This document shows positions 1 through 64,000 of a stretch of DNA of 64,000 bases, piece by piece. The stretch is from NCBI RefSeq assembly GCF_900089495.1, contig NZ_LT605203.1:2712319-2776318 (forward strand), read 5' to 3'. The number at the start of each line of letters is the position of its first letter. The stretch's first letter is position 1. The translations under genes were made by a program, and so were the position numbers. The notes beneath the pieces are model-generated. The model searched no databases. It was not told the DNA's origin and worked only from the letters and a program-made list of their open reading frames with translations. This DNA is from Thiomonas sp. X19 (lineage in GTDB: Bacteria; Pseudomonadota; Gammaproteobacteria; Burkholderiales; Burkholderiaceae_C).

Positions 1-77
1 GGGCTCACAGGCGGTGCGGTGAGCGGCATGAGCGCAGACGGCGGCGAGGCGGGGAGAACGGGGTTCGGTGAACTCAT
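1..77 (-). CDS. chrA: Chromate transporter ChrA, N-terminal fragment (window edge)
   Basis: Only about 25 codons are inside the window. An ATG on the minus strand at 77 overlaps the stop of chrB in an ATGA arrangement, and the frame stays open to the window edge, which is the usual way chrA follows chrB. The visible residues are a proline/serine-rich leader without a recognisable domain, so the identity rests on position only. If correct, it is the membrane chromate efflux pump that ChrB accompanies. Confidence 0.4.
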   Translation of the reverse strand, partial: MSSPNPVLPASPPSALMPLTAPPVS

Positions 78-1021
78 CGGGGCTCCGTTTGATTGCTCTG
101 CAGCAGCCAGTCGAACACCTTCATCGCTTCGGTCAGCAAGGCGTCGTCGTCGGGCTGGCTGGCGCGCAGACCGGTCAGTAGCGCCTCGACCCCGGGAGCT
201 TCGGCCACCTGCAAACCGCCCATATCCAGCGCATGCACCAGGGTACCCAGGCGCGCGAGCGGAGCTTCGGCGTCCAGGCCGAAGCTCGCCAGCAGGGTTT
301 CGAAAGTGACGCGGGCTCCGACATGGCTGAATGCTGCGCCGTCGAAGTCGAAGCCCAGCCAATCGGGCTGGCAATCGGCAGGAGCAGCCAGCCAGACGAT
401 GCGGGCCTGCGGGTCGATGCGGCGGCGAATCAGCCAGGCCGAGGCCAGACGGTCCACCCAGGGCCGGGCGCGGGTGGCCCAGATGCGGCCCTGGTAGCGC
501 GTCAGGTCGAGGCGGGCGATGGGGCTGGCGGGTGCCGCATGCGGTTCGCCGGGATGGAAATGGCGGATCAGTGCCGCGCGCAAATCTTGCAACCGGGCGC
601 CGACCTGGCGCTGCGCCTCACCGGCGAAATAGTCGACTGCACACAGTTGAGCGAAGCGCCGCTCCAGCGCCTGCAGTCGACGCTGCGCCGTGGCGGCGTC
701 CAAGGTATCCAGGCCGCTTTGCAGGTCGCGCAAGGCCGTTGCCAACACGGCGTAATCGGAGCGACGGTCGAACAAAGCGCGTAAGGCAACGTCCTGCGCC
801 GGATCACGGCCACTGAGATGGAAGATTTCCGCCGTACCCTTGGCGGCCAACACTGCGGCGGCGACTGTCTCCAGCGCCTGCGCATGTTCCGGTGCGTCCG
901 GCAGCAGGTAAACACCATCGCGCAAGGTGGCGCAACCCAGCGCTTTGAGTTCGCGCCACACCCGCATGCGACCGGTGCCCGCCTTGGCGGGCAGGCTGAG
1001 GAAAAGGGCGAGCCAGGTCAT
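74..1021 (-). CDS. chrB: Chromate resistance protein ChrB
   Basis: A 315-residue protein with the two-part ChrB layout. The N-terminal half opens with WLALFLSLPAK followed by the RMRVWRELKALG and LRDGVYLLP motifs of the ChrB N-terminal domain. The C-terminal half (about 175-315) carries WATRARPWVDRLASAWLI and the LGTLVHALDMGG stretch of the ChrB C-terminal domain. In known systems ChrB is a chromate-responsive regulator or accessory factor for the efflux pump ChrA, and a chrA-like start overlaps its stop here. The frame extends 11 codons upstream to 1054, but that region is overlapped by a perfect inverted repeat (1051-1067), so the start at 1021, directly before the conserved motif, is preferred. 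Confidence 0.88.
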   Translation of the reverse strand: MTWLALFLSLPAKAGTGRMRVWRELKALGCATLRDGVYLLPDAPEHAQALETVAAAVLAAKGTAEIFHLSGRDPAQDVALRALFDRRSDYAVLATALRDLQSGLDTLDAATAQRRLQALERRFAQLCAVDYFAGEAQRQVGARLQDLRAALIRHFHPGEPHAAPASPIARLDLTRYQGRIWATRARPWVDRLASAWLIRRRIDPQARIVWLAAPADCQPDWLGFDFDGAAFSHVGARVTFETLLASFGLDAEAPLARLGTLVHALDMGGLQVAEAPGVEALLTGLRASQPDDDALLTEAMKVFDWLLQSNQTEPR

Positions 1022-1050
1022 GGTGTGCGCGGAATGGGGAAGCGAAAGCG

Positions 1051-1093
1051 ACAAACACGACGTTTGTAATAGTTAATACTATAACGCTATAGT
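1051..1093. promoter_or_regulatory. Paired inverted repeats upstream of chrB (candidate operator)
   Basis: Two perfect inverted repeats lie side by side in an AT-rich patch. ACAAAC/GTTTGT with a 5-base spacer spans 1051-1067, and ACTATA/TATAGT with a 4-base spacer spans 1078-1093. They sit between divergent chrB and the plus-strand gene at 1143, where an autoregulatory or chromate-responsive site would be expected. Assignment to ChrB is inference. Confidence 0.45.
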
Positions 1094-1142
1094 TGAAACA
1101 TCCATCGGATTTCCTCGCTCCTCGTCGTTGATCGGAACACTC

Positions 1143-2315
1143 ATGCAGCCCATCACCCGCTTTCTGCTTTTGCTGGTCGCGCTGCTATTGCCGAACCTTG
1201 CTAGCGGCCGCGGCAGCCTGCCCGACACCATGCAGCGCATGGCCGAAATCGTGCTGCCGGGCGCGGCGGGCCGCTTCGACTACATGGGGCTGGATGCGGC
1301 CAAGGACCGCCTATTCATCAACCAAATGGGCGCTGGACGCACCCTGGTGTTCGACCTGCGACAGCAGCGCCTGATCGGTCAGATTGTCGGCCTGGCTGCG
1401 CCCACCGGCATCACTCTCGCTCCGGGACTGCACCTGGCGTTCATCAGCGATCCCGGCGCTGGACTGGATCGGGTCTGGGGCGACGGCAGCGTAGTGGCGG
1501 TCAGCCTGCGCACCTTGGCAGTGGTGCAACGGTTTGCTGCGGGCGGCTTTCCCGACGGCAGCGCCTGGGTGCCGGCCTTGGGTCGATTGTTCGTTTCGAA
1601 TGAGCGCGGCGGCGTGGAAACCGTCATCGGCGGTGATGCGCCCCTGCGGGTGGAACAAACCCTCAAACTTGGCGGCGAGGCAGGCAACAGCGCGTTCGAC
1701 GCGGCCTCAAACCGGGTGCTGGTGAATGTGCAGTCCCGCGGCCAAATCGTCGCCATCGACCCCGAAACGATGGAGATTGAGGGCCGAGTCACCCTGCCCG
1801 CGACCTGCCAGCACAACCACGGCCTGCTGGTGGACGACGCTGACCATCTGGCCTTCGTCGCCTGCGATGGCAACGCCCGATTGTTGACCCTCAGCTTGCC
1901 CAGCCTGCGCCCGGTACAACTCAACCGCCTCGGCCGCGACCCCGACGTGCTGGCGCTTGATACGCGGCGTCAGCGTCTGTGGGTTGCCAGCGAAAGCGGG
2001 GTGGTGAGCGTGTTCAGCATCGCTGCCGGCAAGCTGCGGACGCTGTGGCGCGGTTTCGTTGGGCCTGATGCGCATAGCGTGGCCATCGACCCGACCACAG
2101 GCTGGGCCTGGTTCCCGCTGGCCGATGTGGACGGCAGGCCAGTGCTGCGCGCCATGCGGCTGACGCCGAACTGCACTGCGCCCCGACATGGCCCTTCTAC
2201 CTGCTCTCAAACTCCAGTCAAATGTAGTAGTGTCCGGTTAAATCTCGAACAGATTCAATTGGTTAGCGATCGAGACCAGTTCGGGTTGGGTGCGATCGGG
2301 CTGCAAGGCGCATGA
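1143..2315 (+). CDS. Periplasmic YncE-like beta-propeller protein, C-terminus altered by IS insertion
   Basis: The protein starts with a signal peptide (MQPITRFLLLLVALLLP...ASG) and continues as repeated blades of the type seen in YncE/SMP-30-like propellers (for example RLFVSNERGGV, ILVNVQSRGQ-like and RLWVASESGVVSVF segments). Such proteins are periplasmic and often sit with metal-related genes, but the substrate is unknown. The IS4-family element starts at 2225. Without it the frame would read AAA-TGA across the junction and end after 360 residues. With the IS the stop is lost and the frame runs about 30 codons into the element, giving 390 residues. The propeller itself is complete, so function may survive. 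The ATG at 1143 is preferred over an upstream TTG because it begins the signal peptide. Confidence 0.7.
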   Translation: MQPITRFLLLLVALLLPNLASGRGSLPDTMQRMAEIVLPGAAGRFDYMGLDAAKDRLFINQMGAGRTLVFDLRQQRLIGQIVGLAAPTGITLAPGLHLAFISDPGAGLDRVWGDGSVVAVSLRTLAVVQRFAAGGFPDGSAWVPALGRLFVSNERGGVETVIGGDAPLRVEQTLKLGGEAGNSAFDAASNRVLVNVQSRGQIVAIDPETMEIEGRVTLPATCQHNHGLLVDDADHLAFVACDGNARLLTLSLPSLRPVQLNRLGRDPDVLALDTRRQRLWVASESGVVSVFSIAAGKLRTLWRGFVGPDAHSVAIDPTTGWAWFPLADVDGRPVLRAMRLTPNCTAPRHGPSTCSQTPVKCSSVRLNLEQIQLVSDRDQFGLGAIGLQGA

Positions 2316-3549
2316 AAGCTGGGTTTTCTCGAAAACCGAGACCGACAGAATCTGTAGACATGTGTAGAGCGAGGCATCGAGGTGAAGCTCCTGTTTGATG
2401 ATGGCAATCAGCACGTAGGTGGCGATGGCACACCAGATTTGCGTTTTCACCGCGTTCTCGCTGGTGCCCAGAAAACGCTTGATCCGCAGATGCTGCTTGA
2501 TCCATTTGAAGAAGAGTTCGACCTGCCAGCGGCTCTTGTAGAGTGCGGCGATCGTCAAGGCTGGCAGGCTCGTGTTGTTCGTCAGGAAGATCAGCGTCCT
2601 GCCCGATTCGGGGTCTTTGAAACGAATGCGGCGCAGATGCTCGGGATAGTCCCGGCTGGCGTAAAAGCCGTTGAAGCGGATGCTCTGATCGCAGATCACC
2701 CCCGTGCTGCGGTCGGTGGCAGCCGAGTACACCCGCCGCGCGTCCATGCCCTTCTTGGCTCGCGTGATGAAGAAGGCGCCGGCCTGATGCAGTGCATACA
2801 GCCGCGCGAAATCCACGTAGCCCCGGTCCATCACGTAGAACGCTCCAGCCTCCACGGGCAGGACGTCGAGCACGTTGACATCGTGCAGTTTGCCGTCGCT
2901 GATGTGAATGAAGGCGGGAATCGCCCCACGCAAGTCCAAGAGCGTGTGCAGCTTGATGGCGGCCTTGGTGGAGCGAAATGGTGCCCAGTCGAACAAGCTC
3001 AGGCACAGATCGATGGTGGTGGAGTCCAGCGCGTAGACCGTGGCGTCGAGCCCCAGGTCCGAAGGCTCCTGCGCATACAGCGCCCGTGCCCGGGCGATCA
3101 ACCGCTGCGCCAGCGCGTGATAGATGCGCCAATCGCGCTGAGTCAACGCATCGGACAGCGTGGAGCGCGCAGGCACAGCTTTGATCCCCATGTGGAACAG
3201 CTTGGTCTGGTTGGCCGCCAGACACGCCTCGATGTCGCGCAGCGATTCGCGCCAGGTGAGTTGCGCGAACGCCAGGACGCGAAACACATCGGCGCACCCC
3301 AGCGTACGCACACCGGCATCGCCCTGGTGCCGCTCGATGATGCGACCAAACGTCTTCCATGGCACAAACTCCATCACCTGCGCAAACAGCGTCTTGCCGA
3401 TGTTCATGCATCACCTCGGGTCGTGCAAACCCGTCAGCATCGCAAATCGGCAAACCGAAATTCAAATCGTGGACACCCATGAATCGCTCAAAACCCGCGT
3501 CAACATTGGCTCGGCGGCTCGCTGACAGCCAATCAACCGGACACTACTG
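2225..3549 (-). mobile_element. IS4-family insertion sequence (complete)
   Basis: The element is 1325 bp long. Its ends are near-perfect inverted repeats, TAGTAGTGTCCGGTT on the left and CAGTAGTGTCCGGTT read inward from the right. It is flanked on both sides by AGTCAAATG (2216-2224 and 3550-3558), a 9-bp target duplication, so it arrived by transposition and has not rearranged since. It carries one transposase gene filling almost the whole element. Confidence 0.93.
2238..3407 (-). CDS. IS4-family transposase with DUF4372 N-terminal domain
   Basis: 389 residues. The N-terminus (about 1-75, with FAQVMEFVPWKTFGRII) is the DUF4372 domain common in one IS4 subgroup. The DDE core shows the first Asp in YALDSTTIDL, the second in VMDRGYVDF, and the third acidic residue inside the YREK signature, present as YKSRWQVELFFKWIK with exact Y-2-R-3-E-6-K spacing. 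The gene is full length and no frameshift is visible, so the element looks competent. The stop lies only 13 bases from the left terminal repeat. Confidence 0.95.
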   Translation of the reverse strand: MNIGKTLFAQVMEFVPWKTFGRIIERHQGDAGVRTLGCADVFRVLAFAQLTWRESLRDIEACLAANQTKLFHMGIKAVPARSTLSDALTQRDWRIYHALAQRLIARARALYAQEPSDLGLDATVYALDSTTIDLCLSLFDWAPFRSTKAAIKLHTLLDLRGAIPAFIHISDGKLHDVNVLDVLPVEAGAFYVMDRGYVDFARLYALHQAGAFFITRAKKGMDARRVYSAATDRSTGVICDQSIRFNGFYASRDYPEHLRRIRFKDPESGRTLIFLTNNTSLPALTIAALYKSRWQVELFFKWIKQHLRIKRFLGTSENAVKTQIWCAIATYVLIAIIKQELHLDASLYTCLQILSVSVFEKTQLSCALQPDRTQPELVSIANQLNLFEI

Positions 3550-3681
3550 AGTCAAATGAGTTGTTGATTCAACAGGCCCACTGAGCCCAGTATCCGATCG
3601 CATCGCGGCACACAATGCCGAGAGCATTTGATCGTCGGCGACAACAATTTTGCCCGCCTACCACGGCATACTCTTTATTTA

Positions 3682-3703
3682 TATAATAGGAATCGTTATC
3701 ATT
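3682..3703 (+). promoter_or_regulatory. -10 box overlapping a Fur-like operator
   Basis: A perfect TATAAT at 3682-3687 overlaps AATAGGAATCGTTATCATT (3685-3703). Read on the other strand this is AATGATAACGATTCCTATT, close to the Fur pattern of AATGATAA followed by an ATT-rich half. The site is 27 bases before the cupredoxin ATG and so would repress the iron-uptake operon when iron is plentiful. No convincing -35 hexamer is seen at the usual distance. Confidence 0.65.
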
Positions 3704-3729
3704 CGCTGAATTGCTGCGGAGTTCTTCCC

Positions 3730-4065
3730 ATGAGACATGTCCTATTTTTCACTGCACCGATGCTGCTGGCTCTGGCCGCCAGCACGGCGGTCGCCAGCGA
3801 TCTGCCGGAATACAAACTGGTCATCAAGAATCACATCTATCAACCCAGCGAACTCAAGGTGCTAGCCAGCGTCAAGTTCAAGCTCATCGTGCACAACGAG
3901 GACGCCACCCCGGAAGAGTTCGAGAGTACGGACTTGAATCGCGAGAAGATCGTGCTGCCGAACAGCAGTTCCCTCGTTTACCTCGGGCCGTTACGTGCCG
4001 GTCGCTACAAGTTTTTCGGTGACTTCCATCAAAACACGGCTCAAGGCCGGCTGATCGTGGAGTGA
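3730..4065 (+). CDS. Periplasmic cupredoxin-fold protein of an FTR1 iron-uptake operon
   Basis: 111 residues with a Sec signal peptide (1-23, cleavage near AVAS-DLPEY) followed by one cupredoxin-fold domain. The C-terminal loop reads FFGDFHQNTAQG. The position where type 1 copper proteins have cysteine (F-x-C-x-x-H) is glycine, so this is unlikely to be a blue-copper protein. It resembles the small cupredoxins (FtrB/EfeO-like) that hand iron to FTR1 permeases. A GCGGAG ribosome site precedes the chosen ATG. The stop is 4 bases before the permease start, so the two genes are one operon under the Fur-like box at 3685. Confidence 0.75.
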   Translation: MRHVLFFTAPMLLALAASTAVASDLPEYKLVIKNHIYQPSELKVLASVKFKLIVHNEDATPEEFESTDLNREKIVLPNSSSLVYLGPLRAGRYKFFGDFHQNTAQGRLIVE

Positions 4066-4069
4066 CGTG

Positions 4070-4933
4070 ATGCTTGGTGTTGCCTTGTTGGTATTTCGTG
4101 AAGTGATGGAGGCGGCGCTGATCGTCTCCATTGTCTGTGCCGCCACACGCGACGTTGCGCGTCGCGGATGGTTCGTGACCGCAGGCATTGGGCTAGGTGT
4201 AGCTGGCGCACTCCTGGTGGCCATGGGGGCTGACCTCATCGCTCGATTTGCCAGCGGTTCCGGCCAGGAAATCTTCAACGCCTGCGTGCTGCTGTCCGCC
4301 GTTGTGATGATCGGCTGGCACGTCGTATGGATGTCCAAACACGGTCGTGAGTCGGCCCAGCACATGGATGCGATCGGCAGTGCCGTCAGGGCGGGCTCCA
4401 GTTCGCTGACGCTGCTGCTGGCGGTGGTGGCGATCGCGGTTCTGCGCGAAGGCTCCGAGGTCGTGTTGTTCATTTATGGCATGGCCATCGGTGGAATCGG
4501 CGCGGCGGGGTTGACCGGCGGGATCGCGCTGGGTGTCGGCAGCGGTGCACTGCTCGGTTTCGCGCTGTATTTCGGTCTGCTGCGCATTCCGATGAAGCAT
4601 TTCTTCAAGGTCACCAACTGGATGTTGGTGTTGTTGGCGTCGGGACTGGCTTCCACTGCCGCGCGCTTCCTGGTCCAGGGCAATCTGCTGCCGTCCTGGG
4701 GGACTCAAGTGTGGGATACCTCCTGGTTGCTGTCGAACGGCTCGCTGGCAGGCCAGACGTTGGGCATCCTCATTGGTTACGACGCCAGCCCAGCAGGGAT
4801 TCAGCTTGTCTTCTACGCGACCACGTTGCTGCTGCTGGTCGTCAGCATGCGGCGGCTGGGCCGAGCATCGCCGTCACCCTCGCCACGCATACGCTCGCAG
4901 CTTCCGGACCCAACGACCGAGTCGCTGCGCTAG
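4070..4933 (+). CDS. FTR1-family high-affinity iron permease
   Basis: 287 residues with about seven hydrophobic segments. The two family-defining R-E-x-x-E iron-binding motifs are present: REVME at residues 10-14 in the first helix and REGSE at 126-130 in the fourth. The protein imports iron across the inner membrane, usually as Fe(III) after oxidation by periplasmic partners. It follows the cupredoxin gene by four bases. A GTG three bases upstream (4067) is an equally possible start. The 30-residue C-terminus is polar and serine/proline-rich, outside the family core. Confidence 0.88.
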   Translation: MLGVALLVFREVMEAALIVSIVCAATRDVARRGWFVTAGIGLGVAGALLVAMGADLIARFASGSGQEIFNACVLLSAVVMIGWHVVWMSKHGRESAQHMDAIGSAVRAGSSSLTLLLAVVAIAVLREGSEVVLFIYGMAIGGIGAAGLTGGIALGVGSGALLGFALYFGLLRIPMKHFFKVTNWMLVLLASGLASTAARFLVQGNLLPSWGTQVWDTSWLLSNGSLAGQTLGILIGYDASPAGIQLVFYATTLLLLVVSMRRLGRASPSPSPRIRSQLPDPTTESLR

Positions 4934-5024
4934 CTCGATCCCCCTTTGCTGCTCGCTCGTATCCGCGGCATGCTGCCGCCGGTCGGGAACGTGCGTCTTG
5001 AACCATCACCACAGGAGCCATCCC

Positions 5025-5798
5025 GTGTATCCATCGTTCCCTCGAAAACCTTCGGCCCTTCGTGTTCACGACGGCATCCAGCGTTCATGCGCCATCGGTC
5101 TGGGAGCGATCCTTCTGCTCGTCACCGCAGCGGCCCAAGCGGACGACTTTGTCGTCTACTCGCCGCACGTCCTCGCCACCCAGTCGGAGATCGAGCTACG
5201 CGGTTATGGGTATGGCGATCCACGTGCCGATTTCAACGGCGGCCAGGCTGCCGAACTCTCGGTTTCCCATGCGTTCACCGATTGGTGGAAACCGGAACTC
5301 TATCTCACGAGATATCAGCGGGAACCGGGAGGTGCCGGGCGACTGCTTGGCTACGAGTTCGAGAACACCTTTCAGTTGACGCAGCCGGGCGAGTCGTGGG
5401 CCGATTTCGGTTTTCTGGCCGCGTACGAACACCAGGTTGTCACCGGTAAGCCTGATGCCGTCGAGTTTGGGCCGCTGGTCGAAAAGACGATGGGGCGGTT
5501 CACCCACAGGTTGAATTTGATCTGGGAGAAACAGGTGGGCGCGGGCGCCAGTGGCACATACATGTTTCGTTACAGCTACTCGGGCACCTATGCGGTCTCC
5601 GCAGCCTTGCGTCCCGGCATTGAAGCTTATGGGCGGCCCGGTGATCGTGCGTATCAGGCAGGCCCAATTGTTGCCGGTGAATGGCATGTCCCGGGCACGA
5701 CCAGCAACCTCGAATACCGTTTCGGGGTGGTGCTCGGCATCAATGCGGCGGCACCTCGGCGGACGTGGCTGGCCCAGGTGGCGTACGAGTTCTTCTGA
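5025..5798 (+). CDS. Uncharacterised outer-membrane-like protein linked to FTR1
   Basis: 257 residues. A GTG start at 5025 is chosen because AGGAG lies 8 bases upstream and a long signal peptide (hydrophobic GLGAILLLVTAAAQA) begins there. The mature part alternates polar and hydrophobic residues with many aromatic residues and Gly turns (LYLTRYQREPG, YMFRYSYSG), and ends in AYEFF, the terminal phenylalanine of outer-membrane beta-barrels. It follows the permease by about 90 bases in the same direction. I do not recognise a characterised family. A role in moving or sensing the metal at the outer membrane is inferred from context. Confidence 0.6.
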   Translation: MYPSFPRKPSALRVHDGIQRSCAIGLGAILLLVTAAAQADDFVVYSPHVLATQSEIELRGYGYGDPRADFNGGQAAELSVSHAFTDWWKPELYLTRYQREPGGAGRLLGYEFENTFQLTQPGESWADFGFLAAYEHQVVTGKPDAVEFGPLVEKTMGRFTHRLNLIWEKQVGAGASGTYMFRYSYSGTYAVSAALRPGIEAYGRPGDRAYQAGPIVAGEWHVPGTTSNLEYRFGVVLGINAAAPRRTWLAQVAYEFF

Positions 5799-5927
5799 TC
5801 AATCGTGAACGCATCCCAAAGCCTATGACGTTTGCGAGGATGCTCCAGCCGCCGCGAGCAACCCTCAACAAAAATCCAGGAACCCAACGGTGTTTGGGAC
5901 TTGAGCCGCCGATGTCGTCTTGACAGG

Positions 5928-8900
5928 TCAGGACGTTGGAATCAGACGGCCCTGCCCACGGAGCAAAGCCGCAAATTCATCCGCAGGCACGGGCCGGCTG
6001 CAGAAATAGCCTTGGTAGGTGTCACAACCATGGGACCGCAGAAATTCCAACTGCTCTGCGGTTTCCACGCCCTCGGCCACAACACGCAACCCCAACTCCC
6101 TTGCCAGCAAGAGCACAGCCTTGGTGATGGCGATATCTTCAGCGTCATTCGGCAAATCTTTGATGAAGGCGCGATCGATTTTGAGGGCGGAGACTGGCAG
6201 GCGTTTCAGGTAGGCCAGTGACGAGTAGCCCGTCCCGAAGTCATCGATCGCCGTATCCACGCCCCTTGCCCTCAATTCGGCGATCAGTGCCGCAACCCGT
6301 TCGGGTTCGTGCATCAGGACACTCTCGGTGATTTCGAGTTCCAGCATGCGGGGATCCAGCGCGTGCGTGTCGAGGACGTTTTGGACGACGGCAAGCAGAT
6401 GATCGCTTTGCAATTGCGCCACGGCACAATTCACCGCAACGGGAACAATCGTGATTCCAGATCGCCGCCAATGCGCTTGCTGCGCGCACACGGTGTTAAG
6501 CATCCATGTGCCCACTGGAACGATCAGCCCGGTGTCCTCGAGAATCGGGATGAACTCGGCTGGCGCCACAAGGCCTTGCTTCGGGCGCTGCCACCGCAGT
6601 AGAGCCTCCGCACCGACGATCCGGCCAGTGGCGACGTCGACCTTCGGCTGGTAATAGGGTACGAATTCTGTCGCATCCAGCGCCTTGCGCAGGGCCCCCT
6701 CCATCTCGAACATCTGACGCTGGCGCGCATACAAACCTTGTTGATACAGACTCCATTGCCCGACTCCCTTCTTCTTGGATTCGTGCATCGCGATGTCTGC
6801 GCGGCTGAACAGCGCACTGACATCGTCGCCGTCGGCGGGGTAGCGAACGATGCCCATGCTGGCGCTGACGTGGATCTGTTGCGTCCCCAACAGCAGCGGG
6901 GCCTTGAGCGCTTGGCGCAATTGCTCCGCGCGCTCGGTGACGGCCTGCGTATTGAGCATGTGCTCCGAGACTATGGCGAACTCGTCGTCGCCGACATGCC
7001 CCAGCGTCTCGGTTCCACGCAGGCTTGAACGCAATCGCGCCGCTACTTGAACCAGAACCTGGTCTCCGACCGTATGCCCCAAGGTGTCGTTGATGGCCTT
7101 GAAACGGTTGATTTCGAGGAAGAACAACGCCATTTCTTCCCCGTTTCGGCGAGCCCTGGCCATCGCGTGTTCCGTGTACTCCAGGAGTTTGTTGCGGTTG
7201 GGCAGTTCGGTCAAAGGGTCGTGATAGGCCAGCCACTGCGCATGTGCGTGCGCGGTCCGGATTTCTGTCAGGTCGCACGACATGGCCACCGCCCCCAGGA
7301 AGGTCTGCTGCGCATCGTGCAAGGGGTAGCTGGAGATCTGGATCTGCCGTAACTCGCCTGTCCCGCTGTACGCCAGGAATTCAGCTCCAGCAACAACCTC
7401 ACCCCGAAAGGCTCGCGACAGTGGCCGCCCCGCGAACGGTACAGGGCGTCGATCCAGATGGAGCAGCGCGTGGTCGCGGGCCCACTCGTCAAGGTCCATC
7501 GGACGCGCGGCGTGTTCATGTTGGCAATCAATGAGTGCGTTTGTATATTGAATGTGGCCGTGCTCATCGCAAGCCACCACGCCGTCGGTCATGTTGTCCA
7601 GTACCGCTTGCAAGAAGGTATGGTCGCGGCGCAAGACATCGGCCTTGGCCAGGAGTTCACTGACGTCCTGCACGAACACAATGGCCATGTGAATGGCCCT
7701 GTGCTCGTCATGAATTGGGGCGACATGCAGGCGTACCCAGACATGGTCGCCGGACTTGCAGCGATAGCGGCGCTGCGCACAGTAGGCACCGCTTAAATCC
7801 GCAAAGATATCGGCCACACTCGAGGTGGCTTGCTTCAGATCCTCTGGATGAAGCAGGTCCAAGACACTGGGCAGTCGGCGCAACTCCTCCTCGGAGAAGC
7901 CCAGCATGTCGACCAAGGCGCCATTGGCTTCCTGGATGCGTCCGTCCCAACCAAAGGTCGCCATGCCCATGCCGGAATAGTCCAGACCGATGCGCACGCG
8001 CTGTTGGCTGTCATGCAGCCGGCGCACCATCGGACGCAGTTGCCAGCGCAGGAGTGCCAGCCCCACCAGCAACAAGGCAGGGAGCAGCAAGAGCACCACG
8101 CGGGAGGTCGTGATCAAGGAGCCAAACAATGCCCTTGCGGATATCTGACTGACCATGCCCAGTCCGGTGCTGGCCACCGGGGCGTAGGCCACGATCATCG
8201 CGTCCTCGTTCCCGTTTTGATGCCGGGTCGGGCGGATCACCACCCCGTGTTCGGCGTGCAAGGCCAGGAACTCGGGAGCGTCTGTTTGTCGTTGGGGCTC
8301 AGTCATAAACTGTGGATGCTCATTCGCATGGCCCGGCGAACACAAAGCTCCGCCCTGTTGCCGGGCGCAGACCACAACCGTATGCCCTGGATCCCTCTCA
8401 TGGAGCGCGAGTTCGGAAAAATAATCGGACTGCAAGGGCAATACCGCTTCAAGACTTCCCAAAACACGCCCGTCCTTGCGGATCGGCATGTGGACGCGAA
8501 GGATGAACTGCAAGCTATGCGGGTCGCGCAGCAGCCATGCCTGGCCCGGATACGGCCACTGCACGGGCAACCCGGCATCGCTTGCCGTGAAACGCCCCAT
8601 CTGATACACAATCTGCCCTTGGAGATTGCGCAGGACAAGCCATTCAGGGGCAATTTGCTGAGCGCGATCTTCCACGGCGTCCTCAAGCCCACTGTGTTGT
8701 GAGTCGATGCCCGACGAAGCATCCAGAAAGCTCAAGACGCGCTGATTTGCGGCTAACGCGGCGACGTCCTGACCGCGATTGCGTATCTCTCGGTTCAGTG
8801 TGAGCGCAAGCCGGTCATTGTCGTGTTGCAAACGTGTTCTCAGGACGTGCTGGGCGTGCCTTCCCATGAGGGTTGTCGCCAGCAATCCAGCGCCCCCCCC

Positions 8901-9177
8901 CTGCAAACACCAGCGCCAGTCCTGCTGCGACCAGGATTTTGCGATCCATGCGTTCCCGCAGAAGCCGGCGCAGCCAAGCGAATCTGCTGAAGAGCGCCAT
9001 CACGATGCCTGCGAAGACAAGGAATACAACCGGATGTGGCAGGAGTTCCTGAGTACGAATGAGGCCGACTTGGTACTCGGGAAGTCTGAGCAGCGCCACT
9101 GGCACCGCAAGTGCAGCGATGAGCAAAATACTGATATCGAGATACCTGTCGAGGTTGATGTTCAACTTGCCTTGCAT
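5928..9177 (-). CDS. Membrane GGDEF/EAL c-di-GMP protein split by a poly-G frameshift
   Basis: Two frames together make one protein. The first (from ATG 9177) gives about 95 residues with two or three membrane helices (ILLIAALAVPVALL, VVFLVFAGIVMALF, ILVAAGLALVFAGGG) and stops at 8815. The second continues from the tract of nine G at 8893-8901 to 5928. With eight G the frames join as VFAGGG-AGLLATT, giving about 1082 residues: membrane domain, extracytoplasmic sensor, another helix (VVLLLLPALLLVGLALL), two PAS domains, GGDEF, EAL. The GGDEF domain is degenerate (GDDEF, with FLEINRFK for the metal site), while the EAL domain keeps EALLRW, VNC, ITES, IDDFG, LKIDR and AEGVET. This suggests a c-di-GMP phosphodiesterase. 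The start overlaps the upstream cyclase gene by 16 bases. Confidence 0.8.
8893..8901 (-). repeat. Nine-G homopolymer inside the GGDEF/EAL gene
   Basis: Nine consecutive C on the plus strand (G on the coding strand) mark the exact point where the reading frame breaks. Eight or eleven would restore a full-length protein; nine or ten would not. Such a tract is typical of slipped-strand phase variation but also of sequencing error. Confidence 0.85.
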
Positions 9178-11873
9178 GTCGTGTCGTTCTCAAGGTGGGG
9201 CGAGTCATGCGCCGGGCCGTCATGGGCAGCGGTCGATATGGTCGTCGGACGAGGCGTCCGGCTCCAGAGCTGCCAGCCGCGTTGGCGTGAACCTTTGCGC
9301 GCCTTGACGTCATAAAGCGCCTCATCGGCATGGCCGAGCAAGATGTCGGGCGTGGCGTCATCCGAAGGGTAAACCGTCAGCCCCAGGCTGATCCGCATGG
9401 GGGTCGATTGTCCCCCGGGCAACGTGTACGGCGCCGTCAGCTCGGCTTCCAGACGGTCCAGCACCGTCGAAAGGTCATCGGGACCCGAGAGTTCTTCAAG
9501 GACAACGACGAATTCATCGCCACCGAGCCTTGCGATCGCATCGGCACCCCGTAGCGTGGTCTGCAGGCGCCGACTCACGTCGCACAGCAGCGCATCACCG
9601 GCGGCATGGCCCCAGGTGTCATTGATGGACTTGAAATCGTCCAGATCCAAAATGCCGATGGCGACTTGCCTGCGGCGGTTTTGCGCCCGGGCAAGGGCTT
9701 GAGGAATGTGTTCCAGGATGGACCGGCGGTTGGGCAGCCCCGTCAGAGCGTCCGTCAAGGCCAACGTTTCAATACGCTGACGGTCGCGCACCTGGCGTAG
9801 CGCAATGGCCGCACTCTCCAGGATGTTGGTGACCAGATGCTGGAGCTCCTCGTCGATGGCGTGCGGATCTCGGGCCACCAGAATGACCACACCCATCGGC
9901 TCTCCAGAGTCAACCGCCAAGATGGGCCAGCCCGCGAGCAGGCCCATGGCACACAAGGGCTGCTCACGCCAGCGTGGCGACAACTTGGGATCGGCCGACG
10001 GGGTCTGAATGAGAACGGGAGCGCGCGCGTTCCAGACACGCGCGCGCATGTAAGCACCTTCTCCCCTGGCGAGCGCTTGCAGTGGCACGTCCGTCAGATG
10101 GCTTAGCGCCTGCTCAAGGGGCCCGGCAATGACGCGGCGCTTGATCATGTCCCCTTCGGGAGCGAAGACCTCGACGACGTCGGCTCCCGTTTCAGCGACC
10201 AGCGTTTGCGCCAGAACCCTGTACACGCCCGCGGCGTCGGTGGCTTCCAGCAGTCCGCGCTGGATCTTGCGCCGCGCCGAGCGGTAACGCTCGATGCGTT
10301 CCAACTTGACGATATTGGCTTGCCGGTCGATGCATTCGGCAAAGGCGTCGGCCATGCGCTGGAAGACTTGGGCCGCCTCCGGGCCGATGACGCTTTCGCT
10401 GGCGTAATACGCGCAGACGAGAACGGCCTCTCCGTCCTGAGTCCGTGCTGCGGCCGACAGAACGCCTGCAATCCCGAAAGCTTGTGCGCGCCGTCGCCAG
10501 GGGGCGAACTCCGGAGCCTCGATCGTGGCATGTTGGGGCTTTCCTGTCGTGATGGCCTGGCTGGCAGGGCCCCGGCCTTCCGGACGATGGCTGTCGGTGC
10601 TGATCCGCAAGTTTTGGGCAAAGTTGCTGGCGGGGCCCGCGCAGGCGGTCATGTCGACCCAAATCTGGCCCAGAGGCAGTCGTCCCACGCAGACGAGGCG
10701 TGCTTGCAGCAAGGCGCAAAGGCTGGTCGCCAGATCTTCGAATGTGGCCGACACATCACCGGCCTTGTGCCCCATCAGTGCCTGAGTCGTCTGGGCCAGG
10801 GCGGCATAGAACAGCGATGATTGGCGTGCCGTGCGCTCTGCCTGTTCCAGACGCAAGGTGCGTTGACGCTCCAGCCGCTGGAGCTTGTTCAGGCGCAAGG
10901 CCATCAGTGCGAAGAGCACACCCAGCAGCGTCCATTCCAGCAGGGGCAGACGCACCTGCTGCCACCAGGCATCCCGGACCGTCGCCCGCGGAACGGACAC
11001 GAAGGTCTCGAGGGGTGCCCCCTTCAGCGGGACAAGGACACTCCAGGCCATGCGGTCCGTGCCAGAGTCATCCACATGGATCGGGCCGACGACATGCTCG
11101 GGCGTCGCCACCAGCGGATGCCTCGGGGATGGAGGCAAGGCATGGAGGCGAAACCAGGATGCGAGGCGTGCGGCGTAGATCGTCGGACCGGTGGGCTCGG
11201 GCCACAGTCCCAGGAGATCGCCCTGTCGGGTGACCAGGCCCATCTGCAGGTGTCGCGCCATATCCGCAGCCAGTTCCGGACGCAACCAGCTCGTGATCTG
11301 TCGGTGTAGATCGATGTCGGCGACGAGGTCGTACGCGATGGCGCCGCTTGCACTGCGCTGCGCGAATCCCAAGCGGACGACCGCCAAGCCAGCGGCCGAG
11401 GCGGCGGCTTTGGGAAAGGCCGTGTGCACGTCCGGGCGTTGGCGCAGCTTGTGTAAATAGGCTTGGGTGACGGGCTGGACTGCGCGCAGATCTTGCTTGG
11501 ATGCATCTGCGACGACCCGGCCGTCCGGCAGGATGACGTCGATGGCGTCGAAATCCGGATACATCCTGCGAAATTGCCGCAACAAGGCGAAAATCGCCTG
11601 GGGGTCGGCGTGCTCAAGAGCCGGAGCATCTGCCTTGAGGTGATGATTCAGGAAATCAAATCCGCGCAAATATTGTTGCAGGTTCTGCTGGGTGACGGAT
11701 TTGGCCAGCGCCGAGGTGGCGTCGAGTTGCAGCCACGCCTGGTCCGCAACCGCACGCCAGCTCTGAAAACCGTACCCAAGGGCGGCGGTTAACCAGACGA
11801 TGAACCCCATGGACACGACAGACCAGAATGCGCTGCGGCTTTGGTTGGGAGTCCTTTGACTGATGTCGTCCAT
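9162..11873 (-). CDS. Membrane sensor diguanylate cyclase (GAF-GAF-GGDEF)
   Basis: 903 residues from the ATG at 11873. One helix (about 16-36), a 270-residue extracytoplasmic sensor of Cache type, a second helix (about 309-329), a short coiled linker, two GAF-like domains (about 350-515 and 530-695), then GGDEF (about 700-865). The catalytic motif is intact (RLGGDEF at 782-788), as are DLDDFKSIND and the inhibitory RxxD site (RGAD, 775-778), so it should make c-di-GMP and be product-inhibited. It overlaps the following GGDEF/EAL gene by 16 bases, pairing a cyclase with a probable phosphodiesterase. The frame is open for 58 more codons upstream; these lack a hydrophobic or domain signature and are left out. 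No good ribosome site marks the start. Confidence 0.85.
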   Translation of the reverse strand: MDDISQRTPNQSRSAFWSVVSMGFIVWLTAALGYGFQSWRAVADQAWLQLDATSALAKSVTQQNLQQYLRGFDFLNHHLKADAPALEHADPQAIFALLRQFRRMYPDFDAIDVILPDGRVVADASKQDLRAVQPVTQAYLHKLRQRPDVHTAFPKAAASAAGLAVVRLGFAQRSASGAIAYDLVADIDLHRQITSWLRPELAADMARHLQMGLVTRQGDLLGLWPEPTGPTIYAARLASWFRLHALPPSPRHPLVATPEHVVGPIHVDDSGTDRMAWSVLVPLKGAPLETFVSVPRATVRDAWWQQVRLPLLEWTLLGVLFALMALRLNKLQRLERQRTLRLEQAERTARQSSLFYAALAQTTQALMGHKAGDVSATFEDLATSLCALLQARLVCVGRLPLGQIWVDMTACAGPASNFAQNLRISTDSHRPEGRGPASQAITTGKPQHATIEAPEFAPWRRRAQAFGIAGVLSAAARTQDGEAVLVCAYYASESVIGPEAAQVFQRMADAFAECIDRQANIVKLERIERYRSARRKIQRGLLEATDAAGVYRVLAQTLVAETGADVVEVFAPEGDMIKRRVIAGPLEQALSHLTDVPLQALARGEGAYMRARVWNARAPVLIQTPSADPKLSPRWREQPLCAMGLLAGWPILAVDSGEPMGVVILVARDPHAIDEELQHLVTNILESAAIALRQVRDRQRIETLALTDALTGLPNRRSILEHIPQALARAQNRRRQVAIGILDLDDFKSINDTWGHAAGDALLCDVSRRLQTTLRGADAIARLGGDEFVVVLEELSGPDDLSTVLDRLEAELTAPYTLPGGQSTPMRISLGLTVYPSDDATPDILLGHADEALYDVKARKGSRQRGWQLWSRTPRPTTISTAAHDGPAHDSPHLENDTTCKAS

Positions 11874-12497
11874 GAGGAGAATCGGCGGGTGAGCATGAGC
11901 CTGACTTGCCCTGATCTCCGGATGGGAAAGTTGGGCGACATCGAGCAATGCGCCTGCATTCTCGAGTGGTTGCAATCTAGGGTGAAAGCCCCTCGGCAAG
12001 CAAGGGAGCGAGAGGAAGAAATCGCCAGACATCGTGAACAAATTCACGATTTGGCCGAATCAGCCACGACGCAGTTGCATGCGTCGGCCTGAAGCTCGCC
12101 CAGACGATTGAACACGACTGCGGGTAACTGGACGGCCACTTGCGCCGGGCGGCTCCACTCCAGACGGCCCGCGGCAAAAGCGATCCAACTCGCACCTCTA
12201 ACGCGACAGCGGCGAGCGCTTGAACTGGGCAAATTGCGCGATCAGTTTGGCGAGATCAGCCTGCGCCGCCGACAGGAACAGGGTGGCTGAAGCAGCGGCG
12301 CGCAATCCAAGACGAATACTGCTCGCGTCGCAACGCCACGACGTGAGAACCCGCTTGTATGTGAACTTTCTCACAGAACCGCGCAGTTCTTTCCCCCTCA
12401 TCTTGCCGTCGCGGGGACTGCGCTTTACAAAGAGAACCCCGCCCCCTTACTCCAGAGACCCGACACATTCCGACCATGCGCCGGATGGTCACACTCC
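11874..12497. other. Divergent intergenic region, no confident gene
   Basis: Six hundred bases separate the minus-strand cyclase gene from the plus-strand operon at 12498. On the minus strand, short frames at 12198-12401 (a signal-peptide-like stretch ending SAAQADLAKLIAQF) and 12044-12232 (SWIAFAAGRLEWSRP) look like two pieces of one decayed small secreted protein, but the join is not clean. Promoters for both divergent operons should lie here; I could not place them. Confidence 0.4.
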
Positions 12498-12863
12498 ATG
12501 GACCGCACTCCTCTCCTGCCATCCTCCGTCCTTGCCCAGATCGATGCCCTGCTGATCGATCCCCGAGGCAGCTTTGCGCCACGGCCCATCGCGTTGTGCC
12601 GTGCACCTGACTTCGACACAACGCAGGTCGTCACCCTCGTCACCGTCCACGAAGATGGCTCCCTGGTCGTCGTCCTTGCCGAGCCCCTCGCATTGGAGGA
12701 GACCTGCTGGGTCGAGAAGTCCACGCACAGTGATCACGCCCAGGCCGGCCCGTATCTGGTGAGCGAGGTGCACGTGGGCAACCGGCCCGAGGATACGCAC
12801 GCGCTCTGCTGGATTCACGTGCTGCGCCAAGACCCATGGGCCGACACCGTCGCCCTCACCTGA
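12498..12863 (+). CDS. Unknown 121-residue protein, paralogue of the one at 13802
   Basis: I do not recognise a family. The protein is soluble, without signal peptide or membrane helix. Its motif LLIDPRGSFAPRPIALCR aligns with LRIDARATFKPRPARLRL of the protein encoded at 13802, and both end in a similar hydrophobic strand (ALCWIHVLR and VVLLWLRAVR), so the two are related. It is the first gene of a tightly packed operon that leads to an FHA protein and a GGDEF-EAL receptor, which suggests a role in the same signalling pathway. That role is inference. Confidence 0.6.
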   Translation: MDRTPLLPSSVLAQIDALLIDPRGSFAPRPIALCRAPDFDTTQVVTLVTVHEDGSLVVVLAEPLALEETCWVEKSTHSDHAQAGPYLVSEVHVGNRPEDTHALCWIHVLRQDPWADTVALT

Positions 12864-12878
12864 ACCGTCGGTTCCACG

Positions 12879-13805
12879 ATGTTCGGACGCCACTCGGCGA
12901 ATCACACAGTCGCATCCCGCATTGCCCTGCACGCGCAAATCACGGGTGGCGACACCATGTTCAGGGCGCTGGGTGAATCGCGCGCCCAGGCTCTCCTGCA
13001 GCGCACCGCGCAACGTCTGGGGCACGGCCTTGCAGCCTCCGGAGGTCTGGTCATCGGCGCGCGCCCAAGCGACCTTGTCGCCTTGTTCGAACACGCGGAT
13101 CAAGCCGTCCAGGCTGCGTGCGGTCTGCGGCGCGCCCTGCAGGAATGGCTGCAGCCTGTCCAGCAGGACATGGCCCTGGATCTCGACGTCGGCCTGAGCG
13201 CCGGGCTCGTGCTGTGCCATCCTCCGGTCTACGAGGGCCAGACGCTGCAGCATGCCGCCGCCCTGGCCAACGCAGCAAGCGAAGGCCAGATTCTGCTCGA
13301 CCAAACCGTGCGCGCTCAGCTCTGTGCTGCCCTGCAAAACCGCCTGCACCCTTTACGGTTCGATGACGGCGGCCAAATCTGGGGCCTGGTGTGCCCGCAA
13401 GCCATGCCCCCACCCACGGCCGTGCCGACCCTCACCCTCGTCGATCGCCAATCCGGCCTGCCGCACGCCCATGCCAGTGGTCAAGCCATCCTGCTCGGTC
13501 GCGCCCCCGACAGCACCATCGTCGTCGACCACCAGACTGCTTCGCGCCGCCATGCCGTGATTGCCTGGAAAGGCTATGGCTACATCCTCACCGACATGAG
13601 CCGCCATGGCACCTGGATCGCTTACGGCGATGGCCACACCGCCATGTGCGTACGCCAGAACATCGCGTTACTGCAGGGAGAGGGCACACTGTATCTCGGT
13701 CGCTCCTCCCGGCCACCAGGCCGCGGAGACGTCACGTTCCGGATCGAGCCACCCTGCGTCTGCCTGGCATCCGAGGCGCCTGACGCGGCGGCACTCCAGC
13801 CATGA
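12879..13805 (+). CDS. Class III cyclase-homology plus FHA domain protein
   Basis: 308 residues in two domains. Residues about 10-165 follow a class III nucleotidyl cyclase fold (LHAQITGGDT, LGHGLAASGGLVIGARPSDLVALF, LDVGLSAGLV), but the two metal-binding aspartates of active cyclases are not where expected, so it is probably inactive. Residues about 195-275 form an FHA domain with the GRAPDS, SRRHAVI and HGTWI motifs; FHA domains bind phosphothreonine. The two domains are separated by a proline-rich linker. Its stop overlaps the next start (ATGA), so it is translationally coupled to the small gene at 13802. It may read a phosphorylated partner in the c-di-GMP circuit. Confidence 0.78.
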   Translation: MFGRHSANHTVASRIALHAQITGGDTMFRALGESRAQALLQRTAQRLGHGLAASGGLVIGARPSDLVALFEHADQAVQAACGLRRALQEWLQPVQQDMALDLDVGLSAGLVLCHPPVYEGQTLQHAAALANAASEGQILLDQTVRAQLCAALQNRLHPLRFDDGGQIWGLVCPQAMPPPTAVPTLTLVDRQSGLPHAHASGQAILLGRAPDSTIVVDHQTASRRHAVIAWKGYGYILTDMSRHGTWIAYGDGHTAMCVRQNIALLQGEGTLYLGRSSRPPGRGDVTFRIEPPCVCLASEAPDAAALQP

Positions 13806-14191
13806 CCATCGGCAGCAAACTCATCGACGTCGACTGGAACGATCCCAGGCTGCAGGAACTGCTGCGCAAGACCGAGGGGTTGCGCATCGATGCGCGTGCA
13901 ACGTTCAAACCACGACCGGCGCGCTTGCGCCTGTCGTGGCGCGAAGGCGCGGCTTGGTTCGACGTCTGGCGGGTGCATCAGACGGGTGATTTCCATGTGA
14001 TCCGGCTCGATCGGCGCCTGGACATGCGTGTTGGCGACGCAGTCAGCCTGGACACGCTGCGACCGACTGCGCCCACTGCGGGCATCGTGTTCACCCAGAT
14101 CGACGCCATGCGCGCTGGGGAGCGCAACGAAGATCAGAGAACGCCGGTTGTCCTGTTGTGGCTGCGTGCCGTACGTGGTGGGATGCGATGA
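13802..14191 (+). CDS. Unknown 129-residue protein, paralogue of the one at 12498
   Basis: No recognised family. It shares the IDARATFKPRP motif and the hydrophobic C-terminal strand with the protein at 12498. It is basic and soluble, with no signal peptide. It is coupled on both sides by ATGA overlaps: its start lies in the stop of the FHA gene and its stop in the start of the GGDEF-EAL receptor at 14188. This stoichiometric coupling argues for a physical partner of one of those proteins. A PilZ-like small domain is possible but the RxxxR and D/NxSxxG motifs are not visible. Confidence 0.6.
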   Translation: MTIGSKLIDVDWNDPRLQELLRKTEGLRIDARATFKPRPARLRLSWREGAAWFDVWRVHQTGDFHVIRLDRRLDMRVGDAVSLDTLRPTAPTAGIVFTQIDAMRAGERNEDQRTPVVLLWLRAVRGGMR

Positions 14192-17100
14192 ATCCCGTGC
14201 TGCGCAAACACCTGCTGCGTGGCCTACTCTGGCTTCCAGTCCTGCTCGTGCTGGTTTGGTTTGTGAACCAGGAGCGCATGGACGATCAGAACGTCCGCAC
14301 ACAGGTCGCCAATCAAGCCCGGCACATAGCCATGGCCGAAGGCCAACTGATCCAACTGCGCTTGATGCAGCAGTTTCTGCAACTGGGCTTCGTCGCCAAG
14401 GCCATCGTGGGCGGACAAGACCCCGAGACTCTCGACACGCGGACCCAAGCCCTGCTCGATCGATTCGCCGCGCAGCACCCGGAACTGTTCGCGCTCAACA
14501 TCCAGTCCGCTGATGGCCGGCGCATCCTGTGGTCCAGCCACCCCCAGCCGGCCACACCGATGTTCGGAACTCGGGATTTCACGTCGCTTCCCGGCCGGCC
14601 TGATGACCTCCTTGGGAAGAGCCGTTATGCACCCCGTTACGGCGGTTTGATCCAGTCGATGCGCTACCGTATGCGCGACGCCCAGGGGCGTACCTTGTAC
14701 TTTGTCGGCTCGCCGTACCGTGTCGACGCGCTCCTGGCCTCGACGGTTGCTGACGACTGGCCGCTGACGGTGCGCGATCTGCGCGACGACAGCGTGCTGG
14801 GCGCCTTGTCGCACGGCCAGGTCGTGCACCCGACTTCGATGACCGAAGGCGGTGTTGAAGAACCCATCAGCGGCTTGCCGCTGGCCGTTGCGGTGAGTTG
14901 GCCGAGCGCCCAAGTCTGGCAACTCTACCGCCACGGTCTGGCATGGCGGCTTGCCGCTCGGGTTGTCGTCCTTGCCTTTTTCATCCTGGCTGCCTTGGTC
15001 GTCGATCGCTTACTGCGCAGCCGACAAAAGCTTCTGCAACGAAACGCCAGGCTGGCACGCTTCAACGCCATGCTGGCGCATGTGAATCAGGCGATCGTGC
15101 AGACGCGCGACGTGCAAACCCTGCTGGAGACGGTTTGCCGCCTGGCCGTGCACGACCTGGCCATTGCGCTGGCCTGCATCGGTCGCCCCGGCGACGACGG
15201 GCGCTTCGTCTATTTGGCCAAAGCCGGCCCGGCGGCGAGTTATGTCGATGGCCTCGTGATCAGCGCCGATGGATCCATCCCCGAAGGCGGGGGAAGCGCC
15301 GCAATGGTCTGGCGTGAGGACCGCGCGATATTCACCATGGACACCCAGGGCTCTGCGGTCTTGCGCCCATGGCGCGAAAGACTGCAGCGCTTCGGGCTCA
15401 ACGCCTCGGCCGGCCTGCCCCTGCACCGAAGTGGCAAGGTTTGGGCCGTGTTGAACATTTACTGCGGAGATTCGACGAGATTCACCCCGGATCTGCAACG
15501 TACCCTGCTAGATCTGGCCGACGATCTGTCCCATGAACTGGACCGTCTGGATCTTTTATGCAGTCAGGCCTTGCTGCAACGTCAACACGCCAGCCTGCTG
15601 AGCAACACCGTAGCCGGTGTGGTCATGGTGCGCTACCCCGGCGCCACCATCGTCGAGGCGAACGCCGCCATTGCGCGCGTCTTTGGCATTCGCGACGTCA
15701 GCGATGTGTTGGGCCGCAGCGTGGGCGATGCTGCTCCCTCCTTGATCCAGGACGGCATGGTCAAGGCCACGCGTGTGGCCCTCAAAGACGGCCAAGTCGA
15801 AGTGGACGCACTGGATATCGTCCGTGCCGATGGCCAGCCAGCCTGCATCGCCATCTCAGGAAGACGAATCGACACGGATCCAGATGGGTTTACTTTTGTC
15901 GTGTGGACCGCAGTCGATGTCACCGAGCGCCAGCGCCTGATGCAACAAATGGAGCATCTCAGCAAGGCTGATCCGCTGACTGGCCTGCCGAACCGGCGCG
16001 CACTGGAACAATCCCTCGAACGTGCGATCGTGCGTGCCGGGCGTCTGGGCGCAGCAGTGGCCGTCGGCCTGATCGATCTGGATGACTTCAAGCCAGTCAA
16101 CGACCGCTATGGGCACAGTGTCGGCGATAGGCTGCTCAAGCAGCTCGGCGAACGTCTGCATCAACTCATGCGCGGTTCGGACATGATGGCCCGGCTCGGT
16201 GGTGACGAGTTTGTGGTCGTCATCGAAGATCTCGATGTCGAGCATGCCCAGACCCAGCTCGCCGCGATTCTGGGGCGCCTGCATCAGGCCGTGCAAACAC
16301 CCTTCGACCTTGGGGACGGACGTACCGCTAGCGTGGGCATGAGCATGGGTGTCGCGCTGACGTCTGCCGACGGCAGCAGCGCCGATACCCTGCTGCGCTT
16401 GGCCGATGGAGCGATGTACCGGATCAAAGCTCGCAAAGCCACACGCACCCAGTGGTGGACCCTGGTGGGAGTCGATCCTGGGGACGACATTCCCGAGCCC
16501 CCCTTCGACCCCTTTGGCTCGGACGCGCAGACTCTTCTGAGTCGCATCGGACGGCTGTTGGACGTCGTCGAGCGCGAGTTCGTGGAACCCTTTTACAGCG
16601 AGCTCGCGCAGCGCAGCGACACGGCGGCCATCCTCGCCGCGCTGAGCGTCGCGAGGATGGCTCGCTTAAAGGCGAGCCAGGCGGCGCACTTGCGCTTCTT
16701 GCTCAACCCGGCGACGACCGCGGCACAGATCCAGGCCCGCGCCCAACATCTGGGCCGCCTGCACGCCCTGGTGGGGGTGGCGCCGTCGTGGCTGAGCGCG
16801 TCGATGCAACTCTATCGAGATCTGCTGCACTGGCATCTGGATGCGGGCGAACAGGCCGCACGTGAGCGCTATCGCCTGCAACGCGTGTTCGACACCCGCA
16901 TCCAGATCGATCTGCAATGCCAGCTCGATGCCATGCTGCTTGTGCAAAACGCCTACAACGCTTATCTGGCTCGGGTTTTGCCACGGCTTAGCCAAGCGCG
17001 GGTCGAGGTGATCGATGCCAAGTTGCAGGCCCTCGGGGCTTTGCCCGGCATTCGGTGCTGTGCGCTGCTGCGGCCCGACGCGCAGGGGCTGTTCATCGTG

Positions 17101-18600
17101 CAGGCCAGCAGCGGTGAACTGGCGGCGGACGTGGCACAAACCCTGTCGACCCCAGGATTGCAGCCCTCGCTGGATTCCAACAGTGCCACCGGCAAGGGCA
17201 TGACCGCGCAGGCCTGGCGTACAGAGTCGATCATGACAGCTAAAAGCTATGAGGGTTGTGTGGGGCTGGCTCCCTGGGAGGGGATCGCCGCACACTTTGG
17301 TATCCGCAGCATGGCAGCGATCCCACTGATGCGCACCGGGCAGGCCGATTCGGTTCTGGCACTCTACGGCGCTTACCCCAATCAGTTCGACACGCAGCAA
17401 GGACAAACCTTTCTGACTGCGGCGCAAAACCGCTGGAATCTGGTCGACGATTTACTGCGTCAACGCCACCCCGTGGTTGATCAGCAGGATGCCGCGTTGT
17501 ACCGCCAGTGGCTGTACGCCGACGGTCTGCACATGTTCGTGCAACCAGTAGTGGATCTGCGCGATGGACGGCTGAGCAAGGTCGAGGCGCTGGCGCGACT
17601 GGTCTCCCCTGAAGGCAGCGTCGTCGCGCCGGGGCTGTTCCTGCCAGCGCTGCGAGAAGCCGATCTGGACGCATTGTTCCGCATGGGCCTGTCTCAAAGC
17701 CTGCACTGGCTGGCGCAATGGCGCGACCACGGCATGAAACTCGACGTCTCGCTGAATCTGCCGCCATCGACGCTCCTGCACCCGGATTGTGCCCAATGGA
17801 TTCGGGAGGCGCTGCGCGAGCACGGCATCGCGCCGCATCATCTCGTGCTGGAGTTGCTGGAGTCGCAGGAGGTCGATGAGGCGCTGCGCGACAGGGCCAT
17901 CGCCACGCTGGGACGACTGGGTGTGCGCCTGGCGATCGATGACCTGGGATCGGGATTCAGCAGTCTCAAGCGCCTGGCCAGCCTGCCCTTCGATGTGATC
18001 AAGATCGATCAGGGAATCATCGAGGACATCGACCGCGACCCGATCAAAGCGCTGAGTCTGGTGCGCACCGTGGTGCAGATCGGGCGGGATTTCGAGAAAG
18101 AGGTTGTTGTCGAGGGGGTGGAGAATGCAGCGATCATCGAAGCGGTCACGATTCTGGGCGCAACGTTCGGGCAGGGCTATGGCATCGCGCGGCCGATGCC
18201 TGCCAAGCAGTTGCAGGACTGGGCAGCGCAGTACGCCTTGAACCGGCAAGCTCCCGGCGACGGGTTATCACCTACGCGCATCACGACCGCTCTTGGCGCT
18301 TTGGCGTATCACTGGCTCGACACACATGACGGCCAGCCGCATCAGGTGCGGGCAATCGAGGCTTGTCCGCTCACAGCGTTTCTGCAGGCGTGCGGCGCAG
18401 GAGCGGAAGATGCGAGGACTTGGCACGCCACCGTGCACACGGCCTCGGACGCGGACGTGCGCAAGGCTACGAGCAAGAAACTCACGGCGTGGCTCGCCGA
18501 GTTGGTACGTGCTCAAGGCAGCGCTTTCCACGCTTTCCAAGGACCATCCAATCAGCCCAGTATCAAGGGTTCCACCGAAGCAGCGGATATGCCCGGATAA
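14188..18600 (+). CDS. Receptor with GAF, PAS, GGDEF, globin-sensor, GAF and EAL domains
   Basis: 1470 residues. Helices at about 8-27 and 255-275 enclose a periplasmic sensor. The cytoplasmic part reads GAF (305-455), PAS (470-585), GGDEF (590-755), a helical globin-like domain (780-890), GAF (930-1090), EAL (1105-1345) and a 115-residue tail. The GGDEF is intact (671-675) with an RGSD inhibitory site (662-665). The EAL keeps KVEALARL, LNLP, ELLES, IDDLGSG, IKIDQ and VEGVEN. The globin-like segment has PFYSEL and LGRLHALVGV, matching the distal Tyr and proximal His positions of globin-coupled sensors such as E. coli DosC. It may therefore switch c-di-GMP synthesis or breakdown on oxygen. The start overlaps the preceding stop as ATGA. 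Confidence 0.85.
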   Translation: MNPVLRKHLLRGLLWLPVLLVLVWFVNQERMDDQNVRTQVANQARHIAMAEGQLIQLRLMQQFLQLGFVAKAIVGGQDPETLDTRTQALLDRFAAQHPELFALNIQSADGRRILWSSHPQPATPMFGTRDFTSLPGRPDDLLGKSRYAPRYGGLIQSMRYRMRDAQGRTLYFVGSPYRVDALLASTVADDWPLTVRDLRDDSVLGALSHGQVVHPTSMTEGGVEEPISGLPLAVAVSWPSAQVWQLYRHGLAWRLAARVVVLAFFILAALVVDRLLRSRQKLLQRNARLARFNAMLAHVNQAIVQTRDVQTLLETVCRLAVHDLAIALACIGRPGDDGRFVYLAKAGPAASYVDGLVISADGSIPEGGGSAAMVWREDRAIFTMDTQGSAVLRPWRERLQRFGLNASAGLPLHRSGKVWAVLNIYCGDSTRFTPDLQRTLLDLADDLSHELDRLDLLCSQALLQRQHASLLSNTVAGVVMVRYPGATIVEANAAIARVFGIRDVSDVLGRSVGDAAPSLIQDGMVKATRVALKDGQVEVDALDIVRADGQPACIAISGRRIDTDPDGFTFVVWTAVDVTERQRLMQQMEHLSKADPLTGLPNRRALEQSLERAIVRAGRLGAAVAVGLIDLDDFKPVNDRYGHSVGDRLLKQLGERLHQLMRGSDMMARLGGDEFVVVIEDLDVEHAQTQLAAILGRLHQAVQTPFDLGDGRTASVGMSMGVALTSADGSSADTLLRLADGAMYRIKARKATRTQWWTLVGVDPGDDIPEPPFDPFGSDAQTLLSRIGRLLDVVEREFVEPFYSELAQRSDTAAILAALSVARMARLKASQAAHLRFLLNPATTAAQIQARAQHLGRLHALVGVAPSWLSASMQLYRDLLHWHLDAGEQAARERYRLQRVFDTRIQIDLQCQLDAMLLVQNAYNAYLARVLPRLSQARVEVIDAKLQALGALPGIRCCALLRPDAQGLFIVQASSGELAADVAQTLSTPGLQPSLDSNSATGKGMTAQAWRTESIMTAKSYEGCVGLAPWEGIAAHFGIRSMAAIPLMRTGQADSVLALYGAYPNQFDTQQGQTFLTAAQNRWNLVDDLLRQRHPVVDQQDAALYRQWLYADGLHMFVQPVVDLRDGRLSKVEALARLVSPEGSVVAPGLFLPALREADLDALFRMGLSQSLHWLAQWRDHGMKLDVSLNLPPSTLLHPDCAQWIREALREHGIAPHHLVLELLESQEVDEALRDRAIATLGRLGVRLAIDDLGSGFSSLKRLASLPFDVIKIDQGIIEDIDRDPIKALSLVRTVVQIGRDFEKEVVVEGVENAAIIEAVTILGATFGQGYGIARPMPAKQLQDWAAQYALNRQAPGDGLSPTRITTALGALAYHWLDTHDGQPHQVRAIEACPLTAFLQACGAGAEDARTWHATVHTASDADVRKATSKKLTAWLAELVRAQGSAFHAFQGPSNQPSIKGSTEAADMPG

Positions 18601-18798
18601 AGCCATCGGATGGAATTGTCAACAAAATCCGCTGCAAAAGCATTCACATTCAGTTGCAAGCTTGTCTGCGACGAATCTCAACAACGATTTAAAAATGCCG
18701 CTATGGGTATTGCATGTTGTTGTCGTCACATTCGTCGCCTGATCGGTAACTGTGATCCCCGAAAGGCGCTCTTTCCAACTCAGTTATCGAGGTCTCTT

Positions 18799-20415
18799 AT
18801 GTTTCGGAATATGCGAATTGGCCTACGCCTGGGCCTGGGTTTTGGCTTGATCGTCATGTTGCTGGTCGCTTTGGCTGCGGTCGCGATCATCAACATGAAT
18901 GCCATGAAGCGGGCGACCGATGAAGCCACCAAGGTGGCGTGGCCCGAAGCACATCGCGTGAGCGAAATCAAGGCCGACGTGAATCAAATGGGGTCGGACT
19001 GTCGAGACCTCCTTCTCAGCAAAGACCCGGCCGAACAGTCCAAAATTCAACAAAAGATCCAAGCCAGCGAACAGGCCAGCCGCCAGGATCTGACGCAACT
19101 CGCCCAGGAAGTGCGCAACGCGCAAAGCAAGGCGCTCCTGCATGAAACCAAAGGCAATCTCGCCCAGTACGGCAACGCCATGACGGTTTGCTTCAATGCA
19201 GAGCAAACGGGGAGCAACAATGCGCTGGGCGTGTTTACCCAGCAGGTCAAGCCTGCCGAGGCCGCAGTCAAAGCTGATCTCGACCATCTCGACAAGGGCT
19301 TTGTCAGCCACTTCACGCAGGCCACGGAACAGGCCGATGCCGCGTATTCCAGCGCCTTTGTTACTGCGTCGGTCACAACGGTTTTTGCGCTCGTTCTGGC
19401 CTTGATCCTTGGCACCTGGGTCACCCGTTCGATCACCGGCCCGCTGGGCCAGGCGGTCGGCGTGGCGCAACGCGTGGCCGAAGGCGACCTCACGGTCCAG
19501 GTCCAAGCGAACTCGCGTGACGAGACCGGGCAACTGCTCGGTGCGCTGGGCGAGATGGTGCACCGGCTGACGGCTGCCCTCGGTTCCGTGCGATCCGGAG
19601 CGGATAACCTGTCGTCGGCCTCCACCCAGATTTCTGCGACGTCACAGAGCCTGTCGCAGGCGACAACCGAACAGGCCGCCTCCATCGAGGAAACCTCCGC
19701 CACCCTGGAACAGGCGACGGCTTCCATCAAGCAAAACGCCGACAACGCCCGCCTCACCGACACCATGGCGCAGCAGGCCTCGACCCAGGCGCAGGAGGGT
19801 GGAAAAGCGGTTGAGCAAACCGTCACGGCCATGCAGTCAATTGCCGAGCGTATCTCCATCATCGACGACATCGCCTACCAGACCAATATGCTGGCACTGA
19901 ACGCGGCCATCGAGGCGGCCCGCGCCGGCGAGCATGGCAAGGGTTTTGCCGTGGTGGCCGCCGAAGTCAGGAAGCTGGCTGAGCGTTCTCAGGTCGCCGC
20001 CAAGGAGATTGGGGACCTGGCCTCGAGTTCCGTCAAACAAGCCGAGCGGGCTGGCAGTCTGCTGGGTCAGATGGTTCCCGCCATCACGAAAACATCCGAT
20101 TTGGTCCAGGAGATCAACGCCGCGTCCGAGGAGCAGGCCACGGGGATGCAACAGATCAACCAGGCGGTGGGACAGCTCAACGCGGTGACGCAACAAAACG
20201 CGTCGGCCTCGGAAGAACTCGCCGCCACCGCCGAGGAGATGAATGTCCAGGCCCAGCAACTGCAGGAAACCGTGGGCCTGTTCAAGCTTGCCGGTGATCA
20301 AGAGCCGCCGCACAAGGCTCCGGTTCGTGCAACGTCTGTACGGCCCAAGGCCAGCACACCACGTCCTCAGGCTCGGCTCGCGACCGAGGCCGGCGGCGAC
20401 TTCGTCAAGTTCTAA
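18799..20415 (+). CDS. Methyl-accepting chemotaxis protein
   Basis: 538 residues with the Tar/Tsr layout: helix at about 12-32, a four-helix-bundle periplasmic domain, a second helix near 190-212, HAMP, then a long signalling coiled coil with the conserved hairpin ([30 protein letters not shown] is the core, seen at about residues 365-394). The C-terminus lacks an NWETF-type CheR-binding pentapeptide. ATG 18799 is chosen because it starts the membrane anchor; an upstream in-frame ATG at 18610 adds 63 residues without features. It is followed within 25 bases by cheW, so the two probably act together. Confidence 0.9.
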
Positions 20416-20439
20416 TCCGATCATCGTCTGGAGATCAGC

Positions 20440-21021
20440 ATGGAACATGCCCTTGTCGAAGTACCCAGTCTGGCTGGCCCTCAGGCCGACCTGCCGGCGA
20501 CTGTCGCCGATGATGCGATCCTTGCAAATAGCGGAGGGCAGGTCCTGACCTTCAGCCTGCAAGGCGAGCTGTACGGACTGGACATCCTGCGGGTGCGTGA
20601 AATCATGAAATACACCCGCCCCACCACCATCCCCATGATGCCGGCAGCCGTGCATGGGGTCATCAATCTGTGCGGTAGCGTGTTGCCCGTCATCGACCTG
20701 GCACAACGCTTCGGCCGCCCGGCCACCGAGTTGCATGCGCGCACTTGCATCGTGATCGTCGAGGTCGACGGTGAGGACGGCTCGCAGGCCGTTGGTGTCT
20801 TGGTCGATGCGGTCAACTCGGTGCTGGATCTGGAGAGCACGCAGATCGAGCCGCCCCCGAGCTTTGGCATGGGTCTGCGCAAGGAGTTCATCCGGGGTAT
20901 GGCGCGCACGGAGTCCGGCTTCACCATTCTTCTTGACGTTGGCCATGTCCTGTCTGGCGACGACATGGCTGCGCTGGCCCAGGTTGGAGGTGGTGAAGCC
21001 GCAACCGACCAGACTGAGTAA
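20440..21021 (+). CDS. cheW: CheW-type chemotaxis coupling protein
   Basis: 193 residues. After a 35-residue acidic leader comes a CheW domain with LTFSLQGELYGLDILRV, the VREIM and PAAVHGVINLCGSVLPVIDL motifs, and a final region that binds receptor and kinase. It joins chemoreceptors to CheA. No cheA is in the window, so it must serve a kinase encoded elsewhere. It lies 24 bases after the receptor gene and ends just before an AT-rich zone that marks the start of the island. Confidence 0.92.
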   Translation: MEHALVEVPSLAGPQADLPATVADDAILANSGGQVLTFSLQGELYGLDILRVREIMKYTRPTTIPMMPAAVHGVINLCGSVLPVIDLAQRFGRPATELHARTCIVIVEVDGEDGSQAVGVLVDAVNSVLDLESTQIEPPPSFGMGLRKEFIRGMARTESGFTILLDVGHVLSGDDMAALAQVGGGEAATDQTE

Positions 21022-21153
21022 GAGATGTATTTTTGGGTTTGACGTCGCGGTAAGACCGCGGCTCAACATCTCTCTTGTGGTTTTATTCTTAGCGAATTTA
21101 TCCTACTTTATTATTTTCTTATAAAGTCATAAAAGTTGTGTAAGATTCAAAAT

Positions 21154-22348
21154 ATGAATCCCATTCACAATCCATTCGCACCTGGCGCCGGAACACCTCC
21201 ACCTGAGCTTGCCGGACGAGACACCGTGCGTGAGACCGTCCGGATCGCGCTGGAGCGCGTGCGTCTTGGCCACCCCACGAAAAGCGTCATCATGGTTGGC
21301 TTGCGCGGTGTCGGCAATACTGACGGTCTTGCTGGACCGCATGCGGGAAGATGCCGCAGCAACCGGGTTCCAATGCGTGAGGATCGAAGCTCCGGAGCAG
21401 AGATCCTTGCCTGCCATTTTGGCGCCTCAACTGCGCATCGCATTGCTTCGCCTGTCCCGCAACGACCAAGCCAAGGATCTCGCCACGCGCGCCCTCAGGG
21501 GGCTGGCCGGATTCGCCAGGGCGCTCAAGCTGAAGTACCAGGATATCGAAGTCGGCCTGGATTTCGATCCGGAGCCAGGCCTGGCTGATAACGGCGACCT
21601 GGAAAATGACCTCCCAGACTTGTTTGAAGCGGCAGGTAGCGCCGCACGCGAGGCCGGCACTGCCCTCGTGCTGTTCCTGGATGAACTGCAGTATGTGCAT
21701 GAGGAACAATTGGCTGCCCTCATCACGGCCTTGCACCGCTGCGCTCAGCGCCGCTTACCCGTCACGATGGTTGGCGCTGGTTTGCCACAGCTCCGCGGCC
21801 AGATGGGGCTGGCCAAGTCCTACGCCGAACGGTTGTTCGATTTCCCGCAAATCGGCCCCCTGCCCGATGAAGCGGCCAAGACCGCCATCGTCAAGCCCCT
21901 GCATGACCAGGGCGTTGGAATTGACGACGGCGCGCTTACTGCCATCGTCGTGGAAACGCACGGCTACCCTTATTTCATCCAGGAATGGGGCAAGCAAGCC
22001 TGGGATGCGGCAAGCTCATCCCCGATTACCGCCACCGACGTCGAGGCAGCCTCGAAGATTTCCATCGCCGCACTGGACGAGAGCTTCTTCCGTGTGCGAT
22101 TCGACCGCTTGACCCCAACGGAAAAACGCTACATGCGTGCCATGGCGGAACTTGGTCCGGGACCGCACCGCTCGGGCGACATCGCGGATGCGCTTGGCCG
22201 CAACGTCACGTCGCTTGGGCCAACGCGCAGTCAACTCATCGCCAAGGGCATGATCTGGAGCCCGAATCACGGGGATACGGCGTTCACGGTGCCTTTGTTC
22301 GACGCCTTCATGCGCCGCATCATGCCCGGGGCCGATTGGCGAAGCTGA
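21154..22348 (+). pseudogene. AAA-type ATPase disrupted by a 4-bp insertion in Walker A
   Basis: The gene starts at ATG 21154 with MNPIHNPFAPGAGTPPPELAGRD, a typical N-terminus of ORC/Cdc6-like bacterial ATPases. The P-loop should read VGLRGVGKTVLLDRM. The DNA has GGCAA-TACT-GACGGTC; removing TACT (21318-21321) gives GGC-AAG-ACG-GTC and an uninterrupted frame to 22348. The rest is well conserved: Walker B LVLFLDELQ, sensor GAGLPQL, a C-terminal winged-helix region. The reconstructed protein is about 396 residues. As it stands no full protein can be made without a frameshift. The gene sits in an AT-rich border after cheW and looks like an acquired locus. Confidence 0.8.
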
Positions 22349-22558
22349 GTTTTCAATCAGCGCGTCGCCCTCGTTGTGCGCTGCGACCCATCTTTGCTTG
22401 GCACCGCCCTTGCCATGCCACGTCAAAAACGACAGTTTCAACAGCACTTGGTCGCAGTTGTGATGCGTCAATGCGCCTTTTCCGCTGGCCAACAGCCGGC
22501 GCGTCTTGCTCGGGAAAGAATGACAGGCTATATTTGCATCAGCAATTAGAGGTCAGCT

Positions 22559-22942
22559 ATGTACCAAGCACATGCACCCAAACAGCCGAGCAACGAGCCA
22601 GGTTTCATCCTGGCGAAAGCCACGATCCGGGCCGCAACCTTGCTGGGGATCACCGGACGGCACTTGGCTGAAGTCATCGGCAGCAGTGAGTCCACGGTTT
22701 CCCGCGTGGCCAGCGGGGAGCGGCCTTTGCCTCCGGAATCGAAGCCGGGCCAGATGGCAGCCTTGGTCGTCCGCATTTACAGATCGCTGGACGCCCTGGT
22801 CGGCAACGATGGGGACCAGCGCATGCGCTGGATCAGCAGCTACAACGACGCGCTGCACGCGGTCCCCAAGGAAGCCATGCTGACGCCCGAAGGACTGGTG
22901 CGCGTGGTGACCTATCTGGATGGCGCACGCGCACTGGCATGA
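22559..22942 (+). CDS. Xre/ParS-type antitoxin of a RES toxin-antitoxin pair
   Basis: 127 residues. The N-terminal part is a helix-turn-helix (LLGITGRHLAEVIGSSESTVSRVASG) and the C-terminal part (MAALVVRIYRSLDALVGND ... MLTPEGLVRVVTYLDGARA) is the DUF2384 toxin-binding domain. Such antitoxins bind and block RES-domain NAD-degrading toxins and repress their own promoter. The stop overlaps the toxin start as ATGA, the normal gene order for this family. Confidence 0.88.
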   Translation: MYQAHAPKQPSNEPGFILAKATIRAATLLGITGRHLAEVIGSSESTVSRVASGERPLPPESKPGQMAALVVRIYRSLDALVGNDGDQRMRWISSYNDALHAVPKEAMLTPEGLVRVVTYLDGARALA

Positions 22943-23652
22943 GTGCAGGGTGGGAGCCACAATGGCTGCAAACCGTAGGCTCCACGGAACGCGAGTTGTG
23001 GCGCGGGGTCGAGGCCCAGCATCAAGTGGCAACGATGCGGTTGGTGGACTCCGCGGCCGAGCAGGACATCCTGGAGCGCATTCTCGAGACGAGCAAGCCG
23101 CCACTTCCCGCCGTCACCCTGAAGCAGCACTACCTGATCTTCACACCCTTCCGTTACACCTCGCCCCATCCGAGCCGATTTCGGCGCGCGAATGCGCCCG
23201 GCCTGTGGTACGGAGCCGACGACCCGCAAACGGTCTGCGCTGAGCTGGCGTTTTGGCGCTGGCGCTTCCTGCAGGACAGCGAAGGCCTGCGGGACACGAA
23301 CATCATCACCGAGCACACGCTGTTCAAAGCGACGTTTGCAGGGGCGGAACTTGATCTGACACGCGTACCCTGGAGCGCATTGCGCGCGATCTGGCGCGAC
23401 CCCAGGGGCTACACGGCCTGCCACGTCTTGGCCGATGCCGTGCGCGGCGCGGCACCCAGGATCGATGCGATCCGCTATGAGTCGGCACGCATGGAGAATG
23501 GGATGTGCGCTGCGGTTTTTCAGCCCAGCGCCTTGTCAATTCCCGAACCGCATGCGCAGCAAACCTGGGTCTGCAAGACCAGCGCCCGGACCGTCATCTT
23601 CACCACCCAAACGAGCGGGGCATCCATGACGTTCGATTTCAGTGAGGGGTGA
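22939..23652 (+). CDS. RES-domain toxin (NAD+ phosphorylase family)
   Basis: 237 residues. The three residues that name the RES domain are visible in context: Arg in PFRYTSPHPSRF, Glu in VCAELAFWRW and Ser in IRYESARM. Known members deplete NAD+ and stop growth until the partner antitoxin binds. It is translationally coupled to the Xre/DUF2384 gene directly upstream. The protein appears full length and no inactivating change is visible, so the pair may be active and may stabilise this island. Confidence 0.88.
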   Translation: MSAGWEPQWLQTVGSTERELWRGVEAQHQVATMRLVDSAAEQDILERILETSKPPLPAVTLKQHYLIFTPFRYTSPHPSRFRRANAPGLWYGADDPQTVCAELAFWRWRFLQDSEGLRDTNIITEHTLFKATFAGAELDLTRVPWSALRAIWRDPRGYTACHVLADAVRGAAPRIDAIRYESARMENGMCAAVFQPSALSIPEPHAQQTWVCKTSARTVIFTTQTSGASMTFDFSEG

Positions 23653-23990
23653 CTGGCAAAACATCTACTGAGCACGCGAGCCTGAGGTTTGTGCGAGAAA
23701 AACCCATACTGAGCACCACGGGCGTGTCGGCATCGTCGGTCTGTCGCATCCGCAGTATCAAACTGCAGTTGTGACAACTTCTTCCCGCCCATTCCCGCGC
23801 TCAGCCGTTACTGAGCACGGTCCGTGGTCCCAAGTATGGGGTCTTCGTTTGCATTGAAAACGAATCGACCAGTTCCATGGTTTTGTGCGACATCAGATCA
23901 GATCGTGTCTCGCATGCACTGGTGAATCATCATGGTCCACGCGGATGTTTCACGTTTGCACCGCACCTGCGAGACGGTATTTTCAGGGGT
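23653..23990. repeat. Gene-free stretch with three TACTGAGCAC copies
   Basis: No gene is visible. The decamer TACTGAGCAC occurs three times in direct orientation at 23666-23675, 23707-23716 and 23809-23818. Spacing is irregular (41 and 102 bases). The first two are within about 65 bases of the RES toxin stop. Function unknown. Confidence 0.55.
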
Positions 23991-24533
23991 ATGACACACA
24001 CCTTACCCCACATGGCTGGCATCGTGCCCGACTTGCCCGTCGCGCCGCCCCGCGCCGACCTTCGCACCGGCGACTGCCGCGACATTCTCAAGACCCTGCC
24101 TGACGCGAGCGTCGACGCTGTGGTGACCGACCCGCCCTACGACTTGACCGCGAACAAGAAAGGCGGCACCGGCCACACCACGCTCAACCTGAACCACCCG
24201 GGCGGGCGATCCCGCATCGGCTCCGGCGGCGGCAACGTCCTGGCCGCTCTTCGGCTTAGCACTGGGCAATGGCGAGCAGGGTGTTCCTGCGGCGCCGAGC
24301 CGGTGGCCGATATCGTTCTTGACCTGTTTGGCGGAAGCGGCACGACCGCGCAGGTTGCCCTGGCTCATGGCAGACATGCGGTGTTGATCGATGCCAACCC
24401 GACGTATGGGGATTTGCAGTCCGCCAGGATCGCGCGAAGCGTCGCTCCCCGGCCTTCGCGTCGGCAGAGTTCGCACGTGGCTGCGCCGAGCGGGCAGATG
24501 TGCATGCCGTTCGAAATCGAGGTCGTTGAATAG
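23991..24533 (+). pseudogene. N4/N6 DNA methyltransferase with large internal deletion
   Basis: 180 residues from ATG 23991. It begins like a beta-class DNA methylase: DLRTGDCRDILKTLPDASVD followed by the catalytic motif VTDPPYDL. About 45 residues later it already shows the AdoMet-binding motif LDLFGGSGTTAQVA, which in intact relatives comes 150 or more residues further on. The target-recognition region is therefore missing while the frame is kept. It is very unlikely to methylate DNA. The DPPY motif is followed by a Gly/Asn-rich linker that looks like the fused deletion edges. No restriction enzyme gene is adjacent. Confidence 0.75.
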
Positions 24534-24673
24534 GCTTGCAGTGCGTCCCGCTTGGCCTTTTCCTCTCCCAGCATGGCGATGAGTTCCTGGGCTACCGTGA
24601 TTGCTGGATCGCCACCTCGGATGCTGTCGAACAAGGTCCCTCCGCCAGGTAGAGTCCGACGCAAGGCGCCGCT

Positions 24674-24784
24674 ATGCTGCATGATCCGATGATGACGAAG
24701 GCAGAAGTCGCCAAACATTTCAAGGTATCGAGGGTGACGTTGAATGCTGCGCTGGCGCGCGCCCACGGTCAGTGTTTAGCATGA
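24674..24784 (+). CDS. Short helix-turn-helix remnant (36 residues)
   Basis: An ATG at 24674 opens a 36-codon frame containing KAEVAKHFKVSRVTLNAAL, a good helix-turn-helix of the resolvase/DNA-invertase C-terminal kind. The rest of such a protein is absent, so it is either a remnant or a tiny DNA-binding protein. Its 3' end overlaps the end of the minus-strand BRO gene, where that protein also loses similarity to its family. This marks a recombination joint. Confidence 0.4.
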   Translation: MLHDPMMTKAEVAKHFKVSRVTLNAALARAHGQCLA

Positions 24785-25850
24785 AAGCGAGCGTGAAAAG
24801 AAATTTGGCTCTAGCAAAAATTTGTGCCGCGATACTCGCACACCGTGCCACAAACCACGATTGACCGTTCACATCCAGCCTGGCTTTGAACGTCTTACCG
24901 CCGAAACTGAACTCCATCACTTCCGTACTCATGGCCTGCTCCTGTTTGTCTGCCACTGGTTGAACTTTTGTCGCTGCTGCCGGACCTTGTTCCGGAACCC
25001 CTGCTGGCCTCTGCCAATCCATTGGCGGCAGCCCTAGAGCGACGTTTCTACGCTTCCCAGCGATCAATTCCATGACCCCGGCCCCGTTGACGTAATCAAC
25101 CGCGAGCATGTAACCGTTCCCGAGCCTGGCGCTGTGCGTCCCCGTCTGGCTGGCGCTCAGCAACGACAAGCCCTGTTCCAAGCTCGCGTAACCCAGGTCT
25201 TCACAGATCGGCTGCGCCGGATACCAGATCATCCCGTCTCGGCCAATGATGACGCTGTAGCTCTTGGTCTTGGCCCCAAGCCCTGCGGCGCTCGCCGTGG
25301 TGCGCCGGGCGACTTCAATCCGCTGCTTGGGTGTTGCGGTGGACGGCTTGAGCCATGCTTTTGACTTGCTGAGCGGTTGAAATGGCACGTCAACTGCATC
25401 CGCAGCACCAATCGCTTCGCCTTTGCCGCCGCCCGGCGCCACTTCGTTTTTCTGCTCGATGGGCTTGAATTCGGTCATTCCTTGGAGCGTGTCTCCAAGC
25501 AGCGGCTCTTGCTTGGCTTCCACGGCACGCACAGCCGCGTGAATCACGCCAGCAGCGATCCACTGCTTGAAGCGCCTCGCCCTCACCAAGACGCTTGCCG
25601 CGACGAGTGATTGCATCCCGGCTTCGTTGACGTGCATCATCTGCTGCACGCCGCCCGCCGACTGCACGCCATGGGGCTGCTGGTTGCCTGGCTTGACGTA
25701 TCGCTCAAGAGCCGCCGTCATCTTCTTGAATCCGAGCGCGGTGCACAGGGGCTTGGCCGCATACCAGGCGACGCCATCCTCGCCAATCTGCACCAGAATG
25801 GGGATGCCCTCGAAGTCGAGGCGGATGATGGGTTCTGCGATTGCCAGCAT
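24720..25850 (-). CDS. BRO-family protein with up to three BRO-N-like repeats
   Basis: 376 residues. The first unit (about 1-110: IIRLDFEGIPILVQIGEDGVAWYAAKPLCTALGF is its hallmark, seen at residues 8-41) is a BRO-N domain as in phage antirepressors. A second unit follows at about 195-275 (IIGRDGMIWYPAQPICEDLGY) and a partial third at about 310-345 (FGGKTFKARLDVNGQSWFVA). The units are joined by Ala/Pro/Lys-rich linkers. The last 30 residues lose the pattern, and the end overlaps a plus-strand remnant, so the gene is probably truncated. BRO proteins bind DNA, usually in phages and mobile elements. Confidence 0.7.
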   Translation of the reverse strand: MLAIAEPIIRLDFEGIPILVQIGEDGVAWYAAKPLCTALGFKKMTAALERYVKPGNQQPHGVQSAGGVQQMMHVNEAGMQSLVAASVLVRARRFKQWIAAGVIHAAVRAVEAKQEPLLGDTLQGMTEFKPIEQKNEVAPGGGKGEAIGAADAVDVPFQPLSKSKAWLKPSTATPKQRIEVARRTTASAAGLGAKTKSYSVIIGRDGMIWYPAQPICEDLGYASLEQGLSLLSASQTGTHSARLGNGYMLAVDYVNGAGVMELIAGKRRNVALGLPPMDWQRPAGVPEQGPAAATKVQPVADKQEQAMSTEVMEFSFGGKTFKARLDVNGQSWFVARCASIAAQIFARAKFLFTLAFMLNTDRGRAPAQHSTSPSIP

Positions 25851-26820
25851 GGCTGCTCCTCGTTGAAGCAGTCAGGTTAGGCACGGCCGCGGCGCATGCC
25901 GGCACAAAAGCCAGCCTCTCATGGGGCGCTTTCGCTGCAACGGCCGCGGCGCATCTCGCCATTCACCCCGGCGCGGGCAATCAGGTGCTGCAAACCACCC
26001 TCGCACAGGCAAGGATGGGGCTGATGCTGTCAGATGAGCATCTTCATCGCCGCGGATAAGGCTCCGGGTCCTGCCTTTCACCTGTGTACAGGGGACGAAA
26101 TTTCTTCAGGAGTCTCGCATTCTCACGCAACCGTCGCCACGGTTTTTGTGAGCCACGCCCTTGCGGGTGATGGTCTCCCGCCATAAGGCAGGAACTGGCC
26201 CTGTGACGGGGGCCGGGCGGATGCCGTGGGTCAATCCCCACTCGCTGCATCAACGCTTGATCTCCTGGATACCGAACCTCAGTTCGGCGGCCACGTCTCC
26301 TCGGAGTACGTGGCATCGTCGCGGTCGCATGCTTCTGCGAGACGCGGCGCGGGCGGCCTGGCCCTGCTTTTTAGCCTCAAACTTTTTCGATATGGGTGAC
26401 TGTAGGGTGTTGCAAACCGCCCAGGAGCCGCAGCGAGACTCGTTTCGTGCCTCACTCAGGGTTTTGAAGGTTTTTTTGATGAGGGCGCCCAAAAAAACCG
26501 CCTGGCGGCGGTCGACGCTTTGTTGGCTCGCATGGAGCACTGTCTGACGCGTCAGCAAAGGCTGGCGCGCGAACACCGGACTTGCCGGGTGATGCTATCC
26601 GCTTGTGCGGGACTGGAAAAACGGCTCCCGTTGACGGGATGGATGCATCCTAAACCTCAGCCACCGGGTTTGCGTGGGGCGAATCGTTGGTGAAACGGCG
26701 TCCTTTTCGATCTCTGAGGAACGGATTTGCGAATGCACGATGTCGGTGTAGAACAACTGCATGGCCTTGACGTGGTTTGGCCGGTTCTTTTCGACGCCAT
26801 CGCGATTTTCGTCGCCAAGC
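25851..26820. other. About 1 kb with no confident gene
   Basis: Several frames of 80-130 codons exist on both strands (for example 26161-26547 plus and 26250-26576 minus), but none shows a domain, signal peptide or a convincing ribosome site, and they overlap one another. The only clear structure is a terminator-like hairpin near 26500. It is probably decayed island DNA. Confidence 0.5.
26491..26511 (-). terminator. Rho-independent terminator-like hairpin, minus strand
   Basis: Read on the minus strand, CCGCCGCCAGGCGG forms a GC-rich hairpin and is followed by seven T. No identified gene ends just upstream on that strand, which suggests a lost or unrecognised minus-strand gene between here and 26.9 kb. 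Confidence 0.5.
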
Positions 26821-26847
26821 CACGTTATTCCACGTTGGATCAACGTG
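26821..26847. promoter_or_regulatory. CACGTT direct/inverted repeats before the partition operon
   Basis: CACGTT occurs at 26821 and again ten bases later at 26831. The second copy begins a perfect inverted repeat, CACGTTG-GAT-CAACGTG (26831-26847). The site is about 45 bases before the gene at 26894. Position and helical spacing suit an autoregulatory operator or a small centromere for the ParM-like system. Confidence 0.5.
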
Positions 26848-26893
26848 CCTTGTTTTTGTTGTCCCGTTTCAACCCCAATCGTGAGGAAAAAGC

Positions 26894-27172
26894 GTGCGTT
26901 TCAATCTCACCATCGACCCGGATGACCCGGCCTTGAAGCCATTATATGAACACTTGGCCGTCCTCCCGCAAGGCCCAGGCAAGCAGCATCGCGCCCGGGC
27001 GATTCAGCAAGTGCTCTACGCGGGCGCGGCAGCGCTCTATGGGCGGGGCGTCGCGCAACCGCCGACCCCAGCCATCCATCCTGCAACGCAGCAAGTGGTT
27101 GCTCCGGCGCCGCAAGACCCGGAGCACGTGGATGCCTTCATCGACAACCTCGATTTCGCCAATCTCACCTGA
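26894..27172 (+). CDS. Small partner of a ParM-like partition system
   Basis: 92 residues from a GTG start preceded by GTGAGGAAAA. The N-terminal half (FNLTIDPDDPALKPLYEHL ... HRARAIQQVLYAGAAAL) resembles the short ribbon-helix-helix or helical adaptors that link actin-like ParM/StbA filaments to DNA. The middle is Pro/Gln-rich and the tail acidic. It lies 42 bases before the ParM-like gene. In plasmid R1 the adaptor follows parM, so the order here is reversed. The assignment is contextual; no specific family is recognised. Confidence 0.55.
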   Translation: MRFNLTIDPDDPALKPLYEHLAVLPQGPGKQHRARAIQQVLYAGAAALYGRGVAQPPTPAIHPATQQVVAPAPQDPEHVDAFIDNLDFANLT

Positions 27173-27214
27173 TCGCGCCTGCTGGCGCATCACCTCTCAA
27201 ACTGGAGTTTCAAT

Positions 27215-28258
27215 ATGGCAGTCAACCGTTTCAATCTCGGCCTGGATGTGGGCTATGGCAATACCAAGGGCGTCTGGTCCGCGGATGCAGGCCCCGAACA
27301 CAACGTCATCATCCCATCGGTGGCGCACGAGATTCGCGATCTGAACGATTGCCGCGCCCTGGCGTCGGCCGGGCAGACCGACGAGGTGCTGGTGCGGGTC
27401 GATGGCCGCCATTATGTCGTCGGCCCGTCCGCCGCAGTCTACGGGCGCACGCTGCATGACGACTACATCCATACGCCGCAGTACCGGGCGCTCATCGCTG
27501 GCGCCCTCTATACGGCGTTCAAGGAACTCGGCGAGGTGGTCGAGGTGATCGATGCGTTGGTGGTCGGCCTGCCGGTGTACAGCTTCGGCAAGTTCCGCGA
27601 AGGGCTCGCCTCGGAGATGGGCAAGGGCTTCGAGGTGCCGGTTCCGGCCAAGTTGCGTGCCGCCTATGGCCGGGACACGGTGTTCGTGCGGGCGAAGGCG
27701 GTCAAGGTGATGCCGCAGCCGGTGGGCGCGATGACCGACTGGCGCGGGAGGCTGACCGCGCCGCCGCCTGACGGCGATACGGTGATCGTTGCCGATCCGG
27801 GTTACAAGACCTTCGACTGGTTCTCCATGCGCGGCCATTCGATCATCCCGGAGTTGTCCGGCGCTTTCGATGGTGGGGTGTCCGAACTCCTGAAAGATGT
27901 CTCGGTGGCGATCACCCGCAAGCATCCGAATGCGCGGATCGACATCCAGACGGTCGAGGATGGGCTGGAGCGCGGCAAGCTCACACTGGTCGGCGTCGGC
28001 AGCATCGACTTCTCGGAGTATCGGCAGACGGTGCGCAAGGGCGCCAAGATCATCGCCCAGCGTATGGCCGAAATGCTGCAGCGCAGCCAGCAGAGCAATA
28101 AAACCCGTGTCGACCATTTGGTCCTGGCGGGCGGTGGCGCGAGCTATTTCGAGGACGCGATGCGCGAGGTGTTTGCCGGGGTGGATTTCACGCGGCTGCC
28201 AAGGCCCGTTCTGGCGAATGCGCGCGGGTTCGGGAAGGTGGCGACGCGCATGGCCTGA
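27215..28258 (+). CDS. ParM/StbA-type actin-like plasmid segregation ATPase
   Basis: 347 residues with the actin-fold signatures of ParM-like proteins: phosphate-1 motif LGLDVGYGNTKGVW near the N-terminus, phosphate-2 motif VIVADPGYKTFDWF in the middle, and the adenosine motif LVLAGGGASYFED near the C-terminus. Such ATPases polymerise and push apart DNA copies bound through an adaptor and a centromere. The length is normal and all motifs are intact. It is preceded by a possible adaptor gene and a repeat-rich site at 26821. Its presence implies that this part of the island came from a plasmid or an integrative element able to exist outside the chromosome. Confidence 0.85.
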   Translation: MAVNRFNLGLDVGYGNTKGVWSADAGPEHNVIIPSVAHEIRDLNDCRALASAGQTDEVLVRVDGRHYVVGPSAAVYGRTLHDDYIHTPQYRALIAGALYTAFKELGEVVEVIDALVVGLPVYSFGKFREGLASEMGKGFEVPVPAKLRAAYGRDTVFVRAKAVKVMPQPVGAMTDWRGRLTAPPPDGDTVIVADPGYKTFDWFSMRGHSIIPELSGAFDGGVSELLKDVSVAITRKHPNARIDIQTVEDGLERGKLTLVGVGSIDFSEYRQTVRKGAKIIAQRMAEMLQRSQQSNKTRVDHLVLAGGGASYFEDAMREVFAGVDFTRLPRPVLANARGFGKVATRMA

Positions 28259-28267
28259 TCTTTGTCC

Positions 28268-28292
28268 TGCCCCACGTGTGTGGGGATGAAAA
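28268..28292 (+). repeat. Isolated CRISPR-repeat-like hairpin
   Basis: TGCCCCACGTGTGTGGGGATG begins ten bases after the ParM-like gene. It matches, on the opposite strand, the two repeats near 29 kb (their reverse complement begins TGCCCCACACGCGTGGGGATG). The stem CCCCAC/GTGGGG is that of type I-E CRISPR repeats. It stands alone here and could also act as a transcription-ending hairpin. Confidence 0.45.
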
Positions 28293-28444
28293 TTGAGGAT
28301 GTGAATTTTGTGGCTTGCTACTGTCACATCGCGTGGTAATGTTGGTTCAGGAGGTCATGATGAAGCCCATGCCAGGACAGAGTAACGTTTTTCAGATTTA
28401 CAGCACAGACTGAATGGGACGAGTACGACGAAGACAGTCGCGCC

Positions 28445-28816
28445 GTGACGGACACCATGTCCGACGCGCATATCGACGCGCTCCTCGTGCGACCCGAGGT
28501 GCTGTGGCATTTCCCCGTTCACCTGGCCAATGGCACGCGGATCGATGCGCCGCGATTTCAGTGTCGCAAATGTTCAAACCCGATCGTGCCGCACGGCCGT
28601 ATTCGGAGATATGACCGTGCGGTGCTGATTCAAGCTGCGGGGCGTTGTGAACAGTGCCAGGTCTACACCTGCTTTGATGCACGGGTTCTGGATGACGGCA
28701 CGTTGTACTCGTTGGACTACCCGGACCCTGGCCGCGATGCCTATGCAGGGAAAATCCATGCTCCTGCTGCATACAGCGATGAGGATGAGGGCGATCCGCC
28801 GGAAACTTGGTTATGA
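28445..28816 (+). CDS. Unknown protein with two CxxC zinc-binding-like motifs
   Basis: 123 residues. Two cysteine pairs, CRKCSNP and CEQCQVYTC, are spaced about 30 residues apart and could bind one zinc ion. The N-terminus is acidic and the C-terminus very acidic (SDEDEGDPPETWL). The start is uncertain: GTG 28445 or ATG 28457; an acidic in-frame stretch continues upstream to 28364 but has no ATG. A terminator hairpin lies 70 bases after the stop. Family and function are unknown. Confidence 0.6.
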   Translation: MTDTMSDAHIDALLVRPEVLWHFPVHLANGTRIDAPRFQCRKCSNPIVPHGRIRRYDRAVLIQAAGRCEQCQVYTCFDARVLDDGTLYSLDYPDPGRDAYAGKIHAPAAYSDEDEGDPPETWL

Positions 28817-28883
28817 ACAACTCCACCCATAACGGCCTAGCCGCTTGGGTGTGAGAGTCAAAAGGATGAGGAAGGCCAACGAC

Positions 28884-28920
28884 AACGCCCCGGCCATTTC
28901 TGGCGCGGGGCGTTTGTTTT
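28884..28920 (+). terminator. Rho-independent terminator
   Basis: AACGCCCCG and CGGGGCGTT pair around an inner GCCA/TGGC stem and are followed by TGTTTT. It ends transcription of the zinc-motif gene at 28445. Confidence 0.75.
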
Positions 28921-28928
28921 GGTGGTTG

Positions 28929-29102
28929 ATCCCCCGATCGAGCGGGGTCGTCGTACGGCTATTTCACCTTCCATCCCCACGCGTGTGGGGCAGGCGTCGT
29001 ACGGCTAGTTCACGAAACCAAGCAGCTTGCCTAGCAGCGCAAGCGCGTTCTGGTTCATCATCACAATCACGAAAATCCTTCCATCCCCACGCGTGTGGGG
29101 CA
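28929..29102. CRISPR. Type I-E-like CRISPR repeat remnants
   Basis: Two identical 26-base copies, 28967-28992 and 29077-29102, have the core CATCCCCACGCGTGTGGGG, which is the stem-loop of type I-E repeats. They are 110 bases apart, so the interval (84 bases) is not a single 32-base spacer. A more diverged hairpin, ATCCCCCGATCGAGCGGGG, lies at 28929-28947, and CGTCGTACGGCTA-TTCAC-type sequence is repeated after it and after the first perfect copy (28949 and 28995). No cas genes are in the window. It may be a decayed array or a mobile hairpin repeat of similar shape. Confidence 0.4.
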
Positions 29103-29132
29103 ACAGAACCGGCACTCAGGAAGCGCAAGTCG

Positions 29133-29333
29133 TCATGCGTGTTTGTGGTCGCCTGTACCGCGGCTTTCCATCCGCCAAGTCTGAACGATCCGGCGACGCA
29201 GATTGACAAGCGGTGCCCAGAATTCGCGCCGGCCTTCGGCATAGCCTTGGCGAACAGCATGATCGATGTCTTTCGGCGAACCGAACTCAGAAGCGAAACC
29301 TTCGATGAAAGACCGAACAAATAGACGAAACAT
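29133..29333 (-). CDS. Unknown 66-residue protein
   Basis: A GGGAGA ribosome site seven bases before the ATG at 29333 supports translation. The protein is MFRLFVRSFIEGFASEFG followed by a basic, Arg-rich helix-forming C-terminus. It is amphipathic at the N-terminus, without a clear membrane helix. It follows the small membrane-protein frame ending at 29335 with no gap. Function unknown. Confidence 0.45.
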   Translation of the reverse strand: MFRLFVRSFIEGFASEFGSPKDIDHAVRQGYAEGRREFWAPLVNLRRRIVQTWRMESRGTGDHKHA

Positions 29334-29334
29334 G

Positions 29335-29565
29335 TCAATCTCCCGATGTGATGGCGCGGATCTCCTTGACAGCATGAGCGACTGTCGCCACCCAATAGAC
29401 CGCGACGCCCAACAAGAATACCACGAGGAACAACAGGATAATGGACGCACAGAATGACCCAATGGGACCCGATTGGTCACATTGGGCAAGGCTTTGCAGC
29501 CATTCCCCGAGACTCAGAAAGCCTCGATCAGCGAAGCAAACGCGGCTTCGCCATCTTCGTCCCAC
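29335..29565 (-). CDS. Possible small membrane protein
   Basis: The frame contains one strong transmembrane helix (ILLFLVVFLLGVAVYWVATVA) followed by a short tail. The start is uncertain: the GTG at 29565 overlaps the preceding gene, and no ATG lies closer to the helix. It sits between two other small minus-strand genes and its stop touches the next start region. Low confidence that the whole frame is used. Confidence 0.35.
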   Translation of the reverse strand: MGRRWRSRVCFADRGFLSLGEWLQSLAQCDQSGPIGSFCASIILLFLVVFLLGVAVYWVATVAHAVKEIRAITSGD

Positions 29566-29954
29566 GCCTCCTTTGCAGAGGACGGCTTGTAAAGCAGCGC
29601 GCGGCCTCCGGCGCTTGCGCGCAGTTTCCAGAACTTGGCCTTGGCGCGCTCGATCGCGAAATCCAGATCCTCTGGATCCTGAGATTCGATTTCCATCAGA
29701 TCCCAGCCCTGCCGCCGATCCTCTGGATGTCCGCCGTTGCGGATGACGCAGATATCCGCTGACCTGACAAGAGCCAGGTCGATGCTGATGACGCGGTTGT
29801 CCGTGTAACCGTATTGCTCGATCACACGGAAACCCGCTTCGATTTCGCGCTTGAGCGCATCTTCCTTGGCGGCAGGGCCAGCAGTGGTGGGCTTGGTGAT
29901 GGGTAATGCAGTGGATGCCGGCACACCGCCGGGCACCAATTCTTGATGGGGCAT
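29514..29954 (-). CDS. Unknown 146-residue soluble protein
   Basis: Start ATG 29954 is chosen over an upstream ATG at 30041 because an AAAGG lies before it. A Pro/Thr/Ala-rich leader precedes a compact domain (KREIEAGFRVIEQYGYTDN, VISIDLALVRSADICVI, RQGWDLMEIES) with alternating strands and helices and an acidic C-terminus. No family is recognised. Downstream genes at 29335 and 29133 follow closely, so the three are probably one transcript. Confidence 0.55.
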   Translation of the reverse strand: MPHQELVPGGVPASTALPITKPTTAGPAAKEDALKREIEAGFRVIEQYGYTDNRVISIDLALVRSADICVIRNGGHPEDRRQGWDLMEIESQDPEDLDFAIERAKAKFWKLRASAGGRALLYKPSSAKEAWDEDGEAAFASLIEAF

Positions 29955-30243
29955 GGTGATGGGCCTTTCGCCTTGAGGCGGATTACGAAAATCGTCCGGC
30001 CAATCATCGCGCAATCTTGACGCCAATTCGCCTGAAAACATTCAAGAACTGATGATGTTTCTATTTTGAATCCGCCGACTGTCCGCCCAGAATCCAACAA
30101 TGCCATTGCAAGGCTCGGATCGAAGGCAAACGGCCAGCGTCAAGCCAGCCGCGGCAACCCCATCCAGGATTCGCGGGCATGTCGCCGAAAACCCGGGAAG
30201 GCGCCGGATCACTCTCTTTTCAACCCATCTTTGGGAGTCATTG

Positions 30244-30546
30244 ATGAAAACCTCTGCTTTGATTCTTGCTGCTTCCGTTCTGACTGCAAGTGCGCAGTTC
30301 GCCTTTGCGGGTGATGCGCACAAGGTTCTGGTGGATCACTCCAAGCCGCTCACTTACATCAGCGCCGTGACGCGTTCGGCCACGTGGACCGGCGAGCGTG
30401 TGGAAGAGATCGGGCATGGGCAATGCGAGAAAGTCTCGCGGCGACTTGTTGCCATGCGGCAGATTGGCGGAATCGATCTACCCGATATCGCCGTGAACAA
30501 GATTGCTGCACCTTGCGACGTCTTGGATACATCCAAGGTGCAATAA
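30244..30546 (+). CDS. Small secreted protein, unknown
   Basis: 100 residues: a clear signal peptide (MKTSALILAASVLTASAQFAFA, cleavage before GDAHK) and a mature part of about 78 residues with two cysteines that could pair. GGGAG lies seven bases before the ATG. The gene stands alone between the minus-strand small genes and a repeat. No family recognised. Confidence 0.6.
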   Translation: MKTSALILAASVLTASAQFAFAGDAHKVLVDHSKPLTYISAVTRSATWTGERVEEIGHGQCEKVSRRLVAMRQIGGIDLPDIAVNKIAAPCDVLDTSKVQ

Positions 30547-30630
30547 GACATCAAGGGGGCGGTCGCAATGGTGCGACGGGCCTGGATCGGCTTCAGTGTT
30601 CCCACAAGAAACCGTGCCGACGCGCCCGCG

Positions 30631-30813
30631 CGAGAGCCGCAAAATTCCGCGACGGAACGCTTGGTTGCTTCGCAAGCTGTTGATTCCATTCAATACACGC
30701 CCGCGAAAGGTCACGGTTTTGCGCAAAGGTTACAATTTTCCGCGACACAGATCTGAAGGTGATTCTGGCCTATTCCACAAGTTTGGCATCGGTCTGGCGC
30801 AAACGGCCTCCGC
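30631..30813 (+). repeat. Direct repeat copy A (about 183 bp)
   Basis: This copy matches 33309-33489 over its whole length with scattered substitutions and short indels. Shared landmarks are the inverted repeat TTCCG-CGA-CGGAA, a tandem of two AAAGGT(T/C)AC-containing units 19 bases apart, and the block GAAGGTGATTCTGGCCTATT. The pair brackets the TacAT toxin-antitoxin genes and an IS4 element. Confidence 0.8.
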
Positions 30814-31015
30814 CGGCGCGCTGGGCGCAATCCTTGGGCTGTCCTTTGGCCACGATGATCTGGGTTATCTCGCATGCCTGGCCGTCGGCGGGTTTTTCCT
30901 GTTACTCGTGGCATCAGCGCCGAATGAGCAGCGCCGCACGAAAGATGGGATGGCCTTGGCTAGCAGTCCATTCGGAACGCCTTATGGGAAGACAGGTTGT
31001 TGCCGCGGTCGGTGA
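30719..31015 (+). CDS. Possible small membrane protein starting inside repeat A
   Basis: From a TTG at 30719 the frame gives about 98 residues with two hydrophobic segments (FGIGLAQTASAGALGAILGL and LGYLACLAVGGFFLLLVAS) and a basic tail. In repeat copy B the same frame begins alike but stops after about 30 further codons, so copy B has lost this gene. The start is uncertain and there is no strong ribosome site. Confidence 0.4.
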   Translation: MRKGYNFPRHRSEGDSGLFHKFGIGLAQTASAGALGAILGLSFGHDDLGYLACLAVGGFFLLLVASAPNEQRRTKDGMALASSPFGTPYGKTGCCRGR

Positions 31016-31032
31016 TTTGCCTGACACGGCAT

Positions 31033-31045
31033 ATTGCCGTACAAT
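31033..31045. promoter_or_regulatory. ATTG-CCGTA-CAAT inverted repeat before tacA
   Basis: A short perfect inverted repeat 20 bases before the antitoxin ATG, next to AGGAGG. Operators of TacA-type antitoxins are short palindromes in this position, so autorepression here is plausible. Confidence 0.35.
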
Positions 31046-31065
31046 TTCAACAGGAGGCCCACACC

Positions 31066-31347
31066 ATGCCAACAGCCGCTTCAACCGCTCGACTCGAAGC
31101 CAGAATCAGCACCAACCTGCACGCCATGCTCAAGCGTGCCGCCGAACTTCAGGGCCGCACCATGACCGATTTCGTGGTTTCTGCCGTGCAGGATGCCGCC
31201 CAGCGTGCCATCGAGCAGGCAGAAATCATCCGCCTGTCGTTGGCCGATCAACAATGCTTTGCCCAGGCCTTGCTGTCACCGCCGCGCCCCTCGGCGGCGC
31301 TCAAGCGCGCTTTCGCCCGTCACGACAAGCTGCTGCGCACTGAATGA
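31066..31347 (+). CDS. DUF1778/TacA-type antitoxin
   Basis: 93 residues. The N-terminal half (ARLEARISTNLHAMLKRAAELQG, TMTDFVVSAVQDAA) is a ribbon-helix-helix DNA-binding domain typical of DUF1778 antitoxins. The C-terminal tail (SLADQQCFAQALLSPPRPS) is the part that wraps the toxin. AGGAGG precedes the ATG. The stop overlaps the GNAT toxin start as ATGA. Confidence 0.9.
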   Translation: MPTAASTARLEARISTNLHAMLKRAAELQGRTMTDFVVSAVQDAAQRAIEQAEIIRLSLADQQCFAQALLSPPRPSAALKRAFARHDKLLRTE

Positions 31348-31835
31348 GCGGTGCGCCGTTCCTGATCGCGGCGCTTGATGCGGCGCATGACCGTTCCACG
31401 TTCGACAGCGGCACGCCGGCGCTGGACCGCTACTTGCGGGAACAAGTCACGCAAGACATCCGCCGCAGGGTAGCGGCTTGCTTTGCGGCACTCACCAACG
31501 AGCAGCGCATCGCCGGTTACTACACGCTGGCGACGGCCAGCGTGCCTCTGGGCGATCTTCCTGTCGGCATCAGCCGCAAGCTGCCGCGCTATCCGGCTGT
31601 GCCGACGATCCGCATGGGACGGCTGGCTGTCGATCAAGCGTTCAAGGGGCAGGGTCTGGGTTCGGCCCTTCTGGCCAACGCGCTGCGCCGTGCCGCCAGT
31701 TCCGAAATTGTGGCCTTCGCCATGATCGTGGATGCCAAGGACGACGAGGCGGCGGCCTTCTACCGGCATCATGGCTTCATTGCGCTGCCGGACTCGCCTT
31801 TGACGCTGTTCCTTCCACTGTCCACCGTCCGCTAG
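31344..31835 (+). CDS. GNAT-family toxin (TacT type)
   Basis: 163 residues. It has the GNAT core: a central strand RMGRLAVDQAFKGQGLGSALL with the acetyl-CoA pyrophosphate loop (Q/RGxGLG as KGQGLG), and FYRHHGF near the end. TacT-type toxins acetylate the amino group of charged tRNAs and halt translation. The gene is coupled to its antitoxin. Its TAG stop (31833-31835) coincides with the first bases of the IS4 element, so the original 3' end may have been slightly different. Confidence 0.9.
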   Translation: MSGAPFLIAALDAAHDRSTFDSGTPALDRYLREQVTQDIRRRVAACFAALTNEQRIAGYYTLATASVPLGDLPVGISRKLPRYPAVPTIRMGRLAVDQAFKGQGLGSALLANALRRAASSEIVAFAMIVDAKDDEAAAFYRHHGFIALPDSPLTLFLPLSTVR

Positions 31836-33299
31836 GCGCAATACTGTTCAGATAGAAGAAACTCATTGATAATCCATGTTTGTCGAAACTGCGATGGGCA
31901 TGGACGATGGCGAGAACCCGCAAGGCGTTACCAGCGAAGGTGGACGTTGCGCATCTGATCAGCGCTGGTGTGCTGGCCAGCGTGTGCCCACGAGCGTTGA
32001 TCGAGGAGGTGCTGGCCGAGACGGGCAAGGCGAGTCAACGCGAACGCCTGCTGCCGGCACCGGCGGTCGTGTACTACGTGATGGCGCTCGCCCTGTGGCG
32101 CGAGGCGCCGCTGGAGGAAGTGCTGCGGGTGGTGTGCGAAGGCCTGCAATGGCTCGGCGGCGGCGAGGCGGGCGCGGTGCAGGCCAGCAAATCGGCGATC
32201 TCTCAGGCGCGTACCCGGTTGGGCCCGCAGGTCATGCGCCGGCTCGCCGAGCGCGTGCTGCGGCCACTGGCCGATGTGGGGGCGCCGGGCGCGTGGTACC
32301 GAGGGCTGCGCATCATGGCGCTGGACGGCAGTTGCATGGACGTGGCCGACGAGGCGGCCAACGCCGAGTACTTCGGCTATCCGGGTGCCTCACGCGGCCA
32401 GAGCGCCTTCCCGCAGGCGCGCTTGCTGGGCCTGGTGGAGTGCGGCACGCATGTGGTGACGGCCGCCGAGGTGGCCCCCTATGGCCATGGCGAGCAGGCC
32501 ATGGCCGCGCAATGGCTACCGGCCAAGCTCCAGCCCGACATGTTGGTGTTGGCCGACCGCAACTTCTACGGCTTCAAGCTCTGGCGCATCGCCTGCGCCA
32601 GCGGCGCCAAGCTGGCCTGGCGGGTCAAATCCAACCTCAAGCTGCCGGTGGAACAAGTGCTGCCCGATGGCTCGTTCCTCAGCACCGTCTTCGACAGCGC
32701 GGACAGGCAGCGCCGCGAAGGGCAGATCGTGCGCGTGATCGAGTACACGCTGCACGACTCAGCCACCGCGGTGCACGACAGCTACCGGTTGGTCACCAAC
32801 ATCCTCAACCCCGAACAGGCGCCGGCGCTGGAACTGGCCGCGCTGTACCACGAGCGCTGGGAGATCGAGGGGGTGTTCGACGAGTTCAAGACGCACCTGC
32901 GCGCCAACAGCACCGTGCTGCGCAGCAAGACGCCAGAGCTGGTCCAGCAAGAGTTGTGGGGCTTGCTGCTGGCGCACTTCGCCATCCGACAGTTGATGGC
33001 GCAGGCTGCGTGGCCGCGCGGCCTCGACCCGGACCGCTTGAGCTTTACGCACGCCGTGCGCGTCATCAAACGCAAATTGCCGCAAGCCGCGGCCGTTCCC
33101 CCCTGAGCGTTTGACGGCGTGGCACGACGCCGTGCTCGATGAGATCTCGCGCGGTCGCTGCGTCAGCAGTCGCGGACGCTTCAACCCACGCGGTGTGAAG
33201 CGCAAGATGAGCAACTTCAACGTGCGCCATCGAGGCGAATTGCTCCACCAACGGCATTAGCCAACGCCAGCGCTACGTATCTGAACAGTATTGGGCCTA
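31833..33299 (+). mobile_element. Second IS4-family insertion sequence
   Basis: About 1467 bp. The left end begins TAGGCGCAATACTGTTCAG and the right end read inward gives TAGGCCCAATACTGTTCAG, 21 of 22 bases alike to ATA. No clear target duplication is visible, so ends could be off by a few bases or the flanks may have rearranged. It inserted at the stop codon of the TacT-like gene. It is unrelated in sequence to the IS4 element at 2225. Confidence 0.85.
31907..33106 (+). CDS. IS4-family transposase, C-terminus frameshifted
   Basis: 399 residues from ATG 31907 (an upstream TTG at 31880 is possible). The DDE core is seen as MALDGSCMDV, VLADRNFYGF and the YREK motif YHERWEIEGVFDEFK with correct spacing. 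The frame ends at 33106 after a run of six C (33098-33103). With five C it would continue to 33260 through WHDAVLDEISRGR and NPRGVKRKMSNF, the usual C-terminus of this group. The catalytic core is whole, but loss of the basic tail may impair the enzyme. Confidence 0.85.
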   Translation: MARTRKALPAKVDVAHLISAGVLASVCPRALIEEVLAETGKASQRERLLPAPAVVYYVMALALWREAPLEEVLRVVCEGLQWLGGGEAGAVQASKSAISQARTRLGPQVMRRLAERVLRPLADVGAPGAWYRGLRIMALDGSCMDVADEAANAEYFGYPGASRGQSAFPQARLLGLVECGTHVVTAAEVAPYGHGEQAMAAQWLPAKLQPDMLVLADRNFYGFKLWRIACASGAKLAWRVKSNLKLPVEQVLPDGSFLSTVFDSADRQRREGQIVRVIEYTLHDSATAVHDSYRLVTNILNPEQAPALELAALYHERWEIEGVFDEFKTHLRANSTVLRSKTPELVQQELWGLLLAHFAIRQLMAQAAWPRGLDPDRLSFTHAVRVIKRKLPQAAAVPP

Positions 33300-33705
33300 A
33301 ACCCCTTACGAGACCTCGAAAATTCCGCGACGGAACACCTCGTTGCATTGCAAGCTTTTGATTCCACAAGAAACCGTCTCGCGAAAGGTCACGATTTTGC
33401 GCAAAGGTCACAATTTTCCGTGACGCAGCTCCGAAGGTGATTCTGGCCTATTCCACAAGTTTGGCATCGACATGAGCAAACGGCCTCCGCTGTTCGCCAG
33501 GCACATCCAACCTTCGTGCGTCCACAGATATGTGATGTCCGACGCCTACGCCTGACTGGGCACGCTCGGCGCGAATTGACGGTCCAGCATAGTGGGGGCG
33601 ACCTCCAGGCCGCGCCGGGAGTCGTGGGCTTCCCATTTCAAAAGCTGATAGTTTGGCGTCTTTTTTTGACCCCTCTTTCTGGGCATTCCTAGATTCAATA
33701 CACCT
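33300..33705 (+). repeat. Direct repeat copy B (33309-33489) and AlpA leader
   Basis: The stretch between the IS4 element and alpA has no convincing gene. Positions 33309-33489 are the second copy of the repeat at 30631-30813, including TTCCG-CGA-CGGAA and the two AAAGGTCAC units (33385 and 33404 regions). The downstream part holds a T-rich run (33660-33666) and probably the alpA promoter. Confidence 0.75.
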
Positions 33706-33942
33706 ATGGACGCCCAAACACAAAAAAGCACGCCAGAGCGGCACCTCGACATTGAGTTGCTGAGTATCGAGGACCTTCAGGAACTCATGCGACTGTCTCG
33801 TTCAAAGATCTATCAGATGATTCGTGAAGACGGTTTTCCGTCTCCTGTGAAATTTGGTGTATGCAGCCGCTGGCGTCGTCAGAAAGTGCTTTCATGGCTT
33901 GACGCTGCAGAGGCTACACAGCGGCGCGGTTGCTGCTCTTGA
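33706..33942 (+). CDS. AlpA-family helix-turn-helix regulator
   Basis: 78 residues. The core IEDLQELMRLSRSKIYQMI followed by GFPSPVKFG-type and SRWRRQKVLSWL segments is the winged helix of AlpA/excisionase-like proteins. In phages and islands AlpA activates the integrase gene or assists excision. Its 3' end overlaps the 3' end of the convergent integrase by 29 bases, fitting such a role. Confidence 0.88.
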   Translation: MDAQTQKSTPERHLDIELLSIEDLQELMRLSRSKIYQMIREDGFPSPVKFGVCSRWRRQKVLSWLDAAEATQRRGCCS

Positions 33943-34932
33943 TCGAATCCAGGAAATCGGCCCAAGCCTGCATCATCGCCTTCCGCTGGTCCAGGTACTG
34001 GCTACGCATATAAACCCCACGCACGCCGCCGATTCGATGCGCAAGCTGCAATTCAATCGCATCAGGGGGAAACCCGAGTTCATGAAGAAAAGTCGACGCC
34101 ACTGTGCGAAAACCGTGTGAAGTGATCTCGTCTTGGGTGTCGAATCCGAGCCTTTGAAGTGCCGCATTCAGCGTCATATTACTGAGCGGTTGTCCTTTGT
34201 CCCGAACTCCCGGGAACACGAACCCGACTTCTTCAGATGATCCTGACAAGGGTTTGATCTCCTGAAGAATTCGTATTGCTTGCCGCGCCAATGGCACAAC
34301 GTGCGGCAGCCTCATTTTCATCTTGGGACCCGGGATGGACCACAACCCTGCATCCAGATCCACCTCGGCCCATTCCATCAGCCGAAGTTCCTTGGGGCGA
34401 ACGAAAACTAGCGGAAGCAACCTGAGGGCCAAACGCGTTTGGAAATTTCCAGCGTATCCATCGATTGCGCAAAGAACTTCTGCCAGACGGGCCTTGGATG
34501 TGATGGCCGCTCTTGGCTTGGACCTGTAAGGCTTCAGAGCGCCTCTCAAATCCTGTGATGGATCGCGGTACGCCTTTCCGCAGGCAATGGCGTAACGAAA
34601 GACCTGCCCGCAGACTGACACGACGCGATGAGCTGTCTCCAGCCGTCCTGCCTCTTCGATCCGTCGCGCCACCGACAGCAAGTCAGCGGCGTGGATCTCG
34701 TTGGCGACCTTAGCGCCGATCCATGGGAAGACCCAGTTCTCAAGTGATCGTCGCACCCGCGATTCGTGCTCCGATGCCCAGGTTTCCTCCATGTTCTTGA
34801 TCCAATCCCTGGCCACCGACTCAAAATCTTTGCGACTCTTCTCCTCCATCACCGCCTCGGTGGATCCATTCTGCTTCATGGGATCCATCCCTTTGGAAAG
34901 CAGGGCGCGCGCTTCGTATAGGGCCTGTCTAG

Positions 34933-36534
34933 GAGGCTGTCGGACTTGAACCCGAGCGAATCCGATTGATCAGTGCGACGCGTTTTTTTTGACAGCGGCG
35001 CGCTGATCGAACGCTCTCGATGGTTGGCGAGACACTGTGAGGGCACATGGGGCGGCCTGGGGACTCGGTTTTGGCGTGGTCGGGGCGCACTATTGCCCTC
35101 ACGCGGCTCGCAGGACGTGCATGCGCTTGATGTTCCAAGCCATGGTCACCAAGCTCCATTCGCCTTGTGCCTTGGCCAGCCCGCGCATGCTCATCTGGCG
35201 CCAACCCATCACTTGCTTGATGATGCCGAACACCGGCTCCACTGTCTGCTTGCGCAGGCCGTACAGGGCTCGGCCTGCTTGCGTGCCCAGGCGGTGTGCC
35301 ATCTGCACGAGCGGATCCGTCGTCTGGGGCTCGGGCACATCGGGTGCAAAGCGCCCCATCACCGGCGTGTGATGCGACTCCCGCTTGAGCGCCAGCAGCG
35401 GCTCGATACCCGCGTCGTTGCACGCGATCACGTTGGCTTGGCTGAAGAAGCCGTTGTCCGTGATGAGCGTGTGCACCTCGCCCAGCACCGCGGGTAACGC
35501 TTGGATCTGCTGCAGCGTAGGCACAACTTCGCGCTTGTCGTTGGATGCCTGGCTCACATGCTGGGTGATCACCATCATCGTCGCGATGTCCACGCCGGCT
35601 TGTGCGTTGTAGCTTTGCTCGAAGCCCCCACCCGACACGGGCATGATGCGCGACTCTTCATCCGTGAGGTTGACCTGATCGCTGCTCCGGGGGCCGGCCT
35701 CTGGCGGCTCAGGGTCCTTGCCGCGCGGCTTCTTGCCCGCCTCGCGCTGGGCTTGGCGCTTGGCGGTCTTGGCCTCGTACTCCTGCTGCTCGACCTGATG
35801 GCGTTCGCTGGCGCGCTGCTCGATCTTGGCCTTGGCCTGCGCGATTGCGCTCAAGCGATCTGCACGCAGGGCGATCTCCGCCGGCACATCCATGCCGTCG
35901 GGTACCGTCGCGCGGTCGCTGTTCTCTGCCAGCGCCAGCAGCGTTTGTACTTCCTGGCGCAGCTGCGCCTCGATCTTGTTGGCATGAGCCCACGACAAGG
36001 CCTTGTGCTTGCTGGCGTTGGCGTCGATCTTGGTGCCATCCAGCGCGATGTGTCCGAGCTTGAGCAGCTTCATCTCGCGCGCCAGAACCAGCACCTGCAC
36101 GAACAGTGCCTCCACCTCCTTCAAGAAGCGGCGGCGGAACGTCGCCAGCGTGTCGTGATCGGGGTGGGTATTGGCCGCAACAAAGCGGAACGCCACCGAG
36201 TCGTAGGTCGCCCGCTCGATCTTGCGGCTGGAGTGCACGCCGTTGGCGTAGCCGTAGATCAGCAGGCCCAGCAGCACCGCCGGATGGTGCGCCGCCGAGC
36301 CCCGGCCTGCGTACTGTCGGGCCAGATCGCCCAGATCAAGCTGCTCGATGACTTCGACCACGAAGCGCGCCAAGTGATCAGTGGGCAGCCATTCGTCCAC
36401 CGACGGTGGCAACAGATATGCGGTGTCTCGGTCAACAGGGACGAAGCGGCTCATCGGCTCGGGCTCTCGGTTGTGCAGCAGCAATTGTCTCGGATAGCGT
36501 CTTCATCCGGAAGACCGCAAAGTCCGACAGTCTC
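34933..36534 (-). mobile_element. IS1182-family insertion sequence inside the integrase
   Basis: 1602 bp. Inverted ends are GAGGCTGTCGGACT on the left and GAGACTGTCGGACT read inward on the right. CTAG lies on both sides (34929-34932 and 36535-36538), a 4-bp duplication of a palindromic target. Removing the element and one CTAG repairs the integrase frame exactly, which proves the boundaries. Confidence 0.94.
35099..36454 (-). CDS. IS1182-family transposase
   Basis: 451 residues from MSRFVPVDRDTAYLLPPSVDEWLP, the conserved start of the family; an upstream ATG (36484) adds ten residues. The N-terminal domain (DUF772, with HPAVLLGLLIYGYANGVHSSR) is followed by the DDE domain: GTKIDANASKHKALSW (first Asp), a Lys/Glu-rich coiled insertion, ITDNGFFSQ (second Asp) and KQTVEPVFGIIKQVMGWRQ (Glu). 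Complete and probably active. Confidence 0.94.
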   Translation of the reverse strand: MSRFVPVDRDTAYLLPPSVDEWLPTDHLARFVVEVIEQLDLGDLARQYAGRGSAAHHPAVLLGLLIYGYANGVHSSRKIERATYDSVAFRFVAANTHPDHDTLATFRRRFLKEVEALFVQVLVLAREMKLLKLGHIALDGTKIDANASKHKALSWAHANKIEAQLRQEVQTLLALAENSDRATVPDGMDVPAEIALRADRLSAIAQAKAKIEQRASERHQVEQQEYEAKTAKRQAQREAGKKPRGKDPEPPEAGPRSSDQVNLTDEESRIMPVSGGGFEQSYNAQAGVDIATMMVITQHVSQASNDKREVVPTLQQIQALPAVLGEVHTLITDNGFFSQANVIACNDAGIEPLLALKRESHHTPVMGRFAPDVPEPQTTDPLVQMAHRLGTQAGRALYGLRKQTVEPVFGIIKQVMGWRQMSMRGLAKAQGEWSLVTMAWNIKRMHVLRAA

Positions 36535-36857
36535 CTAGCTTGCGCCAAGCCAACGGCTGGGAATACGCCGATGGACATCGTCTTGCGCTTACCCCCGAAC
36601 CGATAGTCGAAGCGCCAGTATTTGCCGGATTGGTTCACGAACAGATACATGCCATGCTCATCGGACAACTTCATGGGCTTGTCCGATGATTTCGCGGCTT
36701 TGATCTGAGCAAGTGCGAGTGCCATGAAGATCTCCGAGTTGACGGTATTTTTGACGGTATCTGCCACGCAGGGACCCTTTATACCGTCAAAAGTACCGCC
36801 AAACTTACGCGGCTGTCCACGCATTTCTGCGCACGCCTGCGCACGTCGCAGACAAGA

Positions 36858-36893
36858 AAAAACACCTAGGCTGTTGAATTCCTAGGTGTTTTT
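36858..36893 (-). terminator. Terminator of tRNA-Val
   Basis: AACACCTAGG and CCTAGGTGTT form a 10-bp perfect stem around a 10-base loop (36861-36890), followed on the minus strand by six T. It lies 32 bases past the tRNA 3' end. A T-run on the plus side is shorter, so it may work weakly in both directions. Confidence 0.85.
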
Positions 36894-36924
36894 GCACTGC
36901 TGCGCACTGTGGTGCACATCGTCT

Positions 36925-37001
<77 letters not shown>

Positions 37002-37030
37002 GGGAACCCAAAATTTTAGCATGAGCTGCC

Positions 37031-39241
37031 TCAACGTCGTGCCGCTCTGCGCACGCCTTTGACGTCGCGCAACATGCCCAGGGCATGTTGCAAACCCTCC
37101 AGTCCAAGCAACTCCACGGTAAACAACATGTGCGCAACATCGCCGCGGCTCTGGGTCTGCACACCGATGACGTTGATTTTTTCTTTCGAAAACACTTCGG
37201 AAATGTCGCGCAGCAGGCCCTGCCGATCCGAGGCCTCGACGATCAGGTCGACTGGATAGACGGTATTGCTGCGCACGCCCCAGGTGACGGGAATGACGCG
37301 CTCAGGATGCTGGCGGGTGAGGTTGCGTGCATTCGGGCAATCGACCCGATGCACCGAGACGCCGCGCCCGCGCGTGACGAAGCCGCAGATGGCATCGGGC
37401 GGGGCTGGTTTGCAGCATTTGGCGAGTTGCGTGAGCAAGGCATCGACGCCGACCACCAGCACGCCCGCATGTTGCTGGGGCTTGGGTGGCTTGAGCGGAA
37501 GGTCGATGCCGGCTTCGGTCGGATGGCTTGCGTCCTGTCCGCGCAGATGGGTTTCAATCTGACGCAGGGACAAGGCATCGCTACCCACGCGCTCGAACAG
37601 TTGTTCGGGGCTACGAAATCCGAGTCCGGCGGCCAGTTCCTGCAAGTTCACGCCGGTCTTGCCCTCGCGCTGCAGCAGCTTTTCGACCTGCGCACGGCCG
37701 CTGGTCAACGTTTGCTCGATGACCTGGGCGTTGAACCAGGCACGAACCTTGGCTCGCGCACGCTGGGTTTGCAGAAAACCGAGTTCGGGGTTGAGCCAGT
37801 CACGCGAGGGGCCGCCTTGTTTGGCGACGACAATATCCACCGTCTGCCCGCTGCGCAAGGGCGTGGTCAGAGGGACGAGCGCACCATCCACGCGAGCACC
37901 GCGGCAGCGGTGCCCCATGTCGGTGTGCACGGCGTAGGCGAAGTCCACCGGAGTTGATCCGCTGGCCAGTTCGACGATGCGAGCCTGGGGCGTGAGCACG
38001 TAGATGCGGTCGTCGAACAACTTGGCGGCGCTGCTGCTCGATGGATCTGTGTGCACTGGCATGCCGCGCTCAACCAGTTCCCGCTGCAGCGATAGCAGTT
38101 GACGCGCCAAGGCAATCTTGGCGTCGTATTCCGAGGCGGCCAAAACACCTCGATAGCCCTGCACGCCGGCTTCCTTGTAGGCCCAGTGCGCGGCAAACCC
38201 TTGCTCGGCATGGTCATGCATCTCCTGGGTACGGATCTGGATTTCGATGGGCGCGTTTCCAGGGCCATGAACCACGGTGTGCAGCGATTGGTAGCCGTTG
38301 GGTTTGGGCTTGGCGATGTAGTCGTCGTACTCGGTGTCGACCGGTGTCCAGAGCGAGTGCACCGTGCTGAGCGCGGCATAGCAGGCATCGACCGATGGCA
38401 CGATGATGCGAAGCGCAAGCAGATCCATCACCTCATCGATCCCGAGCGACTTGCCTTGCATCTTGCGCCAGATGCTGTAGATGTGTTTGCTGCGCCCGCT
38501 GATCTGGGCACGGTGGCCCTGTTCGGCCAGCGCGAGGCGCAATTGCTGCCCCGCTTCGGCGATGAGGGCTTCGCGCTGTGCCCCATGTTGTTCGAGCCAG
38601 CGCGCAATGCGGGCATAGGCCTGCGGCTGGGCGAAGCGAAAAGCGAGGTCTTCAATTTCCCACTTGAGCGACCACAGACCCAGCCGGTTGGCCAGCGGCG
38701 CATAGACCTCCAGGGACTCCTGGGTGAATTCGGTGGTCGGCTGTCGGTCACAACCGGCGTAGTAGCGCAGCGATTGCAAGCGAGACGCCAGGCGCAGCAT
38801 GACCACGCGCAAGTCCTGCGAGAAAGCGAGCAAGAGGCGGCGCATCAACTCCTGGTGATGCGCCGCCTCTTGCGCGGTTTCCTGCTCCGACACGCCACGG
38901 GCCACGCGGAACACATCGACCAGTTTGCGGCTTTCCATCGCCAACACGGCGAGTTCGCGGCCGAAGGCCTTGGTCAATTGCTCTTCGGGCTTGGCGAGTT
39001 GCGTGGCCGCCTGGCTGAGATAGGCGGCAGCTTGGGACTGGGCGTCGGCGCCGATGGCGCTCAGAATGCGGCAGGCGCCATCCGCATGCAGCAAGACTGG
39101 CTCGCCGGTTTCCATCTCCACGCCACCCAGCAAGGCCGATGCGAACGCCCGCGCTTTGGTTTGCAGTTCGGGGGCAGCGTCAGCGACACGTGAGCCAGGC
39201 GTACCCGGCGGCACTGGCTCAAGGGGCAAGTCAGGCAACAT
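37031..39241 (-). CDS. relA: (p)ppGpp synthetase RelA
   Basis: 736 residues. The N-terminal region has the helical hydrolase fold but no HD metal motif, so it should not degrade (p)ppGpp; this is the RelA rather than SpoT pattern. The synthetase domain carries GYQSLHTVVHG and RTQEMHDHAEQGFAAHW. A TGS domain (DDRIYVLTPQARIVEL) and a C-terminal ACT domain follow. The enzyme makes (p)ppGpp on stalled ribosomes. The start at 39241 leaves an 11-base overlap with the hydrolase gene upstream; an ATG at 39283 is also possible. Confidence 0.93.
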   Translation of the reverse strand: MLPDLPLEPVPPGTPGSRVADAAPELQTKARAFASALLGGVEMETGEPVLLHADGACRILSAIGADAQSQAAAYLSQAATQLAKPEEQLTKAFGRELAVLAMESRKLVDVFRVARGVSEQETAQEAAHHQELMRRLLLAFSQDLRVVMLRLASRLQSLRYYAGCDRQPTTEFTQESLEVYAPLANRLGLWSLKWEIEDLAFRFAQPQAYARIARWLEQHGAQREALIAEAGQQLRLALAEQGHRAQISGRSKHIYSIWRKMQGKSLGIDEVMDLLALRIIVPSVDACYAALSTVHSLWTPVDTEYDDYIAKPKPNGYQSLHTVVHGPGNAPIEIQIRTQEMHDHAEQGFAAHWAYKEAGVQGYRGVLAASEYDAKIALARQLLSLQRELVERGMPVHTDPSSSSAAKLFDDRIYVLTPQARIVELASGSTPVDFAYAVHTDMGHRCRGARVDGALVPLTTPLRSGQTVDIVVAKQGGPSRDWLNPELGFLQTQRARAKVRAWFNAQVIEQTLTSGRAQVEKLLQREGKTGVNLQELAAGLGFRSPEQLFERVGSDALSLRQIETHLRGQDASHPTEAGIDLPLKPPKPQQHAGVLVVGVDALLTQLAKCCKPAPPDAICGFVTRGRGVSVHRVDCPNARNLTRQHPERVIPVTWGVRSNTVYPVDLIVEASDRQGLLRDISEVFSKEKINVIGVQTQSRGDVAHMLFTVELLGLEGLQHALGMLRDVKGVRRAARR

Positions 39242-40124
39242 GGGCTGCCAGGTGTCGGCTGAGAAAGGCGTCGACGGCCGCAATCTGGTCGGCGTGGACG
39301 AGTGTCGCCGCGTGCCCCACCCCAGCCAGTTCGATGAGGCTGGCTTTCGGGCCGCGCTCGGTCATGGCGAGCGCTGTGGGTCGGGCCAAGATATCGGAAT
39401 CCGCCCCGCGCAACACCAGCGTCGGCGCGGCGATGCTGTCATACAAGGCCCAGAGTGCCGCTTCCCCAGCCCGTGCGGCCTCAGGCGCGCTTTGCGCCAT
39501 GGGGGCACGAATGCCGGGGTCGTAGTGCAGACGCCAGCCGCCCTCGTGCGGCACGACCATCGGACGACTGAGTTCCAGCCACTCCTCGTCCGTATGAGGG
39601 CCGAAGCCGGCGGAGATGGACGCGAGATAGGTGGCTGCGTCGGCCACGGTGGCGAACGCATTGGGTTGGCCGACGTAGCTGCCAATGCGCTGCAAACCAC
39701 CCGGCGCGATGGACGGCCCGATGTCATTGAGGACAAATGTGTCGATCGGGCTGCGCTTCAGGCCGGCAAGCCCAATGCCGATGAGCCCTCCCATGGATGT
39801 ACCCACCCAGCCGACGCGCCGCGCCTTCAACCGCGCCAGCAGGGTGACCATGTCGGCGACGTATTGCGGCAGTTGGTAGAGCATGGGCTGCTCCAGCCAG
39901 TCCGACTTGCCGCGACCGACCACGTCAGGGCAGATCACCCGGAAGCGGTTCTGCAAGGCCCGCGCGAGTTGGTCAAAATCGCGTCCTTGCCGGGAGAGGC
40001 CATGCACGCAGACCACCACGTCAGGGTTGTCGGGCGCGCCCCATTCCCAATAAGCCATGCGGTGCAGGCCACCGGCATGCAGGCATTGCACGAAGTCGAG
40101 CCTGGGCTGGCTTGGGTCGGTCAT
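39231..40124 (-). CDS. Alpha/beta hydrolase
   Basis: 297 residues with the full catalytic triad in context: nucleophile Ser in GTSMGG, Asp in LRGADSDIL, His in GVGHAATL; the oxyanion HG motif is VCVHGLSRQGRDF. The lid region is between about 130 and 215. Substrate cannot be predicted. It overlaps the start of relA, so the two are co-transcribed, an arrangement without an obvious metabolic link. Confidence 0.88.
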   Translation of the reverse strand: MTDPSQPRLDFVQCLHAGGLHRMAYWEWGAPDNPDVVVCVHGLSRQGRDFDQLARALQNRFRVICPDVVGRGKSDWLEQPMLYQLPQYVADMVTLLARLKARRVGWVGTSMGGLIGIGLAGLKRSPIDTFVLNDIGPSIAPGGLQRIGSYVGQPNAFATVADAATYLASISAGFGPHTDEEWLELSRPMVVPHEGGWRLHYDPGIRAPMAQSAPEAARAGEAALWALYDSIAAPTLVLRGADSDILARPTALAMTERGPKASLIELAGVGHAATLVHADQIAAVDAFLSRHLAAHVA

Positions 40125-40320
40125 GGTGGCGCTCGCAAGGTCTGAGGTCGATGGCTGCGGGATTTGATCTTAGACCGTGGCATGGTTCCGTGTGATCTCC
40201 CGGCCCGACCCATCAACCTGAATACACTGACGAGTCACCCGATCGAGAACGCCGATTGGCCTACGGATTGCAGCGACCCCGCGCCAGTTGGATTCGCTCC
40301 GCGCCGTCGCGCTGAACATC

Positions 40321-41154
40321 ATGACAAATCCCATCATTCCCAGCCCCTATGAAGACTTGCTGCGCGAGGTGATGCGCCGCGGTGCCGACAAGGCCGACCG
40401 CACAGGAACTGGAACGCGCAGCCTGTTCGGTGCGCAACTGCGTTTCGATTTGCGCCAGGGGTTTCCGCTGGTGACGACCAAGAAAGTGCACCTCAAGAGC
40501 ATCATCGTCGAGCTTCTCTGGTTTCTGCGTGGTGACAGCAACGTGCGTTTCTTGCATGAGCATGGCGTCACCATCTGGGACGAGTGGGCCGATGCCAACG
40601 GCGAACTTGGCCCGGTTTACGGCGTGCAGTGGCGCGCCTGGCCGGCGCCAGATGGGCGCCAGATCGATCAGATCGCCCAGCTCGTCGAGGGCCTGAAGCG
40701 CAATCCGGATTCGCGCCGTCATCTCGTCAGTGCGTGGAATGTCGGCCAAATTGGCGAGATGGCGCTGCCGCCCTGCCACCTGCTGTTCCAGTTCTATGTG
40801 GGCCCGCCGGGGCAAGCCGGTGACCGGCCGCAGCTCAGTTGCCAGCTCTACCAGCGCAGTGCCGATCTTTTCCTCGGCGTGCCGTTCAACATCGCCAGCT
40901 ACGCGCTGCTCACGCATATGGTGGCGCAGCAATGCGACATGGATGTGGGCGATTTCATCTGGACCGGTGGCGATTGCCACATCTATCACAACCATTTCGA
41001 GCAAGTGCGCCTGCAGCTTTCGCGCCCGCCCCTCCCCGCGCCGGTGCTGCGCATGCAGCGCAAGCCCGGCAGCCTGTTCGACTACACCTTGGCAGACTTT
41101 GAGGTGCTGGATTACCGCCATCACCCAGCCATCAAGGCGCCGGTCGCGATCTGA
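40321..41154 (+). CDS. thyA: Thymidylate synthase
   Basis: 277 residues. Motifs include [12 protein letters not shown] near the N-terminus, [17 protein letters not shown], the catalytic cysteine in [32 protein letters not shown] and GDCHIYHNH. It methylates dUMP with methylene-tetrahydrofolate and makes dihydrofolate, which FolA, encoded 9 bases downstream, recycles. ATG 40321 is chosen because it starts the family's MTNP...YEDLL region; earlier in-frame codons have no conservation. Confidence 0.96.
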
Positions 41155-41163
41155 GACATCCCC

Positions 41164-41679
41164 ATGCCAATCCCTCAACATCAAAACGCCGGGCCGCGCG
41201 TGGCCATCATTGCCGCAGTGGCCCATAACCAGGTCATTGGACGCGGTCACGCGCTCATCTGGCATCTGCCGGCCGACTTGGCGCATTTCAAGCGCGTCAC
41301 CCTCGATCACCCCATCCTGATGGGGCGCAAGACCTGGGAATCCATCGGCAGGCCGCTCCCGGGAAGGCGCAATGTGGTCATCAGCCGCGATGCCGATTTC
41401 ATCGCGCCTGGTGCTGAAACCTCGACCTCGCTGTCGGACGCCATGAGCATCTGCGCCGAAGCACCCGAAGTCTTCATCGTCGGCGGTGCCGAAATCTATG
41501 CCCAGGCCATCCCGCTGGCGCAGCAACTGTGGCTGACCGAGATTCACGCCGAGCCGCAGGGCGACGTGTATTTTCCGGCCTGGAACCGCGACGCCTTCGT
41601 CGAAGTCAGCCGCGATCCGCATCCCGCCCAGGGCAATCTCCCCGCGTTCGACTTCGTCCTTTACGAACGCAAAGCTTGA
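41164..41679 (+). CDS. folA: Dihydrofolate reductase
   Basis: 171 residues. IIAAVAHNQVIGRG, the active-site LIWHLPADLAHFK with the substrate-binding Asp, MGRKTWESIGRPLPGRRN and FIVGGAEIYAQ are all present. It reduces the dihydrofolate produced by ThyA. The two genes form an operon that ends at the hairpin near 41690. Confidence 0.95.
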   Translation: MPIPQHQNAGPRVAIIAAVAHNQVIGRGHALIWHLPADLAHFKRVTLDHPILMGRKTWESIGRPLPGRRNVVISRDADFIAPGAETSTSLSDAMSICAEAPEVFIVGGAEIYAQAIPLAQQLWLTEIHAEPQGDVYFPAWNRDAFVEVSRDPHPAQGNLPAFDFVLYERKA

Positions 41680-41685
41680 TGCCAC

Positions 41686-41711
41686 AAAAAAGCCGCCCCT
41701 TGTGGCGGCTT
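41686..41711 (-). terminator. Terminator of the TRAP receptor gene
   Basis: AGCCGCC and GGCGGCT form a 7-bp stem with a short loop, followed by six T on the minus strand. It lies 25 bases past the stop of the receptor gene and may also slow plus-strand transcription from folA. Confidence 0.8.
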
Positions 41712-41736
41712 GAGCCGAATGCCAAACGATGCAACT

Positions 41737-42819
41737 TTACAGCTTGCGCGTCATCATGAAGCGGTCGAACTCATTCTCGGCAATACGGAACCAGAGAATG
41801 TCGTCGTTGCGAAACTTGGCCCAGTCGGTGTAGACCTTCTTCCAGTTCGCATTGCTGCTCGACAACTCGGCATACAGCTCATTGGCCGCCTTATAGGCGC
41901 TTTCCATCACGTCCTTGGGAAAAGGCTGCAGTTTGGCCCCCTTGCCCACCAGTTCGCGCAGCGCATTGGGGTTGCGCGCGTCGTACATGGCTTGCATGTT
42001 GACATGAGCGTGTGAAGCCGCCAATTCGACGGCAGCCTTGTAGTCGTTGGGCAGCGCGTTCCAGGCCTTGGTGTTGACGAACAGATCCAACTCGGGACCG
42101 CCTTCCCACCAGCCGGGATAAAGGTAGTTCTTGGCGACCTTGTAGAAGCCCAGTTTCAGGTCGTCATAAGGACCGATCCACTCCGCTGCATCGATGGTTC
42201 CCTTTTCCAGCGAAGGGTAGATATCGCCGCCAGGGATGTTCTGCGGAATCACGCCGATGCGCTCCATCACCTTGCCGGCGAAGCCGCCGATGCGCATTTT
42301 CAAGCCTTTCATGTCGGCCAGGCTCTTGATGGGCTTGCGGAACCAGCCCCCCATTTGCGCGCCGGTGTTGCCCATGGGGAAGTTGATGATGTTGTAACCG
42401 GCGTAGAACTCGCGCATGAGCTTCAGACCATTGCCCTGATACATCCAGGCCGTCATTTGGCGCGAATTCATGCCGAAGGGCACGGCGCAACCCAGCGCGA
42501 AGGTCGGGTCTTTGCCGAAAAAGTAATACGGCGCGGTGTGGCAGCACTCAACCGTGCCCTGCTGCACGGCATCGACCACGCCGAAGGGCGGAACGAGTTC
42601 ACCGCCGGCATGCACCGAAATTTCAAACTTGCCGTCAGTGGCTTCCTTCACCTTCTGCGAGAAGATGCTGGCCGCACCGAAAATCGTGTCGAGCGAATTG
42701 GGAAAGCTTGAAGCCAGGCGCCAGCGCACGGTTTGCTGCGCCATCACGGCGGCCGGGGCCGTGCCAGCGGCAAGAATGCCTGCCAGGCCAGCATGTTTGA
42801 CGAATGAACGACGTTCCAT
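41737..42819 (-). CDS. TRAP transporter solute-binding protein (DctP type)
   Basis: 360 residues. A twin-arginine-like signal (MERRSFVKHAGLAG...AVMAQ) precedes a DctP domain with FPNSLDTIFGAASIFSQKV, FPMGNTGAQMGGWF, the ligand-binding LKMRIGGFAGKVM and GTIDAAEWIGPYDD. Such proteins bind carboxylates or other organic acids in the periplasm. A GGGAG ribosome site supports ATG 42819. No DctQ or DctM membrane genes are next to it, so its permease must be elsewhere. Confidence 0.9.
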   Translation of the reverse strand: MERRSFVKHAGLAGILAAGTAPAAVMAQQTVRWRLASSFPNSLDTIFGAASIFSQKVKEATDGKFEISVHAGGELVPPFGVVDAVQQGTVECCHTAPYYFFGKDPTFALGCAVPFGMNSRQMTAWMYQGNGLKLMREFYAGYNIINFPMGNTGAQMGGWFRKPIKSLADMKGLKMRIGGFAGKVMERIGVIPQNIPGGDIYPSLEKGTIDAAEWIGPYDDLKLGFYKVAKNYLYPGWWEGGPELDLFVNTKAWNALPNDYKAAVELAASHAHVNMQAMYDARNPNALRELVGKGAKLQPFPKDVMESAYKAANELYAELSSSNANWKKVYTDWAKFRNDDILWFRIAENEFDRFMMTRKL

Positions 42820-43001
42820 CGTGGAGTCTCCCTCAAAAGTTGTGAAGTGATTTGCAGTCTCGGTACTCGTCGCGTACAGATTGACGCTCATTGTATTGAC
42901 TGGTTACAACAAAATTGCCCTCTGGCTTACCCGAAGATCAGCCTCGGAAATGATGAAGGTGATCAGTCGTGTGAGTCGCCCGGCAAGCCCGGGCGGCGCG
43001 T

Positions 43002-44390
43002 TCAGCTGCCGGCCACAGTCATGGCATCCAGAAGAATGGAGCCCGTCGATCTGCTGCCGCTTTGATAGACGTCAGCTCCCACGGCTGCAATGCCCAGGAG
43101 CATGTCGCGCAAGTTCCCGGCGATGGTGATTTCCTGCACGGGATACTGAATGACGCCGCCATCCACCCAGAAACCCATGACGCCACGGGAATAGTCGCCG
43201 GTCACGTAATTCACGCCATGGCCCATGAGTTCGATGACCAAGAGGCCGCGATGCATCTTGCGCAACATGGCCGCCAGATCGTCATCAGGCAGGGTCAGCC
43301 GGCTGGTGAGCATCAGGTTGTGCGGACCGCCTGCATTGCCCGTGGTCGGCATGCCGAGTTTGCGCCCGGAATAGGTGGAAAGAAAATAGCCTTCCAGCCG
43401 CCCGGCTTTCACCACGCAGCGGGCACTTGTGCGTACACCCTCGTCGTCGAATGGCGCGGTGCCCATGCCGTCCACAACCTTGGGATCCTCGGCCAGGTCA
43501 AGGTGCTTGGCCATCACCGTCTTGCCGAGATGGTCGACCAGAAATGAGGCCTTGCGGTACAGCATGCCACCGCTTGCCGCATGCACCAGCGAGCCGATGA
43601 GCCCTGCGGCGATGGGCGCCTCGAACAACACCGGATACTGCCCGGTTGGCAGTTTGCGGGCGCGCAAACGCGACAGCGCGCGCTCGGCGGCGTAACGGCC
43701 CACCACTTCGGGCGATGCCAACTCCGACGCCCGGCGCTTGCTGCTGTACCAGTGGTCGCGCTGCATATCGTTGCCCCGTCCGGCGATGGGCGCGCAAGAC
43801 AGGCTGTGACGCGTGGTGGCATAGCCATTGGAGAAGCCGCGCGAGTTGGCGAGCACGAAATGCATGTGCTGGGCCGAGACGCTGGCTCCCTCGCTGTTGC
43901 GGATGCGGCCATCGGTGGCGAATGCTGCGTCCTCGGAGCGGCGTGCCAGTTCGGCAGCGTCTTCCACCGAGATATCCCAAGGGTGGTCGAGCTGCGGGTC
44001 GCGTACTGCCTTCGCCAGCAACTCGGGCTCGGGCAGACCAGCGCAATCGTCTTCGGCGGTGTAGCGCGCAATGTCGAAAGCGGCAAGTGCCGTACGGCGT
44101 ATCGCTGCAGGGGAAAAGTCCGAGGTACTCGCATGCCCCTTGCGCCGGCCTGCGTAAACCGTGATGTCGAGCCCCTTGTCGGTGTTGTGCTCAACCTGCT
44201 CCACCTTGCCACGGCGCACATTCACACTCAAGCCCTGGCCTTCGGACACCTCGACCGCCGCGTCGCTGGCGCCGGCGCTGCGAGCCTCGGCCAACGCCAA
44301 CGCCGCCAAGTCTTGAAATTGAGATTTGGAAAAGGAAAATTGGCCCACATTGAACCTTTGTTTGGAACGGAAAGTGTCGAGTTGACGCAA
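43002..44390 (-). CDS. pmbA: PmbA/TldE metalloprotease subunit
   Basis: 462 residues. It shows the family pattern GKVEQVEHNTDKGLDITVYAG, TRHSLSC, the C-terminal GHGVNYVTGDYSRGVMGFW and a final EITIAGNLRDMLLGI. PmbA (TldE) pairs with TldD to process small peptides and to degrade antitoxins such as CcdA. The TldE subunit lacks the zinc-binding residues, as here. The gene is divergent from darP, its common neighbour in proteobacteria. Confidence 0.94.
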   Translation of the reverse strand: MRQLDTFRSKQRFNVGQFSFSKSQFQDLAALALAEARSAGASDAAVEVSEGQGLSVNVRRGKVEQVEHNTDKGLDITVYAGRRKGHASTSDFSPAAIRRTALAAFDIARYTAEDDCAGLPEPELLAKAVRDPQLDHPWDISVEDAAELARRSEDAAFATDGRIRNSEGASVSAQHMHFVLANSRGFSNGYATTRHSLSCAPIAGRGNDMQRDHWYSSKRRASELASPEVVGRYAAERALSRLRARKLPTGQYPVLFEAPIAAGLIGSLVHAASGGMLYRKASFLVDHLGKTVMAKHLDLAEDPKVVDGMGTAPFDDEGVRTSARCVVKAGRLEGYFLSTYSGRKLGMPTTGNAGGPHNLMLTSRLTLPDDDLAAMLRKMHRGLLVIELMGHGVNYVTGDYSRGVMGFWVDGGVIQYPVQEITIAGNLRDMLLGIAAVGADVYQSGSRSTGSILLDAMTVAGS

Positions 44391-44457
44391 GCCCTGTTCT
44401 TGTGAAAACCAGAGCAGCGATGCGATGCGACAGAACAGCGAACGATAATACGAGCCG

Positions 44458-45018
44458 ATGAAATCCCCGCCCTTCCATCACACCACCCCGCATGCTGCGG
44501 ATGCTTCGTCGGCAGACGACGCAGGCCCCAGCAAGAGCCAGCTCAAACGCGAGATGCAGGCCTTGCAGGACTTGGGGGAGCGCCTGGCTGCCCTCCCCAA
44601 TCACCGCATCGACCTGCTCGACGTACCCGCAGCGCTGCGCGACGCACTGCGTGAACTGTCGCGCATTCATGCCCATGAAGGACGCAGGCGGCATGCCCAG
44701 TACATTGGCAAACTGATGCGCAAGGTCGACCCGGAACCCCTGCGCCAGGCCTTGCTCGACGCAACGGGCGAGAACCGCGAGGCGGTGGCCCGCATGCACC
44801 TGCTCGAAGACTGGCGCACACGCCTGCTGCAGGGCGACGACGCGCTCACCGCCTTCATGCAGGAACACCCTCACGCCGACGCCCAGGCGCTGCGCCAACT
44901 GGTGCGCGCGACGCGCGCGGAACAAGCCGCAGGCAAACCGCCGCGCCAGTATCGGGCGCTCTATCAAACCCTCAAAACCCTGCTCGAGCCGCAAGACGAT
45001 GAACCCGACGACCTCTGA
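44458..45018 (+). CDS. darP: Ribosome-associated protein DarP (YjgA, DUF615)
   Basis: 186 residues, highly charged and helical, with KSQLKREMQALQDLGERLA and YIGKLMRKVDPEPLRQALL, hallmarks of DUF615. DarP assists late 50S ribosome assembly. Its stop overlaps the start of mog by 20 bases, so the two are translated together. Confidence 0.92.
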   Translation: MKSPPFHHTTPHAADASSADDAGPSKSQLKREMQALQDLGERLAALPNHRIDLLDVPAALRDALRELSRIHAHEGRRRHAQYIGKLMRKVDPEPLRQALLDATGENREAVARMHLLEDWRTRLLQGDDALTAFMQEHPHADAQALRQLVRATRAEQAAGKPPRQYRALYQTLKTLLEPQDDEPDDL

Positions 45019-45619
45019 GATCCAGTCCGCAGCCCTCGACGGCCTGCACATCGGCCTGGTTTCCGTCAGCGACCGTGCTTCCAGCGGCGTGTACCTCGAC
45101 CAAGGCCTGCCGGCCCTGCGCGAATGGCTGGGCCGCGCCTTGCGCAACCCGGTGCATTACACCGAACGGCTGATTCCCGACGAGCGCGCAGAAATCTCCC
45201 AAGCCTTGCGCGAACTGGTGGACGACCTTGGCTGCCATCTGGTGCTGACCACCGGCGGCACGGGTCCGGCTGTGCGCGACGTCACGCCGGAGGCCACCAT
45301 GGATGTCGCCGACAAACTCATGCCAGGCTTTGGCGAGGAAATGCGGCGCATCAGCCTGAACTTCGTCCCGACGGCGATTTTGTCGCGCCAGGTCGCGGTC
45401 ATTCGCAAAACCTGCCTGATTCTCAACCTGCCAGGCCAGCCGAAGTCCATCCGCGAGACCCTCGAAGGACTGCGCAATGCCGAAGGGGCCGTGACGGTTC
45501 GCGGCGTGTTTGCCGCAGTGCCCTACTGCGTCGACCTGATCGGTGGGCCGTATCTGGAATGCGATCCGGCCGTGTGCGACGCCTTCCGCCCGAAATCTGC
45601 TCAGCGGCCCAAAGGCTGA
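44999..45619 (+). CDS. mog: Molybdopterin adenylyltransferase Mog
   Basis: 206 residues with IGLVSVSDRASSGVYLDQG at the N-terminus, the substrate loop LTTGGTGPAVRDVTPEA, and LPGQPKSIRETLEGL near the C-terminus. Mog adenylates molybdopterin before metal insertion. It is followed by a tungstate/molybdate uptake operon, so metal import and cofactor synthesis are adjacent. Confidence 0.93.
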   Translation: MNPTTSEIQSAALDGLHIGLVSVSDRASSGVYLDQGLPALREWLGRALRNPVHYTERLIPDERAEISQALRELVDDLGCHLVLTTGGTGPAVRDVTPEATMDVADKLMPGFGEEMRRISLNFVPTAILSRQVAVIRKTCLILNLPGQPKSIRETLEGLRNAEGAVTVRGVFAAVPYCVDLIGGPYLECDPAVCDAFRPKSAQRPKG

Positions 45620-45688
45620 ACTCGCAGCGTCGCCGGATTTCAATCGCAGCGGGAAACCTTGCATGACGGCCGGATTGGTTCACGTCTA

Positions 45689-45711
45689 CGATATGCTTGA
45701 AATGTTTATCG
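45689..45711. promoter_or_regulatory. Possible ModE-like inverted repeat
   Basis: CGATA and TATCG flank a 13-base spacer in an AT-rich patch 72 bases before the solute-binding gene. ModE sites are longer palindromes of CGNTATATA type; the match is partial and the call is weak. Confidence 0.25.
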
Positions 45712-45782
45712 CCTGCAACAACAACGCGAGCGGTAGTTCAAGCTCGAGCAGGCTACCAGCCCCCTGAAACGCGGAGACAGCC

Positions 45783-46754
45783 ATGCACAAATCCAAGCAG
45801 TTGAACAAATCCCTCGTCGCACTTTTACTCGGCGCCTTGGCGCTGGGAACGGCTGCCCAAGCCAGTGCAACCACCCTCAGCGTGCTTGCAGCCGGAACCC
45901 TGGGGAAGACCTTCAGAGAGGCGGCGAAAGGCTTCGAGAAGTCACACCCCGGCGTGACCGTGGAGCCTCAATTCGGCGGTAGCGTGAAAATGGTCAAAAT
46001 GGTGACCCAGTTGCACACCCCGGCGGATGTCGTGGCCGTGGCCGACTACTCGGTCATCCCCAAATACATGTACGCCAAGGGCGACCAGGCCGCGACTGCG
46101 GACTGGTCGATCGGCTTTCTGCGCAACGCCATCACCTTCGTCTACACGCCAAAAAGCAAGGGTGCCGGCAAGATCAACGCCAGCAATTGGTATCAGATCT
46201 TGAGTCAGCCCGGCGTGCAGATCGGCCGCTCCAACCCGAACACCGATCCTTCCGGCTACCAGACCCTGCAAATGCTCGATCTGGCTTCGAGCTACTACCA
46301 CGATCCGCAACTCGAGCAGAAGGTGCTGGCGAACGCGCCCACAACCAATATGCGCGATACCGAGACCGACCTGATCGCCGCACTGCAACTCGGCCAGATC
46401 GACTACCTCGCCATCTACCAGTCGGACGCGCTGCAGCATCACCTGGAGTCGATCCGGTTGCCCGCGCAGATCAACCTGAGCGATCCGAAGTACGCCGCGG
46501 ACTACGCCAAGAGCACGGCCGAAACGGCGAACGGCGCATTGCCCGGCAGGCCCATTGTCTATGCGCTGACGATTCCAACCGGAGCCCCTCACCCCAAACT
46601 GGCTGCCGAGTTCATTGCCTATCTGCTCGGCCCGCAAGGCCAGAAGTTGATTGCGCAAAATGGCTTCACGCCGGTGCACCCAGCCTATGCGCAATACGCC
46701 GCCAAAATGCCCGCATCCTTGCGCAAAATGACGGTTGCATGGCCCGGGCAGTGA
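45783..46754 (+). CDS. Tungstate/molybdate-binding periplasmic protein (WtpA-like)
   Basis: 323 residues. Signal peptide LVALLLGALALGTAAQASA, then LSVLAAGTLGKTFREAAKGFEKSHP-type oxyanion-binding start, and ADVVAVADYSVIPKYM, characteristic of WtpA-like receptors. IGRSNPNTDPSGYQTLQM is the hinge strand of ModA-like folds. It captures tungstate or molybdate for the permease and ATPase that follow. Which anion is preferred cannot be told from sequence alone. Confidence 0.85.
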   Translation: MHKSKQLNKSLVALLLGALALGTAAQASATTLSVLAAGTLGKTFREAAKGFEKSHPGVTVEPQFGGSVKMVKMVTQLHTPADVVAVADYSVIPKYMYAKGDQAATADWSIGFLRNAITFVYTPKSKGAGKINASNWYQILSQPGVQIGRSNPNTDPSGYQTLQMLDLASSYYHDPQLEQKVLANAPTTNMRDTETDLIAALQLGQIDYLAIYQSDALQHHLESIRLPAQINLSDPKYAADYAKSTAETANGALPGRPIVYALTIPTGAPHPKLAAEFIAYLLGPQGQKLIAQNGFTPVHPAYAQYAAKMPASLRKMTVAWPGQ

Positions 46755-46821
46755 CCTGCGACGCCACCATTCCGGCGCGCAGGCTGACGCCCGAGCTTAG
46801 GACGTCGACCTCGAAGCCATC

Positions 46822-47634
46822 ATGAAATCGCGCCGCGGATTGATGTTCTGGATTTTCTGGCTCTCGGGCTGCCTGGTCCTGACCTTCATCTCGTTGCCAC
46901 TGCTGGCGCTGCTCCTGCGGCCAACGCTCGGGCAACTGCGCGACGCCGCCATGCACGCCGGCATTCGCGATTCGTTTTTGCTGAGTCTAGAAGGCGCGGC
47001 GCTGGCAACATCCCTCTCCATGCTGTTCGGCTTGCCGCTTGCATATGTGCTGGCTCGCCAGCGCTTTCGCGGCAAAGCGGTGGTCGAAGCCATGGTCGAT
47101 TTGCCGCTCACCATTCCCCACACCATTGCCGGAATCGCCTTGCTCCTGGTGTTTTCGCGCAATGGCTGGCTCGGCCCCGCCGCCGCCAGCATTGGCCTGA
47201 CGTTCTGGGGCACGTTCGCCGGCGTGGTTCTGGCCATGGCTTATGTTGGCCTGCCCTACGCCGTGAACGCCGCGCGTGTCGGCTTCGAGGCGGTCGATCT
47301 GCGCATCGAGAAGGCGGCGCGCAGCCTGGGCGCGGGACCATGGGCCACGTTCTACCGTGTCAGCATGCCCCTGGCTTGGCGTGGTGTGATGACGGGGCTG
47401 ACGCTCTGCTTTGCGCGTGCCATTGGCGAGTTTGCCGCCGTGGTTCTGCTCGCGTACTACCCGATGACGGCGCCCGTGAAAATCTACGACCTGTTCCTCC
47501 AGGTCGGCCTGAACGAATCGGTAGCTGCTTCGGTCCTGTTCCTCGTCATCGTGCTCGGCCTGTTCTGGGCTCTGCGTCTGCTGGCTTATGGACGCCACTC
47601 GGACCGCCGCGTCGAACCTGCTGCGGCGCGATGA
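46822..47634 (+). CDS. Tungstate/molybdate ABC transporter permease
   Basis: 270 residues with about six membrane helices. The cytoplasmic EAA loop is seen as EKAARSLGAGPWATFYRVSMPLAW. LPLTIPHTIAGIALLLVF and GEFAAVVLLAYYP are family hallmarks of WtpB/ModB. It lies 67 bases after the receptor gene and overlaps the ATPase gene by 47 bases. Confidence 0.88.
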   Translation: MKSRRGLMFWIFWLSGCLVLTFISLPLLALLLRPTLGQLRDAAMHAGIRDSFLLSLEGAALATSLSMLFGLPLAYVLARQRFRGKAVVEAMVDLPLTIPHTIAGIALLLVFSRNGWLGPAAASIGLTFWGTFAGVVLAMAYVGLPYAVNAARVGFEAVDLRIEKAARSLGAGPWATFYRVSMPLAWRGVMTGLTLCFARAIGEFAAVVLLAYYPMTAPVKIYDLFLQVGLNESVAASVLFLVIVLGLFWALRLLAYGRHSDRRVEPAAAR

Positions 47635-48736
47635 ATTGACAACGCAATCGCCGGCACAGCAGACACTCGAGCTGGCTGCCTTGGTGACAACCGTCGGCAG
47701 CTACCGCAGCCAGCCCATCAGCTTTCGCCTGGGGCCGGGGCAGACCTTGGCGCTGCTCGGCGGCAACGGCGCCGGCAAAACCACGCTGCTCGAAACCATC
47801 GCCGGCTTCCTGAAACCGCGGGCGGGCAAGGTTCTGTTGGCCGGAAGGGATTGCACCCATGCCCCACCCGAAGCCCGACGCGTTGGCTATCTGTTCCAGA
47901 CGGACGCCCTGTTTCCGCATCTGACCGTCGGCCAAAACCTGCAATTCGGGCGACTTGCCAGCGAGAACCTCGACACCCTGCTCGACCGCTTCGATCTCCG
48001 CGCCCTGGCCGCGCGCCGCCCAGGGCAACTGAGCGGCGGCGAGCGCCAGCGCGTGGCCCTGGCAAGAACCCTGGCGGGCAATCCGGATGCCGTGCTGCTG
48101 GATGAGCCACTCTCCGCCATTGACCCGGCGACACGCCCAGCCATGCGCGACGAGTTGGCACGCCACTTGCGCGCCTGTTCGGCACCCTCCATCGTCGTCA
48201 CGCACGATCCGGCCGAGGCCATGGCCCTTGGGCAGCTGGTGGGGGTGATGGATGCGGGCGAACTGCTGCAAATCGGCCCGGCTTCAGCCATGTTCGCGCA
48301 CCCAGCCCGTCTGCGTTCGGCCCAACTGCTGGGCGTTGAAAACATCTGGCAGGGTGTCGTTGCGGCCTTGCCGGACAACGGCACGGTACGGATAAGCCTC
48401 GGCTTGGAACCCGAGGCTTGCTGGATCGAGGCCCTGCGCGGCGATGAGCTTGTCGACTTGCAAATGGGCGCCCGCGTGCGCCTGTGCGTGCGCGCTGCCG
48501 ACTTGCAACTCATCGCTCCAGGGCAAGCAGCACCAGACAGCCCCAACCAGCTCGAGGTCCGACTTGTCGATCGCACCGACTTGGCTTCGGTCGTGCAACT
48601 GCACTGCCGCTTGGGCGGCCGCCTCGACATCCTGGCCTACGCCCTGCCCTGGCAATTGCGAGGCTGGCCCCTGGCGCCTGGCCACGCGCTGCGCTTGCAC
48701 CTGGCAGCGGGCTCGGTGCATGTGCTGCCTGCATGA
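47588..48736 (+). CDS. Tungstate/molybdate ABC transporter ATP-binding protein
   Basis: 382 residues. Walker A GGNGAGKTT, signature LSGGERQRVALAR, Walker B AVLLDEPLS and switch His in VVTHDPAEAM are intact. A C-terminal TOBE-like domain (about 250-380) may bind the anion for feedback, as in ModC/WtpC. The 47-base overlap with the permease is long; later non-ATG starts are possible. The gene completes the three-gene importer. Confidence 0.9.
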   Translation: MDATRTAASNLLRRDELTTQSPAQQTLELAALVTTVGSYRSQPISFRLGPGQTLALLGGNGAGKTTLLETIAGFLKPRAGKVLLAGRDCTHAPPEARRVGYLFQTDALFPHLTVGQNLQFGRLASENLDTLLDRFDLRALAARRPGQLSGGERQRVALARTLAGNPDAVLLDEPLSAIDPATRPAMRDELARHLRACSAPSIVVTHDPAEAMALGQLVGVMDAGELLQIGPASAMFAHPARLRSAQLLGVENIWQGVVAALPDNGTVRISLGLEPEACWIEALRGDELVDLQMGARVRLCVRAADLQLIAPGQAAPDSPNQLEVRLVDRTDLASVVQLHCRLGGRLDILAYALPWQLRGWPLAPGHALRLHLAAGSVHVLPA

Positions 48737-48807
48737 ACCTCGATGAATCGGATGGGTAGACTGCAAGATCCCCCTGGTTCTCAAGCTCTCCTTCTCAACA
48801 TAAAGCC

Positions 48808-49194
48808 ATGCGACTCATCGGCAACATCATCTGGCTGGTTCTTGGCGGCTTCTTCATGGGCCTGGCTTGGTGGTTGGCAGCCCTGCTCTGCGCCATCACC
48901 ATCGTCGGCATCCCCTGGGCGGTCGCGGCATTTCGCATTGGCACATTCAGCTTCTGGCCCTTCGGCCAGCGCGTGGTGGACAAGCCAGAGGGGGCCGTTG
49001 CCGCCGGCCTGAGCACCATTGGCAATCTGATCTGGGCCATTTTCTTCGGGTGGTGGCTGGCGTTGGGGCATTTGGTCTCGGCGGTGCTGTGTGCCATCAC
49101 CATCATCGGCATACCCTTTGCGCTTCAACACATCAAGCTTGCCGCACTTTCATTTTTCCCCTACGGCAAGCAGATCGTCCCCATCGTGGATTGA
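48808..49194 (+). CDS. YccF-type inner membrane protein
   Basis: 128 residues made of two similar halves, each with a helix rich in W and G followed by ITIVGIPWAVAAFRI or ITIIGIPFALQHIKL and then F(W/F)P(F/Y)G. This duplicated pattern defines the YccF domain. Function unknown. It stands alone between the ABC operon and the convergent gph gene. Confidence 0.88.
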   Translation: MRLIGNIIWLVLGGFFMGLAWWLAALLCAITIVGIPWAVAAFRIGTFSFWPFGQRVVDKPEGAVAAGLSTIGNLIWAIFFGWWLALGHLVSAVLCAITIIGIPFALQHIKLAALSFFPYGKQIVPIVD

Positions 49195-49319
49195 TTGATG
49201 TTGGGCCGCGCGAGCGCCCATTGCATTGCGCGCTGAGAAAAAGCACCGCCGCCCGAAGTTCCCTGATCCCCCTCGGGGCGATTAGGGCGATGCGCACGAG
49301 GGACTTGTTCAGCGTCGCC

Positions 49320-49979
49320 TTAGATCAAACCGAGTTGGAGCAGCTGCGTTGGCTCGTCCAGAATGAATTGCGCGCCCCAATGGCGCGGCTCCTGGTGGCC
49401 GCAATAGCCATAAGCAGCCGCCACAGCTCCCATGCCAGCCGCATGCGCGGCCTGCATGTCGCGCAAATCATCGCCAACATAAAGGCACTGTTGCGCAGGC
49501 ACACCGAGCACGGCAGACGCATGCAAAAGCGGATCGGGTGCAGGTTTGGGTTTGGCTGTGGTGTCCCCGCTCACGACACAGCCAGGCGGGAATGGCAGCG
49601 GCATACAAGCCAGCAGCTGATGCGTCAGCATGGCCACCTTGTTCGTGACAATGCCCCATGGAATCGCCTGATCCGCCAGTTGCCGCAGGACCCGCTCAAC
49701 GCCGGGAAACAGGCGCGTGTGGACGCAGATGTCTTGCGCGTAATTGCGCAGAAACTCATCGCGTAGCGGTAGATACCCGGCGTGGTCCGGCCCCAACTCG
49801 AAACCGACCTGGATCAGGCCCCGCGCCCCATGCGAAGCCATGGGCCGCAACAACGCCAATGGCAACGCCTCCATGCCTCGCTCCAGGCGCATGCGGTTGA
49901 GTGCAGCAGCCAAATCTGGCGCCGTATCGGCCAGCGTTCCGTCCAGGTCGAACAAGATAGCTTGGAAAGGCGGCGTCAT
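49320..49979 (-). CDS. gph: Phosphoglycolate phosphatase (HAD superfamily)
   Basis: 219 residues. HAD motifs: [13 protein letters not shown] (nucleophile and acid Asp), VTNKVAML with Thr, KPKPAPDPL with Lys, and [12 protein letters not shown] with the final Asp pair. It removes phosphate from 2-phosphoglycolate formed in DNA repair or carbon metabolism. ATG 49979 overlaps the ubiG stop as ATGA, the usual order in betaproteobacteria. Confidence 0.93.
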
Positions 49980-50671
49980 GCTGCGCGCCGGCACGCAAAA
50001 AAATAATTCACGTCGACATTCGTGCCGAGACGAAATGTCCGGTCCAGCAAGCCGAATTCCAGGCCTTTGAATTCAACGGGCTCCAGGCCCGAGTTCCGTG
50101 CCCAGCTTGCAAGCTCGCTGGGCCTGATGAATTTGGCATAGGAATGGGTGCCTTTGGGCAGTAGGCGCAAAAGATATTCAGCGCCCAGAATGGCCATGGC
50201 GAACGCCTTGACGTTGCGATTGATGGTGGAGAAAAAGACCCAACCACCAGGGCGCACCAGCATTGCAGCGGCTTGCACGACCGAGGCCGGATTCGGGACG
50301 TGCTCCAGCATTTCCATGCAGCACACGACATCGAATTGCCCTTTTTGCTCGGAAGCGAACTGCTCGGCGGAGATCAGCCGGTAGTCCACGGACAGGCCGG
50401 ACTCCAGTGCATGAAGCCCCGCCACCTTGAGCGCTTTCTCCGCCAGATCGATACCGGTGACCTGCGCGCCGACGGCGGCCATCGACTCGCTGAGTATGCC
50501 GCCGCCACAGCCGATATCCAGCACGCGCCGACCGGCCAAGCTGGCATGGCTCAGGATCCAATCCAACCGCACCGGGTTGATGTCATGCAGCGGCTTGAAC
50601 TCGCCACTCAAATCCCACCAGCGATGCGCCGCATCTCCGAATTTTTTCAACTCCGCAGCTTCAGCATTCAT
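49976..50671 (-). CDS. ubiG: Ubiquinone O-methyltransferase UbiG
   Basis: 231 residues. [23 protein letters not shown] is the diagnostic start, followed by the AdoMet motif [24 protein letters not shown] [11 protein letters not shown], and [10 protein letters not shown]. UbiG carries out both O-methylations in ubiquinone synthesis. It is coupled to gph. Confidence 0.96.
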
Positions 50672-50734
50672 GTTCGATTCCTTCTGGATGTGCTGGAAGA
50701 TTGTCGACAGCTTTCCATGCTATGCGCCCGGCGC

Positions 50735-50762
50735 AAAAAAAAGCCCCGCCGAAGCGGGGCTT
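50735..50762 (-). terminator. Terminator of the OmpA-family gene
   Basis: AAGCCCCGC and GCGGGGCTT form a 9-bp stem around CGAA, followed by eight T on the minus strand. It lies 23 bases past the OmpA-family stop and separates it from ubiG. Confidence 0.88.
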
Positions 50763-50784
50763 TTCGAACCGAGACGGATCTTGA

Positions 50785-51477
50785 TTACTTGGTCACAGTG
50801 CGTGAGCCAACAATCTCGACCACAGCGCGGCGGTTGGGTGCCTGGCACTCGATCTGTTTCTTGAAGGTGCCCTTGCAGCTCTTGGGGTCGACACGGAAAT
50901 CGGTCTTGCCCTTGCCTTCGATGTAGATCTTGTCAGCAGGAATGCCCTTGCTCACCAGATAAGCCTTGACCGCTTCAGCACGACGCAGCGAGAGCTTCTG
51001 GTTGTAGGCAACGCTGCCGAAGCTGTCGGTGTAGCCGGTGGAGATGACGGTTTCCAGATTGACAGCCTTGATCTTGTCAGCCAGATCGTCCAGCGATTGT
51101 TTGCCGGCTGGCTGCAGAACAGCCTTGTTGAACTGGAAGAATGCGTCAGCCGAATAGGTGACCTTCTCGCTCACGGGCACAGGAGCAGGCACGGGGGCAG
51201 GTGCCGGGGCTGAAGCCGGGGCAGGTGCCGGGGCTGGAGCCGGAGCAGGTTCCACGGCCTTGGCGACGATGGCACCATCGCAGCCCTCGGCGGCAGTTGC
51301 CGGAGTCCAGAAGTTGTCGCGCCAGCACAGAGTGTTGTCCCCATTTTTCCAGACCAGACCGAACGGGTCCTTCCAGTTGTCGATGGTTTTCGCGTCTTGA
51401 GCGAAGGCAACCGTGCTTGCTGTGGCGGCTAGCGCCGTCACGACCAGGAGTTTTGCGAATTCGTTGGCTTTAATCAT
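50785..51477 (-). CDS. OmpA-family outer membrane protein
   Basis: 230 residues. A signal peptide (ending STVAFA) is followed by a short cysteine-bearing segment (TLCWRDNFW...EGCDG), a 30-residue Pro-Ala-rich linker (about 75-105), and an OmpA-like peptidoglycan-binding domain with FQFNKAVLQPAGKQSL, STGYTDSFGS, YNQKLSLRRAEAVK and NRRAVVEI. There is no N-terminal beta-barrel, so it is probably a periplasmic or surface-tethered cell-wall anchor. Confidence 0.88.
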   Translation of the reverse strand: MIKANEFAKLLVVTALAATASTVAFAQDAKTIDNWKDPFGLVWKNGDNTLCWRDNFWTPATAAEGCDGAIVAKAVEPAPAPAPAPAPASAPAPAPVPAPVPVSEKVTYSADAFFQFNKAVLQPAGKQSLDDLADKIKAVNLETVISTGYTDSFGSVAYNQKLSLRRAEAVKAYLVSKGIPADKIYIEGKGKTDFRVDPKSCKGTFKKQIECQAPNRRAVVEIVGSRTVTK

Positions 51478-51780
51478 CGTTCTTTCCTCTCAAAAGTAAG
51501 GACCGCAATCAATCTTATACAGACATCATAGAGCGTCAAGCCTGCGAGTTACAGACCTGCGCCGGGATCAGTCATCAGCCGTGTCAATTCTGCCACATCG
51601 CCTCTGTGAGTTCGATGACATTGATGGACATCACCGATCGGATGCCCTAACCGCAGGCAGCAAGATTCGAGAGTGCGTCATTGCCGATTCAGCCCTAAAC
51701 CGCGCTGCTACCATTGAAAGCTTGATTTGAAATAGCACTGCTCATGCAAACCCGCAGCAGTGCCCCGCACTGGGTCCCGA
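51478..51780. other. Divergent intergenic region between the OmpA-family gene and gyrA
   Basis: About 300 bases with no gene. Promoters of the OmpA-family gene and of gyrA must lie here. Several AT-richer patches are present (51505-51530 and 51705-51735) but no hexamer pair is convincing enough to annotate. Confidence 0.5.
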
Positions 51781-54393
51781 ATGTCCGCCTACGCCAAAGA
51801 AACCCTTCCAGTCAGTCTGGAAGAAGAAATGCGCCGTTCCTACCTGGATTACGCGATGAGCGTGATTGTCGGGCGCGCCCTCCCGGATGTGCGCGACGGC
51901 TTGAAACCGGTGCACCGCCGGGTGTTGTTTGCCATGCACGAGCTCAGCAACTCCTGGAACCGGCCGTATAAAAAATCGGCCCGCATCGTGGGCGATGTGA
52001 TCGGCAAATACCACCCGCACGGCGACCAGTCGGTCTATGACACCATCGTGCGCATGGCGCAGGATTTCTCCTTGCGTTACATGCTGGTGGATGGCCAGGG
52101 CAATTTCGGCTCGGTGGACGGCGACAACGCCGCTGCGATGCGCTACACCGAAATCCGTCTGGCCAAGATTGCCCATGAAATGCTGGCCGACCTCGATAAG
52201 GAAACAGTGAATTTCGGCCCGAATTACGACGGTTCCGAGCAGGAACCGCTGGTATTGCCGGCGCGTATTCCCAACCTCCTGCTCAATGGTTCGGCCGGCA
52301 TTGCTGTGGGCATGGCCACCAATATTCCACCGCATAACCTGGGTGAGTTGGTCGACGGCTGCCTGCATCTGCTGCGCCATCCGCAAGCGGATGTCGAAGA
52401 ACTGATGCAGCACATCCCGGCACCGGACTTCCCGACTGCCGGCATCATTTATGGCCTGACCGGCGTGCGCGACGCCTACCGCACCGGGCGCGGCCGGGTG
52501 GTGATGCGCGCACGTTGCCACTTCGAGGACATCGACCGCAGCCAGCGCCAGGCCATCATCGTCGATGAGCTTCCCTACCAGGTGAACAAACGCACCCTGC
52601 TGGAACGCATTGCCGAACTGGTGCAGGAGAAAAAACTCGAGGGCATCAGCCACATCCAGGACGAGTCCGACAAGTCGGGCATGCGCGTGGTGATCGAACT
52701 CAAGCGCGGTGAACTGGCCGAGGTGGTGCTCAACAAGCTCTACAAGCAGACGCAGTTGCAGGACACCTTCGGCGTCAATATGGTCTGCCTGGTGGACGGG
52801 CAGCCGCGCCTGCTGAACCTCAAGCAGATGCTGGCCGCCTTCCTGCAGCACCGGCGCGAGGTCATCACCCGCCGCAGCGTTTTCGAGCTGCGCAAGGCGC
52901 GTGAACGCGGCCATGTGCTGGAAGGACTGGCCGTTGCCCTGGCCAACCTCGACCGCATGATCGAGCTGATCAAGGCCGCGCCGACGCCACCCATCGCCAA
53001 GGAAGGCCTGTTGGCCGAGGTGTGGGCGCCGGGTGAGGCGCGTGCCATGCTGGCGCGGGTCGAGGGCAACCCCGCTGATTTCCAGCCGGACGACCTGGAC
53101 CCGCGTTATGGCCTGAAGACCGATGGCTACCACTTGTCCGAGGTGCAGGCCCAGGAAATCTTGCAAATGCGCCTGCAGCGGCTGACTGGCCTGGAGCAGG
53201 ACAAGATCATGCAGGAATACAAGGATGTCATGGCGCAGGTGGCCGATCTGCTCGACATCCTGGCCAAGCCCGAGCGCATCACCGTCATCATTGCCGACGA
53301 ATTGGCCGCGCTCAAGGCCGAATTCAACGATGCGCGCCGCTCGACCATCGAGCCGAATGCGACCGAGCTGGACATCGAAGACCTGATCACCCCGCAAGAC
53401 ATGGTGGTGACGATCTCGCACGTCGGCTATATCAAGAGCCAGCCCATGGATGAGTACCGTGCCCAGCGTCGCGGCGGCCGGGGAAAACTGGCCACCGGAA
53501 CCAAGGAAAACGACTGGATCGATCAGCTTTTCGTCGCCAACACCCACGCCATGCTGTTGTGCTTCTCGAATCGCGGCCGGGTGTACTGGATGAAGGTGTA
53601 TGAAGCGCCGCAGGGTGGGCGTGGCTCGCGCGGCAGGCCGCTGGTGAATCTGTTCCCGCTGGCGGAAGGCGAAAAAATCACGGCCGTGCTGCCGGTGAAG
53701 GCGTTCGACGAGGACCATTTCGTCTTCATGGCCACGGCGCGCGGCACGGTGAAAAAGACGCCGTTGTCGGCCTTCGCCAATCGCCGCACCGCCGGCATCA
53801 TCGCCTGCGGGCTCGACGATGACGACTACCTCGTGGGTGTGGCCATCACCGACGGTCAGCACGACGTGATGCTGTTTTCCGACTCCGGCAAGGCCGTTCG
53901 CTTCGACGAAAACGACGTGCGCCCGATGGGCCGCGAGGCGCGCGGCGTGCGCGGCATGAATCTGGAGGACGGGCAGAAGGTCATCGCCATGCTGGTGGCC
54001 GAAGACGAGAGCCAGAGCGTGCTGACGGCCACCGAAAACGGTTTCGGCAAGCGCACTTCCATCGTCGAATACACCCGCCATGGCCGCGGCACCAAGGGCA
54101 TGATCGCCATCCAGACCAGCGAGCGCAACGGCAAGGTCGTGGCTGCTTGCCTGGTGCGCGCGGAGGACGAGATCATGCTCATCACCGACACGGGCGTGCT
54201 GGTCCGCACGCGCGTGGCCGAGATCCGCGAACTCGGCCGGGCCACGCAGGGCGTCACGCTCATCGCTCTGGACGACAAGGCGCAACTCATCGGCGTACAG
54301 CGCGTGGCGGAATCGGATGCCCAGGTGATCGAGGCCGAGCCGGGTTCCGAGCCAGGCGTCGAACCGCCGCAAGACTCCAGCGACGATGCCTGA
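51781..54393 (+). CDS. gyrA: DNA gyrase subunit A
   Basis: 870 residues from [17 protein letters not shown]. The breakage-reunion domain has the catalytic tyrosine in [11 protein letters not shown]. The quinolone-determining region reads [11 protein letters not shown]: position 83 is Gln instead of the Ser or Thr of most bacteria, and Asp87 is kept. The C-terminal beta-pinwheel has six blades and the GyrA box QRRGGRGK. It supercoils DNA with GyrB. It heads a co-directional cluster; serC starts at most 17 bases after its stop. Confidence 0.97.
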
Positions 54394-54409
54394 GCGGCTG
54401 CCATCCACC

Positions 54410-55507
54410 ATGCTGCAACGCCCCTACAACTTTTCCGCCGGGCCGGCTGCGATGCCGAACGAGGTCTTGCAACAGGCTGCCGCCGAGATGCTGGACTGGC
54501 ATGGCAGCGGCATGAGCGTGATGGAAATGAGCCATCGTGGCCCGCAATTCGGCAGCATCCTGGCCCAGGCCGAGGCCGACCTGCGGGAACTGCTGGCCAT
54601 CCCTGCCGACTACCACGTGCTGTTCATGCAGGGCGGCGCGCTGGCCGAAAACGCCATCGTGCCGCTGAATCTGTCGCGCGGGGCCAAGGCGGATTACGTC
54701 GTCACGGGTTCGTGGTCGCAGAAAAGCCAGTTGGAAGCGCGCAAATTCTGCGACGTGCATCTGGCAGCAAGCACCCACGACACCACGGGCTACGGTTTGA
54801 TTCCGCCGCTGGACATGTGGAATCCGCGGCATGACGCGCAGTATCTGCACTACTGCGCCAACGAAACCATCGATGGCGTGGAGTTCCACGTCGCCCCCAC
54901 CCAGTTCAGCCTGCCACTGGTGGCCGATATGTCGTCCACCATCCTGTCGCGCCCCATCGACGTCGCGGCCCATGCCTGCATCTATGCCGGGGCGCAAAAA
55001 AACATCGGCCCGGCCGGCCTCACCCTGGTCGTCGTCCACCGTGACATGCTGGGCCACGCCCTGCCCTCCTGTCCCAGTGCCTTCGACTACGGCGTGGTCG
55101 CGAAGAACGGTTCCATGTACAACACCCCACCAACCTATGCCATCTATGTGGCGGGGCTGGTGTTCCAGTGGGTCAAGCGCCAGACCGAAGACGCACTGCG
55201 GGGCATCGCCGCCATCGCCGAGCGCAACCGCAAGAAGGCCGATTTGCTCTATGCCTGCATCGACGCCTCGGAGCTGTTTACCAGCCGCGTCGCGCGCGAA
55301 TGCCGCTCGCGCATGAACGTGCCGTTCTTCCTGCGCGACGAGAGCCTGAACGACGCCTTCCTGCAAGGGACGCAGCAACGCCAACTGCTCCAGCTCAAAG
55401 GCCACAAGTCCGTGGGCGGCATGCGTGCCAGCATCTACAACGCCATGCCCTTGGCCGGCGTCCAGGCTTTGGTCGATTACATGCACGAGTTCGAGCGCAG
55501 CCACTGA
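54410..55507 (+). CDS. serC: Phosphoserine aminotransferase
   Basis: 365 residues. [18 protein letters not shown] start, [13 protein letters not shown], the PLP lysine in [12 protein letters not shown], and [10 protein letters not shown] are diagnostic. It converts phosphohydroxypyruvate to phosphoserine and also serves pyridoxine synthesis. ATG 54410 begins the conserved region; an ATG at 54386 overlapping the gyrA stop is possible. Confidence 0.96.
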
Positions 55508-55517
55508 CATCCTCCCG

Positions 55518-56591
55518 ATGGATACCGACCTCACACCCCTGCGCGACCGGATCGACGCGATTGACCGCCAATTGCTCGAGCTGCTGAACCAGCGTGCCCG
55601 CCACGCCCAGGACATCGGGCAGCACAAGCACCGCGCCGGTCAGCCGGTGTTTCGGCCCGAGCGTGAGCGCGAAGTCATCGCCAAGGTGCTGCAAGCCAAC
55701 GCCGGCCCGCTGCTGAGCGACGGTGTGACGGCGATCTGGCGCGAAATCATGTCGGCCTGCCGCGCCCTGGAGGTACGTCAGCAGGTGGCTTTTCTCGGCC
55801 CGGAGGGAACGTACAGCGAACAGGCAGCGCGCCAGTTTTTCGGCTCCAGCTGCAACTTCGCTGCCTGTACCGATCTGGATGAGGTCTTCCGCAGCCAGCT
55901 CAGCGGCAGCAGTGCCTTTGCGGTGGTGGCCATCGAAAACTCCACCGAAGGCGCAGTCGCCCGCACGCTGGATTTGCTGCTGGCGCATCCCGTGCAGATT
56001 TGCGGCGAAATCAGCCTCACCATCCACCACAACTTGCTGCGCCGGCACGACGGGCTTGACGGCGTCACCGCCGTGCTGGCACATCCTCAGGCCCTGGCGC
56101 AGTGTCGGCAATGGCTGGACAAGAACCTACCCGGCGTCGAGCGCCGCGCTGTGTCGAGCAACGCCGAAGGAGCGCGCCTGGCCGCGCATGACGCGAGCCT
56201 GGCCGCGATTGCCGGTGAGCAGGCTGCGAGCCAATACGCGCTGCAGGTTGCCGCCCCGCGCATTCAGGACGAGGCGCAGAACCGCACCCGTTTCGTCGTG
56301 CTCGGTGGCCAGCCCACCCAGCCCAGCGGACATGACCGCACCAGCCTGATCCTCGCCGTGCCGAACCGTGCCGGCGCCGTGTTCGGCATGCTCAAGCCGC
56401 TGGCCGATCATGGTGTGAGCATGAGCCGCTTCGAATCGCGCCCGGCCCGCTCCGGCTCCTGGGAATATTTTTTCTACGTCGACATCGAAGGCCACCAGGA
56501 CGACGCCCGCGTCGCGCGAGCGCTCGAGGCCCTGCGTCAATCCTGCGCCTTCTTCAAAAACCTCGGCTCCTACCCCATCGGGCGGGAATGA
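55518..56591 (+). CDS. pheA: Bifunctional chorismate mutase/prephenate dehydratase
   Basis: 357 residues. An AroQ chorismate mutase (about 1-85, LRDRIDAIDRQLLELLNQRA) is followed by prephenate dehydratase (VAFLGPEGTYSEQAA, AIENSTEGAV, the NRTRFVVL catalytic Thr-Arg-Phe) and an ACT domain (LADHGVSMSRFESRPAR) that gives feedback control by phenylalanine. It makes phenylpyruvate. It lies 10 bases after serC. Confidence 0.96.
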   Translation: MDTDLTPLRDRIDAIDRQLLELLNQRARHAQDIGQHKHRAGQPVFRPEREREVIAKVLQANAGPLLSDGVTAIWREIMSACRALEVRQQVAFLGPEGTYSEQAARQFFGSSCNFAACTDLDEVFRSQLSGSSAFAVVAIENSTEGAVARTLDLLLAHPVQICGEISLTIHHNLLRRHDGLDGVTAVLAHPQALAQCRQWLDKNLPGVERRAVSSNAEGARLAAHDASLAAIAGEQAASQYALQVAAPRIQDEAQNRTRFVVLGGQPTQPSGHDRTSLILAVPNRAGAVFGMLKPLADHGVSMSRFESRPARSGSWEYFFYVDIEGHQDDARVARALEALRQSCAFFKNLGSYPIGRE

Positions 56592-56646
56592 CTGCAAGCG
56601 CCTTTTGCAGAAATGCCAGCCGCAACCACCTGAATCGCCCATCACC

Positions 56647-57774
56647 ATGCCCACATCGTCCAGCGCTCCGCAATGGGGCACCGATTACGTCCGCACCATC
56701 TCGCCCTACGTGGGCGGCCGGCCGATTGCGGAAGTTGCCCGCGAAATCGGCATGGACGAGACCCGCATCGTCAAGCTCGCCTCGAACGAAAACCCGCTGG
56801 GCATGTCGCCCGCTGCGCGCCAGGCCATCGTCGATGCGCTGGCCGAATCGCCCCGCTACCCCGACAACGACAGCTATGCCCTGCGCCAGGCGCTGGCCGC
56901 GCACCTGGGCGTGCCGGCCGACTGGATCGTGCTGGGCCACGGCTCCAGCGACATTCTGGAAATGGCCGCACGCGCCTTGCTGAGCGAGGGTGATTCCTGC
57001 GTCTATTCGCAGTACGGCTTCATCGTCTATCCGCTGGCGGTGCAGCAGGCCGGAGCGCGGCACATCGTCGTGCCGGCCCGCGATTACGGCCACGACCTGC
57101 CGGCCATGGCAGCCGCCATCGAGCCGTCCACCCGGCTGGTGTTCGTGGCCAACCCCAACAACCCCACCGGCACCCTGGCGTCGGCCGAGGCGATCGCCGC
57201 CTTCCTGCAGCGCGTGCCGCCGGACGTGGTCGTGGTGCTGGACGAGGCCTATGTCGAATACCTCGACCCGGCACTGCGCACCGACAGCATCGCGCTGCTG
57301 CGCAAGCATCCCAATCTGGTCGTGTCCCGCACCTTTTCCAAGGCTTATGGCCTCGCGGGTTTGCGCATTGGCTACGCCGCGGCGCACCCGGCATTGGCCG
57401 ACGTGCTCAACCGCGTGCGCTCGGCTTTCAATACCAGCACGGTGGCGCAGGCCGCCGCGCTTGCTGCCCTCGCCGATGCCGACTTCCTGCAACGCGCCGT
57501 GGAGGTCAACCGCACCGGCATGGCCCAACTGACGGCAGCTTTTGACGAACTCGGCTTGCGCCACTTGCCTTCGCACGGCAACTTCGTGCTGGTGCGCATG
57601 GGGGAAGACGACCAAGCCGGCGCCCGCATCAACGCAGCCCTGCTCAAGCAGGGCGTGATCGCCAGACCGGTGGGGAATTACGGCCTGGGCCCATGGCTGC
57701 GCATTTCGGTGGGGCTGGAGACCGAAAATACGCGCTGCATCGGGGCGCTGCGCAGCGCCCTTGGGGCGCACTGA
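56647..57774 (+). CDS. hisC: Histidinol-phosphate aminotransferase
   Basis: 375 residues. KLASNENPLG, GHGSSDILEM, FVANPNNPTGTLAS, and the PLP lysine in SRTFSKAYGLAGLRIGY are present. In this cluster position the enzyme also commonly transaminates aromatic keto acids, linking histidine and phenylalanine/tyrosine pathways. ATG 56647 is chosen from the alignment of its N-terminus. Confidence 0.95.
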   Translation: MPTSSSAPQWGTDYVRTISPYVGGRPIAEVAREIGMDETRIVKLASNENPLGMSPAARQAIVDALAESPRYPDNDSYALRQALAAHLGVPADWIVLGHGSSDILEMAARALLSEGDSCVYSQYGFIVYPLAVQQAGARHIVVPARDYGHDLPAMAAAIEPSTRLVFVANPNNPTGTLASAEAIAAFLQRVPPDVVVVLDEAYVEYLDPALRTDSIALLRKHPNLVVSRTFSKAYGLAGLRIGYAAAHPALADVLNRVRSAFNTSTVAQAAALAALADADFLQRAVEVNRTGMAQLTAAFDELGLRHLPSHGNFVLVRMGEDDQAGARINAALLKQGVIARPVGNYGLGPWLRISVGLETENTRCIGALRSALGAH

Positions 57775-57778
57775 ATCC

Positions 57779-58708
57779 ATGGACACCTTGATCGGTACCT
57801 ACGCCGACACTCCCGCGAAACCGCAGTTCAAACGTCTGGCCATTCTGGGCGTGGGCCTGCTGGGTGGCTCGTTCGCCTTGGCGGCCAAGCATGCAGGCCT
57901 GGCGCAGGAAATCGTGGGCTACAGCAAGTCGCCCTCCACCATCAAGGCGGCGAAAGCGGCCAAGGTCATCGACCACGGCGCCGACTCGGCGCTGCATGCC
58001 GCCACCGGCGCCGACCTGATCCTGCTGGCCGTGCCGGTCTCGGCCATCGGCCCCCTGCTCAAGCAGATTCGCATCGGCCTGTCGCCCCACGCCCTGGTGA
58101 TGGATGTCGGCAGCACCAAGGGCGATGTGGCCGCCGCCGCGCAGGAGGCTCTGGGCGAAGTGGCCAGCCGCCAGTTCGTCCCTTGCCACCCCATTGCCGG
58201 GGGCGAGCACAGCGGGGTGCAGTACGCACGCTCGGCGCTGTTCGATGGCCGCCGCGTCGTCATCACGCCGATGGCCAACAACCCCGACCGTTTCGTCGAG
58301 GTCGCTTTGCAAATCTGGGAGGCGGTCGGCGGCGTCGTGTCCATCATGGACCCATCCGAGCACGATGCCGCTTTCGCGGCCGTGAGCCATCTACCCCACC
58401 TGGTGGCCTTCGCCTACGTCTACGCCATGGCGCGCCAGCCCAAGGGCGGCAGCTATTTGCAGCTCGCCGGCCCTGGCTTTCGCGACTTCACCCGCATCGC
58501 CGCCAGCGACCCCACCCTGTGGCGCGATGTGTTCAGCGCCAACAGCGCCGAGACCCTGCAGCAATTGCAGTTGTTCAAGCAGGCCATCGCCGGCTTCGAG
58601 GCGCAGATGCGCCAGGGCAACTGGAGCGTGCTGGAGTCCCTCATTCGCCAAGCCAGCCAGTCGCGCAAGGACTGGGCCTCGCCGTCTCCCGCCGATGACA
58701 TCGCCTGA
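57779..58708 (+). CDS. tyrA: Prephenate dehydrogenase
   Basis: 309 residues. NAD-binding [19 protein letters not shown], then DVGSTKGDV, the catalytic [11 protein letters not shown], and [18 protein letters not shown]. It oxidises prephenate (or arogenate) toward tyrosine. It starts 5 bases after hisC and overlaps the aroA start by 14 bases. Confidence 0.95.
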
Positions 58709-60671
58709 ATTTCTCGACCTGCCCCCGCTGATCGGCGCCGGCGGCACGGTTCGCCTGCCCGGCTCCAAAAGCATTTCCAACCGCGTGCTTCTGCTGGCCG
58801 CGCTGGCCAGCGGCACGACTGACATCACCGGTCTGCTCGATTCCGACGACACCCGCGTGATGCTCGCCGCGCTGCACGCGCTGGGCGTGAAGGTGGAGCA
58901 GAGCGACGCCGTCACCCTGGTGCACGGTTGCGGCGGCCGCTTTCCTGTGGGCAAGGCCGATTTGTTCATGGGCAACGCCGGAACCGCCATCCGCCCGCTC
59001 ACCGCGGCGCTCGCGCTGCTTGGCGGCGGCTACACCCTGCGTGGCGTGCCTCGCATGCACGAGCGCCCGATCGGCGATCTGGTCGACGCCTTGCGCGCCA
59101 TAGGCTGCGACGTTGAATACGGCGCCCAGCCCGGCTACCCGCCGCTGCGCATCGGCATGGGACTGGTCGATATCGCCGCCCCCATCCGCGTCCGCGGCGA
59201 TGTCTCCAGCCAGTTCCTCACGGCCCTGCTGCTGGCGCTGCCGCTGGTGGCTGGCGCGCGCGACATCACCATCGAAGTCGTCGGCACGCTGATTTCACGC
59301 CCTTATGTGGACATCACGCTGAAGCTGCTGGCGCGCTTCGGCGTGCAGATCGAGCACCAGAACTGGCAGCGTTTCATCATCGCTGCCGGCAGCCGCTACG
59401 TCAGTCCCGGGCGCATCGCGGTGGAGGGCGACGCCTCCTCCGCATCGTATTTCCTGGCCGCCGGCGTGCTCGGCAGCCTGCACGGCCAGGGCGAAGCCGT
59501 GCGGGTGGAGGGCGTGGACGCCCGCAGCATTCAGGGCGACGTGGAATTTGCCCATGTGCTCGAACGCCTGGGGGCGAACGTCGAATGGGGCGATGGCTAC
59601 ATCGCCACGCGTGGCCTGCAAACCGGGCGCAGCCAACTGGCGGGAGGGGAAATCGACTGCCTGGCGATACCCGACGCCGCCATGACCCTGGCCCTCACCG
59701 CCCTGTTTGCCGCGTCTCCCACCCTGCTGACCGGCATCGGCAGCTGGCGGGTGAAAGAAACCGATCGCATCGCCGCCATGGCCACCGAACTCGCCAAGAT
59801 CGGCGCCCATGTCCAGTCCGGCGATGATTGGCTGCGCATCGAACCCTTGGCCGATGCGCACTGGCGCAACGCCAGCATTGCCACTTACGACGACCACCGC
59901 ATGGCCATGTGCTTCTCGCTGGCCAGCTTCGGGCCGGCTGACATCCGCATCCTCGAACCCGGCTGCGTCTCCAAGACTTTCCCCGGCTATTTCCTGACCT
60001 TCGCCGCGATGGCGCGCCCCGTTCCCGTCATCACCATCGACGGCCCCACCGCATCCGGCAAAGGCACGGTGGCTTCGCATCTGGCGCAAGCCCTGGGCTT
60101 TCACTACCTCGACTCGGGCGCGCTGTACCGCGCCACCGCCCTGCTGGCGCAGCGCCAGGGCATTGCGCTGGACGACGAAGCGGCGCTGGCCGAGCTGGCC
60201 CGGCACCTGCCCATCCGCTGCGAAGGCAGCGCCGTGTGGCTGGGGCCGGAAAACGCCAGCGAGGCCATACGCACCGAAGCCGTTGGTCAGGCGGCCTCCA
60301 CGCTCTCGGCTCTGCCCGCCGTGCGGCGCGCCTTGCTCGAGCTGCAGCACAGCCTGCGCCGGGCGCCGGGCCTGGTGGCGGACGGGCGCGACATGGGCAC
60401 CGTGGTGTTCCCGGGAGCGCAGCTCAAGGTGTTTCTCACCGCCGACGCTCATGCGCGCGCGCAGCGGCGGTATAAGCAATTGATTTCTAAAGGGATTTCA
60501 ACTACAATATTCAACGTTTTGCACGAGCTCGAACAACGCGATGCGCGCGATACCCAGCGCAGTGTTGCGGCCCTCAAGCCCGCGCAGGATGCGCTGCCCC
60601 TCAACACCTCCGAGCTCGACGTCGATCAGACCGTGCATCAGGTGCTGCAGTGGTGGCGTCAACGTTCCTGA
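58695..60671 (+). CDS. Fused EPSP synthase / cytidylate kinase (AroA-Cmk)
   Basis: 658 residues in one frame. Residues 1 to about 437 are EPSP synthase: [15 protein letters not shown], the class I glyphosate-sensitive loop [10 protein letters not shown], and [13 protein letters not shown]. Without a stop, cytidylate kinase follows from about 440: P-loop [37 protein letters not shown]. AroA makes EPSP in the shikimate pathway; Cmk phosphorylates CMP. The genes are adjacent but separate in many relatives. Near the 3' end the codons turn AT-rich and contain a promoter-like element (60480-60508). Confidence 0.95.
60480..60508 (+). promoter_or_regulatory. Internal sigma-70-type promoter for rpsA inside cmk
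   Basis: TTGATT (60480-60485) and TACAAT (60503-60508) are separated by exactly 17 bases. The surrounding 45 bases are strikingly AT-rich within a GC-rich gene, and codons such as ATT-TCT-AAA replace the usual GC-rich choices. Transcription would start about 230 bases before the rpsA ATG. Confidence 0.7.
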
Positions 60672-60743
60672 GTTCGCGCAGCAGCCGTACTCAGGTTGTG
60701 CAACCAACCCCGCGGGGCCACCTGCGGATTTGCGAGTCTGTCC

Positions 60744-62456
60744 ATGTCAGTCAACCCTAGCGCCAGCACGTCTGGCGAATCTTTCGCCGCTCTGTTCGAA
60801 GAGTCGCTCAAGACGCGCGATATGCGCACCGGTGAGGTCATCACCGCAGAAGTGGTCGGTGTCGATCCCAACTTCGTGATCGTCAACGCCGGCCTGAAGT
60901 CGGATGCCTACATCCCCCTCGAAGAATTCAAGAACGACCATGGCGAAATTGAAGTCAAGGTCGGCGATTTCGTTTCGGTCGCCATCGATGCGCTCGAAAA
61001 CGGCTATGGCGACACCATGCTGTCGCGCGACAAGGCCAAGCGCCTGGCCTCCTGGATGTCCTTGGAAAAGGCGCTCGAATCGGGCGAGTTCGCTCAAGGC
61101 ACCGTGACCGGCAAGGTCAAGGGCGGCCTGACCGTGATGATCAACGGCATTCGCGCCTTCCTGCCCGGCTCCCTGCTCGACACCCGCCCGGTGAAGGACA
61201 CCACGCCGTACGAAAACAAGACCATGGAGTTCAAGGTCATCAAGCTCGACCGCAAGCGCAACAACGTCGTGCTGTCGCGTCGTGCCGTGGTCGAAGCCAG
61301 CCAGGGCGAAGAACGCGCCAAGCTGCTGGAGAACCTCAAGGAAGGCCAGATCGTCACCGGCGTGGTCAAGAACATCACCGACTACGGCGCTTTCGTCGAC
61401 CTCGGCGGCATCGACGGCCTGCTGCACATCACCGACCTGGCCTGGCGTCGTGTGCGCCACCCCAGCGAAGTGGTCACACCCGGCCAGGAAGTCACCGCCA
61501 AGGTGCTCAAGTACGACGTGGAAAAGAACCGCGTCTCGCTCGGCCTCAAGCAAATGGGCGACGACCCCTGGGTTGGCGTGGCGCGCCGTTACCCGGCCAG
61601 CACCCGTCTGTTCGGCAAGATCACCAATCTCACCGACTACGGCGCGTTCGTCGAGATCGAGCCCGGCATCGAAGGTCTGGTGCACGTTTCTGAGATGGAC
61701 TGGACCAACAAGAACGTGGCCCCCAGCAAGATTGTCCAGCTCGGCGACGAAGTGGAAGTGCAAGTGCTGGAAATCGACGAAGACCGTCGCCGCATCAGCC
61801 TGGGCATGAAGCAGTGCCGCGCCAACCCCTGGGACGAGTTCGCCGCCAACCACAAGCGTGGCGACAAGGTCACGGGTCCGGTCAAGTCCATCACCGACTT
61901 CGGCGTGTTCATCGGCCTGCCAGGCGGGATCGACGGCCTCGTGCACATGTCCGACCTGTCTTGGAACGAGACCGGCGAAGCCGCCGTGCGCAACTACAAG
62001 AAGGGCCAGGAGGTCGAGGCGCTGGTTCTTGGCATCGACATCGAGCGTGAGCGCATTTCCCTTGGCATCAAGCAGATGGAAGGCGATCCGTTCATGAACT
62101 TTGCCGCCATGAACGACAAGGGCAAGGTTGTCGAAGGCACCGTCAAATCCGTGGATGCGAAGGGCGCCACCATCGACCTCGGCGACGACATCGAAGGCTA
62201 TCTGCGCGCCTCCGAAATCTCGCGCGACCGCGTCGAAGATGCCCGCAACTTGCTGAAAGAAGGCGACCAGGTCTCGGCCATGGTCATCAACATCGACCGC
62301 AAGAACCGCAGCATCCAGCTCTCGGTCAAGGCCAAGGACAGCGTGGACCAGCAAGAGGTCATGAACCGCCTGGCCGGCGAGCAGCGCGAAGCCACGGGCA
62401 CCACCAATCTGGGGGCCCTGCTGCGCGCCAAGCTCGACAATCAGCAACAAGAGTAA
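60744..62456 (+). CDS. rpsA: 30S ribosomal protein S1
   Basis: 570 residues with six S1 (OB-fold) repeats; repeats 3 to 6 show the clear pattern [59 protein letters not shown] and a last, more diverged unit. It binds mRNA to the 30S subunit. The ATG at 60744 begins the typical N-terminus ([11 protein letters not shown]). It is likely driven from the promoter inside cmk and ended by the terminator at 62473. Confidence 0.97.
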
Positions 62457-62472
62457 GTTGTTTTGGAACGAG

Positions 62473-62507
62473 CGCCCGCCGGCCACAAGTCAGGCGGGCG
62501 TTTTTTT
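62473..62507 (+). terminator. Terminator of rpsA
   Basis: CGCCCGCC and GGCGGGCG form an 8-bp stem with a 12-base loop, followed by seven T. It lies 16 bases past the rpsA stop. Confidence 0.92.
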
Positions 62508-62589
62508 AAGCGGTCTGTTAAGCGATGAATTCAAAAATCCATTCGAAACGGGTCCATCCAATCCACCTGCTGCAACTTCAACCCTTGCC

Positions 62590-62916
62590 ATGACCCGTTC
62601 CGATCTGGTGGATTTGCTTGCCGAGCGCTTTGCTCAACTGACCCATCGCGATGCCGAGTTGGCCGTGAAGACGATACTCGACGCGCTATCCGACGCGCTG
62701 GAAAACAGCCACCGCGTCGAGATTCGCGGCTTCGGCAGTTTTTCCGTCAGCCATCGTCCCGCACGCATCGGCCGCAACCCGCGTTCCGGCGAACAAGTCA
62801 TCGTGCCGGAAAAGCGCATGCCCCATTTCAAACCGGGCAAGTCCTTACGCCTGCTGGTCGACCAGCCCGAGGCTGCTGCCTCGACGCCAGCCTCCAACCT
62901 CAAATCCAGCACCTGA
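62590..62916 (+). CDS. ihfB: Integration host factor subunit beta
   Basis: 108 residues: [14 protein letters not shown] start, [13 protein letters not shown], the beta-arm [24 protein letters not shown] and [13 protein letters not shown]. It forms the DNA-bending IHF heterodimer. A 13-residue Ala/Ser-rich tail extends past the usual end. The distance from the rpsA terminator implies its own promoter. Confidence 0.95.
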
Positions 62917-63111
62917 GCCACAAAGCGGCTGGCCTTTCACGCGCCCGCATGGGCCGATCGGCCCATGCGGCAGGCCATCAGTTCGACACGACAAGCCGCT
63001 CGCGCCAAGCCGTCGCGACCACGGCCGTCTTCCCCAGGATTTCCCTTCGCGCCCGCCGCCTAAAATGCGCGCTACTGCGCACTCCACGCGCGGTCTTTCG
63101 AACTCTTACCC

Positions 63112-63432
63112 ATGCGCGCCCTCAACTGGTTCGTCCGTCTGATTCTGTTCCTGCTGCTGTTCGGCCTGGCGCTGAACAACCTGGAGCCCACGGTTCTCCA
63201 TTTGCTGTTCGGCACGCAATGGACCGCCCCGCTGTTCGTATTGTTGCTGGCAGCGTTCACGTTGGGCGCCGTGCTCGGAGCCCTGGCCATGCTGCCGGGC
63301 TGGATGCGTGCGCGTCGCACCCAGGTCGCTCGAAATCCTGGTCCCAACATGCCAGCGCTGGAGCCCCAGGAGCAAGCGCCCGTGCGGTCTGTGCCCACCG
63401 CCATCGACGGAAGCACGCCCGATGGAGTTTGA
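63112..63432 (+). CDS. lapA: LapA-domain membrane protein
   Basis: 106 residues. Two membrane helices (LILFLLLFGLALNN and LFVLLLAAFTLGAVLGALAML) enclose the short loop typical of DUF1049/LapA. The C-terminal tail is Pro-rich and soluble. LapA works with LapB in controlling lipopolysaccharide synthesis. The stop overlaps lapB by 11 bases. Confidence 0.88.
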   Translation: MRALNWFVRLILFLLLFGLALNNLEPTVLHLLFGTQWTAPLFVLLLAAFTLGAVLGALAMLPGWMRARRTQVARNPGPNMPALEPQEQAPVRSVPTAIDGSTPDGV

Positions 63433-64000
63433 GCTGTGGTGGCTGCTCGCGCTGCCCATCACCTTTGGGCTGGGCTGGTTGGGTTCCAGGCTGGATCTGC
63501 GTCAATGGAAGCGTGAGAGCGAGCTCAAGCGCGACGCTCCCCTGTCCTATTTCCGTGGCCTGAATTTCCTGCTCACCGAGCAGCAGGATAAAGCGATCGA
63601 CGCCTTCATCGAGGCCGTCACCGCCGACCCGAACACGGTGGATTTGCACTTCGCGCTCGGCAACCTGTTCCGCCGGCGCGGCGAGTACGAACGTGCCGTG
63701 CGCGTGCACCAGAATCTGCTGTCGCGCAACGACCTTCCCGCTGCCGAACGGCAGCGCGCCCAGATCGCGCTCGCGCAGGATTTTTTCAAGGCGGGTCTGC
63801 TCGACCGTGCCGAAGCTGTCTACACCACGCTGGCGGCATCGCCCTACAAGTCCGAGGCGCTGGCGGCCTTGCTGCAAATTCACGAACGCACCAAGGAATG
63901 GCCGCGCGCCATCGACATCGCCGGCCAACTCGAACGTCTGGGCGCCGGCAGCTATGGCCGGCAGATCGCGCATTACTGGTGCGAACTCGGCCTGCAACGT
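63422..64000 (+). CDS. lapB: LapB tetratricopeptide protein, N-terminal part (window edge)
   Basis: 193 codons are visible and the frame is open at the edge. An N-terminal membrane anchor (LWWLLALPITFGLGWLGSR) is followed by TPR repeats (LNFLLTEQQDKAIDAFIEAV, LHFALGNLFRRRGEYERAVR) as in LapB/YciM. LapB recruits LpxC for degradation. The full protein should be about 390 residues with a C-terminal rubredoxin-like metal domain beyond the window. Confidence 0.92.
   Translation, partial: MEFELWWLLALPITFGLGWLGSRLDLRQWKRESELKRDAPLSYFRGLNFLLTEQQDKAIDAFIEAVTADPNTVDLHFALGNLFRRRGEYERAVRVHQNLLSRNDLPAAERQRAQIALAQDFFKAGLLDRAEAVYTTLAASPYKSEALAALLQIHERTKEWPRAIDIAGQLERLGAGSYGRQIAHYWCELGLQR

Follow-up and report, generated by a model that had tools for sequence, protein, structure and literature searches.

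The window, a 64,000-nt stretch of the Thiomonas sp. X19 genome, contains two genes for putative cyclic-di-GMP (c-di-GMP) enzymes that run in the same direction on the minus strand (Table 1). The upstream gene encodes a GAF-GGDEF protein and overlaps the ATG of the second gene, a predicted phosphodiesterase gene, by 16 bases (9162 and 9177). The second gene is divided between two open frames. One starts at the ATG at 9177 on the minus strand; the other ends at 5928 and comprises the end of a third membrane segment, a putative periplasmic sensor region, a fourth membrane segment and PAS, GGDEF and EAL domains. The frames meet at a homopolymer of exactly nine C on the plus strand, that is, nine G on the gene strand, and differ on its two sides, so that the length of the tract sets the frame from within the coding sequence. 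As assembled, the product of the normal start ends 25 codons past the tract and lacks the sensor and catalytic domains. The exact letters and open-reading-frame coordinates thus bear out what the sequence-only reading had described, namely a nine-G tract, two frames joined at it and a 16-base overlap with the cyclase gene.

Table 1 Features of the window and related sites elsewhere in the genome
Feature	Position	Strand	Remarks
Upstream GAF-GGDEF gene, intact GGDEF motif	9162..12047	-	Same direction as the phosphodiesterase gene
N-terminal open frame, 120 aa, no Pfam match	8815..9177	-	Crosses the tract in the other frame; stop at 8815
Nine-G tract, site of frame change	8893..8901	-	Falls in codons for the third predicted membrane segment
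Body open frame, 992 aa	5928..8906	-	Mechanical start TTG 8906
PAS domain	7653..7982	-	Best PAS_4 stretch at residues 309-418 of the body frame
GGDEF domain, degenerate signature	6765..7229	-	Pfam and alignment
EAL domain	5991..6695	-	Pfam and alignment
Second GGDEF-EAL gene, EAL end in three copies	G000:C3 ~2,565,870; 2,589,590; 2,591,590 (L157, L158)		Frame change inside EAL at seven C
Third GGDEF-EAL gene	G000:C3 ~14,750 (L166)		Frame change at six G, coinciding exactly with the GGDEF signature
Sites of a single N between exact or near-exact duplicates	G000:C3:2,590,934; 2,605,244; 3,028,199; 2,357,072; 3,333,483

Comparison with relatives shows where the frame is lost. The nearest relatives by DNA identity are Thiomonas delicata DSM 16361 (L033, 90%), a Burkholderiales MAG (L034, the same contig as G001:C31; 88%) and G026 (L006, 73%). 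A four-way DNA alignment shows each of the three full-length orthologs to be one base shorter at the aligned segment, with other bases interrupting the run, which confirms that the frame break at the nine-G run is genuine in the assembly. The residues at this place are GVGS in two relatives and GGGA, encoded without a homopolymer, in L006. The T. delicata ortholog has 1082 residues without a stop, the length that had been proposed for the restored protein, and the proposed sensor-GGDEF-EAL architecture is found by Pfam as sensor-PAS-GGDEF-EAL, intact in the relatives. Elsewhere in the gene, L034 alone has gaps relative to the window: a three-base gap and a single-base gap, the latter about 24 bases from the end. 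For a fourth relative, G014, the C-terminal part of the gene is all that is present, at a contig end, so this genome is uninformative on the tract. A DNA search with the N-terminal part matched four of the 28 genus genomes, our own included; T. delicata also has an open paralogue at 59% identity, and more distant relatives were listed as well.

Synteny with T. delicata takes in the two-gene cassette; with G001 it is longer, covering 3592-18506 of the window. The G001 synteny starts just beyond a 389-aa open reading frame (2238-3407) that overlaps the end of an opposite-strand open reading frame (1128-2315) and that by eye resembles an IS4-type transposase.

Hydropathy segments of the T. delicata ortholog lie at residues 12-30, 45-63, 81-99 and 358-376, which places the tract within the third, just ahead of the putative periplasmic region. 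The first 330 residues of this ortholog were also modelled with AlphaFold, but the model had a mean pLDDT of 40 and was set aside. The EAL domain of the window protein is full length (Pfam EAL, E 4.8e-75, profile 3-236 of 236), and the usual catalytic motifs of this domain can be seen by eye on a four-protein alignment. The GGDEF signature reads GDDEF in the window, L033 and L034 and GSEEF in L006; neither the window protein nor any of the three orthologs has the intact signature by which an active diguanylate cyclase is recognized. Because the signature is degenerate in all four proteins and the EAL motifs are kept, the window protein is predicted to be a phosphodiesterase. The solved sequences closest to its body are the GGDEF-EAL tandems 4rnh (E 9.9e-109) and 5m3c (E 2.8e-109), which match the GGDEF-EAL part only, and from which the window protein differs in its degenerate GGDEF signature. 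The entry 4rnh carries the name Motility regulator and is presumably MorA.

Over 987 codons the body has a dN/dS of 0.25 when compared with T. delicata and 0.24 when compared with L034; the upstream cyclase, over 800 codons, gives 0.26 and 0.20, respectively. Constraint is weaker over the 92 codons ahead of the tract, where the pairs all give values of 0.40 to 0.46. On the window branch, unique codon changes number 32 amino-acid and 51 silent in the body and 22 and 36 in the cyclase, against 45 and 56, and 42 and 48, on the T. delicata branch. These codon-change and dN/dS counts exclude the tract bases, which carry two amino-acid differences from T. delicata. An excess of amino-acid change on the window branch of the body, relative to the T. 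delicata branch, was not found, nor was a second lesion or relaxed selection anywhere in the 987 codons. By these codon comparisons the body is under purifying selection without a sign of decay, in line with the earlier statement that all but the homopolymer is intact, and the break should therefore be recent, reversible or an error that lies outside the cells.

Two explanations that accept the ninth G as real sit uneasily with parts of this evidence. The gene may have been lost for good, as a young pseudogene broken at its most mutable site. Redundancy would make such a loss cheap, as the genome has 37 GGDEF and 33 EAL domain rows and other EAL genes are truncated or split, and the number of long G runs, considered below, is within chance expectation; but 987 codons lacking a further lesion or any relaxation of selection make fixed loss an unlikely account. 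Alternatively, RNA polymerase slippage or ribosomal frameshifting on the G run could bypass the break and yield some full-length protein. Purifying selection on the body would fit such a bypass, and long runs can provoke slippage during transcription. Bacterial transcriptional slippage is, however, best known on A/T runs, and a conserved slippery site is lacking, as the run is absent from each of the three full-length orthologs; we consider bypass very improbable.

The absence of a homopolymer at the tract position in T. delicata, L034 and L006, all three full-length orthologs, leaves the idea of a conserved switch at this tract without support; a tract shared by orthologs is usual for genes that vary by homopolymer slippage, though it does not strictly define them. 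L006 does have a nine-G run of its own in the same gene (L006:4280-4288), in frame and about 175 bases further in. With 17 distinct runs of at least nine in G026 (counted from the listing), the chance of one falling in a gene of this size is about 1%; noticed after the fact, the second run may be regarded as suggestive. A ten-base G run also lies at L006:1359-1368, about 130 bases past the 3′ end of the gene.

How unusual is a run of this length? The nine-G tract is the only G/C run of at least seven in the window, for which Markov models trained on its own sequence expect 0.57 (order 1), 0.13 (order 2) and 0.07 (order 3) runs of at least nine per 64 kb. The whole genome has 37 distinct G/C runs of at least eight, nine of them of at least nine (counted from the listing); scaled to 4.67 Mb, the order 2 and 3 models expect about 10 and about 5. 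Enrichment of long G runs was accordingly rejected as to number, although individual runs of 15 and 22 exceed the lengths expected by chance. Across the genus, 27 of the 28 genomes have at least one run of nine. The other eight runs of at least nine lie, by eye, mostly between genes or in repeat-like DNA, and mechanical open reading frames of at least 60 aa cover all eight. The longest, 22 G at G000:C3:3,901,115-3,901,136 (L088), sits beside an N and, like the 15 C at G000:C3:3,525,948-3,525,962 (L087), appears by eye to be between genes. At G000:C3:906,230-906,238 (L081), a nine-base G/C run directly precedes GGAG and the ATG of a possible minus-strand gene, where a spacer-length effect on translation is possible.

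The main competitor is a sequencing or assembly error, under which the cells would have a frame-keeping tract and an intact gene, like the relatives. We take the assembly for a scaffolded draft not finished to base level; literature searches gave no sequencing method that could be assigned to this genome. It has 15 N positions in the 664,881 bases examined, of which 14 are single N, and the flanks are duplicated on both sides at five of the 15 sites with 99.6-100% identity: exactly over 2003 bases, over 1261 bases and, at two sites that sit in identical stretches, over 374 bases, and over 919 bases at 99.6%. These five sites are probably contig ends joined without merging. Such visible join artefacts make an error at a nine-base run a serious rival, and because of them the homopolymer-error alternative, which the sequence-only reading had itself named, stays open. 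The run of 22 G adjoining an N points the same way, as does the lack of relaxed selection on the gene. MutS is present and free of internal stops, and the genome thus bears no mark of a mutator.

Surveys of frame-split genes and of runs in coding DNA bear on this rival from both sides. When the relatives' open reading frames from T. delicata and G001 were compared with our genome, 28 of 332 were at least 80% covered by its own DNA and five of the 28 were split between frames; two of these five rows are the window gene, which leaves three of 26 other compared reading frames split. In the reverse direction, one of 28 own reading frames was split in a relative. A separate frame-shift survey against T. 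delicata (237 open reading frames in 360 kb) failed because synteny was lacking, giving a full match of at least 80% for the two cassette genes only. Against a general error at homopolymers, 32 of the 36 classified G/C runs of six to eight in clearly coding context keep the frame, about the same proportion as among runs of five (173 of 190). These figures come from 664,881 bases of own DNA, a sample biased by the many stretches chosen for the runs they contain. There is therefore no general excess of breaks at longer runs, within a test that left a further 117 runs of six to eight aside as unclear or strand-changing and classed all nine runs of at least nine, the window tract among them, as unclear. 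The sensitivity of the coding-frame model used for these shares is low: it reported the seven-C gene in Table 1 and missed both the window tract and the six-G gene.

The seven-C and six-G genes can themselves be read in two ways. Six of the 33 EAL rows are three copies of a single domain, frame-split at the run of seven C, and two of the 37 GGDEF rows belong to one domain that a run of six G divides at the signature itself. Two more c-di-GMP genes changing frame at homopolymers are what miscalls would produce; yet none of the 91 ABC-transporter domain rows, inspected by eye, is frame-split. This comparison of domain rows excludes the window gene, whose break is outside the domains. Some of the EAL copies may be assembly duplicates around a single N, and the copy number in the cells may be lower, because the join with the exact 2003-base duplication lies among them. 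It would fit equally that c-di-GMP genes can bear or exploit such breaks and that homopolymer errors are scattered through the assembly; the numbers are too small to choose. Another EAL domain lies in two pieces about 1.6 kb apart (G000:C3:3,859,889-3,862,190, L159), perhaps split by an insertion. Taken together, we regard an error as a real, if lesser, possibility; error and simple recent loss combined come close in likelihood to a real slipped tract.

Our favoured reading, to which we assign about an even chance, is that the nine-G run in the sequenced clone has slipped by one base and put the gene out of frame. The tract itself, the frame break in the assembly, the intact orthologs, the lack of other lesions and purifying selection argue for it, as do the share of runs of six to eight that keep the frame and the slippage seen in evolved Rhodospirillum rubrum (below), and the homopolymer's absence from the three full-length orthologs, the presence of MutS, the duplicated N flanks and the five of 28 split reading frames argue against it. 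In this scheme the run, lying in glycine codons of the third membrane segment of the second gene of a cyclase/phosphodiesterase pair, would have changed by one base, so that translation begun at the normal start would halt 25 codons past the tract, and the sensor-GGDEF-EAL body would not be made from that start. The upstream cyclase would stay on, deprived of its co-encoded phosphodiesterase. A reverse slip of one base would put the gene back in frame at an appreciable rate, although, with MutS present, the rate may be modest; since the same slippage restores the frame, the gene would behave at least passively like an on/off locus. We infer that the extra base would be present in cells, that the gene would switch, that its product would be an active phosphodiesterase and that c-di-GMP would rise in the off state.

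The slipped-strand phase variation that had been proposed is thus partly supported, by the tract structure and the intact orthologs, and weakened by the tract's absence from those orthologs and by a run count at chance; a phase-variation switch is plausible but unproven. The boldest form of the idea, a selected poly-G slipped-strand switch in an environmental Thiomonas that randomly uncouples a membrane c-di-GMP phosphodiesterase from its cyclase, as one of several run-dependent c-di-GMP genes and as a bet between attached and motile life, seems unlikely. Slippage control of a phosphodiesterase in a free-living, mine-drainage genus would, if real, offer a case of a redundant c-di-GMP enzyme made into a random switch by one G run, and heterogeneity in Thiomonas biofilms could be tested with one amplicon. 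In Thiomonas CB2, arsenite lowered the expression of diguanylate cyclase genes and has been linked to biofilm regulation (PMC5481541), and a change of state could therefore matter in this genus. If the ninth G is an error, the case counsels caution in calling switches from draft assemblies.

Set against simple sequence repeat contingency genes, the window gene is alike in having a homopolymer near the 5′ end of the coding sequence at which a one-base change moves the frame; it differs in that its tract is not conserved in orthologs, its target is a signalling enzyme and it is known here from one assembly. Homopolymer contingency tracts are presented as general in PMC2831843, with statistics for poly-A and poly-T. 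In laboratory-evolved Rhodospirillum rubrum, single bases were added to or dropped from G(C) runs of 7-9, once with the restoration of a frame-shifted gene (PMC10927898); the lengths of these runs are similar to that of the window tract, but the setting was experimental and the genes were others, and the change reported there in a diguanylate cyclase/phosphodiesterase was a substitution. In evolved Pseudomonas aeruginosa, PMC8115180 links homopolymer indels with c-di-GMP enzymes, and the tract indels under selection that it describes were intergenic.

Phase-variable c-di-GMP enzymes had been called little described. That holds in part: a direct precedent for slippage of a poly-G or other homopolymer in a GGDEF/EAL gene was not found in a limited search of open-access literature, but phase-variable phosphodiesterases as such are known from Clostridioides difficile and Escherichia coli (PMC11868660). 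The C. difficile enzymes PdcB and PdcC vary through site-specific inversion of upstream DNA (PMC9286219 and PMC11868660). They resemble the window gene in that a c-di-GMP phosphodiesterase would be expressed reversibly in some cells and not in others, and differ in that the candidate switch of the window gene is a homopolymer inside the coding sequence rather than an inversion upstream. The phosphodiesterase of the E. coli sfa fimbrial operon is likewise phase variable, through epigenetic control of the operon (PMC11868660) and not through slippage. Poly-G slippage in Thiomonas, if real, would be another route to this known kind of phase-variable phosphodiesterase.
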